Assembly (NCBI GenBank): GCA_951799425.1
Contig: OX637397.1
Location: 14,530,064 to 14,594,063 of the forward strand
Direction: 5' to 3'
Length of the DNA stretch: 64,000 bases
Source: Ilex aquifolium
Taxonomy: Eukaryota; Streptophyta; Magnoliopsida; Aquifoliales; Aquifoliaceae
Part shown: one piece after another, positions 1-64,000 of the stretch
Numbering within the stretch: position 1 is the stretch's first letter
Layout: the number at the start of each line of letters is the position of its first letter
Made by a program: the position numbers and the translations under genes
The notes under the pieces: generated by a model
What the model saw: the letters and a program-made list of their open reading frames with translations, nothing else
The model's database searches: none
Told to the model about the DNA's origin: nothing

Positions 1-1440
1 CCAAAAAGTTATAACTTCATTTTAAAAAATTATAACTATCGATACGGTATCAAAAAATACAAAAAAAAATTATAATTTAACGTTAAAAATTTATAGTTTT
101 TAATATTGTGCCAAATTAGAGATATGATATATAGAGTGAAAGAAAATTCATCAACATCTAGGTAGAGATACAATATAAGTCAAAGAAGTCAATCGATATC
201 CAGGTTATGTGGATAAATATAAATGATGATAAATATAGGTGATATTGATCTTTATCTTATTTATTACTCATCCTATAAATAGGGTAAAGCCCAATGTAAC
301 GAAGGATCATTGAATAATACATCAAATATAAATGTTGAGCGTTTAATCTATGGATATAAACATGATTTATCAAACCATGTAATTTTTTTAGTATTATATT
401 TTTCATTCCTTTTTCCTACCTCTAATATCTCTGCGATTATAAATTTATACAATACAGTAGTCTTCCAATCCATACTAGCCAAAGAATTGAATGGGTTGTC
501 ATATTATACTTAGTAAGGCTCGTTTAGAACTCATATACATGGTAGAACGTCACCTCCCAATTGTTAGTTGTTTAAACAGAGGACGGATATTTGTATAGTG
601 GGAGCACCTAATAACTTATTCATGAATTAAAATCATAATATTAAAACTTAAAATTATTTTATCTCAAATGTTTTGATCCCTTGATACAAGAAAAACAATC
701 AATCGAAAAAATATGTATTTGAAAATGTAATTTAAAGCAATCAAATTTCATGTATAAGCATCCAATTAAATACAACAAATTTACCTTTAAAAACACACGA
801 ACTTAAATTTCGAGAGGTTTGTAAATCACAAAAGGAGGGAGGGTTGGATATCAAGAGATTGGAACTTTGCACTGCTTCTAAAGTATTTATGGTTAATTTT
901 CGTTGATAAGAAAAACCTCTAGGTGCAATGGATACACTCATACCACCTTAGGCGTAAAAGCGTTTGAGAGGCTAATATACCCCATTCTTGCACTTGGAAT
1001 TGGTCAAAGGGGTCCCTTTGATTTTGGTTTGCAGTGAAAGAACCATCCTACAGTCAAAACTTCATAAGAACTCAAAGGTTAGTAAAATTATTGAAAGTAT
1101 TGAGACACCACGTATGAGAGAATTAAACATCGAATAAGAAGAAGTTTAAAAAGTTTTAATATATCTTGAATAATTTTATCATTTACCAAATCAAATAAAA
1201 AATAAATTGAAAAGTTCTAATATACCATGAATATGTATATTAAACATTTGATAAGAAACATATAGATCAAGTTGTAGCTGAACATATTCGGGTTACAATA
1301 TTTTATCCCTATAAATAAGGTTAAATATGATGTAATCAGTTACCAGAATGTACCAGACTTTCAGTGAATAGTTGTTTAATTGTTTTCTTATCTTTGAATT
1401 CTTATTTTTCAACAAGTATTATTTCTATTAGTTATCCGTT
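1..1440. other. AT-rich noncoding DNA with two LTR-like promoter remnants
   Basis: No gene is recognised. Two places look like decayed LTR promoter/leader segments: a CCTATAAATAGGG box followed by a CAATGTAAC stretch at about 271-300, and CCCTATAAATAAGG followed by ATGTAATCAG at about 1306-1340. The spacing resembles copia-type LTRs, but I found no matching partner LTR, no target duplication and no coding sequence between them. The short open frames here begin at non-ATG codons and have no recognisable product. Confidence 0.3.
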
Positions 1441-2092
1441 GTGTAAAACCAACAAAAAGTAACAAGTGGACATGGCCACACAAATCTGAGGAGCTGTTGG
1501 ATATTGCTAACACTATGCCTAGTTATGTTCCTAACCAAGCTATTGGGAGGACATCAACAAAAAGTAACAGGTGGACATGGCATCATCATCCTGTGCAATG
1601 GTATAAATTGATTTGGTTCCACCAAGCAATCCCTAGAATGAGTCTAATACTTTGGTTTGCTATAAAAGGCAGATTAAGTACCAGGGATAGAATGTAATCA
1701 TTTGCAGCTCATTGGGGATACGAATGCGTAGTATGTAGAGAGGACGCTGAAAGCCACTCTCGTCTATTTGTTGCTTGCTCCTACTCTAGCAGTTTATGGA
1801 GCCACATCATGCAGTCATGTTTTATACAATTATAACCTAGATCGTGGCATGAATTGATACAAGGCCTCCACTTCCTTCTAAATTCTATCTCTTGGGACCT
1901 ATCATTTGCATTCCAATTGTTTTTTGTTCTAACATGGCAACTATACTTACCTCATGGCATGTTTTATCTTTTGTTTTAGACATGATTATTGGGAATGCCC
2001 CATGTTATTTTTTGTAAGGATCATCCCTTTACTTGTATACTCACCTTTATTTTTTATCAATAGAAATTTTTACCTTCCAAATAAAAAAAAAT
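1441..2092 (+). mobile_element. 5'-truncated LINE, zinc-binding C-terminal part of reverse transcriptase
   Basis: The plus strand encodes the zf-RVT-like C-terminal segment of plant L1-type LINE polymerases: WYKLIWFHQAIPRMSLILW, then GRLSTRD, then a CxxC...HxxxxC arrangement (CVVCREDAESHSRLFVAC) after an in-frame stop at about 1696. The 3' end is marked by a noncoding tail that ends in an A-rich run near 2083-2092, as expected of LINEs. The N-terminal endonuclease and RT core are absent, so the copy is 5'-truncated and dead. A short phrase, ACAAAAAGTAACAAGTGGAC, occurs twice about 100 bp apart (about 1453 and 1557), probably a local duplication. Family assignment rests on motif recognition. 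Confidence 0.72.
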
Positions 2093-2929
2093 TATCCATC
2101 ACCAGCTAAATGTGGAATTTAATTATAGAATTGAAAATCTATATGAACCTCCTTGAAATCATACCAAACTAACAAAATTTAAGTATTTTCATATTAGATA
2201 TTAGAAAACTCCTAGTTTTGATATTAGAAAATTTCAAAACTATAACTTTAAAATGAGGGTCTCAAATTTCAAGTCTGATTTTAGTTCATATTTAAAAATA
2301 GTACAAAAAAGAGGAGACGAAACAAAGGGGAGAAAAAATGTACCGACAGTAAGAGCGTAGTCAATGAAGATATTAAAATAACAATAATCAAAACCCATCG
2401 CCACTTCGCAAATAAATTTTAAGAGATGAGAATCAGTCACTTGGTGTGTTAGGGCAGAGAGAGAGAGAGATTTTGACTTATATGAAAATAATTTAATATT
2501 TTGTATGAGAAGTCATAATTTTTTAAAACACTTCCCACCTTAACTAACCAGAGATCAGAACAAGACTGATCTCTCTTTCAAAGAAGTGAGTACAAATTTT
2601 ACTCATCGTACTTTTTACCTTCATACCTTGTTGGATGGGGCTGTCTGTGCAAGAAAAGGAAAGACAAACTCATCGTACTTTTTAAACTCTTGAATTTTCA
2701 TCACCTGATAAAATAAAAACAATCACATAAATAATTCCAAAAACTTGTATTTATTTGCAAATTTTGGCCACAAAAAACATGATAATTTGTCTTCAAATTT
2801 CTTCGCATTAGCAGTTGGTATGAAAAAACAATATAAATCTGAGAAATAAGTTGACAAACACTGTGAATTAAAGGTAAAACTTGGGCAACGTTGAGAGGTC
2901 AATCTAGATTCAACTCAATTAATAATCTT
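2093..2929. other. noncoding, no feature recognised
   Basis: AT-rich DNA with a short GA repeat near 2457-2471. I see no open frame with a recognisable product and no repeat boundaries. Confidence 0.4.
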
Positions 2930-3480
2930 ACCTTAAATCCTTCAACTCGCGTGTTGCACATTCTGAAATTTTTGAACTCAGGCCACGCAACTTGAGCTAA
3001 TATTTGGGTTTAGTTCTACGATGGAAACACAGGCTCAATTCTAGAGCTATACAAGCCAGGGTGTAATTTGTATAACAAAAGTAGTTGAGTTGGGGTTGGA
3101 TTGGGTATAATTCCGAAAGCCTGAAGCTCCAACTCAGTACTGTATTTTGTTTCAAAGCTCAATTTGAACATTGGAAAACTCAACTTAAACTTTTAAAATT
3201 ATCAGATAGTATTGGGGTGTGTTTGGTTGACCCGTCCAAGTTGTATGTCTACAATAAGCTAGTATCTATGGTCAGTACTCTACCACCTCAATAAAAGGTC
3301 CAGAGTTAGAAATTAGGATGCGGTGTCACTATAGAACTAGGTTTGTAATTTAGATTGAATTGAATTAGTGAATTCATGGGGGGTTTGATCATTTGCTACA
3401 TGAGAGACTTATATTTAATCATTTAATTCTTGCATGGTGCTTAAAAATTAGCTAAACACATTTTTATTCATAAAACGAAA
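2930..3480. repeat. dispersed repeat A, direct partial copy at 16080 and inverted copy at 59366
   Basis: Two blocks, 3024-3054 and 3337-3380, match the reverse complement of 59366-59441 closely; in that copy the blocks are adjacent, so about 282 bp (3055-3336) look inserted here. That inserted part and its right neighbour resemble 16080-16440 in the same orientation, sharing CAATTTGAACATTGGAAAAC. The short open frame inside (3085-3294) has a non-ATG start and no recognisable product. The repeat is likely a piece of an uncharacterised transposon or of a segmental duplication. Confidence 0.55.
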
Positions 3481-4051
3481 TAACTTCACATCATTGGATT
3501 TTTTTAAGTTTAATAATGCTTATTTCGAATTTTTTTTTTTGGAGGGGGAATTGAGTTCTTTAACATAGCTAGCCAGTAGTACATATTATAGAATACTTTG
3601 ATCCGACAGTATAATCTTATAGTACCAAACTCATTTAGAAAATGTGAACTTAAACACCACATTAATGCTCAAACCACTCTTTTCCAGTCAAAAACATGGG
3701 GTTTTGACAAGTTGTCAGAAAAAAAAGTCAGTCACCGACCATTAAAATTGTCACTTGAAAGGAGGAATTAATTCTTAGATTTGGTGGCCACAGAACTAAC
3801 TTGCATGGAATATGTCAAAAGAGTTGAAAGAATTGTGACCTAACCATGAATGCTAAGGATAAACAATTGATATCAATGCGTTTAACGATGATAAAGGCGA
3901 TTCAAACATTGGGGGACAAGATGATGTGACCTAAACATTTAGCCATTGTTTTTGAAAGCATGGGCCAGATATGCTATCCATGATGGTGTCAAATATTTTA
4001 TTTCAACTGTCTTTTGGTATGTAATCCTCACTTCTCTAGTTGCTTTGCATT
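3481..4051. other. noncoding left flank of retrotransposon E1
   Basis: No coding content is seen. The final bases before 4052 (CTTCTCTAGTTGCTTTG) reappear at 16396-16412, where the sequence runs on without the E1 insertion, so 16412-16440 serves as an approximate empty-site paralogue. Confidence 0.45.
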
Positions 4052-4056
4052 ATTGC
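4052..4056. repeat. target-site duplication ATTGC, left copy (E1)
   Basis: ATTGC directly precedes the TG of the 5' LTR and recurs at 15104-15108 directly after the CA of the 3' LTR, the 5-bp duplication expected from a Ty3/gypsy integrase. Confidence 0.93.
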
Positions 4057-4651
4057 TGATGGGTCAGGCCCAAATGACCCAACTCATGTGGAAAACCTAA
4101 GTCTGTCGAAAGGCCCAAGTTTATAAGAAGACTCAACATACACTATGAGGTCCAAGCCGGTCAAAGTCCCTCAAGGAGCTACGTCATCATGGTTAACTTC
4201 AAGGGAACATCCAAGAGCCTCACCCCTGCCACTTGGAGAGAGTCAACTTTCCCTCAAGCATTGACCGAGTCTTTTGGAGCTCCCCTGCCCGTTGAGAAGA
4301 GGAGGGGTCGCCGAACCATTATTTACTATTAAAATCTTCTTAGTCCGTTGAGACCCCCTGCCTACCTGATTAATACCCATTATGAGGCAACCACTATAAA
4401 GTGTAAGTTTCCCCATCACTTGAGGGACATCTGACAAAAACCCGAAGCTCATCTTTCTCTCTTGTAATTCCCTGATCTCCTTACCTGAGTTAATAAACTT
4501 CCCGGCAAACTTAGCCATTGAAAGTGGACGTAGGTCTCGTTGACCGAACCACTATAATCCTTGTGTTGTTCTTGTCTTTCCTCTACTTATTATTACTGCA
4601 TTTTATACTATTACTTGACTGTGGTGTGCGAACCAATTTTGTGCATCATCA
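4057..4651 (+). repeat. E1 5' LTR (595 bp)
   Basis: Begins TGATGGGTCAGG and ends GTGCATCATCA, so it has TG...CA ends. Within it a TATAAA box lies at 4395-4400 and an AATAAA polyadenylation-type signal at 4492-4497. The end carries the GTGGACGTAGG...ACCGAACCACTATAA block that recurs in E2 and E3 and, in altered form, in the copia LTR at 58016. It should drive the sense genomic transcript. Confidence 0.95.
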
Positions 4652-4654
4652 GTT

Positions 4655-4672
4655 TGGCGCCGTCTGTGGGAA
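4655..4672 (+). other. E1 primer binding site
   Basis: Three bases after the LTR the sequence TGGCGCCGTCTGTGGGAA occurs. Its first nine bases fit the complement of the 3' end of plant tRNA-Asp (TGGCGCCGT); the remainder departs from it. E2 (TGACGCCATCTG) and E3 carry decayed versions. The tRNA identity is therefore likely but not certain. Confidence 0.7.
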
Positions 4673-4715
4673 ACGACAAAATTCTCATTTCTAGAAAATC
4701 TTCTCTGTCAAATCC

Positions 4716-6188
4716 ATGAATCCCCCTGAAAACAATCCTGTGCGAGAAGAGGAGGTTACTCCTCCTCCGCCCGCTAATCCGGTCCCGAATGCGCAGCAGA
4801 TGCTGGACACCATGCAGCAACTTATGGCCCAGAACCAACAGATTCTGCAGCTGATGCTTGGGCAACAAGGATTAGAGCAGCCCGGACTTCAAGCTAGGGA
4901 AGCTCCACTCCCTGGTCATCAAGAAGTTCCCCCTCCGGGCGCCCCCTTAGGCGCCCCACCCTTGGGCGCCCAGCCAAGGGGGGCCCACCATGATGGACCT
5001 CCTCTTCCAGCCCCTGCTCCTGCTCCCCATGGTGGAGACCCTCCTCTTCAAGAGGACGAGGGTGAAAACCAAAACATTGAGCATGAGAGTCATTTCCGTG
5101 GTAATTCCAGAGGACCTCCTCCCAATCAGTGGGATGAAAAAATTAAGGAAGTGCAGAATCAGCTGGGTGATGTTTTCAACGCCATGAAGGCACAGGGACC
5201 TGAAACAGTAGACTATCTAGTAAGTCGAACCGACACACCCTTCAAGCCTGACGTAGCTAATTACCCGCTTCCTCAAAAATTCAAGATACCATCTGTCGAG
5301 ACCTTTGACGGTAAAAAAGATCCACTGGACCACCTCGAAACCTTTAAGACTTTGATGCAGCTACACAATGCTCCCGACGAAATAATGTGTCGAGCGTTCC
5401 CAACCACCCTGAAGGGATCCGCTCGACAATGGTTCGCCAAGATTTCCCCCTCCTCCATTGGCTCGTTTGCTGAGCTGAGCAGGTCTTTTGTGTCACACTT
5501 CATTGGAGGACGTCGCCACCAAAAGCCTGCCACACACCTGCTGAGCATAAAGCAGGAGAGAGATGAGAGCCTGAGAAGCTACCTCACTCGTTTTAACGAG
5601 GAGGTCCTTCAGGTCGAAGAGCCCGATGAAAAGGTTAGCATGACCGCCTTCCTGGGTGGCCTCCGGTCATCGAGCTTCCTTTTCTCGGTGATGAAGCGCC
5701 CACCGAAAAGCATGCCTGAGTTACTAGCGAAGGCCTAGAAGTATATGAACGCTGAAGACATTACAAGGGCCAGACGAGGTGAGTCCTCGAGAACTGAGGA
5801 GAAAAGAAAGGAGAGAGACAGAGACGACAAGAGGGAGAGTAATAACAAGCGCGGCAGGACAGAAAGGATACCTGCCAAGGACCGTCTCAGACCCGCTCCC
5901 CAGAGAGAGCGACAAGCCTTCACTCCCCTTAACGCCTCTGTCGGGCACATCCTATTACAAATTCAGGATGATCCCACAGTGAAGTGGCCAGGGAGAATGA
6001 AGTCTCCTTCAAACCGCAGGAACCCAAGCAAGTATTGTCGCTTCCATCGCGACCACGGCCATGACACTGACGACTGCTACGACCTCAAAAGACAGATTGA
6101 AGAACTCATTCAACGAGGTCACCTACGCCAATATGTGGCCGGTAGAGGACAGGCACCGGCACCGCCTCGTAACCAGGAAGAACAGTAG
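4716..6188 (+). pseudogene. gag: E1 gag, interrupted by an in-frame TAG
   Basis: Encodes the structural Gag polyprotein that packages the element RNA. The ATG at 4716 opens a Pro/Gln-rich N terminus; a retrotransposon gag core follows (FPTTLKGSARQWFAKISPSS, about 5398-5460), then a basic Arg/Glu-rich stretch and a zinc knuckle of the form CX2HX4HX4C (CRFHRDHGHDTDDC, from 6036), a variant typical of Tat elements. The frame is broken by TAG at 5736-5738 in a context where relatives read Gln (CAG to TAG). TAG at 6186-6188 ends Gag and is followed in the same frame by pol; whether it is a natural readthrough stop or another CAG to TAG change is unclear. The segment 4937-4985 has several GGCGCCC units. 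Confidence 0.9.
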
Positions 6189-8430
6189 CCCATCGGGGAA
6201 ATTCACACCATCTCCGGAGGGCTTGCAGGGGGAGGAGAATCCCTCTCCGCAATGAAGACTCATGCCAGGAAAGCCAGGCATCCTGATGAATTACGCCCAT
6301 CTAAGGCACCAAAGCATGGCAACGACGAGGTCATATCTTTCTCGGACAAGGATTTAGAGGGAATTCAGCACCCCCATGATGACCCTCTAGTGCTTACCAT
6401 GACCGTCGCCAACTTCCAAGTGCGGAGAATTCTTGTGGACAGTGGCAGCTCTGCGGATATCTTGTTCGCAGAGGCTTATGACAAGCTCAACTTGGGCAGG
6501 GAGAGACTACAGCCTATCAGGTCACCCTTCATTGGGTTCTCCGGAGAGAAGGTGTATCCCCTAGGGTCCATCACCTTACCAGTCACTGCAGGTGTAGCAC
6601 CCCGAAGCTCCACAATCATGGTTAACTTCCTGGTGATAGATTGCCCTTCAGCATACAACGTCATTCTAGGCCGACCCGCTCTCAACACTCTAAGAGCGGT
6701 GCCCTCTACCTACCACCTCATTCTCCGCTTCCCTACCCCGAGCGGAGTCAGAGAGGTCCGGGGAGACCAGGTAGCTGCAAGAGAGTGCTACGTCTCCTCT
6801 ATGAAGGCGAGGAAGCCACAGGAGGCGCTGCAAGTAGAGGTCCTCGACCCAAGGGATGATGCCACTATAGAAAGAGGAGAACCAGTTGAGGAGCTCACCC
6901 CAGTGACCCTGGATGTTGAGTATCCAGAAAGAAAAGTGTACATTGGCTCTTCCCTTCCTGAAGACTTGGTCCGCCAGCTCATAGACTTTTTGAGGGGTAA
7001 TATGGACGTTTTTGCTTGGTCACATGCGGACCTGGAGGGCATCGACTCTGAGGTCGCCACCCACCGCCTCAACGTCGACCCTTACCACAAGCCTGTTCGC
7101 CAAAAACTGAGAGGTGCCTCCACTGAAAGGGCCCAAGCGATGGAAAAGGAGGTGGGAAAGTTGATAGAGAACGGAGCAGTTAGAGAAGTAGCCTATCCTG
7201 AGTGGCTCTCGAACGTGGTAATGGTGACGAAAGCTAATGGAAAGTGGCGCCTCTGCGTCGACTTTACTGAGCTCAACAAGGCGTGCCCAAAGGATAGCTA
7301 TCCACTACCACGAATCGACCTCCTTATCGACGCCACAGCAGGACATGAATTGCTCACCTTCTTGGATGCATACTCTGGGTATAACCAGATTAGCATGCAT
7401 CCCCCAGACCAGGAGAAGACATCGTTCATCACTCCAAGGGGAACCTACTGCTACAGGGTCATGCCCTTCGGGTTGAAGAACGCAGGAGCAACTTATCAAT
7501 GACTGGTGAACAAGATGTTCCAGTCGCAGATCGGGAGAACAATGGAGGTGTATGTGGACGACATGCTCGTAAAGAGTCTTGCAGCAGCAGATCATATTGA
7601 TCACCTCCAAGAAACTTTCAATGTTCTCAGATCATACCACATGAAGTTGAATCCTGAAAAGTGTGCCTTTGGCGTAGGCTCAGGAAAGTTCCTTGGCTTT
7701 ATGGTCAACCAGAGAGGAATTGAGGCGAACCCCGACAAAATCAAGGCAATCTTAAATATGAAGTCACCGTCCTTAACCAAGGAGCTCCAGCGCCTCAATG
7801 GGAGAATTGCAGCGCTCAATAGGTTCGTCTCCAAATCTGCAGACAAATGTCTGCCTTTCTTCAAAATTCTCCGAAAGGCTTTCGAGTGGGGACCTGAGGC
7901 AGAAGAAGCATTCCAAAAGCTTAAACTCTACTTGGCTAAACCTCCACTCCTTTCACACACTACATCTGGTGAGACTTTATATCTATACCTTTCTGCTTCC
8001 CGATCAGCAGTGAGTTCGGTCCTCATCAGGAACAGTGACGGGGTACAGAGGCCGATTTATTATGTGAGCAGGGCATATCGGGGAGCGGAAGTCAGATATT
8101 CAGAACTAGAAAAATTAGCACTAGCCCTCATCTCAACAGCTAGGCGCCTGCGGCACTACTTTCAGAGTCACACTATTGTTGTCATCACAGATCAGCCTCT
8201 AAAGAGAGTATTGGGGAAGCCAGATGTATCCGGGAGACTCCTAAAATGGGCAGTGGAACTAGGCGAGTTCGACATCCAGTACCAGCCAAGGGCGGCTATC
8301 AAAGCGCAAGCCTTGGCAGATTTTGTCGCGGAGCTTACACCAATAGGGGAGGTAAATGAATATTCTACGCTCCAGACATCGAGTCCGGACACCCAAAGCA
8401 AGGTGATACACAACGAGGACACTAGGGCAC
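6189..8430 (+). pseudogene. pol: E1 pol part 1: protease, reverse transcriptase, RNase H
   Basis: Continues in the gag frame. It starts with PIGEIHTISGGLAGGGES, a conserved Tat gag-pol junction. The aspartic protease has its active site in VDSGSSADIL (Asp codon at 6438) and a later NVILGRP. The reverse transcriptase shows CVDFTELNKACPKDSYPLPR, FLDAYSGYNQI, MPFGLKNAGATYQ and the catalytic YVDD at 7551-7562. The RNase H follows (YLSASRSAVSSVL to QALADFVAELT, ending about 8340). TGA at 7500-7502 sits between ATYQ and LVNKMF where relatives have Arg (CGA to TGA), which truncates RT before its catalytic motif. No frameshift is present. Confidence 0.92.
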
Positions 8431-8936
8431 CCACCCCTGGTGCCCAGACACTCCTGGGCGCCCAGGCCTCCTCTGCAGGCGCCCAGACCTCCTCTACAGG
8501 CGTCCAGGCCTCCTCTGCAGGCGCCCCGACCTCCTCTACAGGCGCCCCGACCTCCTCTGCAGGTGCCCAGACCTCCTCTGCAGGTGCCCAGGCCTCCTCC
8601 GCAGGCGCCCAGACACTCCCGAGTGTCCAGCCCTCCTCTGCATGCGTCCAGGCCTCAGGCGCCCAAACCTCCTCTGCAGGCATCCAGGCACTCCCGGGCG
8701 TCCAGGCCTCCTCTGCAGGCGTCTAAGCCTCCTCTGCAGGCGCCCAGACCTCCTCTGCAGGCATCCAGGCACTCCCGGGCGTCTAGGCCTCCTCTACAGG
8801 AGCCCAGACCTCCTCTGCAAGCGCCCATACCTCCTCCGCAGGTGCCCAGACACTCCCGGGCGTCCAGGCCTCCTCTGCAGGCGTCCAGGCCTCTTCTGCA
8901 GGCGCCCAGACCTCCTCCGCAGGCACCCAGCCTGGA
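8427..8936 (+). repeat. 21-bp minisatellite encoding the tether between the two RNase H domains
   Basis: A tandem array whose units read GCAGGCGCCCAGACCTCCTC, with variants. In the pol frame it encodes roughly 20 heptads of the type AGAQTSS/AGVQASS, a Gly/Ala/Gln/Thr/Ser-rich flexible linker. Some units carry an insertion (CACTCCCGGGCGTCCAG). Two units have become stops in frame: TAA at 8724-8726 and TAG at 8784-8786, both at the Gln position of GVQ. The same CGCCCAG word also recurs in E1 gag, in the antisense gene and in E2 and E3. The open frames on other strands and frames across the array are by-products of the repeat. Confidence 0.9.
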
Positions 8937-10718
8937 GCCTTGCCACCCAATCTTGTTTCTTTGACTCCCTCAGTGATCTCCGAACTCTCCTCTTCGCCGC
9001 TTTGGAAGCTTTATGTGGATGGATCATCAACCCGTGAAGGAGGAGGGGCTGGCTTAATCCTAATCAACCCCGAAGGCGCTACCATCAAGTACGCTGTGAA
9101 GCTCCACTTTATCGCCTCCAACAATGAGGCAGAATATGAGGCCCTCCTCTCTGGACTTAGATTGGCAATCAAGATGGAGGCTCAACACCTCATCACTCAC
9201 AGCGACTCTCAGCTAATAGTCAACCAAGTAAATGGCGAGTTCGAAGCAAAGGGAGCCAGAATGCAGGAGTACCTTGTCATGGTGAAAGCCTTGGTCGCCA
9301 AGTTTAAAATTTTTCAAATCTCCCATATCCCGAGGGAGGAGAACATGGCCGCTGATGCACTAGCCCGGCTCGCCTCGTCCTTAGACGCCCCACCAGGACC
9401 AACATTCATGGGTCACCAGTTAGAACCAAGCAGGTTAGACATGGAAGCTACAAGTATCAATTGTGCATCTGCCGAGACAAACTGGATGACCCCAATAAAG
9501 GCATACCTCCAGGAAGGTGCGTTGCCTAATGACTCTAGTGAAGCCAGGAAACTCAGGATGAGAGCCTCCAAATTTACTATTTTTCAAGATACCCTGTACA
9601 AAAAAAGGTACTCCTTACCGTTATTGCGGTGTCTTTCGCCTGAAGAGGCAAACTATGCCCTGCGGGAGATCCATGAAGGGATTTGTGGGAATCATTCTGG
9701 AGGGCGCTCCCTTGCCCACAAGGCGCTCAGACAAGGCTATTTCTGGCCTAGTATGATGAGGGACGCCCATGAATTTGCCAAGAAGTGCGACAAATGTCAG
9801 CGCTTCGCCACTGTGCCCAGACAACCACCAGAGGAGCTCACAGTCGTCACAAGCCCATGGCCCTTCTCCAAATGGGGCATCGACATCCTAGGTCCCCTAC
9901 CTCTCAGCAAAGGACAGTGCAAGTTCGTGGTGGTAGCGGTGGACTACTTCACTAAATGGGCGGAGGCAGAACCCTTAGCAAAAATAACAGACGTCAAGGT
10001 AAAAGATTTCATCTGGAAAAACCTGGTCTGTCGCTTTAGGATACCCCACGCCATTGTCAGCGACAATGCCAAGTAGTTCGACAACAAGCTCCTGAACTCC
10101 TTCTGCTCAGACCTTCAAATAAAGCAACCTCATTCCAGCCCGGCACACCCGCAGGCAAACGGGCAGGCTGAGGTCATGGTGAGAACGGTGCTGCGTAACC
10201 TAAAGACAAGGCTCGAAAAGGCAAAAGGTCTTTGGGTCGAGGAGCTCCCAGGCGTATTATTGGCCTATCGGACCACACCAAGAACTCCAACCGGAGAAAC
10301 CCCCTTCTCCCTCGCCTTTGGAACTGAGGCAGTCATTCCTGTGGAGATCGGGGTGCATTCTCTAAGGGTCCAACACCACGACCCTGTCACCAATGAGGAA
10401 GGACTCCGCATCAACCTCGACTTAGTAGAGGAGGCAAGGGAGATGGCTGTGGTCCGCAACGCGGAGTACAAGCGTCGCATGGCAAAATACTACAACTCGA
10501 GGGTGAAGCCTCGTTCCTTCCAACCAGGAGACTTGGTCCTTAAGAAAGTGATCCTAGCCATAAAGGATTCACGAGAAGGAAAACTGGGACCGAATTGGGA
10601 AGGACCCTACCTCATAATAGAAGTGGTGAGGCCGGGTACCTACAAGATACAGGGTTGTGAGGGGAAAGTTTTGCCCCATCCATGGAATGCCGAGCACTTG
10701 AAGAGGTACTATCAGTGA
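8937..10718 (+). pseudogene. pol: E1 pol part 2: second (archaeal-type) RNase H and integrase
   Basis: Same frame as part 1. A second RNase H starts at WKLYVDGSSTREGGGAG (about 9002) and runs through NNEAEYEALLSGL, THSDSQLIVNQV and REENMAADALARLAS (about 9380). This extra domain, distinct from the RT-linked one, is diagnostic of Tat elements. The integrase has a zinc-binding N terminus (ICGNHSGG ... CDKCQ), a catalytic core with GIDILGP, a DN pair in IVSDNAK, and a downstream QANGQAE, consistent with a DDE triad, followed by a basic C terminus ending near PWNAEHLKRYYQ (stop 10716-10718). TAG at 10074-10076 interrupts the core just after the second Asp, where relatives have Gln. Confidence 0.92.
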
Positions 10719-10978
10719 CATCTTGAGAGACTCAAAGTAGAAAAGCTGGGAACTTGATTTTATTTTCTGTACTTTTTTGGGGCGGTTGCTCGATATTGCT
10801 TTTTCAGAAGCAATAAAATAAATAAAACAAAATTTCTAGATTCACTCAAAAAATCTTTGCATTTTTGTATTCAAGATCAAAAGGTCAAAACCACTACCAC
10901 TTTCACAAAAGTAGGGCTACAAAATGCTTTTCAAACAAAGAAATAAAGAAATTCTTAAATCAAAAAGTCCCTAGCACT
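10719..10978 (+). other. spacer between pol and the antisense gene
   Basis: Short AT-rich noncoding segment. AATAAAATAAATAAAAC at about 10810 could serve plus-strand 3' processing, and TTTATTTT near 10759 reads AAAATAAA on the minus strand, downstream of the antisense gene. Neither assignment is proven. Confidence 0.35.
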
Positions 10979-13914
10979 CTAACTGCTCTCGTGGTCGTCA
11001 TTCTCCTCCTCGGCATCCTCTGAACCTCCATCACACTCAAGCGCCTCAGTCGCCACAAAGACTGAAACATCAATATTGGGGTAGACAGCGGAAATCTTTC
11101 CCCGAAGCTCCTCATAGCCGTCAATGAAAGCTTCGGCAGTGCCATACTTCAGGTCCGCCTCAGCCCGGGAAGCTCTCTCTTGAGCAGTCTTCACAACTGC
11201 CTCTGCGGTAGCCTCTCTGAGCATGGCCCTCTCGCGGGTCTTTGCAAGCTCAGCCTCGAGTTTGGCCACCCGCCCATGGGTCGTTGAAAACTCAGCCTCT
11301 CTGAGCATGGCCCTCTCGCGGGTCTCTGCAAGCTCAGCCTCGAGTTTTGCCACCCTCCCATGGGTCGTTGAAAACTCAGCCTCTTTGAGCATGGCCCTCT
11401 CGCGGGTCTCTGCAAGCTCAGCCTCAAGCTTGGCCACCCTCCCATGGGTCGCCGAAAACTCAACTTGGGTCTTTGCAAGCTCAGCCTCACTGAGCGTGGC
11501 CCTCTCACGGATCTCAACAAGCTCATCCTCGAGCCTGGCCACCCTCCCATGGCTCGCCAAAAGCTCAGCCTCAAGACCAGTCGCCCTCTTGTCAAAAGCA
11601 CTCCCAGCAGCTTCAAGTTCTGTGATCCTCCCCTGAGCAGCTAGAAGTTCATTTTTCACAACTTCATGGGTTTGCTTCAACTGGTGATAAAGGAGGGTCC
11701 TTGCAAACATACACATAGATGCTGTTGAGGCCTGGAAAAAAAAAAACAAAAGGCAAAAAGATGTCAGAAATGTATGAGAGGAAGGGAGGAAAGGGAGATA
11801 ATAAACCCTTACCTGAGTCCAACTTTCCAAGTAAGAGCGGAGAATTCTATCGGTGCCCATGGAACCGAGCTCGGTCACATCCCTGGAACACACAAACTTC
11901 CCAATCCGATCCCTAATGAGCGGCAGGTTACCCAGCATAGAGATACCCTGAGAATGTATCCCAGAAGAAGTCCCCACAGGAGAAGATGGAGGGAAAATAG
12001 AAGGTGCAGCCGATAGGAGAAACTCCGGAGTAAGAGGTACAACTGAGGGTGTAGGCACCACTGGAGGGGGCACTGGACCAAAGGGAGCCCTAGGAATCAC
12101 TAGAGGAGTTGATTGAGGAGAGCTCCCCTCGGGCGGTACCATTGGAGATGTCACTTGGGAGACCTGGCCCGTCTTCATCATCTCAGGGACCCTTGCCACC
12201 TTGGGAAGAGGAGGACTCCTACCAGAGAGGAGAGACCCAATCGCCTCCCTATCTATTGCTGCAAATAAATAAAGTGTTAAAAAAAAAAAAAAAGGTACGA
12301 GATTAAAAGAAGGTACGAGATGGTCAACTCACTTTTTCTCTTCAAAGAGGAGCCGCCAGACTTAGGGGTGGCACGAACTCCGGGCATGAGGACTCCAATA
12401 TCTTTTTCAGGATAAGCCTTCACCGCCTGCAGTTTCCACTCTTGACCCTTGGAAAGCACAATAGGATCTGCAAAAGGGATGATGAGTAAAATACAGGAAA
12501 CACACAAAAGAGTTAAAACAAGTATGAAGCTTACCAAGCTCTTTGGGGGTACTCCATCCCCGTAGTACCGAAGCTCTATCGGCCTCAGCAGCCCATTCTC
12601 CACCGACAAATAGAAAACGGGATTTCCAAGTTCCACAGTTGGACTTCAGTCCAGTGATCAGCTTGTCTCTCGTTGAAAAGTAATACCAACCCCGATTGGG
12701 AGCAGGGGTCTCGCTCAGAGTATAAGCTCCATGAAACTCCTTCGGAGAGGCATCCTCATGGTGCACTTTTTTCCACAACACCAAAAAGCATAGCAGAACT
12801 CTCCAGCCGTTGGGTGACAATCGCCCCGGGGAGAGTGAAAAATATTCGAGGATGCGACAGATAGGAGGGGACATGGGAAGTCGGAGCCCAGCCTCAAACA
12901 TCTCCTCATAAACAACAATATCCCCAGAAGAGTCATCAGAGGCGGGCTCATCCATCTCGGCCCGACGACATAACACAGTCAGAGGAATATGGTAGGTGGA
13001 AACAATCCGCGAAATATCATCTGAAGTTAAAGTACTAAAGATAGTATATACCTTGGACCCATCGTCAACTATTTTGCTTCTGTATTTTTTCTTACGGAGG
13101 CTCTGAAGAGTTTGACCTTGAGTAGCTACATTCCGAGGAACGGGATCATCACCAACACAAGTGTCAGGTCCACCACAGGCACTAAGTGCAGCTCCTTGCT
13201 CATCCAAAGCCCCGACCTCGCCAAAAATCCTCAAACAAGCACCCAAAACGCGCCCAGACAGCTCGCCCAGACAGTCCGCGCGCCCAGGCAGTCCGCGCGC
13301 CCAGACAGCGCGCCCAGGCAGTCCGCGCGCCCAGGCAGAACGCCCGGACAGTCCGCGCGACCAGACAGCGCGCCCAGGCAGTCCGCACGCCCAGATCCGG
13401 CCTGGACAGTCTGCTCGCCCGCTTGGCTTCCCAAGGCAGCCTATTCGCTCACCTGGACAGCCTGTTTGCTCGCTTGGACAGCAGGGACAGCCTGTTTGCT
13501 CTCCTGGACAGCAGGGACAGCCTGTTTGCTCGCCTGGACAGCAGGGACAGCCTGCTCAGCACGACGAGCAGCCTGCCTTGTTCGCCTCTCCACAGCAGCT
13601 ACACGATCAGGCAGCACACCCAAGCTGTCCAGCCCTTTTCCTTGCTCACCTAAATCACCCAAATCACCCCCAAAAAGGGAGCCTAACACTTCTTTCTCGT
13701 GCACAACCGGCGCACTCCCAGCAACACCTAATGGCCCCTCCATTCCACCACCATGGCCATCTTCTCTCAAGCTCCCACTTCGGTCATTAACGTCTCCTTC
13801 TTCTTCAATAACAGTGGGTATTTGCTTTTCTTGTTCCACAACCGACATGGCCTCCAAATGCTCAAACTCAAGAAAGTCAAAACTTGGTCCCCAAAGAATT
13901 TCAGAAAAGTTCAC
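10979..13914 (-). CDS. E1 antisense multi-exon gene: Transposase_28-like domain plus long coiled coil
   Basis: Reading the minus strand, I infer exons 13914-13453, about 13246 or higher to 12535, 12467-12333, 12258-11813 and 11731-10979. The last three introns (67, 74 and 81 nt) all have GT...AG ends with pyrimidine-rich 3' parts, and every splice keeps the frame (G|AT, A|CA and phase 0). Exon 1 ends at CCAG|GTGAGC; its acceptor lies in a repeat and is not resolved. The second exon contains EMFEAGLRLPM and LSPNGWRVLLCFLVL, typical of the plant 'putative gypsy type transposon' domain (Pfam Transposase_28). The last exon is a heptad-rich coiled coil with repeats such as HGRVAKLEAELAETRERA. From 13246 the product is about 681 residues, more with exon 1. 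No in-frame stop occurs, unlike gag-pol. Function is unknown; antisense extra genes are known in the Tat lineage (for example Grande). Confidence 0.72.
11218..11540 (-). repeat. 84-bp tandem repeat in the coiled-coil exon
   Basis: Three near-identical 84-bp units (from about 11218) plus a degenerate fourth encode 28-residue repeats on the minus strand. 28 is four heptads, so the repeat extends a continuous coiled coil without breaking its register. E2 carries an unrelated-length 78-bp array (26 residues) in the equivalent place. Confidence 0.85.
13225..13560 (-). repeat. GC-rich CGCCCAG array and 30-bp repeat near exon 1 of the antisense gene
   Basis: Two adjoining arrays. 13250-13400 is built of CGCGCCCAGACAG/CGCGCCCAGGCAGTC units. 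13440-13550 has three units of a 30-bp repeat (CCTGTTTGCTCGC, then TGGACAGCAGGGACAG) that encode AVPAVQASKQ on the minus strand. The exon 1 donor falls at the edge of the second array, and the missing acceptor probably lies in or next to the first. Repeat-length change here could have altered the splice structure. Confidence 0.75.
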
Positions 13915-13973
13915 CTTTATGTCTCAATGGAGTGGGTGAGGTGAATGAATGAGCAAGAAGGAAGGAAATTTCC

Positions 13974-13981
13974 TATTTATA
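13974..13981 (-). promoter_or_regulatory. TATA box of the antisense gene
   Basis: On the minus strand the sequence reads GGTATAAATAGG, a near-perfect plant TATA box, 60 bp upstream of the ATG at 13914 with a CT-rich leader between (TTCCTTCCTTCTTGCTC). It lies inside the element, not in the LTR, so the antisense gene would have its own promoter. Confidence 0.65.
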
Positions 13982-13984
13982 CCT

Positions 13985-14507
13985 AGGGTTTTTTCAAATC
14001 CAATTGAAGGAGGGAAAAAGGAAAAACAAAAAGGCCCAAACCCAAAACCAAGGGCTCTTCAAGAATGAAAAGAAGGAAGTAGAAGAAGGAGTATAGCTAA
14101 TGGAGTTCCGAAAAGAAAAAAAAAAAAATCGGATTTAAAAGGGGTTATTTTGATAGTAACTCCGAACGGGACGGGTAATATGTCAAAACTGAAGCTCTCG
14201 ACGAGCCGAGCAAAACTCATTCCCGTTGGCAATGAGTTTTTCAAAAAAAGGTCAAAAAAGGCTTAGAAACAAGTATTTTGACCTCCCAAAGTTTCAGAAA
14301 AAAAAAAAAAAAAAGAAATTTTGCTGCTCGCCCAGGACATTGCCTCCTCGCCTAAGACACCACCAGCTTGCCCAAAAGCTGTCTGAAACGGACATGTTCT
14401 GGCCTTCCGAAGTTTTTCCAGTTTGGTCGGTCAACCGAAAAATCAAAACTCAAAATTGAATGCCCTCCTTTCCAAGTTCCGTTAGACGCAGGGCATTGGA
14501 GGGCAAA
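13985..14507 (+). other. E1 3' noncoding region and polypurine tract
   Basis: Noncoding DNA with CTCGCC repeats near 14325-14370 and, directly before the 3' LTR, GCATTGGAGGGCAAA (14493-14507), the polypurine-tract position. E2 (27303-27319) and E3 (40198-40211) have matching tracts at the same place. A run of A at 14299-14314 is a simple repeat. Confidence 0.6.
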
Positions 14508-15103
14508 TGATGGGTCAGGCCCAAATGACCAAACTCATGTGGAAAACCCAAGTCTGTCGAAAGGCCCAAGTTTATAAGAAGACTCAACATACACTATGAG
14601 GTCCAAGCCGGTCAAAGTCCCTCAAGGAGCTACGTCATCATGGTTAACTTCAAGGGAACATCCAAGAGCCTCACCCCTTGCCACTTGGAGAGAGTCAACT
14701 TTCCCTCAAGCATTGACCGAGTCTTTTGGAGCTCCCCTGCCCGTTGAGAAGAGGAGGGGTCGCCGAACCATTATTTACTATTAAAATCTTCTTAGTCCGT
14801 TGAGACCCCCTGCCTACCTGATTAATACCCATTATGAGGCAACCACTATAAAGTGTAAGTTTCCCCATCACTTGAGGGACATCTGACAAAAACCCGAAGC
14901 TCATCTTTCTCTCTTGTAATTCCCTGATCTCCTTACCTGAGTTAATAAACTTCCCGGCGAACTTAGCCATTGAAAGTGGACGTAGGTCTCGTTGACCGAA
15001 CCACTATAATCCTTGTGTTGTTCTTGTCTTTCCTCTACTTATTATTACTGCATTTTATACTATTACTTGACTGTGGTGTGCAAACCAATTTTGTGCATCA
15101 TCA
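14508..15103 (+). repeat. E1 3' LTR (596 bp)
   Basis: Matches the 5' LTR over its whole length apart from 4 substitutions (near the start twice, in CGGCGAAC, and in GTGCAAACC near the end) and an extra T in CACCCCTTGCC. Same TATA and AATAAA positions. Confidence 0.95.
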
Positions 15104-15108
15104 ATTGC
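15104..15108. repeat. target-site duplication ATTGC, right copy (E1)
   Basis: Identical to 4052-4056. Confidence 0.93.
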
Positions 15109-15124
15109 AATAGAAAAGTGGTGA

Positions 15125-15470
15125 CCAATTCATGGTTCAAGGTCACGGTATTGGCCATCAATTCGGAGAGCTTTGAGACACATCGATCGCGACATCCGTA
15201 TCGAGCAATACGGTTTAGAAGAAAATATTGAACATGATGAGAAATTCAGGACATATCGCGATATCGTGGAACTATATCGGTCAATTCGGTGATGATATTT
15301 TGGCGACTCGGGATTGAGTCGGATACAATTTGGACGACTCTGCCGAGTTGTGCGAGATTCGGAATTTATACGTATCGTGTAACGATATCGTTTTCGAAAG
15401 TGCCGAAACGGATACAACTCGATCGACTCGTACCGATATTAGCCGATACTTTGGACCATGGACCAACTAT
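15125..15470. other. CpG-rich noncoding segment
   Basis: About 32 CpG dinucleotides occur in roughly 340 bp, about twice the number expected from its base composition, in a genome background that is CpG-poor. Most are in (A/T)TCG, CGATAT and CGACTCG words. The frames across it have no recognisable product. It could be a family of CG-rich transposon, or young DNA not yet depleted by methylation. Confidence 0.5.
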
Positions 15471-15480
15471 CTAGAAAATT

Positions 15481-16079
15481 TTATGTATGATATGCAGAAG
15501 CCTAGGGTAAAGGTCAATGTAATATAAATATAAATATAAATATGTGTATTGCCAGTCCTATTCTTTCCGCACACAAAAGCAACATTGTTCTGGTTAAGGC
15601 AAGATACATAATTTGAAAAGGTTTTTAGGCGATTATTCTAGGGTTATACGTGTATTTTGAGTAATTTGTATTAAAAAATTAGTAAATTTAGTTGAGTTTG
15701 CCTTGCATATAATTCCGAAAGCCTTCATAACCGCTTTTGACCTAAAAAAACCATTTTGAAAGGCTTTTTCGAAACTATTTTTATCGGTTTTTTTACGGAT
15801 CTTGTATAACTTTTTAATTTATTATATTTATAAAAAAAATTAAAATTCATATTTTGAGAACTATTAGACACAATCTATACATACATGTGATTATTATTAT
15901 TTTTTTTTGACATAAAAAGCAAAAAAGTTTTTCCAAAAGGACTTTATCAACTCTTTTGAGAATACCCCAAATAGTTCCAACAATTTTTTAGAAGCTGATT
16001 TTTTTACTAGATTTCAAAATTCTATTTCACACCCAAAAAAGTCAGTTCTAAACCGTCTACCATATCTAAGTTCAAACTA
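15481..16079. other. AT-rich noncoding
   Basis: No gene seen. A short ATAAATATAAAT microsatellite lies at about 15525-15542. Confidence 0.35.
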
Positions 16080-16440
16080 ACTGAAATTTTGTTCAAAACT
16101 CAATTTGAACATTGGAAAACTCAACTCAGACTTTTGAAACTATCAGATTGTATTCGAAGTGCGTTTGGTTGGCCTGTTTCAGATTTACAAATTAGACAGA
16201 GACAAGTTTTCTGTGGTGAAAACAATGTAAACTCTTAACCACTTAAAAGACTTAAATTTCATCATTTAATCTCTATATGCCACTTAGCGACTCCCATCCT
16301 CTGTACATTAGAAATTAGTTTTTATTTCATCAAGTACCCTTAGAAATAAGTTAAATACATGGGTATTCATCAACTGCTTTTAGGTGTGTAATTCTCACTT
16401 CTCTAGTTGCTTTGGATTAAAAAATGGGTGACCACATGGG
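16080..16440. repeat. second partial copy of repeat A
   Basis: Resembles 3130-3480 and 4020-4051 in the same order, and at its right end continues TTGCTTTGGATT...GGTGACCA, equivalent to the two flanks of E1 joined together. This is an approximate empty-site paralogue of the E1 insertion. Confidence 0.55.
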
Positions 16441-16444
16441 GGGC

Positions 16445-16447
<3 letters not shown>

Positions 16448-16473
<26 letters not shown>
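16448..16473. repeat. C26 homopolymer tract
   Basis: An uninterrupted run of 26 C, preceded by GGGGGGCACT. Length in such runs is unreliable in any assembly. Confidence 0.9.
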
Positions 16474-16479
<6 letters not shown>

Positions 16480-17509
16480 GGACTACTTTAGATGAGGATT
16501 TATAAAATTATTTTATACATTATATTTACCCTACTAAATTTTTGAAAATTGTAATAATAGTTCTAGTCTTTTCTTTTTTCAATAAATTAGTGGATTACTA
16601 ACCCTCTAAAATAAATGTTAGTTTTGGATTGAGTCAATGATCTATTTGTATATTGACGAAAATACAATATTTTTCTTTATCTAACACAATATTTGTTACT
16701 TTTTAAGAACAATTTTTAGTTTTCATTTATCATATTTTTAGTAATAATAGTCTATAATTTAATAAAATACGATTATATATATAAAAGATAAAAGGTTGTA
16801 ACCTAAAAAAATTTCAAACTATTTTGAATAGGAAATTTCTCTATAAAATTGATAATGATCTCAACTAAATAAATAATAATTTTATTACGGACTTGTGATT
16901 GCGCACATTTATAGAAAATTAGTGAAAAATTAATTTACATTTAATTAATATACAAGATTTTAGAGATTTTAAAAAAAAATTATATTTTATTGAAATATAA
17001 TTAGGTTAAAATGTACTAAAAAAATTATTTTGTGCCATTTTGTTAGGATTTTGTTTCGGTTAAATAAAAATTGAATTTACTATTTCACAATAATTTTGTC
17101 TTGATTCTTACTTTTTTTTCATTTTTGAACTGAATTTTTTTGTATCAATTTCAGCTAAATATTTTTTTGTATCAGTTATATTTTTGCTCTCCTCATAGAT
17201 ATTCCTGGCTCCGCCCTGCCAATATACATTATTTTTTGGCATTTTTTATATCAAATGGACTTCATGTATCAAATATAATATAATAAATATAAATATATTA
17301 TATAGTGTGATTGGTTATGAGGAAAAAAATTAAAGTGCTTAATTAAAGTGCTCATCCTGAATAAATTTTTTGGCTCCGCTCTTGGGTGACCATATTTATC
17401 TATTATAAATAAATAAACATTATCTATGATAAGAAGCCTATAAGCCTATTATACATCGAGCGCACTCCAATATAAATATGTATAAATATTGAGGCATAAC
17501 ATAAAGCAA
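16480..17509. other. AT-rich noncoding, transposon-like
   Basis: No coding content. CTGGCTCCGCCCTGCC (about 17207) and TTGGCTCCGCTCTTGGG (about 17369) are phrases I associate with plant transposon relics, but no termini are defined. Confidence 0.3.
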
Positions 17510-17700
17510 CATCGCACGTTAGGTTCATGAAACATATGAAGAGAACAACAACGTTGTTTTGAGTCAACACTGTGTATGCATGTTTTGACTCTTCAACTCC
17601 ATGGAAAACATAAGCTATTAACCGAGGTGCTACTTCTTTTTGACAACACGCTTAGTTTCCATTTTAAGCTTTGAACTATAGAAACTTAAACAAATTAACA
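17510..17700. repeat. repeat B, inverted partner at 56650-56825
   Basis: AGCAACATCGCACGTTAGG, CATGAAACATATG, AACAACGTTGTT and TCTTTTTGACAACACGCTTAG recur in order on the opposite strand at 56825-56650. See the inverted-duplication finding. Confidence 0.65.
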
Positions 17701-18423
17701 CACTGCTTCGTATCTTAATGTTCTGGCTTCAATGCAACCAATGTATTAATTGTGAGTTCCAATGTTAGATTAAAATTCTCAACTAGTGCCTAACCCTGTT
17801 TTCGTAAACGTCAATAGAATTATACCAAATTACATAAACTCTCAAGTTGGTTGTTTTTATTTCCCTTTTTGATTGTTCAACGCACAATACATTCACAAGA
17901 TACACAACAATGTTCAAAACTAGCCTAAAGTTGTATGACACACTATTCTGCAAGTTTGAAAAATTAGAATTTACGTACTCTGACAACCCAAAAGACTAGG
18001 TCTTTGTACAAGTGTAACAAGGACTAAAGCTTGCTCATCATAACCTTCTCCATCCTATTCCTTGTTTTGTTGTTCATTTGGTGTGAATCACATCTTTCCC
18101 ATTAGATGGTCTAAATATTTTTCCAAGGATCTAGTTGGATATGATAGTGTTTAGCATAAAATGAATTGACCAACAATGTTCACACTCGGTTTAGAATTAA
18201 GCATAATGTTATTTTCTTCATGTATATATGCAATGCTTACTGGAAACTGTAAGGTTTTCACAACTTGTAGAAATTAAACCTAAACTGAGGTGACTCACAA
18301 ACACTTTACTCTTCTTCAATTAGCAATAAGTTTGATGTCATAAGTGTATAGCAAGAAGCTTGCCTAAAAATTGCAGCTACGATATCAATTCTTTTCTTTT
18401 CTTTTTTTTTATTTGAACACTTA
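17701..18423. other. noncoding, nothing recognised
   Basis: AT-rich DNA; the minus-strand frame at 17783-17986 has no recognisable domain. Confidence 0.3.
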
Positions 18424-19038
18424 GGGATCGTTTGATTGCAGTATTGAAGAATGGATTACAGAGTCATAACAGATTAAAACTTTCTAATCCAACTTTATAC
18501 AATATTTGGTTGCAAAAAACACATGACTCGTTTGATAGATGTATTATTAGTGGATTAAATATTAGATTGTACTATTATTTATTTAATCGGGTCTAATATT
18601 TTGTTTGATAGACAAATTTGATACCGTATTAATTTAAAAAACGTATACGATCGTATATTTATTGTATATTTTTTAATATCATACACTTGTATTATGGAGG
18701 TATTTTAATACCACCAGGAGATGTGGTATTATAATCCAACTCAAATGTATGTATAATCTCACAACAGATAAAACTAAGTTATAATCAACGTAACAAACAC
18801 TGATTGAAAGTATTTTTGTTAATTCAGCAGTAATACGTTAAAATAATTTCCTAACCAAACAACGGTTTTGATTAAATAATTACTATTCAACGTTTATATC
18901 ATGTATTATCAAACACTATATAAAATTACGTATTATTCTAATATTCCATTTAATCTTGTTTTTCGTCCATCTTTATTGTATTAGATTAAATTCTTTTATT
19001 CAATCCATCCATTTTTAATACGACAATTAAACAAGCCC
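18424..19038. mobile_element. MITE with imperfect terminal inverted repeats
   Basis: The left end GGGATCGTTTGATTGCAGTA and the reverse complement of the right end GGGCTTGTTTAATTGTCGTA match over about 34 bp with scattered differences. It is 615 bp, AT-rich and noncoding. TTA precedes the left end, but ACT follows the right end, so the target duplication is not confirmed. Harbinger- or hAT-type MITEs share this look. Confidence 0.6.
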
Positions 19039-19726
19039 ACTCTGTATTATATATAGTCTTATTTCAAATTCTTATCCAAATAATACACTTCTTATCGTGC
19101 TAGCAATGTCACGTAGCGTAACCGTCTACTAATAAATGTACAAATAAGCAAGTGAGTCCCACAAAATTAAATAACGACTCATCTATGTAATAAATAACTA
19201 CCTCCATGTAGGACAATGAGGTCTATTTTTTCTATTTTTTGGTTTTCTTATTGGATGGTTACATCACGTGATAATACTGACGTTATATAACCATTACACC
19301 ACGTGTTCTATTTTTTCTCCCCCCCAACCCACAAAAAAATAATATTAAAATTCGTATCATTGATGATATACATCAGTAGATCACTATTTCAATAAATAAT
19401 TAAGCATTATAATTTTGACTTATTCATCTACAGCAGAAAGCACTCAGTGTCCTAAAGAGAAACCTAATAGAACCCCAATAGTAGAACAAATATAAGAAAT
19501 CACACCTTACTTTTAGCAAGGATTGACACATTAACTTATTCAGTTGGTTGAAAAATCAAACCATTGGGATGTTTCTTTTTTTTTTTTTTTTTGATATTTG
19601 GATGTTTCTTTTTAATTACTTGTGGGAATTTCTACGAAAATGTTACTTATCTGTGTATAAAACCCAAAGGGCAATTCACTGCATAAATAACGCACAAAAG
19701 TCCGTGTTTTTATAAGTCTTTTGAGA
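19039..19726. other. noncoding
   Basis: No gene seen. A T-run at 19577-19592 is the only simple repeat. Confidence 0.3.
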
Positions 19727-19961
19727 AATGTTATTGGGACTTAATTTTGAGACATAATTTGAGAATATAATAATTGTGTTCATTAGATTATCAGTAAGCC
19801 CTAATATTAAATGTACTACACTATCAATTCAACGGTCACAATGTATGATAATTGTGACTATTAGATTATCAATAACTTTCAACATTAAATACACTACGCG
19901 ATCAATCTAATGATCACAATACATTATGTCCCTAGACTTTAAATTATATCCTATTAGCATT
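19727..19961. mobile_element. small MITE with AATGTTATTGGG-type end and internal duplication
   Basis: The left end AATGTTATTGGGACTTAATTT is imperfectly mirrored by the right end (reverse complement AATGCTAATAGGATATAATTT). Inside, an 80-85-bp segment beginning ATTGTG(T/A)...ATTAGATTATCA is tandemly duplicated at about 19772-19922. Elements at 58999 and 55594, and a truncated one near 36937, start with similar words. Confidence 0.45.
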
Positions 19962-20186
19962 AGTGAAGTCTTAAGCCTTACAAGTAACTGCCAAAAGTGT
20001 TGTAGAAACCTTTGAATGGGTTTAACATACAAGGTGACACTGCCATGTGGTACGGCACACCCAACGAGACGTTGCCACAAACTAATTTCTAAGACACAAC
20101 TTGATTTTTCCAAAAAAAATCTAACAAATTAATAAGTGGCCATCATTCATTAAAATATACAATATTTTATTAGTAACATACACCAA

Positions 20187-21087
20187 GGGCATGTTTGTTT
20201 GAAGGATAATGGTGGTATAAATAGGTGGGATTAAAGAAAATAGTACGTAGGACCCAATAATACTTTTGTTTTGTTTGCCTTTTTTTGTGTGGTACTATTT
20301 TTTTGGTCGCAATACCGACCCGCTCACTACAATCACCAAAACCCATATACATGGACTTATATAATACCACCTACGAGGTGGTATTATTTTTTGGGTTTTG
20401 GCCACCAACGGTATTAAAAAGATTAATGACTAAATTACCCTTCGGTCTTTAATGTTAGTATGAGATTTGACCACCAAATATTTTTTGTTTTTTAAATTTA
20501 TTAATTTTTGTAAAAAAAAATTGTAATTTTGAATTTTTTCCTTATATTATGTTTAAGTGTACGGTATCAGCGGTTTTTTTTTATTTTTAATTTTTTTTTA
20601 AAAAAATTATATTTAATTTTTTTCTTGTATTATGTTTAGGTGTACGGTGTCACCGAATTTTTTTTTTTTTAACAATTTTTTTCTGTACATACATCTGGAA
20701 CATCCATATATATCTCTTAATTTTTTTGTACGGTGTCATCGATTTATAGCATCAAATTCTTTATTTTTTATGTGGATTTTTTACATTATCCGGAATTTTT
20801 TTGGTATAGATTGTTATATCATGTATTATACCAAATATTGTGCAAAAGTGTTACACAAACGAAGTAATGAAATGAATGATGTTAACGGTAAAAATGTTTA
20901 TTTGTTATATAAGATGTGATATAATAGATGGTTGTTTGTGGGACCCACCATAGTATCTATTGAACTAACAAACATAGGAGAAGATTGTAATACTTTCTAT
21001 TACTGGTACTAATTTCCATTGGTATTGGAAATGTAAAGAATACATTTTTCAATACTATGTATAGCAATCCTCAAAACAAACATGTCC
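20187..21087. mobile_element. Harbinger-like MITE, 901 bp
   Basis: The left end GGGCATGTTTGTTTGAAGGAT and the reverse complement of the right end, GGACATGTTTGTTTTGAGGAT, are terminal inverted repeats. Three-base flanks CAA and TAA differ by one base and fit a 3-bp TWA-like target site. Inside, GTACGGTATCAGCGG/GTACGGTGTCACCGA phrases are repeated three times between T-rich tracts. No transposase is encoded. Confidence 0.7.
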
Positions 21088-21284
21088 TAATAGTAGGAAA
21101 ATATCTAAATGATATATCTAAACTCCTAGTAGGAAAATATCTTGTCATATTGATATACTAGTTATTTTCCGTGCCTGAAAGCATGAAGTAATAAAAAAAA
21201 TGGTTAATAATAAACATATTTGTATTCACACCGAAGATCAAATTACAAAGATAGAAGAGGGAGAAAAGAATTTAAATACCGATT

Positions 21285-21700
21285 ATAATGAGGGCGAGCG
21301 GTGGTAATGGTGGTGGGTGGCAGTCATGGTGGTGGAAGACGGTGATAGATAACGACGACCGATTGTAATGGTAGCAGCCTTGGGTGGCAATGGTGATGGT
21401 GGTGGTGGGACAGTAAGTGTGGTGGTGGTAAGAGTAACGGTGGGATAGTGACGGTGGTAATAAAGTGGCGGCAGTGGTGGTGGGTGTGGTGGTAGGGGGA
21501 ATGGTGGTGGTGGGACAGTGGGGGTGGTGGTGGGGCGATGGGGGTGGTGGTGATGGTTGTGGGGTGGCGACAATTGTAGTGGTGGTGGTGGCTATTATGG
21601 CAAATGTGGTGGTGTGGTGGCGGCGACGGTAGTGGTGGTTGGAGTAGTGGTGGTGGGGCGGTGGGGGTCGTGGTGGTGGTTGATCGGTTCCAAACACTAC
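21285..21700. repeat. GGT/GTG-rich minisatellite
   Basis: About 400 bp built of GGTGGTGG, GTGGTGGTAA and GGCGACGG words. The minus strand would read as a His/Pro/Thr-rich frame with no gene-like features, so this is treated as a simple repeat. Confidence 0.8.
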
Positions 21701-23485
21701 TTTTTATTAAAAAAAGTACTTATGAGAAATTATAAGTTCTAGAAGAACTTTTAAAAAGTTAACCCAAACACACCCTTATGAGCCTTTTTTTTCTATTAAA
21801 TTTGGGGTGTTAATATTAGCCGTTGAATTAATTTTAAAATAAAATTTAAAAAGATCTCATCCGCGAAAAACAAAAATCATTTTGTTTATCTTTTGAGATT
21901 TGAATTGTATTGTACTTTATTATATAGATTCTTATACAACTATAATTCATCAAAGACCACGTTTATTTGTGTATTTTTTTTTGTTTTGTTCATTTCATGC
22001 ATATTTTACAAAATTTTTAAGTATGAAATATAAATAGAATTTATTTTTAAGTATGAAAGATAAAACTAATGGGGCCAAGGAATGGGACTACACTTCAATC
22101 AATCCAGCTTCGCCCATGGCTAACCTATTTCTACCCAAGTTTTGATCACTCCATCTATTGTAACTACATATTATTGCTCAAAGTCTTTTACACCACAAAA
22201 TACGGACAAACTTTGAAACATCAATTTTTCTAATAATAATACTAGTTTGAACCAATTTAATAATTTTTATCTTATTTATTTTTAACCTTATAACTACGGT
22301 AAAATTCTATGTATCCAACCACTAATGAATAATATATCGATATAGCCCTCAGGGCATTTGGTCTGTTGATGTAGGCACCATGTGTCGGGACGACGTATAT
22401 TGTTGTCTTGTTTTTTTCCCTCCTCTTTATCATCTCCAATTTCAATCATTTTACTATGGATCTCATCCAATTTTTGAAATCCACTTAAATCCATAAATCG
22501 TAGTGCATAGGGTTCGGAAATTAATCCAATAAGGATTATATATTTTTTTGGGGGGTACTATTTTCTAGGGATTAAATTCAACTAGCTGTTGCCCTTTTTT
22601 TTTTTGGTCCACAATCATGAATTACCTGAATAAATTGTAATTTCTATTTTTTCTCGGTAATTATAGCTTCTCTTTTGCGAGTTAAAAATTTTACTTTAAA
22701 AATTATAATTTTTATGATCGATCACAACATTTTTGAACCAATCCAGTCTTCTATAGTTATAATTTGCACATCGAAAATTATAAATTTTGTTATGCTTGAA
22801 GGTCGTTATAAGATTTATCTTGTTGCATTTCTTTGCTTATGTATCCAAGAAGTTCTTTGGTTTATCCTTCATACAGGCTTTACATCAAAACAAACTTACG
22901 CGATTATTAAAGTACACAAAGACACTCACATCCCCCATGGGTGTTGAAAATGGGAATTAGAAAATATCAACATGTACACAATTTGACACTCACAATTGTT
23001 TTACGTCCCTTATAATAAGGCTTTTTGATTTCACAACAATAGTGGAATACGTGAATGAAGCTAGAATTTTTTCTCTAGGACAGCCTAAAATGAGCATTAT
23101 TAACAAAATTTATTCAATAGAGTTTCATCTAATATCTAACGAGTCATAGTTAATATAATATATTTAGTTGTGTAGTTAATATCAAATCAACTTCTATACA
23201 AAATGTGTTGTAATATTTTATTTCTTTACAAAAATCAAGAAAAATAATTCGAACTTGCCAAACTAATTTGATGTGAGAAAAACTCAGATAAATTCGTTAA
23301 CTAATCAACAATTTAAACTTGGTTTCGTCACAAAATCACTTAAGAGTAACTAAATTTTATCATGCCTCTGAAAAATAGGAAAAACTGAGAAAAATGAGAT
23401 GGACATTGTCAATCTCTCAAATGCATGTTCTACACAGTTTTGGATCCTAATATATGCAGAGTTTGGTTAAATTTTGTTTTGCATA
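21701..23485. other. noncoding, nothing firmly recognised
   Basis: AT-rich. AAGTTAACCCAAACACACCC at 21756-21775 resembles the terminus of a plant MITE, and its partner was not found. Open frames at 22294-22494 (minus) and 22675-22947 (plus) show no recognisable product. Confidence 0.3.
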
Positions 23486-23816
23486 TGTTAGATATTGATT
23501 GGGTCATGGACCCGAACCGGGGCGCCCATGGTGGGTTGATCCAAATTAAAGAATGCCCAAAGGGGCATGTCTTTTAGAGGTATCCTTTACGACCTAAAAT
23601 ATATGTCTATTAAATATTAACAGACATGTTTCTATAGAATGTGTCTCTTAATGACATCCATTGGTTGCCTATATAAACCCAAGTCAATCCAATAGATGAG
23701 ACACCTTTGATAATTCATCTAATGTTAAAACTATCGTACTCTTCTCTCTTTTCCTGCATAACATTTGTAAGGCATTTGTGCTGTGAAAAACCTGGTGTTG
23801 ATTCGTCTTGTGTAAT
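23486..23816 (+). other. LTR-like segment interrupted by E2
   Basis: Starts TGTTAGATATTG, has TATATAAA at 23670-23677 and a CT-rich leader, like a copia LTR. E2 inserted at its right side. I did not find a matching LTR, so it may be a solo LTR or a promoter remnant. Confidence 0.3.
23812..23816. repeat. target-site duplication GTAAT, left copy (E2)
   Basis: GTAAT here and GTAAC at 27920-27924 differ by one base. Confidence 0.75.
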
Positions 23817-24413
23817 TAATGGATCAAGCCCAAGGGCCCAACTCATGTTATAAGTCCAGTCTGAATTAATAGCCCAACTCCAAGAGATACAACAAGTCCA
23901 GCTCAAAGTGGTCCACGCCCGGTCAAGCTCATCAGATTCGAGGAGCTACATCAACAAGGGAGCATGTAGGGTCATCCAAGAGCCTCATCCACACCGCCTT
24001 GGAAATAGTCAACCCCCACATCATCATTTGACCGAATCCTATGGAGAGTACCGTAACTACCTCATCAGTTGAGAAGAGGGCGTTAGTTCCACCAGATCAG
24101 TCACTTAGTTAATAATAACTCGCCCAAATCTGTTATGAGGCGACTATAAATCGTAAACCCCACCAATACTTGGGGGGCATATCACACTCAATTGAGCACA
24201 TATCTCCTCTCCCTCTCATAGCTTGTAATTATCTGCTCTCCCTACACACTTGAAATAATAAAACACCCGGCGACCCTAACCATTCAAAGTGGACGTAGGT
24301 CACGTTGACCGAACCACTATAAATCTTTGTGTTTCTATCTCTCTCTACTTTACTAATGTATTTATTACTACTCATCTGATAGGTGTTGTACAAACCCAAT
24401 TTGTGCATCATCA
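23817..24413 (+). repeat. E2 5' LTR
   Basis: Ends GTGCATCATCA like E1. Its first bases are TAATGGATC where all other copies have TGATGGGTC, so the terminal TG has mutated to TA. It contains CTATAAATC (about 24144) and AATAAAAC (about 24258). Confidence 0.9.
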
Positions 24414-24475
24414 GTTTGACGCCATCTGTGGAAAAGACAAAATTCTCACTTCTAAACACTTTCTTTATTGAATCT

Positions 24476-25570
24476 ATGGCGATCACCACCAAATCTATGA
24501 ATCAGCCTAAAGATAATCCACCACGAGAGGAGGAGGTTGCTCCTCCACCAACCAATCATGTTCCAAATGCACAACAGATGCTGAAGACAATGCAACAACT
24601 CGTAACTCAGAATCAGCAGATCCTGCAACTGATGCTTACTGGACAACAAGGAAGAGCACAGCCCGGAGGACCTCAAGCCAGAGGAGCTCTGCACCTTGGG
24701 CGTCAAGAAGCTCCCCACCTGGGCGCCCCCTTGGGCACCCCATACAAGGGAGCCCCGCGCCAAAACCACGAGGCACCTCCACCTCCTCCTCAAACTCCCT
24801 CTTCACATGGTGGAGACCCCCATTTCCAAAAGGATGAGGGCGAAAATCAAAGTGTGGAGCATGAAAGACATTTCCATGACAATTACAAAGGAGCCCCAAA
24901 TCACTGGGACGAAAAAATCAAAGAAATACAGAATCAACTGGGTGACGTCTTCAACGCTATGAAAGCACAGGGACCAGAGATAGTGGACTACCTTGTAAGG
25001 CGAACCGACACACTTTTCAAACCTGACGTGGCGAACTGCTCATTTCCTCAAAAATTTAAGATGCCATTCGTCGAAACCTTTGAAGGTACGAAGGATCCAC
25101 TGGACCACCTCGAAACTTACAAGACCTTGATGCAGCTGCACAACGTCCCCGACGAAATCATGTGTAGAGCGTTCCCAACCACCTTGAAGGGATCCGCTCG
25201 GCAATGGTTTGCTAAGCTCTCCCCAGCCTCCATTGGTTCCTTTGCTGAGCTAAGCAGGTTCTTTGTGTTGCACTTTATTGGAGGACGTCGCCACCAAAAG
25301 CCTGTCACCCACCTGCTCAGCATAAAGCAGGACTGAGACGAGAGCCTAAGGAGTTACCTCACTCGTTTTAACATGGAGGTCCTTCAGGTCGAGGAGCTCG
25401 ATGATAAGGTCAACATGACCGCTTTTCTAGGAGGCCTCTGGTCATCAAGCTTCCTCTTCTTAGTGATGAAACGTCCACCAAAGAGCATGCCTGAATTGTG
25501 GGGAAAAGTTCAGAAATACATAAATGCCAAAGATCTCACCAAAGCCAGGCGAGGTGAGTTCTTGCAATCA
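24476..25570 (+). pseudogene. gag: E2 gag
   Basis: ATG at 24476 opens a Gag like that of E1 (NAQQMLKTMQQLVTQNQQIL; FPTTLKGSARQWFAKLSPAS). A TGA at 25334-25336 interrupts it in IKQD-stop-DESLRSYLTRFN; the frame then stays open to about 25567, ending after KARRGEF. The zinc knuckle and the whole gag-pol junction are missing, removed by the internal deletion. E3 breaks at nearly the same Gag position. Confidence 0.88.
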
Positions 25571-25594
25571 TCATCACCACCTGCGCCAACTCTA

Positions 25595-25830
25595 AAAAAA
25601 AGCCACAAAGGCACAGGCATCAACAGATTTTGTGTTTGAGCTCACACCGCTTGAGGAGAGAGACGGTCAAGAAGACTCAGCCACAAGCGCCCAACACCCA
25701 GACGACAGCCCCAGGCGCCCAACACTAGACGCCCAACACTAGGCGCCCAGCCCATGCGCACACCCTCAGGCGGCCAGCTCCAGGCGGCCAGCACCCAAGC
25801 GCCCAGCTCCTCAGCGCCCTCCTCATCTCA
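25595..25830 (+). pseudogene. E2 remnant of RNase H end and CGCCCAG tether
   Basis: AQASTDFVFELTP (about 25610-25650) matches the AQALADFVAELTP end of the E1 RNase H. It is followed by an array of GGCGCCCAACAC/GGCGCCCAG words (about 25688-25820), equivalent to the E1 tether. So the deletion joined the end of Gag to the end of the first RNase H, then jumped from the tether into the antisense coiled-coil region. Confidence 0.75.
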
Positions 25831-25879
25831 ATCTATTTGTACTGTGCCTCTGGCTTGGTGACCTTCCCATGGGCTAAAT

Positions 25880-26590
25880 TCTCTACTCTACTCTACTCTA
25901 CTCTCAAGCAGGAACTCTATCTCCAACTTAGCGGCTCTCTTGTGGGTTGCCAAAAAGTTTGGCCTCTACTTTGCTCTCAAGCAGGCAGCCTATACCTCCA
26001 GCTGAGCGGCTCTCTCGCGGGTCACCAAAAGCTTAGCATATCTCTGCTCTGCTCTCAAGCAGACAACCTATATCTCCAACTGAGCAACTCTCTCGCGGGT
26101 CGCCAAAAATTTGGCCTATCTCTGTTCTGCTCTAAAGCAGACATACTATATCTCCAGTTGGGCGACTCTCTCGCGGGTCGCTAAAAGCTTGACCTATCTC
26201 TGTTTTGCTCTCAACCAGACAACTTATATCTCCAGTTGAGTGGCTCTCTCGCGGGTCGCCAAAAGCTTGGCCTATCTCTGAGCTGTTCTCAAGCAGCAAC
26301 CTATATCTCCAGCTGAGCGGCTCTCTCGTAGGTCGCCAAAAGCTTGGCCTATCTCTGCTCTGCTCTCAAGCAGATAACATATACCTCCAGCTGAGCGGCT
26401 CTCTCGCGGGTCTCCAAAAGCTTGGCCTATCTCTGCTCTGTTCTCAAGCAGGCAGCCTATAACTCCAGCTGAATGGCTCTCTTGTGGGCTGCCAAAAGCT
26501 TGGCCTCTGCTCTGCTCTCAAGTAGGCAGCCTATATTTCTAGCTTAGCGGCTTTCTCATGGGTCTCCAAAAGCTCGGTCTCAAAGGTGTA
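25880..26590 (-). repeat. 78-bp tandem array of the antisense coiled coil (E2)
   Basis: About nine units of 78 bp, with GAGCGGCTCTCTCGCGGG and CCAAAAGCTTGGCCTATC as landmarks. The minus strand encodes 26-residue repeats around LLATRERAAQLE, interrupted by TAG codons, so the former antisense coiled-coil gene is dead here. The unit is 26 residues, not a multiple of seven, in contrast with the 28-residue unit of E1. Plus-strand frames over the array are by-products. Confidence 0.85.
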
Positions 26591-27319
26591 GCTCTCTCAC
26601 GAGCAATCCTCAGACTCTGTATTTGTTCTCACGCAAACAGTCTGCCTCTCTCTCCAGGTAATTATGTTAGATATTATGATGTTGGAATAACATTGTTTTT
26701 ACCATCTCCAGACATAGTTTTGAAACTCAGGCTGTCTACAACCCACAAGACTATATTAGATTGAATGTCAACAATCGGGTCTCATCTTTTTGCACCCGTC
26801 CAGCAGCGCCCAGTGCTATAGGCGCTCGTCCAGCAACGCCCAGCGCCATGGGCAGCCCTCCAGCAGCACCCAGCCCCATAGGCGGCCCTCCTGTGAGCCC
26901 AGCCCACGCAGCAGCCCTCCTACGAGCCTAGCCAGTGCAAAAGCCCCTTCTGCGCACGCAACATCCCCTCCTACACACCCATCCAGAGCAGCAGTTCCTT
27001 TTGCGCATGCAACAGCCCCTCCTGTGAGCACAACAGCCCCTCCTGCGCACAGCCAGCGCAGTCGCTTCTCCTGCGCGCACGTCCAGCTCGCCCACCTCTA
27101 AACAGGGCCCATAATATATCAAATCGAAGCTTTCGGCGAGCCCTACAAGGATCATTGCCTTTGGCTACGATGGACGTTGTTAAAATCCCAAAAAAATTCT
27201 AGAAGCATCTGTTTTGGCCTCCCGAAGTTTTTCCAATTGTGCGTTCAGCCGAAATTCAAACTCAACCGAATACCGTCCGCTCCAAGTTCCATTGAACGCA
27301 GGGCATTGGGGGGGACAAA
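26591..27319 (+). other. E2 3' region with CGCCCAG-rich segment and polypurine tract
   Basis: Noncoding. GTCCAGCAGCGCCCAGTGC-like units run from about 26805 to 27090. The last bases before the LTR are GCATTGGGGGGGACAAA. The whole segment is collinear with 39540-40211 of E3. Confidence 0.7.
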
Positions 27320-27919
27320 TGATGGGTCAAGCCCAAGGGCCCAACTCATGTTATAAGCCCAGTCTGAATTAATAACCCAACTCTAAGAGATATAACAAGT
27401 CTAGCCCAAAGTAGTCCACGCCCAATCAAGCTCATCAGGTTCGAGGAACTACATCAGCAAGGGAGCATGCAGGGTCATCCAAGAGCCTCATCCATACCGC
27501 ATTGGAAAGAGTCAACCCCCACGTCATCATTTGACCAAATCCTATGGAGAGCACCGTAACTGCCTCATCAGTGGAGAAGAGGGCGCTAGCTCTGCCAGAT
27601 CAGTCACTTAGTTAATAATAACTCACCTAAATCTATTACGAGGCGACTATAAATTGTAAGCCTCGCCAACACTGAGGGGGGGGCATATCACACTCAATTG
27701 AGCACATCTCTCCTCTTTCTCTCATAGCTTGTAATTCTCTACTCTCCCTACACACTTGAAGTAATAAAACACCCGGTAACTCTAGCCATTCAAAGTGGAC
27801 GTAGGTCACGTTGACCGAACCACTATAAATCTTTGTGTTTTTATCTCTCTCTACTTTACTAATGCATTTATTACTGCTCATCTGATAGGTGTTGTACAAA
27901 CCTAATTTGTGCATCATCA
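27320..27919 (+). repeat. E2 3' LTR
   Basis: Begins TGATGGGTCAAG and ends GTGCATCATCA; about 50 substitutions from the 5' LTR. GTAAC follows at 27920-27924. Confidence 0.9.
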
Positions 27920-28617
27920 GTAACAACACCATACTGTTTGAGCAATTAAAGAAAATACGTTGATTTAGATTCTAAAGTACGTGGAACATCCTCAAATGTT
28001 TTTTTGTGGATTAAAGCGAATAAGATATGTTTTTTATCCTACGCTTCCTTAACATGTTTTACAATTCCCAACATCATAAATCACTAATTTTTTTTAAAAA
28101 TAATCCATGGACTATTTCGGATGGTTATGATGACATCGGTAGTCAAGGAATAAAGAACATAAAAGTCAAAGTCTAAGGGTATAAACCATAGTTTTAAAAC
28201 CCGGCCCAGATATCAACTCGGTAGAGGGACCGGGTCAATGGGTCACTGTTTCAACCGTTGGGTCACTGGTCGAACCGGTCATATAATAAAAAATAAATAA
28301 TTATTATAAATAATAATAAATAGGCTAAAAAATTACAATAATTATGATAATAACAGTAAATATGTAAAGTTAAGTATAGAAAAATCATCAAAACATATAT
28401 CCAATGCATTTAATTTCCAATACAAATTAAGATACATAAAGCAATAAATCCAACATCATCTCATTTCACACATCAATAACATCCCAACAATATTGTAAAT
28501 TGTTAGAGTGTTGTAAATTGTTGTAAATTCTCTAATTTCATTTCACAACAACAATAATAACAATAAGTCAATAACCATTAAATTATATAATTTGTTTGGT
28601 TCAAAAAAATATAGTAA

Positions 28618-28917
28618 CAACAGGCACTACACATACACCAAATTGCAGTCATCAACCATCTTCGCAACACGGAAATATCACACAAACCCAAATCCTTATT
28701 GTCCAACAAACAATCTAATCTTCCATCCATATAACAAGTATAAGCCCAATCTGTTAGTATTGCTCTTTCTTCTTCCCCAAACTCCATTTCCACACCCTTC
28801 CTACCACATATAATCTCTAATAACACAACCCCAAAACTGTAAACATCCACTTTAACAGTCACAGGCACATTCTTGAACCATTCAGGAGCAACATACCCTT
28901 TTGTTCCTCTTATTGCA
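28618..28917 (-). pseudogene. captured fragment of a G-type lectin receptor-like kinase
   Basis: The minus strand encodes kinase subdomains VIII to X: RGTKGYVAPEWFKN (activation segment with the APE motif), VKVDVYSFGVVLLEIICGRK (the invariant Asp of subdomain IX) and LTDWAYTCYMDGRLD. The wording fits G-type lectin S-receptor-like Ser/Thr kinases of the LECRK kind. The N-lobe and catalytic loop are absent. After LRRWLMTAIWCM homology stops. It lies wholly within the hAT-like element, so it was picked up by it; the fragment cannot make a kinase. Confidence 0.85.
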
Positions 28918-29400
28918 ATAGAGAGAGAGGGGGAGAGAGAATGACAGAGAGAGAGAGTAGTGTACCTTCTGTCAATGGTTATTGATGGAGTCGAAGAGAT
29001 AGAGAGAAGAGGCTATTGATTTAGGGTTGTCGAAGAGAAGAGGTTTTCGTTGTGTCGTAGACTCGCAGAGAACAGAGATCGGAGCAGGCTCGCAGCGGCT
29101 GATCAATCGATGATCGATTGTTGCGAAGAGAAGAGGCAGAGGTTGGCTTGGCTAGTCTTCGTCGTTTTTCGTTCGACCTGATGAACAGACCGAGTGAGAG
29201 AGACGTGAGAGACTGTGGACTGTGGAGTGTTGATTTAGGGAAAAATGCCCAAAACTCAGCCTTTTATAGAAATATAACTGACCCGTCCGGTTTGATTAAA
29301 ATTGTCCGGGTGAGAAATATTCAGTGGGTTTCAGACGGGTCTGGTGCATAAACGATACAAAGAGTGAACCGGTCCGGTTTAGGCACCGGTTCACCGGTTC
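28918..29400. other. filler of the hAT-like element
   Basis: GA-rich stretch (28919-28960) followed by sequence of unknown origin. The plus-strand frame at 29118-29351 starts at a non-ATG codon and has no recognisable product. Confidence 0.35.
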
Positions 29401-31159
29401 ACCAGGTCAACCTGCCGGGCTAGGCCGGGTTTTAAAACACTGGTATAAACTATAAAGTATAATTTTGAAAACATTAGAGGAACAATAAAAAATAAATCAA
29501 AATACAAATTTTGGGGTGTAAAACATATTTATGAGAACTTGATAGGGGACCATAGCCCCTGTGACTTTGGTCTCAAAACGCTCAAGGATCATAATTCCAC
29601 TTTGATGCTTAAACAGTAATGGTTTTGTTTCATGACAAAGAGAACTGGTGGTGCAAGTCGATTAGCTCTTATCATTTAAGGGGCAAAAGTTTAAGGTTTA
29701 CTAAACCCACTCAGACTTGATCTTGGAATTGGAGTCAACTCCTGAAGTTGAGGGATATTTTGAGGCCACACATGCTTCACATCATTGGGAATGGGTGCAG
29801 CACACACATTTGGCATGACAACTGGCACCCTAGGGGACCTCTAATCCTCAAAGGGGCTCTGAATGTCATCAACGGTTTCAGATTGCCAATGAATGCTAGA
29901 GTAAGCACTACAAGAAATTGGTGTTTTAGCCGCAAAAATTATTGTGGCTAAATGTATAAAAATTGTCACTATATATTTTAGTGACAATTTTTTTATTGCC
30001 ACTAAGACCCGGCTATATGTCTGTGGCTAAATCATTTAGCTACAACATGTAATTTGTTGCCACTAAAAATAAATTTTTTAGTCGCAACATGAAAAATGTC
30101 ATTAAATATGAAATATTTAACCGCAATAATTATTGTAGCAAGTTGTCGTAATTTTGCCACTAAAATGTACCTTGTCACTACTAAAAGTCCGATTAAAACT
30201 TGACTTTTAGTGGCAATAACTAATCCAGGCTAAAAGTATACAATTTACCCACAACTAAAATCACCACTAAAATTTAGAACATGTTTTTAGTGACAACTTA
30301 TTGTCGCGGTTAATACATTGAAATTAACAAAAAAAAACATATCACATATTTGAAAGAATTTATTGTTGAATATTTCCAAATTTCGCATACCTGTTATAAT
30401 TTAATAAATCAATATATATACCTAATGAGGAAACAAACAACATAATAAACACTCACTTTCAAAGATTTAATTTTTAAATCAAATCACGCAAAAATAATAT
30501 TCTAATATTAGTATCATTAAATTGAACGTGTACAACACATCATCACCAAAGAATATAAATGAACAAAAAAGGTTATGATCACAATTTAAAATTGTCATTG
30601 CAACTACACAATGATACCCACTCAAAAGAAAATAATTTCATAACAATCATCATAAAGTCTCAAGTCACAATTACATATTCTTTTTTTGGAAGGTTATTGG
30701 ATTTTTTGTCTTTAATCTTTGGAGGCGAGCCTTCCAAAGCTGTTTTCAGAGCTTTCATTGATTTGTACCTAACAAAAATTACTCAACATTAATAGGAAGC
30801 ACAAAGAGTATAACATATGAATAATCAACCATAGATCACATAGATCAAATAGGAATTTATCTACCATATGAACAATCAACCACAGATGACATAAGAATTT
30901 TTGTAACAATGCATTATATCTAAAGCAATTCAATCCTAAAAAGAACATTCGTAAATTTAGCAGACAACAAAAACAAAGTAAAATAATAATTGAAGTTAAC
31001 TTGGGGATGTTGAAGTTAGCCCCAAATACAACAGTTATTTTTACCAAATAATCAAACTGAGAACTGGGTACAAAGAGCTTTCATCAATATTGGTCTATGA
31101 TGGCAAATAAAATATTTCAAGGAAATGGATAAGGATAGGATAACTTACATAGACTTCTC

Positions 31160-31440
31160 TTGATCTTCTGCTAGCCCAAACATTCCTCTTCATACTAAAC
31201 TTGGTTGCTAACCACAGTTCTGTATGGTTGGGGTCCTCTTCAATCTCGAGATCACGCTATCATGCATTAAACATTAATAGAAAAAATTTAAATAAATATT
31301 AATGTATACATGTGTATAGCTAATCACACAAGTGCAATAGATATTTAAAAACAACTCACGCTATCGTAACTTACTCGAGCGAAACTCTTCACCCCAACAA
31401 TATAGCCCATGTCTTGTTTTGCTTGGTTCTCCTTGTTTCT
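31160..31440 (-). pseudogene. Transposase_24-like (Ptta/En/Spm) gene remnant
   Basis: The minus strand encodes KRNKENQAKQ and GVKSFARVSYDS (about 31440-31360), then after an intron-like gap DPNHTELWLATKFSMK (about 31240-31180). The order KENRxKQ, SFARV, ELW is characteristic of plant Transposase_24 proteins, the accessory gene common in plant CACTA elements. The frame is short and I could not follow it further. The AT-rich sequence between the two parts is probably an intron. Confidence 0.6.
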
Positions 31441-32164
31441 TTTGCTCATTTTCTGCATTCAAGAATTAAAAGGAAGTTTCAAGCTATAGTGGTTACCACT
31501 GTTGGACAATTTAACCACTAAAACCTGAAACTGAAAGACCTTGCTTGCCGACTTAGTTCCAACTTCCAAGTCACCAATAAGATACTGCTGCACTTGAGGC
31601 TATAATGATCATTCATAAATATAAACCCTAGTTTTTATGTGATAAAGAGATGTAGTGCTGGATTGGAGGCTGCTTAAAAGAAAGTTACCTGAAATTTTTA
31701 AAGATGTTTTTTCTTTTGTTCTTAGTTGAACTTATAAGATGTAAAAGGAAGAAACTTCTATTCTCACTATGAAGGATATTGTCTTACTAATTCTCATAAT
31801 GTCCTTCCCTTCTTCCTCTATTTTTTTTCCTAATGGTTTGGTGGAACATAATTAGTTCAGGTATTAATTGGCATAGTGAGAACTTTCTCCCTACTCTAAC
31901 TGCCCTATCAATCATTTTAGCTGATGAAGTTAGAATTCCAAGAAAACAAGGAAGTTTTAGACCGATTTACAGTGAGAAGCATCTTATTAAATTCTTATTT
32001 CCCAACACAACCATAATACTACTAAAAAAGTTGTAGCAAGAATGCCTAAAGCACATAGGTTAGGCCGGTCTCGTCATTCACACAATTCCCCCATCCATCG
32101 GTTGATCACGGGAGTACGCATCTAGTCAGTGCCAACATTACAGAGGTGCAAAAGCTGCTTTGAG

Positions 32165-32512
32165 ACCATTTTTGTAAGAAGAGAGAGAAATGAAGAACAA
32201 ATTTCAGAAAACATAATTGGAGTTCTTTTCGCTGCTCAGGACACCACTGCCAGTGTCATGACATGGATTCTCAAGTACCTCTGCAATGATCCAAAACTTC
32301 TGGAGGCTATAAAGGCAAGATATAGAAGATGCCATTTCATTTTCATGTAGAGATTTCTTGGTTTGATCTTGAATTCTATATGAGAAACATTGTGATCACA
32401 AATTGAATGGTTATAATGTATTTGTAGGCTGAACAGAAGGCAATTTACCAATCAAATAAAGAAGGAAATCATCAATTGACTTGGATCAGACAAGAAATAT
32501 GCCTTCTATATT
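32165..32512 (+). pseudogene. captured cytochrome P450 fragment, CYP707A-like, with intron
   Basis: Exon A (to 32314) encodes ENIIGVLFAAQDTTASVMTW and ILKYLCNDPKLLEAIK; AAQDTT is the I-helix oxygen-binding motif of P450s, and the phrase is that of ABA 8'-hydroxylases (CYP707A). Exon B (from 32428) encodes AEQKAIYQSNKEGNHQLTW, the continuation in that family, then loses frame through a single-base deletion before QTRNMP. The sequence between begins GC and ends TTTGTAG (32315-32427), so the intron is retained: capture was at DNA level. The heme-binding Cys region is absent. The subfamily call is from memory of the motif and less certain than P450 itself. Confidence 0.75.
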
Positions 32513-32554
32513 TGTCGATAACCAATTGAATGGACCTAGAGATGGCATAACCAA

Positions 32555-32884
32555 TTGAATGGTTATAACTTGTGTATGCTTCACCTATATTTGAGCCCCA
32601 ATGTGGTCGAACATTTGGATGCCATCTATTCTTGTGATCGCAACACCATGAACATGCATCGAATCACCTTATTATCATTCATGAACAAAATGGACAAGGT
32701 GTCAAACAAAAAAGGTAAAGAGATTCAAGATTTCATCACACATTTATTATGGATTTGTATAAAAATGTTTAAGCATGAACAAGATTTGCATTGCAAAATA
32801 CTTGATATAGAGGAATTAAGTATGCAAATAGAATTGGAAGCAAAAGAACATCTAAGATCTTGTCAGATAGGTATCCACTTGTAA
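32555..32884 (+). other. unrecognised open frame in the CACTA element
   Basis: A 109-codon frame opening with ATG at 32555, rich in Met, His and Lys, ending TAA. I recognise no domain. It begins inside a local duplication of the P450 flank (ACCAATTGAATGG occurs twice at about 32520 and 32550). It may be chance or a further captured piece. Confidence 0.3.
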
Positions 32885-33310
32885 ACCACAAAAAAAAGAA
32901 GAGAAAAGGGATAAATTAGAACACAAAATGACATGCACTTAACCACACACATACAGAGATAAGAAGAAAAGAAAAGAAGAAAAAAGAAGAAGAAACTTGT
33001 TTGGCAATAAATTCTTTTGCGATGTTACCAGATGCGAAGAACAGAGCATCGGGACAAACCGGATTCCTATACGAAAATCCTAATTAGGCTTTCTTCTCTA
33101 TAATCACCCGCCACATAGAAGGAATTAGTATCAATCGGAGATCCTGAATTTCCTGATCAATCAGAGCACGAAACCACATCCCAACACATTTTTTTTTCTT
33201 TCAAAATCAACAAAAAAATACAACCAAATTTCATAATCAACTTTGAATTTAATAAATTAGACATGATATCCACCATTCCAAGGGACAGAACTGAGCATTA
33301 TCAATGGGAG

Positions 33311-33372
33311 GACGAAAATAGAAAATCTGAAAACGAAAATAGAAAATTTGAAGGCGAAAATAGAAAAATCCA
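33311..33372. repeat. short tandem repeat, three units of about 21 bp
   Basis: GACGAAAATAGAAAATCTGA-like units repeat three times. A GATC run follows at about 33490-33505. Both are inside the CACTA element. Confidence 0.7.
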
Positions 33373-34570
33373 AAGGAAAACCCTACCTCAGATCTTCAAC
33401 ACAAACACAGAGGTGACAGAAGGACAACGACGCAAGAAACCACACTCATGGTGCTCGGATGATCGGAGGCGCCACCATTGATATGCAAGATCGATCGATC
33501 GATCGAGAGGGGGGGGGGGAGGGAAGGCTGAGAGTTGAATCTCGATATTGAAAGAAACAGAAAGAGTGAGGGAAATAGGAAGCAAAATGTCCTTCCATTT
33601 TAAAACGAGGTCATTACGAGCGATTAAAATTTGTTTAGATTAAGCAGTGACAATTATTGTTGCCACTAAAATTATGACATTTAGTAGCAGCAGAAAAACT
33701 GTGGCTGGAAATAAGATAAGAAGAAAATTTGTTGCGAGAAAAAATTTTTGCCATTAAAATTATAGACAATCAGTGGCTAAATCTAAATTGTTGTCAGTAA
33801 AAATTTTTAGATATTGAATATTAGTGACGAATTAGTGATTTTTTTTGCTGCAATATTAAAATTGTCACTAATTAAATTCACATCCTATCTTTAGGAACAA
33901 CAATAATTTTTCACCACTAAAAACATATATCTAGTGGCGACATTAGTGAAGCCTGATTATTACTAATAACATATGGCATTGGCTGCAAGGGAGAGGGAGG
34001 GAGAACTTCGAAATCTCAAGCTCTATGCCTAGCTACCCCCCTAATTCCTCAAGTGAAGACTATGTCAAATGGTTTCCCTCTGTTAATGGTAAGTTCTCTA
34101 CTAGTTTAGCTTGAGAAATAATCAGGGGTCAATTCCCCCGTTGTTCAATGGCATAAACTAGTGTGGCACCATATGAATACTCCAAGAATGAGTGTTGTCT
34201 TGTGGCTTACAATTAGAAATAGGCTCAGTACAAAGGACAAAATTTTCCATTTTTCCCCTCTTGTGAACCTTGAATGCATTTTCTATGGGCAGTCTTCTGA
34301 GTCTTACATCCACCTTTTTTTTGCATGTCCCTTCTTTATAGCCATTTGGCAGCAATTGTTGATTTTGTGTAACCAACAATGGTTTATGCTCCTTGGAATG
34401 ACATGGTGGAATGGATGAGCTCCAACTGGAAAGGGAAATGCTTTAGGAAGGGTATCCTCAAGCTTTGCCTATCTGTTGCTGTCTATTGCATATAGAGGGA
34501 AACGAAATATATTTACAGATTGGGCAAAGGGAAAATTAATAGTCACAAAATAGCGAATCTTGTTTAAAGC

Positions 34571-35054
34571 CTCCTGTAACCTAGCTCAAAAACCAAAGTA
34601 AACCAATTAACACTGAGTGAAAATACATATAAGACTCATTTAGAGGGTATTTTAAAAGTTGTGGAACAAATTCTGAGACCCTCAAGTGTGTGAAACAAAA
34701 TTATCATAAAAGAGACAAAAAAAAGAATGGAACTGAAGATTAAAAAAAAAAAAGGGCCAACACCAGACTACTGGAGTCTATTGAACATTAGATATTGTAA
34801 GATCCTGTGTGTTTATTCTAATTTTTAGTAGTTTATTAAGTATGATATTGAAATGTTAAATTATTGGTATGAAGTGCATTGCAAAATTGATGTTGTAAGA
34901 GTAATTATGACATTTGGGAGACTTGAAATTTTTGTAATAATCACTATTAGGAGTTGGGAAAGAAAGAATTTGACACTATTTCAGTACTTCAAGCTCTATA
35001 AAATTGTATTTCATGAAAATTTCATGAATCGATCTTTAACTAGATCAAAATTGG
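34571..35054. other. AT-rich noncoding
   Basis: Nothing recognised. The frame 34853-35110 has no known domain. Confidence 0.3.
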
Positions 35055-36480
35055 GCAAAAAGTTAGCCCGCGTTCGGATAGAAAAAGAGGGAATCTTGAT
35101 GCACCTCTGAAACTTCTGGCATAGATTTGGGTTCGGTTGGACGCAAAAATCTAATTCCGAATGTGTGCATTTTTATCCGGATAGAAGATTTACTCTGTCT
35201 GGATAAGTGAAGCTACATTCGAATATGCCTCCCAAAATCGAGTTTCTCAGTTTTTTGCCATTTGACCTATTCTTGGGACTATATAAATACTCGGGGATCC
35301 ATTTTAGGGTTTTTTTTATGCGAATTTCAGCTCTAACGAGCCTATTAAAGTCTTGAAGAGAAGAAGAGATCGGGTAAAATTTTGATGGGATCAACGCATA
35401 GGAAACAACTTAAAGTACTCTAGGACCAATTTCTATGAAATCAAGGTAGGGTTGCTTTCTCTTGTCTAAACATTGAGGCTAGGGCTTTATTTATATGTAA
35501 TCTTTGATTTATATCCGTATACATACTATACATCTATAATTATTTTGGTTTTCTTGCAAATCCTAGATTTTGAATACATGATTTTGCATGATTTTTTTTT
35601 GTTGGAAAAATACATGATTTTGCATTTGATGTGTATTTTTTGGTTCATAAACCCTAGATTTTGAATAATGTCTATTTGATACTGTTTCTTTGCGATCTCT
35701 TGCACATTTTATTGGAATTCCCCTTGCTTTAGAATCGTGGAAAGCGCTGTTTGCAATATAAATGATCTATTTTAAAAACATAATTTAAATTTCTTGTATT
35801 GCTGAGCTTGATGAACTTGAATGCACTTAAACATATATCACAGAGTGTTTATATGTGTTTTTAATCTCGAGGGGTTTGAAGATTTTCTATTACTCGTAGC
35901 GAAGTGTTGGTTCCTTGTGAACTTTCAAACTACTATTCGTTCACGTTGATCAAGACACAGAATTAGTATAGTACTCCTAGTAAGATTTCGTTAAATATTT
36001 AGACATCAATATACGTGTTTCCTAAAAATGATGTGGCACTACAAGGATTGATTGGATGTTTTGTGTTTGTGGAGGGGTAGACGAGAAATATTTTGGTGTA
36101 CGAATTACTACTAGTCAACCTGCATACATGAGATATTCCTGTTACAAACTGGTATCTCTGAATGATTCATTATGTGATAAAATTTATGTACGTGTATCGA
36201 AATTTTAGATTGTTACTAATGCTACATGTTTTACTTCAAAAACTTTAAATGTATTTTGGAAATTGAGACTTACCTATTTTTATATATTTCTAAACCCTAT
36301 TTAGACATTGAAAAAGTTTGTCTACTGAGTTAAATGTTCTCACCCCTTCCTTAATATTTTCAGATTTGGGCATTGAAGTTGATAACGACATAGATATAGA
36401 TGAGCTTGTGGATTTGAATTTTGAAGAGAATCATGATGTAGATTTGGACTTTGAGGCTTTGTGATGGAGGACTTAAAGTT
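35055..36480 (+). other. candidate two-exon transcription unit of unknown nature
   Basis: ACTATATAAATACTCGG (about 35279-35295) is a strong TATA box. About 140 bp downstream, ATGAAATCAAG is followed by GTAGGGTT, a possible donor, and at 36361 TTTTCAG precedes an open stretch encoding an acidic tail (DLGIEVDNDIDIDELVDLNF..., ending FEAL-stop at about 36464). I do not recognise the product. A 5' GCCCGCGTTCGGATAG at 35066 resembles a transposon terminus, so this may be a promoter region and last exon of an unknown element rather than a host gene. Confidence 0.25.
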
Positions 36481-37666
36481 AGTATTTCTTTTGATTGAGA
36501 ATAATTTATGATTTGTCGTGATTGAAATAAGCTTCTTTTTGAATAATGTTAAGGTTTTTGTGTTGCATCCTTTTGCATAGTAGAATTATTGTTTTGGGAT
36601 ACTTTGAGATTTTTAGTTAGATAATGGTGAATATTATTATTTTGACTCATTAAATTGAATTATTTGGTATGATCGCATGATTTTAAATGTTATTAGTTAA
36701 ATCACGTTTGTTTATGAAAATATGGCGTGACAGGTATACACACATGATATTTAAGTGAAGGAGATGAACATTCTGTCAGCCTAGTATATGGAAAACTAAT
36801 TTACGAGATAAAACCTACATGTTTTATAAATAATCAATGTTAGTAGGTAATTTTTCAAAATATTTGGAACCTTCTAGTCGAGTACCATCCACATGACGGA
36901 TTGAAATCCTCTTTATTACCATAAACTAAAAAAGAAATGCTATTGAGACCAAATTTAAAGATCTAATATGAAAATCTAATGATGTGGCTTCAATATTTTG
37001 CAATTCAAGCGGTAATTTGACCTAATTCTAAGTCGTATACAATTCAGCCGATAATTTGATCCATATTTTGCAAGCGTTAAATTCGTTGGAAAATATGTTG
37101 AATCAATATGTGAAATTCTACCTTGCATGCATTAGTAAAGAAAACTGATTGGTTCTTTTACGTACGTATAATAAAATTGCATAAATACCTCATGAGGATT
37201 TCTTTTGAGGTTATAGTATTCATATATGTATAGACTTTAGTGTTAGAATGGATGAAGTTGTGAAATAATAATAATTAATACAAGTTCATCAAATTACATA
37301 ATGGTGTCTATAACTTAAGAATTACGGACACAGATACATATATAATAATGAGTACGATACGATACAGATACGATGATACAAAAAATCTTAAAAAATAGGG
37401 TACTAAAATGCTATTATAATGCTAGGAATATGAGATATTAAGAGATAGAACACGTAAAAAGTAGGGTACTAGGCTTGTGAATATGTGATGTAGGTCCAAA
37501 TGAACATTTTAGAACAAAGAATCCACATTTGTATGATTAATAGTTTCTACACAACCCACCTCACCAAGTGTAAGGAAAATGTATTCACCATAGAAATATG
37601 TGTATCCAAAATCTATCCGACAAGTATCAATCAATGATAAATATTTTACTAATTATATATAAAATG
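36481..37666. other. noncoding
   Basis: AT-rich. AAATGCTATTGAGACCAAAT at about 36937 resembles a MITE end. ACGATACGATACAGATACGATG at 37350-37375 is a short simple repeat. No gene seen. Confidence 0.3.
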
Positions 37667-37671
37667 CATTC

Positions 37672-38263
37672 TGATGGGCCAAGCCCAATGACTCAACTCA
37701 TGTTATAAGCCTAGTCTGAATTAATAGCTCCACTCCAAGAGATCTAGCAAGTCTAGCCCAAAGTGGTCCACACCCGGTCAAGCTCATCAGGTTCGAGGAG
37801 CTACATCAGCAAGGGAGCATGCAGGGTCATCCAAGAGCCTCATCCACGCCGCCTTAGAAAGAGTCAACCCCCACGTCATCCTTTGACCGAATCCAATGAA
37901 GAGCACCGTAATCACCTCATCTGTTGAGAAGAGGTCGTCAGCTCCTCCAGATTAGCCACTTAGTTACTAATAACTCGCCCCAATATGTTATGAGGCGACT
38001 ATAAATTGTAAGCCCTGCCAACACTTGGGGGGCATCACACTCAGTCGAGCACAACTCTCCTATGTCTCTCAACTTGTAATTCTCTGCTCTCCCTACACAC
38101 CTGCAGTAATAAAATACCCGGCGACCATATTCATTCAAAGTGGACGTAGATCACGTTCACCGAACTACTATAAATCTCTGTGTTTCTATCTCTCTCTACT
38201 TTCTTACTGCATTTATTACTATTTACTTGACATGTGGTGTGCAAACCAATTTGTGCATCATCA
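37672..38263 (+). repeat. E3 5' LTR
   Basis: TGATGGGCCAAG to GTGCATCATCA, with CTATAAATTG (about 37999) and AATAAAATAC (about 38108). Closer in wording to E2 than to E1. Confidence 0.9.
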
Positions 38264-38323
38264 GTTTGACGTTGTCTATGGGAACGACAAAATTCTCACC
38301 TAAGTACATCTCTTGCTGCACTT

Positions 38324-39345
38324 ATGGCGGTCACCACCAGATCCATGAATCAGCCTGAAGATAATCCACCACGAGAGAAGGAGGTTGCTCCTCCACCAAC
38401 CAATCCTATTCTAAATGCACAGCAGATGCTAGAGACAATGCAACAGCTCGTAGCCCACAATCAACAAATCCTGTAACTGATGCTTACTGGACAATAAGGA
38501 GGAGCACAACCCGTAAGACCTCAAGCTAGAGGAGCTCCACACCCTGGGCGTCAAGGAGCTCCCCACACAGGGGAGCCCACCATAAGGGACCTCCACCTCC
38601 TCCTCCAGCTCCCTCTTCTCATAGTGGAGACCAACATTTTTCAAGAGGATGAGGATGAAAACCAAAGCGTGGAGTATGTGAGACATTTCCACGATAATTT
38701 CAATTGAGCTCTCAACCACTGGGACGAAAAAATCAAAGAAGTGCAGAATCAGCTAGACGACGTCTTCAACGCCATGAAGGCATAAGGACTCAAGACAGTA
38801 GACTACCTCGTAAGGCGAACCGACACACCTTTTGTACCCGACGTGGTGAACTACCCATTTCCTCAGAAGTTCAAAATGCCATCCGTCGAAACCTTTTGAC
38901 GGTACAAAGGATCCACTAGATTATCTCGAAACCTACAAGACCTTAATGCAGCTGCACAACGTCCCCGACAAAATTATGTGTAGAGCATTCCCAACTACCT
39001 TGAAGGGATCAGCGTGACAATGGTTTGCCAAACTCATCCCGGCCTCCATAGGCTCGTTCGCCGAACTGAGCAGATCCTTTATAACACAGTTCATTGGTGG
39101 ACGTTGCCAGCAGAAGCCTGCCACCCATCTGCTCAGCATAAAACAAGATTGAGACGAGAGTCTGAGGAGTTACCTCACTCGTTTTAACGAGGAGGTCCTC
39201 CAAATTAAGGAGCCCAATGACAAAGTCACCATGACCGCCTTTCTGGGAGGCCTCCGCTTATCGAGTTTCCTCTTTTCAGTAATGAAGCGACCACCAAAGA
39301 GCATGCCAGAACTATTGGCAAAAGCTCAAAAATATTGAATGATGA
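38324..39345 (+). pseudogene. gag: E3 gag, heavily decayed
   Basis: ATG at 38324 begins a Gag like that of E2 (MAVTTRSMNQPEDNPP). A TAA appears at about 38475 where relatives have Gln, and further stops and frameshifts follow, for example near 38704, 38785 and 38898 and TGA at about 39150. Homology can be followed to LAKAQKY and then ends at a GGTCCAGGTGAGGTGA block equivalent to the RARRGE codons, after which the sequence jumps to the coiled-coil region. Confidence 0.82.
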
Positions 39346-39364
39346 GGAATCAACAGGTCCAGGT

Positions 39365-39640
39365 GAGGTGAATTATCTCGCGGATCGCCAAAAGCTTGAC
39401 CTATCTCTGCTCTGCTCTCAAGCACGCAACCTATATCTCCGGGTAAGCGGATCTCTCGCGGGTCAACAAAAGCTTGGCATTTGCTCTGCTCTCAAAGCAG
39501 GCAGCTTACCTCTAGTTTAGTGACTCTCTCACGGATCGTCAAAAGTTCGGTCTTAAAAGGTGTACCTCTCTCATGAGTAATCCTCAGACTTTGTCTTTTC
39601 TATAATGCAAGCAGTCTGCCTCTTTCTCCAGGTAATCATG
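39365..39640 (-). repeat. E3 remnant of the antisense coiled-coil array
   Basis: Two to three copies of the same 78-bp unit as E2 (CTCTCGCGGATCGCC, CCAAAAGCTTGACC), all decayed. E2 keeps about nine. Confidence 0.75.
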
Positions 39641-40211
39641 TTAGATATTTTGATGTTGAAATAACATTGTTTTTACCATCTCCAGGCACACTTTTGAAAC
39701 TCAGGTCTTCTGCAACCTGCGAGACTATATTAGATTGAATGTCAACAATCGGGTCTCATTTTTTTGCGTCCATCCAGCAGCGCCCTGCGCTATAAGCACC
39801 CGTCCAACAGCGCCCAGCACCATGGGCGCCCGTCCAGCAGCGCCCAGTGCCATAGGCGTCCCCTCCAGCGCGCCCAGCCAGTGTAGTAGCCCCTCTTGCA
39901 TGCGTAGTGGCCCCTCCTGTGCGCCCAGCTAGCGCAGCAGCCCCTCATGCGCGCGCATCCAACGCAATCTCCTCTCCTGCGTGCACGACCAGCTCGCCCA
40001 CCTCTACACAGGGCCTATAATATATCAAATTGAAGCTCTCGGCGAGCCCTACAAGACTAACTGCCTATGGTTGTCATGGATGCTATTAAAATCCCAAAAC
40101 AGGCCTAGAAGCATTTGTTTTGGCCTCCCGAAGTTTTTTCAGCCGAAATTCAAACTCAACCGAATGTCTTCCTCTCCAAGTTTTATTGGACACAAGGTAT
40201 TGGAGGGAAAA
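39641..40211 (+). other. E3 3' region with CGCCCAG-rich segment
   Basis: Collinear with E2 26640-27319, including TGTCAACAATCGGGTCTCAT and CCAGCAGCGCCC units at 39770-39990. Ends in the purine tract before the LTR. Confidence 0.7.
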
Positions 40212-40804
40212 TGATGGGTCAAGCCCAAGGGCCCAACTCATGTTATAAGTCCAGTCTGAATTAATAGCCCCACTCCAAGAGATCCAGCAAGTCCAGCCCA
40301 AAGTGGTCCACGCCCGGTCAAGCTCATCAGGTTCGAGGAGCTACATCAGCAAGGGAACATGAAGGGTCATCCAAGAGCTTCATCCACGCTGCCTTGGAAA
40401 GAGTCAACCTCTACGTCATCCTTTAACTGAATCCTATGGAAAGCACCGTAACCACCTCATCTGTTGAGAAGAGGTCGCCGGCTCCACCAGATAAGCCACT
40501 TAGTTACTAATAACTCGCCACAATCTGTTATGAGGCAACTATGAATTGTAAGCCCCGCCAACACTTGGGGGACTTCACACTCAGTCGAGCACAACTCTCC
40601 TATGTCACTCAACTTGTAATTCCCTGCTCTCCCTACACACTTGAAGTAATAAAATATCCAGCAACCATAGCAATTCAAAGTGGACGTAGGTCACGTTGAC
40701 CGAACCACTATAAATTTTTGTGTTTCTATCTCTCTCTACTTTATTACTGCATTTATTATTGTTTACTTGACAGGCGGTGTGCAAACCAATTTTGTGCATC
40801 ATCA
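40212..40804 (+). repeat. E3 3' LTR
   Basis: TGATGGGTCAAG to GTGCATCATCA, followed by the CATTC duplication. Confidence 0.9.
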
Positions 40805-40809
40805 CATTC

Positions 40810-41120
40810 GATATGTTTTCATGAGTATCTGATGACTATCGGTATCCGATAAGTATGTTATTCCGATGTATAACTATGATACTATCAACAATCATATCTT
40901 CTGAGTATGACCCAAGTTCACCATTTTTTATTTTTTTTTTGGTAAGCAAGTGATTTCATAAATTCGAAGATAAATACACGTATACCGTTTGTGTAACGAA
41001 TATTTATAAAAAAAAGAGGATGATAGATCATCTAATCCAACTAAAAAAAGGAAGACCAGTCAGCTTCAATCCTAAAAAAAACCAAATAAAAACCCAAGAA
41101 TCAAGGACCCTATTCATGGT
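40810..41120. other. noncoding, 3' flank of the lipase gene
   Basis: Begins with CGATATG/TATCCGATAAG words like those at 37607-37630, the other side of E3, so E3 lies in an unnamed repeat. The rest may contain the 3' untranslated region of the lipase gene; no clear minus-strand AATAAA is seen. Confidence 0.35.
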
Positions 41121-42636
41121 TCAATTGTAGTGCCAATTCAGGGCAGACCAGCTGCAAGAAACAAGCATGAACAGAACAAGAAACAAGCAGCTCCATTGGT
41201 TTTTCTTGTTCAGTGTCTTGCAGCTCACCATGTTGATAGCAGCATTTCTCCATGGAATTGTGTCGAAGTTTTGGGCGCTCAAGATGAAATCCTTTGCTCT
41301 GTTGAGAAAATCTATGCCCTCCCTTTCAATCTCCAACGCCTTGGGACATCTAAGAAAGCTAATATAGGCTTCCAAATCATGAACACAAGAAGGGTTTTGC
41401 ATCTGGAAGAAATCAAAAGCTAGTTCAACGCCCACATGAGCATAACAAGAACAGCTCCAAGGAAACTCAAATCCCTCTCCAAAACCCTTAAAATTTTCAT
41501 TCAAAAAAACTCCAGGAAGCTTTGTTATGGGGTCATTAACATTCACTATTCTAAGAACTTTTACACCCAATTCCTCACATCTTTCCTTGAAGCTTGAATT
41601 CCCAACTCTTGGCCCTGCAAAAGAGAAAACAGTGATCGGTATTTCACGGTCGAAATCGTGTCTGTTCAATCCAAGCTCTGCAATATCATAAGCTAGTAGG
41701 AGTGCCAACGAGCTCCCCATGCTATGCCCTGCCAAAGTTATGCTCATTTCCTCGCCTTTGTACTTGTTTAATAGCCGAGACACTTCGGAAAGAAGCTGTT
41801 CCCGGCAGCTTCCGAGACCAAATTTGCTGCCACTCTCATCAGAAGCGTACAAGCTCAGAAACCCAGTTTCTACCTGCTTGTTCACAAGTCAAATGCCGTT
41901 ATCTCATGAATAAATCTCTTAAATCTGATAATTTACGTGTCTGTTATCTCATGAATTTATATTTTTTAAACATTACCTTAACATGGGGCCGAGGGTTATG
42001 TGGGTCGAGTCGTGCCGGAGTCAATGAGCTCATTAGGTTTGCAATCCATTCAGGGTTTGTAACTGTTCCTCTGAATGTTATCACTATATCTCTCCTCCCA
42101 ATCCTCCTTACCTCATTACTCGATGATACAGCAACATATCCAATCCAACGGCCACACATTGCGCTGTTTTGGATCGGAATGTTAATATCAGGAGTGGCAT
42201 AAATATACTTTGTGACTTCATAATCTGAATCTGTCAAGCCAACTTCTTTTAAAATCTTCTTCTTCCCATATTTGCAATTTAGGAAGCGTTTTGAGGTTGG
42301 ATTGAGATCGAAAGCCTTGTAACAGGCGGCAATGAACTCGCCGTACCGGATGATTTCTTGCTGGAGAAGAGGATCTAAAGGTTCCATGAGATTTTCCCAG
42401 TTGTTTAAGCCTTGAATCTCCCTCCAACAATGTGCCAAAGTGGAGCTAGATTCAGCAACTTTAGTAGGAATCGAAGGTGCATTCATAGAAGCAAGAACCG
42501 GGTGTTTGACTAAGGAAATCTCCCTCATTTTCATCAATGGTACTTGCCCAAAAGAACTCTTCCGGGGCATAGAATCAGCTGACAACGAGACAAGGTTTAT
42601 GTTTGGGTTTTGCATGTTTAATGCGGTGGAAACCAT
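41121..42636 (-). CDS. class I phospholipase A1 / DAD1-like lipase (two exons)
   Basis: Coding exons are 42636-41977 and 41873-41121 with a 103-nt GT...AG intron (41874-41976), giving 470 residues. The family hydrolyses the sn-1 acyl group of membrane glycerolipids; many members are plastidial and feed oxylipin or jasmonate synthesis. The nucleophile elbow GHSMG is in [20 protein letters not shown]; the catalytic Asp is expected in [11 protein letters not shown] and the His in SCVHDLEAY, so the Ser-Asp-His triad appears complete. Other landmarks are [20 protein letters not shown] and [20 protein letters not shown]. The N terminus is Ser/Thr/Lys-rich with few acids, which fits a transit peptide. 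The C terminus ends in a short hydrophobic stretch ([10 protein letters not shown]). An in-frame ATG at 42774 would add 46 residues encoded by a GA repeat; I prefer 42636 because of the TATA box. No defect seen. Exact subclass is uncertain. Confidence 0.93.
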
Positions 42637-42637
42637 G

Positions 42638-42639
<2 letters not shown>

Positions 42640-42702
<63 letters not shown>
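42640..42702. repeat. GA/CT microsatellite in the lipase leader
   Basis: About 60 bp of AG units (with AAAG at 42651). On the gene strand it is a CT-rich 5' untranslated leader, just upstream of the chosen ATG. CT leaders are common in plastid-protein genes; length is likely variable between individuals. Confidence 0.85.
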
Positions 42703-42734
42703 CATGGTGAATGAGTAGAGGTAGTGGGTACTTG

Positions 42735-42742
42735 CATATATG
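42735..42742 (-). promoter_or_regulatory. TATA-like box of the lipase gene
   Basis: The minus strand reads CCCATATATGCAAG about 100 bp upstream of the ATG at 42636. This leaves a CT-rich leader of about 70 bp and places the upstream ATG at 42774 before the promoter. Confidence 0.45.
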
Positions 42743-42779
42743 GGGGAATGGAGGAGGGACAGTTTCTCTGTCATGGAGT

Positions 42780-43067
42780 ATTGTGGGGATGACTAGGAGA
42801 GAAAAGAATAATGAAAAAAAGGCACGTTTGGCAAGGATTTGACTGTGATTCTGAAAATTCCATGGGTTGGATTTTAAGTGGTCGGTTGGTTTTAAGTCCA
42901 TAATTCTGCAGTAATTCTGTTGGGGCAATGTTGAAAACAAGCGGGAAAATACAGGCAATTTTTTGCATCACCTTCATATAAAATTTAATAGGTCTTACAA
43001 AATTTATTAAAAATCCAATAAATTTAATTATACCACCTCTGGTGGCGTAAAAGAAGTGATGGACAAA
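42780..43067. other. upstream region of the lipase gene
   Basis: No further motif is identified with confidence. The frames here are AT-rich and without recognisable product. Confidence 0.3.
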
Positions 43068-43257
43068 AGTGGTGTTTGACATGTCAATTGGCAGTGTTAA
43101 GGTAATGTATATAGTTAATCAAAAGTTATACATTTTGAAAAAAAAAATTATCATTCATCATTTTATCATAATTTTTGTGTAAAAAAAACAGCCGATGACA
43201 ATTTTTTATTGGTTGTACACATCACCTGACACTACCAAGTGATGTGTTAAAGACATA
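43068..43257. mobile_element. small MITE candidate
   Basis: GGCAGTGTTAAGGTAATGTA on the left and the reverse complement of the right end, GGTAGTGTCAGGTGATGTGT, match imperfectly, with weaker pairing extending outward. Between is an AT-rich core. No clear target duplication. It lies about 430 bp upstream of the lipase ATG. Confidence 0.45.
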
Positions 43258-43812
43258 CAAAATTTTCTGCAAAATATCATACTAATACGAGTAAAATTTA
43301 AATTTTAAATGAATAAAAGTGTGAAAATAAATCGGAGTGAGATGCTCTCTAATATAATTAGTTTTCATTAGAGCCCATTTTTCTTGAACTCACTATGAGT
43401 TCAATGATAGAACTATATTACGTTATCAAATTAAATTTCCAAATTAAATCTAAATATTATTAATCTTATTCTATTCTTCATATTGAGATAAGGGGGATTT
43501 CAATGTCCTCATCGTGTGAGACATCAAAATATTTTTTCATCTTCAATTGACAGATTTAGAAAGAAAAAAAAAAGCCAGGAAAATTGATTCCATTCAAGTT
43601 GCATGGGCAATTAATATTCAAGTATGTTCGAATAAGAGGTCAGGCATTACAAAAAAAACTTCCGAGCTAACGCATGGGTATGGTTTGGTTTACATTTGAG
43701 ATTTAAATGTGTAAATCTGATATTTTTGGATTATATTGTTGAATTCAAAAAATAAGTAACAATTCCCTACTCAAAAAGCCAAAATATTGAGTAAGGGGAG
43801 GTAAAAATTAAA

Positions 43813-44196
43813 GGGTAAAAATCATAATTGATCCCTGAACTTTGACTTTGGTTTTAATTTGGTCTCTAAATTTTCAATTATCTTAATTTAGTCTCTCAAC
43901 AATCAATTTCGTCTTAATTAAGCCGTTCCATTATTTTTCACCATTAGATCAACTTTAGACTAACCCAATTTAATCCATTTTAGCGTTGATCTAATCTCGT
44001 CTAATAACTAATAATAAGTAATAAGTTTCTATTCAAACACGGAATAAAATGGACAATATATATGATGGTAAAAATAGACAGAATGACTTAATTGAGATAA
44101 AACTAATAGTTAAGGGATTAAATTCGAACAATTAAAAGTTCAGGGACTAAATTAAAATCAAAGGTAAAATTCAAGGATCGATTATGATTTTTTCCC
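43813..44196. mobile_element. Mutator-type MITE with long inverted repeats and 9-bp duplication
   Basis: Left GGGTAAAAATCATAATTGAT and right (reverse complement) GGGAAAAAATCATAATCGAT start inverted repeats that pair, with mismatches, for about 130 bp, leaving a short loop. AAAATTAAA flanks both ends (43804-43812, 44197-44205), a perfect 9-bp duplication, the Mutator signature. No coding content. The transcript could fold into a long hairpin. Confidence 0.9.
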
Positions 44197-44205
44197 AAAA
44201 TTAAA

Positions 44206-45278
44206 TTACAACCCAATATTCTTTTTGGGCTATAAATGTAATAGAGACTCTGAAACCTGGTATTTGCACGTGTCATGGCAGATCTGAGATGGGGATTTTG
44301 GGATTTGTTGATGAGGTATTAACTTTTGGAACTGTGAAACGGTGATACAACAACACAGAAACAAGAAAGAGGATAAAAAGGTCAGTATATTTTTGAAAAA
44401 GGAAATGGAATTGAGCAAGAAAAAAACACGAAGGTTATAAGCACAGAATAAGTAAAACCAGGGTTAGAAGGTGAATAAACACATTATAATTCAAATTGGG
44501 ATTCAAATAATCTTACCACGTGAATCATATCACAAACGTGAAACTCTGCATGGCGTGTAAACATTGTTTGATCAAAATAAATCAATCAAATCCTAATTTC
44601 AAGATCTAAAACAATTATGATTTTCACATACTCATAATATTCATAATGTAGAATTAATAACATCATAATCAACATACATAGAACCATTATTGCAAATCTT
44701 GAATTACTTGATCAAAAATTGAACCATCATTTGGTGTAGCCCAAAAATCAATTTCTCTCTTCCGACCTTTATTCTTACGATACACAACTCGATGAGATAT
44801 GTGTATATTTATAGGTAGAGAGACCGATTCCCTAGTTCAACATAAACCTCACTTCCAATCAAAGTAGGACATCAAGAAACCACTTCTTCTCATTGATCAA
44901 TTAGAAACCATTAGTTATTCCGGTTAGATTAAGATTAGTAACCTTATCATTATCTAACCCAAATTAATTATCTGATAATAATCAGTAAAATCACATGTGT
45001 CAAATCATGTGGGCCACATTATTTCTTACATGGTGAACAATACAAATGTTTTAGGACGCGAATATTGCTGCTTTTACTTCTAGAACTTAATGTTACTTCA
45101 ACCTAATTTATTTTTAGATACGGTCAATTATTCCATCCAAAGTAGTTGTGGGTTTGAATGTTAGAAAAATTTATCTGCCAAATCAACCACAATAATGAAT
45201 TAGATTAACAAATTATGTTAAGATGTTAAATCTAAATAGAATTACTGACATATTATAATACTATGTATCCATGCAATG
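44206..45278. other. noncoding
   Basis: AT-rich. GATACACAACTCGATGAG...TATATTTATAGG (about 44770-44815) resembles a copia LTR promoter but no partner is seen. No gene recognised. Confidence 0.3.
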
Positions 45279-46024
45279 TGCAAGGGATGATTTCCAACAA
45301 TAAGTGAGGCAACGATAGCTAAATGGATCACCCTAGAATTCTTGGGACATCGAAAAGGTTAGAAAGGGGTTGGAGGATTCTCCGGCGTATCCCCTCTAAC
45401 TCTTAAGTCAGTTGGTGTTTGAAAGAGAGGATCTAACAACTACTGTATTGTGCTTACTCACACTTGCGTACTTGAGGCCCAAATCTTGGGATATTTATAC
45501 CTTGAGGGGGTGCTGATGTGAATTACTTGCAATGATGTCCAATCTGAAAGGTCTAACATATTTTTGGGAGGGAATTCCTCACGTTGGTCCATGTGTACAG
45601 AGGGATAGTCGTGTCAGAGGCTGCTTAATCAAAAAAAACTCTCCATCTCGTCGTAGAGTGGCTTCAAGCCATGCATTTACTAGGCTTAGGGATAACTTGC
45701 AAGTGGTTGGGGTCAAAGGTGGAATGATTACCCGGTTCAGGGACAAGCATTCAATAATGACATCCCTTGAAGTATCACCCGATTAGTCCACGTGTGCAAG
45801 AGTTATGCCTCTTTGTCAATATGCATCGGGCTTTGTGTTGGTACCCACGTGAAGATGACGATGCAGTCGACATTCTCTATCCCTTGTCATGTCAGTCAAT
45901 TTGACTAATGTTAGTAAATGCTTGTAATGGTAAGGACATTAATGCAATCAGGCTTAGGAGCATACCGAACCCTGGGTGTTCTTGAGCTTGGTATGGTCCA
46001 AGTGCTTTACTCGGGCTATAGCCA
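45279..46024 (-). repeat. E4 3' LTR
   Basis: Shares with 52553-53235 a series of blocks such as CATCTCGTCGTAGA, GCATTTACTAGGCTTA, ATCCCTTGTCATGTC and TGGTCCAAGTGCTT. It is longer by one inserted stretch (about 45470-45530). Ends are approximate. Confidence 0.75.
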
Positions 46025-47399
46025 TTTCAAGGGAAAACAAGTAAAAGGTGGGCTATGTCTTTGGTCCACATGTCCTTTACAGATAGGTCTGTCGAATTAT
46101 GTCCTACCAATTGCCCCTAGCCTTTGGTTTTCTTACATCATGATCCACTGGCAGGAAGGGATTGAAGGATTCCTTTGAACGTCGATCATTGGGAACCATT
46201 ATTGCAAGATTTGCTGCCCATTTTTGGATTCTTATTAAATGCGCCATTTCCATCAGTAACCGGAGTAACGATGACAAGGGGTATAAGTACCATAGGGTCT
46301 ATAGACATTAGCTTCATTTTCATTTTTGCAACCTTCAAAGTGGTTTGAGAGCTTGAGCATCCCTCGACGAAGAATACAAAGGTTGATAGTCAACTATATC
46401 AAGTTGCTTGATTTTTCTTCTTGCCCCACAGTTTTATTTTTTAGATAAAGCCCAAATAATGTTGATCGGCCTGAAAAATACAGAGGCTAGCAGTCAACTA
46501 TATCAAGTTGCTTGATTTTTCTTCTTGCACCACCATTATATCAAGTAGATAAAGCCCAATTAGTCACCAATTTTAGGGCAAAATATCGTTTAGCGGCTGA
46601 TGAACAAACCATAAGTTGCGAGCTAAAGCCGAATGAGAATTTTTTATTATGTTCTCTTCTCTTCAGTCGATGCAAGGCTTTCAAGCCATTTTAACTTTAT
46701 TTTTACTTTTCTATTGCTTTTGCTTGAGTGGACACAAAGCCCATTTTGTTTTGATGCAATGTTTATTTTTTAAGAATTGCCATCAATTTCACTTGGGACC
46801 GAGGGGCCCCAAAAGGCGACCCCCAACATGTGGGATGTTACCCTCCTCATAGGAGGAGTATCCCTTCGCGTATTTGGGCACAATGCTCTAACAAGATTCA
46901 AGATTATCCTGCCTGGGGCCATGGCCCTGGTTTGGGTGCATATGTCTTCCACCTGGAGCATGGACCAAACGACTAAGCTCGAGGCTCATGTTAAATCAGT
47001 ATTGCCAAAAAAAATTGATCATTATTCTACATCAAAAGTTTGTACATCGTTTTAATAAAAGAATTTTTACAAGTTCTCCACATTCCATGATCAGGGGACG
47101 AGGTTGCCCTCTAGGTCTTCTAATTTGTTGGAACCCGAACCTCCCACTGACAACACTTCGTAAGGCACTTCTCAGTTGAGACTAAGCTTTACATCAGTTG
47201 GTTCTCAAGTATTCCTGACAACTGCTCAAAGTACTAGGTCTCCCACTTGGAATTCTTGAGCTCAAACCTTCTTCTTGTACTGCCTTGTCAATTCTACCTA
47301 GTACTTAGTGAGTTAAATTGCAGCGAGCGAGCTCCTTTCTTCGGTTAGGTCATGGTCTCGTGCCACTTGTTGGTCATTCATGCCTATCTCGAAAGCTTG
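46025..47399 (-). other. E4 region between integrase and 3' LTR
   Basis: No domain recognised. A phrase of about 40 bp containing ATATCAAGTTGCTTGATTTT occurs twice (about 46396 and 46497), a local duplication. Confidence 0.45.
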
Positions 47400-50300
47400 A
47401 CTTCTGATTGTCTAGAAGCTAACCCGAGAGGTATTGTTGCATCCATCCTACAATCCAATGCATAAGTTGTCTCCCCTATTGAGCTTCGGAGCGTCATTTA
47501 GTATGCCCATAATACATTGAGCAATTCTTAGGTCCACCTCCCTTTTTCTTTCTCAGCCTTTTCTTCATCTCATTAAGAATGGTCTTATTGGAGATAAGAC
47601 CGTGGCTTGGCCCTACCATTTGGAGTAAGATGGGGTCAAGTAGTAGTTTCTGAAGTAGAAGCCTTCGTAAAATTGTTTGAAGGACCACTATTAAATTGGG
47701 GATCATTATCGCACACTTGGCATTAGGGTATTTCAAATCAGGTGATAATGTTCTTCAATTCGAACCTTTTAGTGTTTGTATCTCAAACGTGAGACAAGGA
47801 CTCATCTTCTACCCACTATGTGAAGTAGTCTATTGTTAATAACAAGAATCTTTTGTTAATCGAGACCTTAGGAAAGGGCCCGACGATGTCTAGCCCCCAT
47901 TGAGCAAAAAAAACACAGAATTGTAAGGGGGTTGAGGTCCTTTATTGACTGTCTAATGATGGCGGAAATTTTTTGCCACTTAACATATTTCTAAACATAT
48001 TGTTGGGCATTTTTCTGTGTATAAGACCACCAGTACCCCTACAAGATAGCTCAACGGGCTAGTGACTAACTGCCCATGTGGCTTCCGTATATCCCTTCAT
48101 AGATTTCAAAAAGTAAAGGAGACTTGCTATAGTCAAGCCATTTCTAGTTTGGCGAGACCCAAAATCTAGGATTTTTAAGCCTGACCTTATAAGCCTACTT
48201 GCTACAGTCAGGCAGTTCTCCCCATGTTGAGATACTTGATTAAAGGGTCCATCTAACCCAAAGGGGTTTTATCAGCTAAAACTTCGAGGGACTCGGTTAG
48301 AATGGGTTCACTAATTTGATTCATGATCAGTTAGGGGTTATCCTTGAGGTGAATTTTGGGAAGCGCCGAGGCTAAACAAGCCAGGGCGTTGGCATGGTTG
48401 TTTTTGTCCAACGAGACCTGTGTGATAAGTATTTCCTTGAAATCTACCATCATTGCATGTGCTCTCTAGTGATATGCTTTCATCTTGGGATCTTGAGCAT
48501 CAAAGTCCCTGTTAATTTGATTCATCATCAGTTAGAATTCAAAGAATGCCTGTAAGCAATCATCCCTCGACCATTCTTGCCTTGTCGAGACACAAGATGA
48601 GGGCCTCGTACTTAGCTTAATTGTTCGAGGCTCAAAACCCGAGCCTTATTGCCTGCTCGATTGTAGATCCCCTCAAGGCATGATCCATCTACATACAATC
48701 TCTAGGCACCGTATGAGGCTTTAGAGGACTACTTTTCTTCAAGGTATGGTTCTGGATGGGTAAATTCTATAATGAAGTCAGTCAAAACTTGGCCCTTTTT
48801 TGGATATTTTGGGCTTGTAATGCATGTCAAATTCCCCGATCTTTGCAACCCACTTGGCAATCATGCCTGATAGGTCTATCTTTCGGAACATAGCCTTCAA
48901 AGACTGATTAGTAAGCATGACAATGGGGTGTGCATAGAAGTAGTGTTCCAATTTCCTAGTTGAAGTCAATAGGGCTAGGGTGACCGCCTCTGATGGGAGA
49001 TGGCTGGTTGTAGGATCCAAAAGGAATTTACTTATATAAAAAATAGGTTTATGCTCTAAGGCATGTTCCCTGACTAGTGCCCAATTAACTTCATAGTTTG
49101 ACAATGCCACGTAAAGGAAGAGTGCCTCCTCAGGCTCCGACACCAAGAGTGTGAAAGGCTACTCCAAGTACCCTTTTATCCCTTGCGAAGTTTGGCCATA
49201 TTCATTTTCCCATACGTCTTTCTAGGTTTTCTTTAAGTCTTGAAGAAGGGCTTACATTTATCCGAGTACCTGAAAATGAAGCGAATAAGGGTGACTACCA
49301 TCCTAGTGAGTTTTTGGATATCTTTGATAGATTGGGTTCTTTGAATCCTTAAAATGGCTTACATCTGGTCGAGGTTGGCTTCAATGACCCAAAAGGTCAC
49401 CAAGTAGCCGAGGAACTTCCCTGAGTTGGTGCGAAATGGGAAATTAGATGTACTTAGTTTCAGCCCATAGTTTTAAAGTATCTGGAAAGTCTCCTGAAGA
49501 TCCCTTAAACTGACCCCCTCGGGATTGGCTCTTGATGCAAGTCATCGATGTAAACCTTCGTAGTGACCTTGATTTGTTACTTGAATATTTTGTTCATCAA
49601 GCATTGATTTGTAGCCCCAGCATTCTTCAGGCTGAACGACATTATTTTTCAATAACAAAAGCCTTGGGTATGAAGGAAGTCTTCTCTTTGTCAAGAACAT
49701 AGAAAGGGATTTGGTGGTATCCTTTCTGGGTGTCGATGAATGTCATCCGCTAGTGCCCCATGGTTGTATCCACTTACTCGTTAACCTTAGGCATTGTATC
49801 ATCGTCCTTTGGGTAGGCTTTGTTGAGATCGGTGAAATCCACACAAACTTGTCACTTTTCAATTTTCTTTTTAGTATAGACCATGTTTTAGAGCCATTTT
49901 AGGAATTAGAATTCTCGGATAGAGTTGACTTCCAAGACCCAATCTAACTCTTCATTCACCGCTTGGGTGTGATAGGGTGCCGACCTTCTTGGTTTCTACT
50001 TGACGGGCTTGAAGGTCAAGTCCATATGAAACTCGTGAAAAATTATTTTAGAGTTTAGTCCTTGCATCCCATATGGGTCCACACAAAAACATAAATATTA
50101 TGTTGGAGAAAATTGAGCATCTCTCTTGCTCGATTGGGGTTAGTGAAGACTTGATCAAAAAGAATTTGTCCTTACCTCCGGGTGAAGGTAGACAATTGAA
50201 AACTCCTATATTATCCAATCGGCCAACTCTACCTAGGGCTCATCAATGTCGAGTCGATAGAACATTGATAGCTATTTCGCTAGCACGGCCTCAGAGTTCA

Positions 50301-50740
50301 GCTATTTGGCTTTGTCTGTGACCCTGGTCTTCACCACATCATAGAAAAAGCTTTTGGATGGTGCTGGTCCCCACATATCTCCATTGATTCCACAAGGGTA
50401 GAGAACTTTAATTTTTGGTGCTATGAAGAAAGAACTATCTTTATGGCATGGATTTAGGTCCTCCCTATGATGACATTATATGCAGATTTTGAATCAATAA
50501 CAACAAATTCTACTGGAAAGGTGATGATCTGGGCCATCACTAGTAGGGTAATCTTGTCAAGGGGAAAGGCGTACGACCAATTGAAACCCACTATTGGGTT
50601 TCATTCGTTTCATGTCACTGGGTTTGAACCCCTCTTTTGGAAAAGGTTTTTGTACATCATTTTAGAAAAATATTTCCAAATTTACTTGAACAAGCTTGAC
50701 AACAAACTTCACTACCCTTAGGGTGATGATCAAGGCATCC
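47400..50740 (-). pseudogene. pol: E4 pol remnants
   Basis: On the minus strand in order: protease end (SAYNVIIGR, about 50490); RT with VDFTDLNKAYPKD (about 49850), a FIDTQKGYHQIPF-like segment, FSLKNAG and YIDDL (about 49550); RT-linked RNase H (49146-48778: LVREHALEHKPIFYISKFLL, LTNQSLKAMFRKIDLSG); second RNase H (LYVDGSC at about 48690 to NALACLASALP at about 48370); integrase scraps with CDNDPQF (about 47700) and a NGRA/ETTYAL segment. Many stops and frame changes break every part. Confidence 0.8.
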
Positions 50741-50929
50741 TCGTGGGAAGGCCAACACCTACTAGGTCGGTATCTATAAACACAATGGATTTTGCATCTG
50801 TGTGGGTTTTCTTCAGGATATGCTCCTCTGTCCCGTCGTCATCAATATTCCTGGCTTGGGCAACCCACTATAGCTTGACTTGTAAGGAGTTACAAGTCGA
50901 TCGTTCATATGGGAAGATGTGGATTACAT

Positions 50930-51760
50930 CAATGACAATAGTGGCCTCCTAGGTAGGGAGAATGTTTCTCACCCTCTCGGAATTTTTTATTATCTATGAA
51001 CTCGCTTAGGTGACCCTCCTTCTCTAGGAAGGCCTTATAGACTCGACAATCCTTCATGAGGTGCTGAGTGTCCTCATGATAGGAACACAAAAGAGTTGAG
51101 TTCCTAGTGGACGGGTCGTCTTGCATCTTTGGGACCATTTGAATAAGGGCTCCTTGTTGACATATGTTCCTTGAAAACTGTGTAGATCCTCTTGAAGGAT
51201 AACTCCATGGGGCTTTTGGAGGATCCCCTCTTCTTTCCAATTTGGTCTTTTTACTTCTTTTATTGGAAATGGAGACTTTTCTTTAGGCCTCGATCGTGTC
51301 ATCCTCGACCTTGGTGTATTTGATAGTACCAGTCATCAGGTGTCCCATGCAAGTCAGGTTTCTCTTGGTTAAGGACCAATAAAGATCAATTTCCCAAGAT
51401 TGCCTAAGCTTAAAAGAGGCGGTTGTCATCACCTCCATGCAGCCTTCCACTTCGTCCACTTTGTTTAATTCCTTCAACTATCTCAAAGTTTCCCCTTACT
51501 TTTATTGCAAGGTTAGAAGGGTCTCGATGTCTTTCGGTTGCTTGCTTCTGGTGATGAATTGAACTATGAACAGCTTGAATCTTCTGATTTTATGACTGAA
51601 TAGATTTGCAGAGAAGACTCACGTACCACTTCATGGCATTGTCCCTGAGGTTCATCGGGAAGACCCTGCATAAGAGCTTTTCATTGGTATTGTAGAGAGA
51701 CATAAGTTGTTTATATTGACCTTAAGTTGGGGAAATACATACTTCTTGGGCATCTCAAAT
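50930..51760 (-). pseudogene. gag: E4 gag remnant
   Basis: The minus strand encodes a gag core (RVFPMNLRDNAMKWYVSLL, about 51640) and a zinc knuckle of the same CX2HX4HX4C form as E1 (CSYHEDTQHLMKDC, about 51100-51060) followed by KAFLEKEGHLSEFI. Stops and frameshifts separate them. Confidence 0.8.
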
Positions 51761-52552
51761 TCTCGTATGCTTCGAATAAACAGGATTTCACAGGATTATC
51801 CTCTGTGGCTCGTCTCCGTGCCCTGATCTCGTGGGGGGCCTACCATCGTAAAGCAAGACAGGGGCACATGTCTCTTTCCAGTCTTTGGTTCTTGGCATCA
51901 TTCATCTATGCCCCTTGGTCTACCTGGCTATTGGCCTCTTCTATCCTTGACAAAGACTATGGATCCTACTCTGGAGTCCTTCCTCTTAGTGCATTGGGAG
52001 AGTTGGTGGCAGATGTCATTTTTGGATAGGGATGTAGCTCGTTTCCCTCTCCAGCCCGGATTCCCATCCCCCAACGGGTGTTCTCATTTGGAGCTATGAG
52101 AGTCCTTCACCTTCTAACTTAGACAGTGATGAAGGTCTCCCAAGGATAAGTCTCTATATGTTTGATCCTAGGAATATTGCTTATTTGTGCTCAGGTTGTT
52201 TGCTCCTTTGCTGAGGTGGTTCACACCCCCGGATGTCGCAGTCCACTGTTCAAAGTCATCATTTGCCAGCTTTTTATCGATCACACCTATGAGCTCTCAG
52301 GCAAGGGGTCCTCCCCCTCACCATTTTAAGCTTTAATTAGTGTTTCCGAGTACACTAGCTACTAGGAGATCTAAAGTGAATTGTCTTACGATGGTTCCCT
52401 GGAATTGGAGGCCAAAGACACGAGGAAGTGATTGGTCCTCCTATTTCGATCTGGGGGACTGTCTTCTGCATGGTTCTGTGAATGGGTGTTCGGCATGGTG
52501 ATTACTATGATGGGAGAACTGTGTTCGTAATTTCCCACAAATGTTATCGAAT
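51761..52552 (-). other. E4 leader and gag N-terminal region
   Basis: No domain is recognised. The segment next to the LTR (52510-52552) holds the remnant primer site with TTTGTGGGAA. Confidence 0.45.
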
Positions 52553-53235
52553 TGCATGGGATGGTTCCCAGCAATCAATAAGGTAGCGACACCTGGATGG
52601 ATCACATTGGAATTTTTGCAAGATCGAAAAGGCTAGGAAGAAGGCTTGAGGATTCTATGATGGATCCCCTCTGATGCCTAAGTTAGTTGGTGTTTGAGAG
52701 ATAAGATACGAAAGCTATTGTGTTTTGTTTACTCACTTGTTGTAATGATGTCCAAGCCGACAGGCCTGACAGCCTTTTGGGAGTGAATTCCTCCCATTGG
52801 TCTTTGTGTACAACGGGGTAGTCATGTTAGTGGCAACCTAATTAGAAAAAGCCCCCATCTCGTCGTAGACTAGCTTTGAGCCGTGCATTTACTAGGCTTA
52901 AGGATAGCTTGCAGGTGGTCAAAGAAAAAATTGGAATGCTGGCCCAACTCAAGGCTAAGCATTAAGTCATGACATCCCTCTGAATATCACGCGATTGGTC
53001 CGCTTGAGCGAGGGTCATGCCGTCTCTGCCAATGTGCATGGGGCTCTGTGTTTGTTCCAAATGAAAAAGGCAATGTAACTGCCATTCTTTATCCCTTGTC
53101 ATGTCTGTCGATTCTATTGACATCAGTAAGTCCCAATAATAGTAGGTACAATAATGCACTTGGGTCTGAGAGCATATCAAACTATGGGGTTCCCGAGCTT
53201 TGTATGGTCCAAGTGCTTCATTCGAACAATGCACA
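52553..53235 (-). repeat. E4 5' LTR
   Basis: See 45279-46024. On the plus strand it begins TGCATGGGATGGTTCCC. CAATG occurs at both outer borders (45274-45278 and 53227-53231), a possible target duplication that would shorten this LTR. Confidence 0.75.
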
Positions 53236-53757
53236 CTTTTATACTATAAGTAAAATATGAATAACTAGTTCAAATATTTATTGTGGTTAAAATAGAAATA
53301 GATGGTTAAAATATAAATTTTACTAAAATATAAATTGTAAGATTAATAATGGATAGCTATTTATGAAGGAGCAGGAAGATTCTACCAAAATATTTGAAAA
53401 TAAATAGAGAATCCGGATGAAAGAAATCCCTTATGATGCTTACTACCACTTGATCGTCATGTTTTCTCCCAATTGGAGAAGATGTTGGAAAATTAGTAAC
53501 CTTGCTTGAAATGGAAGACTTTCTAGATTAATAAGCCACCATGCATATTTAATTCTCTAAATACATTAATAATCTCATAATCCATCCCAACCAATAATCT
53601 ATGTAATAAAGTACAAAGGATTTCAAATCTGTCAAGACATAAAAATGACTTTTATTTTTCGCGGCACAGATCGCCTCACAATTATGTATGTTTTGATCCA
53701 CTGGTTGAAAATATATATAATAAAGTACAAAGATTTCAAATACCCCAAGACATAAAA
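53236..53757. other. noncoding
   Basis: AT-rich; AAAGTACAAAGGATTTCAAAT and a near copy occur at about 53607 and 53714, each followed by AGACATAAAAAT. No gene. Confidence 0.35.
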
Positions 53758-53905
53758 ATCACACACACACACACACACTCTAATACACAAAAAATACACA
53801 CATACTAACACACAAAAGAAAAAAACACAAACACATTTAATAACACACCAAAATACATACACACTAATACACACACACACACACACATACAATACACACA
53901 AATAC
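53758..53905. repeat. AC-rich microsatellite
   Basis: Pure (CA)n runs at 53760-53778 and 53870-53888 with CACATACTAACACAC variants between. Frames over it are by-products. Confidence 0.9.
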
Positions 53906-54355
53906 ACTAGTCCCGAACTCATCCCTCGACCCCGGACCCGACCACAGACTCGACTCTAGACCCAGACATAACCCAGAACCCCACCTTAGACCTAGACCCT
54001 AATACCCAACCTGGACCCAAACTCGATCGCAGACCAACACCCGACCCTAGACCTGAACCTAGACTTGCACTTGACCTCGGACTCGTCCCGCACCCGGATT
54101 GCGGACCTGACCCAGAACCCATACCCAACCTCAAAGCCGGATCTGTACTTGAATTTGGAAGCGACCTTGGACTTGGACTCGACTTAGAGACTAGGCCCGA
54201 ACTTGACAATGACCTAGCCCCAGCCCCAGCCCCAGCCCCAGCCCCAGAACTAGACCCCGGACCGGACTCGGACACGGACCTAGACCCGGACCCGACACCA
54301 ACCCCAAACCTAGATCCGACCTCGACCCAGACCCTGAGCCCGACCCGATCCTAGA
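53906..54355. repeat. degenerate hexanucleotide satellite (GACCCG/GACCTA type)
   Basis: About 450 bp of six-base units in phase: GACCCG, GACTCG, GACCTA, GAACCC and, at 54212-54246, a perfect run of CCAGCC. The minus-strand frame 53919-54275 (Ser/Gly-rich) simply reflects the repeat. Confidence 0.85.
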
Positions 54356-54703
54356 CTTGGGTAATAGTTTTCATTAGAATTGAATTAGAAATTGATTTGA
54401 ATTCTAACGATGACTTATATAAATTTCAGCGAATGCTTGATGCTTGAGTAATGCTAACAATTCAAATACGTTAGATATATGACTTGTATTTTTGGCATGT
54501 TGTCTACTTTAACTCTTTCATAGTCTCTTCTTTTTTTCTTTTTCTTTTTGTTTAACCCTTTATATGTGAGATTATGATTTGGTTCTTTTTTGTTTTTTAT
54601 TTGAAAGTGCGGATATTTTGGATGTTTTAGATTACCCATTTAAATTGTTGTACAAATGTGAATTTTTGGCACACTATATTGATTTTTTTGTTACTTCGTG
54701 TTT
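54356..54703. other. noncoding
   Basis: AT-rich with T-rich runs; nothing recognised. Confidence 0.3.
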
Positions 54704-55000
54704 TCAGGTACGAACAATTACTAGTCGATAAATATTCATTATCGTGATGTACCCCAGTTTGCATTGAAATTCAAATTTTTGGTTGACCATATCTACTAAT
54801 GTCTTAGAATCCAATTCAACAACAGCCTTGTACTCAAATCCCATGTCATGAATAATAATCTTCAAAGATTTGTAGTAAAGGGATGCCAAGAGAAATGAGA
54901 ACACAATCAAAAACTTTGAATTTCCGTTTTTTCTTCTTTTGCATGTAACTTTCACTATTGCAGATGTAACATCTTTAGGACTGATGACAAGAAGAATCCA
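54704..55000 (-). pseudogene. possible RNase H-like (RVT_3) fragment of a LINE
   Basis: The minus strand encodes ASLYYKSLKIIIHDMGFEYK followed by AVVELDSKTLVDMVNQ. The pattern (helix, G-F, then V-E-x-D-S-K) is that of the RNase H domain at the end of plant LINE polymerases. Only this stretch is recognisable and the rest of the frame is not. Confidence 0.4.
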
Positions 55001-55051
55001 CCTGATCACGTGTAGTGGAATTATTTTCCCAACGTTACGGAGCCATTTCAA

Positions 55052-55582
55052 GTGAGAATCACGGCCGGGATTACAATGATAACGAATCTCGAGGTTTGAG
55101 TGAAATTAAGAAGAAGATCTAAAGTGAAAAGATCTCTCAAATTTACAGAGGTGTTCGGGCCAATTTATGCGCACCTCGACTAATCTCCTTCTCAATTTGA
55201 TCAAATGCAGGTCATTCACGTTGGGACTATTTTCATTAGACTATTTTCCCATGCCGGAAGATGTTCAAATCTTCAAGTTTTTTTTCCCTGGTAAATTGTA
55301 AGCATTGCATAAAGAAAAGAATGGATATCTTGGCTAAAGTCACCTCAGTTTAGGCTTAATGTTTACAAAGTATTAAAGCCTTACAGGTTCTAATAAGCAT
55401 TGCATAGCTACATGAAGATTATAACATTAACCTTAATTCTAGTGATGAGTGTAAATAGTGTTGGTCAAACCAGTTTATATTAAACGACATCATATCCAAA
55501 CGTTTTATTATTTGAAAGAGGAAAGCTGGTCAAGGCAATAAAAACTGAATTGATCAAATGTTTCTGCCATCATTTCACCCTT
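55052..55582. other. noncoding
   Basis: Nothing recognised. Confidence 0.3.
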
Positions 55583-55752
55583 TTGATAATGGAAAATGTT
55601 ATACTTACCAAAATTTTCATCTCAAATAATGTGGCACAATCTCTATCATTAAATATTAATAGGACCCACTTATCTGATGGTGAAAAATAGTGCCACATCA
55701 TTTGAGATGGAGATTTGATAATAAAATTTGGTAAGCATAACATTATCCTTTG
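55583..55752. mobile_element. fold-back MITE
   Basis: AATGTTATACTTACCAAAAT...CATCTCAAATAATGTGGCAC on the left pairs with the reverse complement of the right half (AATGTTATGCTTACCAAATT...CATCTCAAATGATGTGGCAC). About 170 bp in all, nearly a perfect hairpin; the target duplication is unclear. Confidence 0.65.
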
Positions 55753-56649
55753 ACAATTGATCGACATACCTGGATGCCAATTTCATCAAATGATGATGTG
55801 ACAAAAAACAAGATCAAATGATGTGACATTAAGAACAATAAATAGAGGATTTGCTTAATTCGGTAAAAGGTTATCACTTATTTATAGGCACTAGTTAAGA
55901 ATTCCAATTTTAATCCATTACATAAACTTGATCCTAGTAAAAGTGAGATACCAAATAATGGTAAAACTTGGAATGAATTAACCAAATAATGATACCAGAA
56001 ATAGTTTCATGCCTAAAAATACTCTGTAATATAAAAAATTCATCATTAATCATGTAACATTTATATTTTAAATAGAAATTTATTTATTTAATTACGTACT
56101 TTAAAATTAAAGTGTCCAAATAGAAAATAATAATAGATAGGTAGAAGAGAGAGAAAAGACATATATGTGTGCATCAATGGGACTATCTGACATTAAGGGT
56201 CGTGCAGAGAAAATAATATTTTTGGGCAAAAAAAAATTGGAATGAATTTTGAACTATTGGATCAAAATAAATAAAAAATAGATCAATATTAATCATTGTT
56301 GTACTTTTATAAGTTAGAAAATTCAACTTCTCAATAGTCATATTAGATAAATATATTGAAAATTCCTGGTATACTTATAGTGTACCACTTTGTACATTAC
56401 GTTGTGCATCTATTTATTGACATACAAGAAACCAATATGTATACGAATTAGTGTTTCATTTTCTATTGGGATAAAACTATACTTTCTAAATTTGTTTATC
56501 AAATGTTGTATTTCAAATTATGTGTCAAAATACTGTGAACTGAAAGTTTAGTGGAAGTTAGTGGACGACCCACTGATCCCACCACCCACATTAATTTGAA
56601 ATTGAATGAATGATTTGATAAGCATATCATTGCTCTTTCCGTAGTCGTG
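55753..56649. other. noncoding
   Basis: AT-rich; no feature recognised. Confidence 0.3.
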
Positions 56650-56825
56650 AATCACGTCTTCACAACTCAAGAGAAGAAAACTAAGCGTGTTTTCAAAAAG
56701 ACCAGCTGGGCCGATGGTGTTGGAAGAGTCAAAAAGCAGACATTAACTTGACTGGAAACAACAACGTTGTTTGTTGTTTTCCTGCATATGTTTCATGAAC
56801 CTAACGTGCAATGTTGCTTAAGTTA
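56650..56825. repeat. repeat B, inverted copy of 17510-17700
   Basis: In reverse complement it reads AGCAACATTGCACGTTAGG, CATGAAACATATG, AACAACGTTGTTG and TCTTTTTGAAAACACGCTTAG, in the same order as 17513-17660. Confidence 0.65.
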
Positions 56826-57029
56826 GTGGCAACATAATTATATTGTGTGAATGTATGACTTGTATTCCAAGTCTTAGATGGAGTTTTGATATGAGTTTGT
56901 ATTGAACACAAACTCTTGATTGTCTTCTTCACATGGAAGACTTATGTTTTTAAAATACTAATATAACACCACTTGGGAAAATTTTGAATGATCAACATGT
57001 GATATTAATATAACAAAATTATTATTGAC

Positions 57030-57960
57030 TTGAAAAATATTGATATTAAAATTGAGGATAAAGATTAAGCCCTAATTGTGTTATGCTTGCTGCCTGATTC
57101 GTTTGATAATTTTGTTAATTCAATGTTGTATGGGAGAGACTCAATCTCCTTAGTTGATGTGAAATTCTCTTTGAATTCTAAGGAGTTGCGTACTAAATTG
57201 AAGGGTAAAGGTAGTGATGCTCAGGTCGAGGGTTTGTTTGTGAAGAGTCGTCATGATAATTCCTCTAATAATAATAGAGGTTGATCCATTGAAATAAATT
57301 TAGATAAAGGAAAATGAAAATTTGGATATCGATCACAGTCTAGGAAGAAACAGGATAATGTTGAATGTTTTTACTGTCATAAAATTGGTCATTATAAGCG
57401 TGAATGTTTTAAGTTGAAAAATAAAGGGGGACAGAAAAAATCAAATCATTCTGATTCCTCTAGTGTTGCTAGTGTTGCAGAAGATACATCTAATAGTTCA
57501 GATAATGTCCTTACAGTTGTTGTCTCTGATGGACGTTTTAATGATGAATGGATTCTTGATTCGGATTGTTCCCATCATATGTGCCCTAATAGGGAATGAT
57601 TTATCACCTATGAGTCAATCAATGGTGGTTCAGTCTTGATGAAAAATAATATTGCTTGCAAAACTATTAGAATATGTACTATCCGAATTAAGACACATGA
57701 TGGGGTTGTGAGGACTTTAACAGATGTACGACATATTCCAGAATTAAAGAATAATTTGATTTCCTTGGGTACTTTAGATTCCATTGGTTGCAGATTTTCT
57801 GCTGAAAGTGGAGTTATGAAAGTCTGCACTAATGAAAGGTAAAAAAATTAATAGCCTCTATGTTCTTCAGGGTGAAACTATGATTGATGCAGCTAGTGTG
57901 TCATCTTAAAAAATTCTAGATTCATATATTACCCAGTTATGACATATGCATTTGGCCAAC
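57030..57960 (+). pseudogene. Ty1/copia gag-protease remnant
   Basis: One plus-strand frame, broken by several stops (for example 57282, 57597 and 57840), encodes a copia Gag end (LCLLPDSFDNFVNSMLYGRD, SLNSKELRTKLKG), a CCHC zinc knuckle CFYCHKIGHYKREC (about 57367-57408) and the start of the protease WILDSDCSHHMCPN (about 57551), where the active-site DSG has become DSD. RHIPELKNNLISLG follows. The wording fits Tork/TAR-like copia elements. Integrase, RT and RNase H are missing; the sequence passes into LTR-like DNA. Confidence 0.85.
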
Positions 57961-58015
57961 ATGTGAAGACTTCTTTATGAATTAAGAGTTCGAATATGTG
58001 AAGGATGCTTCACAT

Positions 58016-58390
58016 TAAAGAGTTACTTGTAGATTGGCAGTAGGCATTTTTTTAGCCTTGGACGACGTCGACCACTCCTTTTCGAGAAGAAACTTTGGAT
58101 TTTGCTCCAGGTTTTTTTGGGTCTTCTTTAGGAATACCAATTTTATTGAGAAGAAGATTTTTTGGTACAATTAATTTTATAATAGTAATAGAGCAATTAT
58201 AGTTCTCTTGTTGCCTTTATTTTGAGAACTTTGTAATCTCCAACCTTTCAATAGTGAACTTTTGCTGCTGTTTTTCGATCGTGGATATAGACTTACTTGT
58301 TAAGCCAAACCACGTAAATCTTTGTGCTTTATTTTTTCTATTTGGTTGCTTTATTATTTTACTTGTGGTGTTTTGGTTCATCACATATTG
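58016..58390 (+). repeat. copia LTR remnant
   Basis: Contains TTTGTAATCTCC, TTTTCGATCGTGGATATAGAC and AAACCACGTAAATCTTTGTG, the R-U5 region typical of copia LTRs. It directly follows the truncated gag-protease, so most of pol was deleted. The 5' LTR was not found. Confidence 0.65.
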
Positions 58391-58561
58391 CATTCACCTA
58401 GCTCTATTTATAAAAAGCAACTAAAGATGTGAGGATTACATAAAAAGCTATTGAAATAAAAATATTAATTGATACCATCATGGGTATAGACTCCAGATTC
58501 AATCACTGATGATGTATTTTTAACTCACTTTTTGAATAAAGCAAAACGTTACTGGACTTGA

Positions 58562-58900
58562 CTACGGCACCGAATAAAAAAATTTTGGTATTGTATCTTT
58601 AAAATTTATTATTTTTGTGAGTATTTTTATAACAAAAAATTTACTATTTTTGTGTCATTTAGCCCTTTTGTTAGTATTTTTATCACTATTGTGGTAACTA
58701 TTTTTTTAGGTACAAAAAACATTATCATTTTTGTGGGTGATTTATCACTTTTATGATATTTTTATCACTATTGTGGTAATTATTTTTACCATTTTTCTTC
58801 GGTACCACAATAGTGATAAAAACACCTGCAACAATAATAAAAATACGCACAAAAATGATAAATGCATGTTTGGTATTGATTTTTTTTTTCGACACCGTAG
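58562..58900. mobile_element. MITE with CTACGG inverted ends and internal hairpin
   Basis: Left CTACGGCACCGAATAAAAAA and the reverse complement of the right end CTACGGTGTCGAAAAAAAAA form terminal repeats. Inside, TATCACTATTGTGGTA and TACCACAATAGTGATA form a perfect hairpin stem (about 58764-58816). 339 bp, noncoding. Confidence 0.65.
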
Positions 58901-58998
58901 ACTACTCCAACTTTAACTGATTTGGTAAATGTTTGGCTACGCAAAGCAATCAATGTTTTAAGTGGCTTGCAAGGATTGAATGATTAAATTTTGAAGAG

Positions 58999-59181
58999 TA
59001 ATGTTATTGAGATCTAAAAAATTGATATAATTTGCTGATCTAATTAATAATATGACAGTGATGTGGTCCAATAATGTTATTGTGATTGTAACTCTTAAAC
59101 TTCTTCATTTGAACTCCATCACTTATCATATCATTATATCAGCAAATAATTTGGTCAATTTTTTAGTTCACAATAACATTA
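58999..59181. mobile_element. fold-back MITE, TAATGTTATTG ends
   Basis: Left TAATGTTATTGAGATCTAAA AAATTGA...TTTGCTGAT pairs with the reverse complement of the right end (TAATGTTATTGTGAACTAAA...TTTGCTGAT). 183 bp. Ends resemble those at 19727 and 55594. Confidence 0.6.
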
Positions 59182-59365
59182 ATCAATTTAGAATGTTGCT
59201 ATTCAAACCTAGTTTATGAACGTAATTTTTCTGACGTAATCTACTACAACTTTTAGATTCACAGCGCACCTCATCCAGCATTCAAACTTGTTGCTAAGTT
59301 GGGTCGAGATGTCCAGTACTTAGTACTTGATTTGCGCATTGATAAATGAGAGGCATAAACCAAAC

Positions 59366-59480
59366 CCATGTGAATTCACTAATTCAATTCAATCTATATT
59401 ACAAACGTAGTTGTATAACCCTAGACTTGAACCTGTGTTTCAATTCAACTTCTGTAGCCCGAGTTCCAAGATTAAATTTA
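59366..59480. repeat. repeat A, inverted copy of 3024-3380
   Basis: The reverse complement joins GAAACACAGGTTCAAGTC...TTATACAA directly to CTACGTTTGTAATATAGATT, which are 282 bp apart at 3024-3380. Confidence 0.65.
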
Positions 59481-60295
59481 AGCCTGAGCAATACTAAAAA
59501 ATGATGGAAAGGTATGATTTGAGATGAACTTGGGTTGATGGTTGGCATCCTAATCATGTCGGGTGAGGCGGATTCATGTCAGACTTTAGCGGGTTTATGT
59601 CAAAAAATACTCCACTCATATCCGATTCGTTTATTAATTAGTATACAATGAATCATGTCATATTGAATTCGTGTCGTGTATGAATCGTGTATAATTGATA
59701 TATAAATTGATTTTACTCATACTTGATTCATTTATTAATCGCCTCGTATCGGGTCCACTCGTTTACGAAACGGGTGGTAAGGCTTAAAAAAAATTCAAAC
59801 CCTTTAATTTCGTGTCGTGTCTATATTGTGCTAACAAATCGTATCATATTTTGAGACCTTTAATTGATGTGTTTTATAAATTGGATTGTACTCAAATTGA
59901 ATTCTCATGTATGTTTTTCTCATTCGAAAGACGAAAAGTTGCAATTAGAGGGCACATGGAATTGACTTCATGACAGCTCCCCCTTGAACAACAATATTTA
60001 TTCCAAAGTGATTATTATTTAAAGGTAGTCCTTCTGATTGTGTTTGTACTTGAAAAAACTTATGATATTCTCAAATAGCTCTAACCTAAGCTAAGATATT
60101 AGGGGAAGGACCCCTTTTGTCAACTTTTTTTTTTCGGAAGCTCAATGTAGTACATTACAGTGAATAGCTTGATCACTCTCTGAAATTTTCCTCACTTTCA
60201 AAATGTCGGGGTTCCATCCCACCCATATTCTACCAAAAAAATGACTACTATAATTATAAAAATAACTCCATTGCTGGAACAGATTCTGCATAATT
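59481..60295. other. noncoding, transposon-like
   Basis: 59560-59850 has repeated CGTGTCGTGT/GTCGGGT words typical of a common plant LTR-element relic, but no termini were found. No gene. Confidence 0.35.
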
Positions 60296-61480
60296 AACTA
60301 AGTCCTTCGTCAGTCCAAAACTGCAATGGAATGTTGTGAATTTTCACCCAAACTGGTATAGTTGAGGGGTTTTCCTTAGCAAATGTAAAGTCTGGTTGCC
60401 ACGTCTTAAGAATAAGTGGTCTGCCAGAGAAAAGCCACGGTCCATCTTCTGCAACTTTATTTCCAGCTTCCTCATTCATGAATTTGAATAGATAGAAACC
60501 ATTCTCATTTGCTAATACTTCAAGTAATCCTATTTTGTCCCAAACCCTATGAGCAATAAAATTAACAGTTGAAAAAGGTAAATTTCTTTCAATGAAATAG
60601 CCAACTAGAGTGAATTGCCAATCGAGGCTACCCCTTTTACCAACATCAACAAGAGGATGTACAACAATTATATTGTTCTTTCGGCTAAGTTCAATGAATT
60701 TCAGCATTATTACCTGGTTTTGAGTTTCATTCTGCCTAGAAGAAGAAAAGGTTGCTTCCGGTCGCTTCTTTAAGACTTGGCTCCAAGATTCAGTGGGTTT
60801 TCCACTACTCTGTTGGTTGCTAACTAGCTCCTCAGACTTATGCTGTGCTATCACCTTTTTAGACGTTGGGTTATCCCCTCTTTGTGCATCCCTAGGCAAG
60901 TCAAGCTTCTTTGCAGGGTTATTGGGATCCTTACTTTGACAATCGGATGGATTTTGGGGACAGAGCTTTTCACTCACCCCTGCTTCTGCAATTGCTCCAT
61001 TGGGAGTTGTTGCATTTGTTGTTTCCACATGCTTGAGATGGTTGGTATGGCTACCATAATCAATTGCTGCTTCTCCTATCTTTTGGAGGGAATCCATATG
61101 ATCTAGGGCTGGAGTAAAAGCAAAATAGGAGCTGGGTTTATGTATTTAGGATGGAATCAGGGGAATTAGGCCAAGGGAGGTTAATACAGGTTGAAATGAT
61201 GGAGTTAATAAGGGTTGCTGGGTTTTGTGAACATGGCAGATGTAGAGGAGAAAGGAGTGGGTTGTACAATCAAGGTGATGGGTTTGGCGAGATTTGGGGT
61301 TGCAGTGATCGAAGCAATGAGAAGAGCGAAGAAAGAGGAGTGTAGACAAAAGGACAAGGAGAAGGAGAGGACGAGGCTGCTGGGTCAAGGAGGAAGAGAG
61401 AGCTGGATCTCCATGGTCGCGGCTGGGGGGAGGTCCAAATCTCTACTTAGTTGAACTCTGCAACCATGATTGTTAGAGGA
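60296..61480 (-). mobile_element. LINE 5' part: leader and ORF1-like (DUF4283) segment
   Basis: ATG at 61097 opens a 267-codon frame. After a polar, Ser/Asn-rich N terminus, it encodes a DUF4283-type domain: FTLVGYFIERNLPFSTVNFI, ANENGFYLFKFMNEEAGNKV, DGPWLFSGRPLILKTWQPDF and IPVWVKIHNIPLQFWTDEGL. This is the ORF1-side domain of plant L1-type LINEs. The frame ends at a stop directly after EGLS, where the family normally continues, so the copy is cut off there. Upstream, 61100-61480 is CT-rich on the minus strand, as in LINE leaders. The zinc knuckle, endonuclease and RT are absent. The open frame itself is undamaged. Confidence 0.82.
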
Positions 61481-63339
61481 AAGAGGTTAAAACATATCTA
61501 TTTGATCTATTATGTCGTGTAATAGAATGTACCCATGCCTTTTGTTAACTTATTCCTTAGCGATCCTCTTTTTCGTACATATTGTCAGTGGAAAGAAATT
61601 CAAAAAGAAATGATCACATTATTCTTTAGTCAAAATTTTCAAATAATACAACTGTGAAATCATTTACTAATTTTCTTATTTTATGACATGATGAAAATTC
61701 AAAAATTCTAAAGTCTAGATGTATGTGTTTCACGGAATGAAAACACCCACCCTTCATGGTGTGAAGGAAAGACTTCTTATTTTTCTTTCGATAATCATGG
61801 TGGAATATTTCGACTCACTGGTTTGAAAGAGAGTGAGGAATATTTTCCAGCCATTAGTATGAACTAATAATCTGTAGAAAAGTAGATCATAGAGAAGATG
61901 AAGGAAAAGAGAATCTGAAAGCATGTTCAAGTAAACCCAACAACAACAGTGTGATGGGGAAGGAATTAGTCAATGTGGAAAAATGACATTAAGAACAACA
62001 AAATTCATTTTCATCTTTGTTTCACGTTGAAAACTCTCTAATACCATCTTGGGAGAAATTTTTTCCCATTTTTGAAAAACTATCACCATATTTTTAATAT
62101 GCAGGAAGTGGCGGGGAGTGAGATTTGCAAGAGGCAAAAATAAAGCATCCAAAGTAAGGGCCCTGTGAGTAAAGGCCTTCATAAGGCAATGAGTACTATT
62201 AAACCAAAGACCCGTTGGTGTGAGAGATCAAACTTGTCCTGATTTCCTAGTTGGAAAAGGCATGGATGACAAATTAAGTTTGACATAGTTCATTACAAAT
62301 AATCGTATTGGAATAGTTCAATACTCAGTCACATGTTACTCCGAACAATAGAACTATTTATTGAGGCTTCTCTTTTGGTAGGCTCTAGCGATATCGTTAC
62401 GTACAAAGGGTGTATCTTGAAAACCTAATCATGTTTTCTTTTCGTATTTTCGATATTGTAAGTTGATGTTCTTTCGACACACCTTCACTTTCATATCAAT
62501 TGAACCTCAAGAACTTTCTATTCTAGTGACACGACCCGAAGGTCGAGGCCTTTCCTTTTGGAGGATCCAACTAATTCTTGGAATATCCAACACATTCTCT
62601 AAAGACACTACCTCCATAATGGCTTTGTGAAACACCAACCAACATTAATCCTATGGTAGCCTCCTATAAAAACTCAAATAGTACCCGAAATCGAGTAAAT
62701 ATTGAATGTAATGGTGATGCCATGTCAGCAATGCCGACGTGGTATCACCAGCTAATAATAAAATACCAAGTGGGCAGGGTGAACCCTACTTGTGTAGTGA
62801 TTTATTTACATGGAGAAAGAGTAGGTAGTTATTTGATTGCATGGAGGGTTGATTATTAATTTTAATGGGGTTCGTTTGCTTATTTATTTTGATATTATTG
62901 GTTAGTGATATCACGTTAGTATTGTCATATAATATCACTGTTGTAATGAATATTGTCTCACCAAGACATCATAGCAACGGTAGTGAAATCTATCATTGCA
63001 TCAATCCACAAATTATTGACGAGGAATATTTGTATCTAATGGAATTATTCTATTAATTGGTCAGTTACTCCCACTAAAACTAAATCAATAGTAGACAAGT
63101 TGCTACTTGTGGTTACGTTGAAACACATGGCGAAAATCTATCGATGTTTATTTGGCCACGATTTGTAGTTAAATTTAGAATAAGTAAACCCCGATCCGGT
63201 TGTTAAATATTGGACTTTTGAATTCAGGCATATCTTTTTTATCTTACATGCTTTTTAAAAATAGTACTATATAATTGTTTTATATTACCTGAAATGATTA
63301 GATATTTGGATTGAATCATTTTAGTCTGCATGAGTGGCT
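61481..63339. other. noncoding, no gene recognised
   Basis: AT-rich. Frames at 61970-62182 (minus), 62653-62859 and 62865-63056 (plus) have no recognisable product. Confidence 0.3.
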
Positions 63340-63590
63340 TGACTAAAAAGACCTATCAAATAGTGACAGACTTACTTAGAGTATAGTTTAGCCTCTTTGA
63401 TTGCAACGAGCTGAGAAATAAATGAAGTCATGGTAATTTTTTTGGTGAGTGCATTGGGTAACTTAGTTAGAAGGACTTATCAAGTAATGAAAGACTTAAA
63501 ACTTACTTGGAGTAGTTTAGCCTATTTGATTGTAAGGAGCAGAGAAATAAGTGAGGTCAAGGAAACTTTTTGTGAGTGATTAATCACTAC
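63340..63590. repeat. tandem duplication, unit about 130 bp
   Basis: ATCAAATAGTGACAGACTTA...GTTTAGCCTCTTTGATTG...GTGAGTG (63354-63455) is repeated in altered form at about 63478-63580 (AGTTTAGCCTATTTGATTGT). Noncoding. Confidence 0.7.
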
Positions 63591-63659
63591 TTTTTTTTTT
63601 TAGAAAAATAAAAGCTGTATTGGTAATAGAAAAAATATGTGTGAGGGCAAGCCCTTTAC

Positions 63660-64000
63660 AAAAACAGGGTTGCAATAATTGTGTTCTGGGCCAACAATAG
63701 AGCCAAAAATAGCCAAAGAAATACACAAGCCTTCGTAATATTTGGCAAAGTGTTCTGGGCTTTCAAAGCTTCGATTGATGTATTTGTTCATTGTCCGTAT
63801 GTAATCAGTATTGATGCCACATTCGTGAATGGCATGTACAAGCATAAGCTTCTGATTGCTCAAAAACAAATATTTACTCTTGCATTTATATTCGTAGATG
63901 AGGAGAGTTGTGACAGTTGGGGTTGGTTTCTATTTCATCTATAGGATTCTGTTGTGCCAAATAGCGAATGTCTATGTTTAATATCAGATCGACATAAAGG
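63660..64000 (+). pseudogene. Mutator-like (MULE) transposase, partial at window edge
   Basis: The plus frame encodes FWAFKASIDVFVHCPYVISI followed by DATFVNGMYKHKLLIAQ, IFTLAFIFVDEESCDSWGWF and, after a stop at about 63942, DSVVPNSECLCLISDRHK. This is the MULE transposase DDE region: first Asp in SIDATF, second Asp in ISDRHK. Sequence upstream of 63700 is not clearly transposase. The stop and the lack of an N terminus suggest a decayed copy; the remaining part lies beyond 64000. Confidence 0.82.

Follow-up and report, generated by a model that had tools for sequence, protein, structure and literature searches.

A probable multi-exon antisense TRP28 gene in a Retand-type retrotransposon family of holly

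The window, a stretch of 64,000 nucleotides from the holly Ilex aquifolium (contig OX637397.1) to which all positions refer, contains a Retand-type Ty3/gypsy element that we named E1 (4057-15103). It is flanked by a duplicated target site, ATTGC (4052-4056 and 15104-15108), and its two LTRs are 99.16% identical, with four mismatches and one gap. As already noticed in the initial annotation of this DNA, the gag-pol frame of this copy is interrupted by six internal stops (5736, 6186, 7500, 8724, 8784, and 10074). The domains recognized in pol come in the order RT_RNaseH, RVT_3, then Integrase_H2C2 and rve, i.e. a second RNase H lies between RH and INT. This matches the scheme for Retand and Ogre, which share the same domain order in the accessible part of Neumann 2019. 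The region between pol and the 3' LTR is long (10719-14507, ∼3.8 kb) and carries a Transposase_28 domain (PF04195, hereafter TRP28) on the minus strand. E1 is classified in the Retand lineage (Tat clade, Ty3/gypsy) by this domain order together with the antisense TRP28 region. Two shorter relatives of E1 with LTRs and a gag fragment, E2 (23819-27921) and E3 (37672-40804, with a duplicated flank CATTC), lie in the same window; the searches made found neither a TRP28 nor a pol match in them.

Features of the E1 element and of its antisense gene model (positions in the window)
Feature	Position	Strand	Description
5' LTR	4057..4651	+	595 bp
gag-pol	4716..10718	+	single frame; gag, RT, RH, second RNase H, and INT recognized
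Exon 4	10979..11731	-	coiled-coil-like; 84-bp (28-residue) repeats; acidic tail
Intron 3	11812-11732	-	81 bp, phase 0, GT-AG
Exon 3	11813..12258	-	proline/serine-rich linker; KRK run at upstream border with exon 2
Intron 2	12332-12259	-	74 bp, phase 1, GT-AG
Exon 2	12333..12467	-	135 bp
Intron 1	12534-12468	-	67 bp, phase 1, GT-AG
Exon 1	12535..13848	-	broken in E1; ATG at 13848, TRP28 encoded close to the 3' end
Tandem repeats within exon 1	13249..13554	-	site of frame loss in E1; length differs among sister copies
Core promoter	13966..13999	-	AAACCCTA then TATAAATA
3' LTR	14508..15103	+	

The minus strand of the region downstream of pol harbors the candidate gene detailed in the table. A TATA box, TATAAATA, begins at 13981, as originally reported, and is preceded by AAACCCTA, which we take to be telobox-like. 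Three GT-AG introns whose removal keeps the frame had been proposed; all three are present, with acceptor ends one base away from where they had been placed. After removal of the introns, the core reads open for 681 codons from 13246, in agreement with the initial estimate of ∼680, and its frame is open back to 13555, giving 785 residues for 13555-10979. The longest minus-strand reading with at most three strong introns comprises 887 codons (the path was not traced), compared with 290 codons on the plus strand. In 200 first-order Markov resamplings, the median was 117 codons and the longest reading reached 313, so the antisense reading is more than would be expected by chance. The predicted product matches PF04195 at residues 111-161 (profile positions 1-52 of 69) with 42.3 bits (E = 8.6e-11), the curated cut-off being 26.2 bits, which confirms the Transposase_28-like domain suspected earlier. 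In addition, it contains two basic runs, RKKK (51-54) and KRK (280-282), and exon 4 displays weak matches to coiled-coil models, below the Pfam cut-offs. Among solved structures, a T-cell receptor chain and designed PPR proteins gave matches that were weak (best E = 0.0053, for the PPR proteins) and taken as chance, and a fold prediction for exon 1 from one sequence (pLDDT 34) was not interpretable.

Contrary to the initial annotation, which described the whole antisense gene as intact, the gene is not intact in E1: its core is unbroken, but the first exon does not continue into it in the same frame. Instead of the 60 bp reported initially, 133 bp separate the TATA box from the first ATG (13848), whose frame differs from that of the core and closes at 13441. 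This rules out an intact gene in this copy, and E1 is a partly decayed member of its family. In the core frame, a Met is first encountered at 12955, which leaves the TRP28 match downstream of it. A cryptic splice within exon 1 bridging the two frames is possible in principle, as there are weak candidate pairs. We did not rely on it because two sister copies in which exon 1 is open in one frame from the aligned ATG (L016 and L018) need none; both have a stop later in the gene.

When the genome was searched with part of exon 1, at least 40 copies of the family were found (40 scored of 556 candidates, all matching). Twenty stretches of 7.6 kb were sampled as sister copies, two of which (L015 and L027) were dropped as rearranged, leaving 18 copies that, together with E1, make 19 aligned rows. 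In L015 (G000:C1:20119759-20127359), the antisense gene region is present in at least three tandem copies, ∼1.4 kb apart. None of the 19 rows, E1 included, has an antisense gene that stays open over its whole length when read from the aligned ATG. In 4/19 rows the core (13207-10979) is unbroken and retains all six splice dinucleotides, and in 7/21 neither stops nor frame breaks occur in three pieces of pol. The view that the antisense gene is better kept than gag-pol is thus not supported, and the contrast between an intact antisense gene and a broken gag-pol fails for the family. A related idea of the initial annotation was that the antisense product of E1 itself may be under separate constraint; the gene might then be maintained, perhaps even domesticated, while gag-pol decays. 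In line with such an idea, gag-pol has six stops and the core of E1 has no stop or frame break, whereas in 14 of the 18 sister copies the core is damaged by one or more stops, indels that break the frame, or altered splice dinucleotides. Maintenance specific to E1 is nevertheless very improbable, because the exon bearing the ATG is broken, the LTRs are still 99.2% identical, which leaves little time for separate selection, and the gene belongs to a family with at least 40 copies.

The alignment also reveals how exons and introns vary within the family. Exon 2 is 135 bp long in all 19 rows, and exons 3 and 4 each differ in length from those of E1 by multiples of three in 18/19 rows (E1 counted). 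Intron 2 has 14 different lengths in the 19 rows, whereas introns 1 and 3 are less variable (67 bp in 16/19 and 77 bp in 15/19 rows, respectively). Retention of a 77-bp intron 3 would shift the frame; in E1 the length of this intron is divisible by three and its frame is open, so that a transcript retaining it would encode 27 more residues and leave the protein unbroken. Each of the six splice dinucleotide sites is kept in 16-18 of the 18 copies, the mean for other intron dinucleotides being 15.5. Distinct indels relative to E1 are mostly in-frame in exons 2-4 (15 in-frame and 2 not) and mostly not in introns (6 and 18, respectively; Fisher p = 9e-5). Part of the exon 4 indels are whole 84-bp repeats, which preserve the frame anyway, but the difference is also seen when this repeat-bearing exon is left aside and exon 3 alone is considered (4 in-frame and 1 not; p = 0.036). 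Frame is not favored in exon 1 upstream of 13230, which comprises the N-terminal part and the repeats (21 in-frame indels and 52 not), and the downstream part of the exon has three distinct indels, none of them in-frame, with 14/19 rows in the register of E1.

We then estimated selection within the family. For the antisense core, dN/dS is 0.51 in frame, compared with 0.68 and 0.75 in the shifted frames, and for pol it is 0.21-0.35. In these separate estimates, which had been suggested initially, the antisense core is under weaker constraint than pol within the family. Among the variants shared by at least two rows, stops account for 2/175 in frame, compared with 10/174 and 24/175 in the shifted frames.

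The promoter region was also compared across copies. TATAAATA is present in 18/20 copies despite diverged surroundings, and so is the aligned ATG (18/20); in the aligned copies AAACCCT or a near form is found directly upstream of TATAAATA. Between 13840 and 13990 of the window and in the corresponding part of sister copies L009-L028, there are at least four unlike versions of the 5' untranslated part and N terminus, most of the core being ∼95% identical. Such unlike 5' versions over a nearly identical core look like the outcome of module exchange.

More diverged TRP28 genes were identified by searching the genome with PF04195, which gave at least 150 loci over the cut-off (150 scored of 5,837 candidates, all passing). 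The same search gave none in 14 control genomes (0/14), and no relatives were confirmed in viral contigs. Eight further loci were compared with L029, L030, and E1. The exon 1 stretches form an E1-like group and a second group, which are 27-32% identical to each other. In all nine exon 1 sequences, donor 1 (GT) is located one base after the same aligned residue, in phase 1. Of the 36 pairs compared for the TRP28 exon, 16 have a dS between 0.3 and 1.6, and every one of these shows a dN/dS within 0.08-0.21; six other pairs are less diverged (0.12-0.72), and the remaining 14 are between-group pairs in which dS is saturated or nearly so. For exons 2-4, comparisons among L064 and the L029-like sequences give a dN/dS of 0.10-0.58, and the comparison of E1 with L065 gives 0.65 for exon 3, which is weakly constrained, and 0.38 for exon 4. 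Upstream of exon 1, AAACCCT is absent in all six L029/L030-type loci examined, and a TATA-like site ∼480 bp above the ATG is found in two of these six. The low dN/dS between diverged copies, the in-frame indels in exons 2-4, and the donor common to distant sequences support constraint at the protein level, and the antisense protein is, as judged from these sequence comparisons, under purifying selection.

An alternative is that the functional product is the antisense RNA, as a source of dsRNA or siRNA damping the element, with the open frames being relics. This has been proposed as possible (in the accessible part of PMC7264820), and it would fit with both the lack of a wholly open gene in any of the 19 rows and a within-family dN/dS that is just moderately low (0.51). 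We consider it quite unlikely, however, because the TRP28 exon has a dN/dS of 0.08-0.21 at dS 0.3-1.6 and shared stops are depleted.

Outside the family of E1, introns 2 and 3 appear less certain than intron 1 because a strict gene-model search produced a model for E1 only (0/10 other sequences) and the models obtained with loosened settings were mixed. With these loosened settings, applied to 11 sequences, the best-scoring three-intron models have phases 1,1,0 for E1, L029, L030, L063, and L064. The other six sequences were unsupportive: the phases were different in L062 and L065, the model of L059 had to include a stop, and L060, L061, and L066 gave no model. This search is permissive, with 14-64 models for each sequence that gave any. 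When a query with joined exons was used in two genome searches, no unbroken match was found among the 40 candidates scored in each (of 314 and 219, respectively). Among these candidates the genome thus holds no trace of a spliced transcript, a result that agrees with replication via the sense RNA and is no proof of splicing.

These findings bear on whether the region encodes separate intron-less antisense ORFs, i.e. a TRP28 ORF and a Smc/coiled-coil ORF, each making its own protein. Vicient 2025 (PMC11963269) counts 104 antisense ORFs, 57 of them with TRP28, and lists the Smc-like ones apart; moreover, exon 4 of E1 is part of a 449-residue frame that runs open through intron 3. Separate ORFs are nevertheless unlikely, considering that donor 1 has the same place and phase in 9/9 sequences, phases 1,1,0 recur in the best models, exon 2 has a constant length of 135 bp in 19/19 rows, and no promoters or starts proper to separate ORFs were seen. 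The sequence evidence points to what is probably one multi-exon gene and not a set of separate ORFs, although the copy carrying it here is itself partly broken. We are highly confident that the family has a real multi-exon coding gene.

Antisense TRP28 ORFs, for which DNA binding is predicted, have been described in 97% of recently active Retand clusters, together with Smc-like antisense ORFs (Vicient 2025, PMC11963269). The combination of TRP28 and coiled coil, which the initial annotation thought might be undescribed, is therefore known. The gene in E1 resembles these ORFs in its location between pol and the 3' LTR, antisense orientation, PF04195 domain, extra Smc-like ORFs, and tandem repeats. 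It differs in that the published ORFs were obtained with ORF Finder, the word "intron" occurring zero times in the main text of that paper, whereas the present model is a four-exon gene with a donor common to diverged sequences. What is added to the known antisense TRP28 and Smc-like ORFs of Retand is thus that they are probably parts of one multi-exon gene under purifying selection. A literature search of titles and abstract openings recognized no report of introns in a TRP28 gene; Gomez-Orte 2013 and the Steinbauerova extra-ORF paper were outside this search, and an earlier description is possible. Vicient and Casacuberta 2020 (PMC7264820), in its accessible part, calls for a search for spliced antisense transcripts. 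A close parallel in these sources is gene23 of maize Grande, an antisense gene in the same place with its own upstream promoter and a nuclear product according to the passages on it in PMC7264820 and PMC11963269. In E1, the conserved TATA box marks a putative promoter of this kind, and the basic runs RKKK and KRK might bear on a nuclear location of the product. Ogre and EVADE are also plant LTR elements with functional introns, being exceptions among generally intron-less elements in the accessible part of PMC12786077, where, unlike those of the E1 antisense gene, their introns serve their own sense RNAs. Antisense TRP28 ORFs, although widespread in Retand, have so far been catalogued one by one. 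Should they instead be exons of a single gene, the relevant protein would be different and much longer, and gene finders would be reading fragments.

We consider it likely that the gene is an antisense accessory gene of a Retand element, made up of four exons under a TATA promoter of its own and interrupted by three introns that are kept by the following logic. An integrated copy would be transcribed from the 3'-LTR side and the antisense transcript would be spliced. Exon 1 encodes the TRP28 domain, exons 2 and 3 a linker with a basic run, and exon 4 a coiled-coil-like stretch and an acidic tail. The predicted protein may self-associate into oligomers and act in the nucleus on element or host DNA, its most likely task being to regulate transcription of the element. 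A role of the antisense product as a nuclear regulator is a possibility that we hold with slightly less than even confidence. Reverse transcription would use the sense RNA, in which GT-AG pairs of the opposite strand are not splice signals, and the antisense introns may persist because the element replicates through this RNA. Whether the strand asymmetry of Retand carries the introns through retrotransposition, with integrated copies being the sole source of a spliced, nuclear DNA-binding regulator with a coiled coil, is in our view an even call. If the antisense ORFs are exons of one gene, a simple rule would follow: retroelements can preserve introns in genes that run antisense to the RNA they replicate through. 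HBZ of HTLV-1 is spliced and has a leucine zipper. It is named in PMC11963269, and its likeness to the gene described here is at most functional (an antisense accessory gene of a retroelement encoding a nuclear regulator); we do not claim homology.

Finally, a few minor observations were made on related sequences. At two loci, the TRP28 gene is followed a few kb downstream by a second PF04195 domain with the same orientation: at L029 (L067:769-1416 (+), E = 3.4e-10) and at L064 (L068:4-783 (-), E = 8.5e-9), the latter with an acidic tail at its end. Provided that both domains lie within one element, there are possibly two tandem antisense TRP28 genes per element at these loci. No match to E1 pol was found in L067 or L068 by which the TRP28 genes of the L029 and L064 families could be oriented. 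In E2, 78-bp repeats show weak similarity (E = 0.003) to the coiled-coil exon of E1. The pol linker, antisense exon 1, and the smaller elements E2 and E3 contain GC-rich minisatellites (8443-8930, 13249-13395, 25687-25810, 26792-26920, and 39766-39878 of the window) whose cores are similar and GCGCCCAGAC-like, which gives the impression that a single repeat has spread both inside elements and from one element to another.
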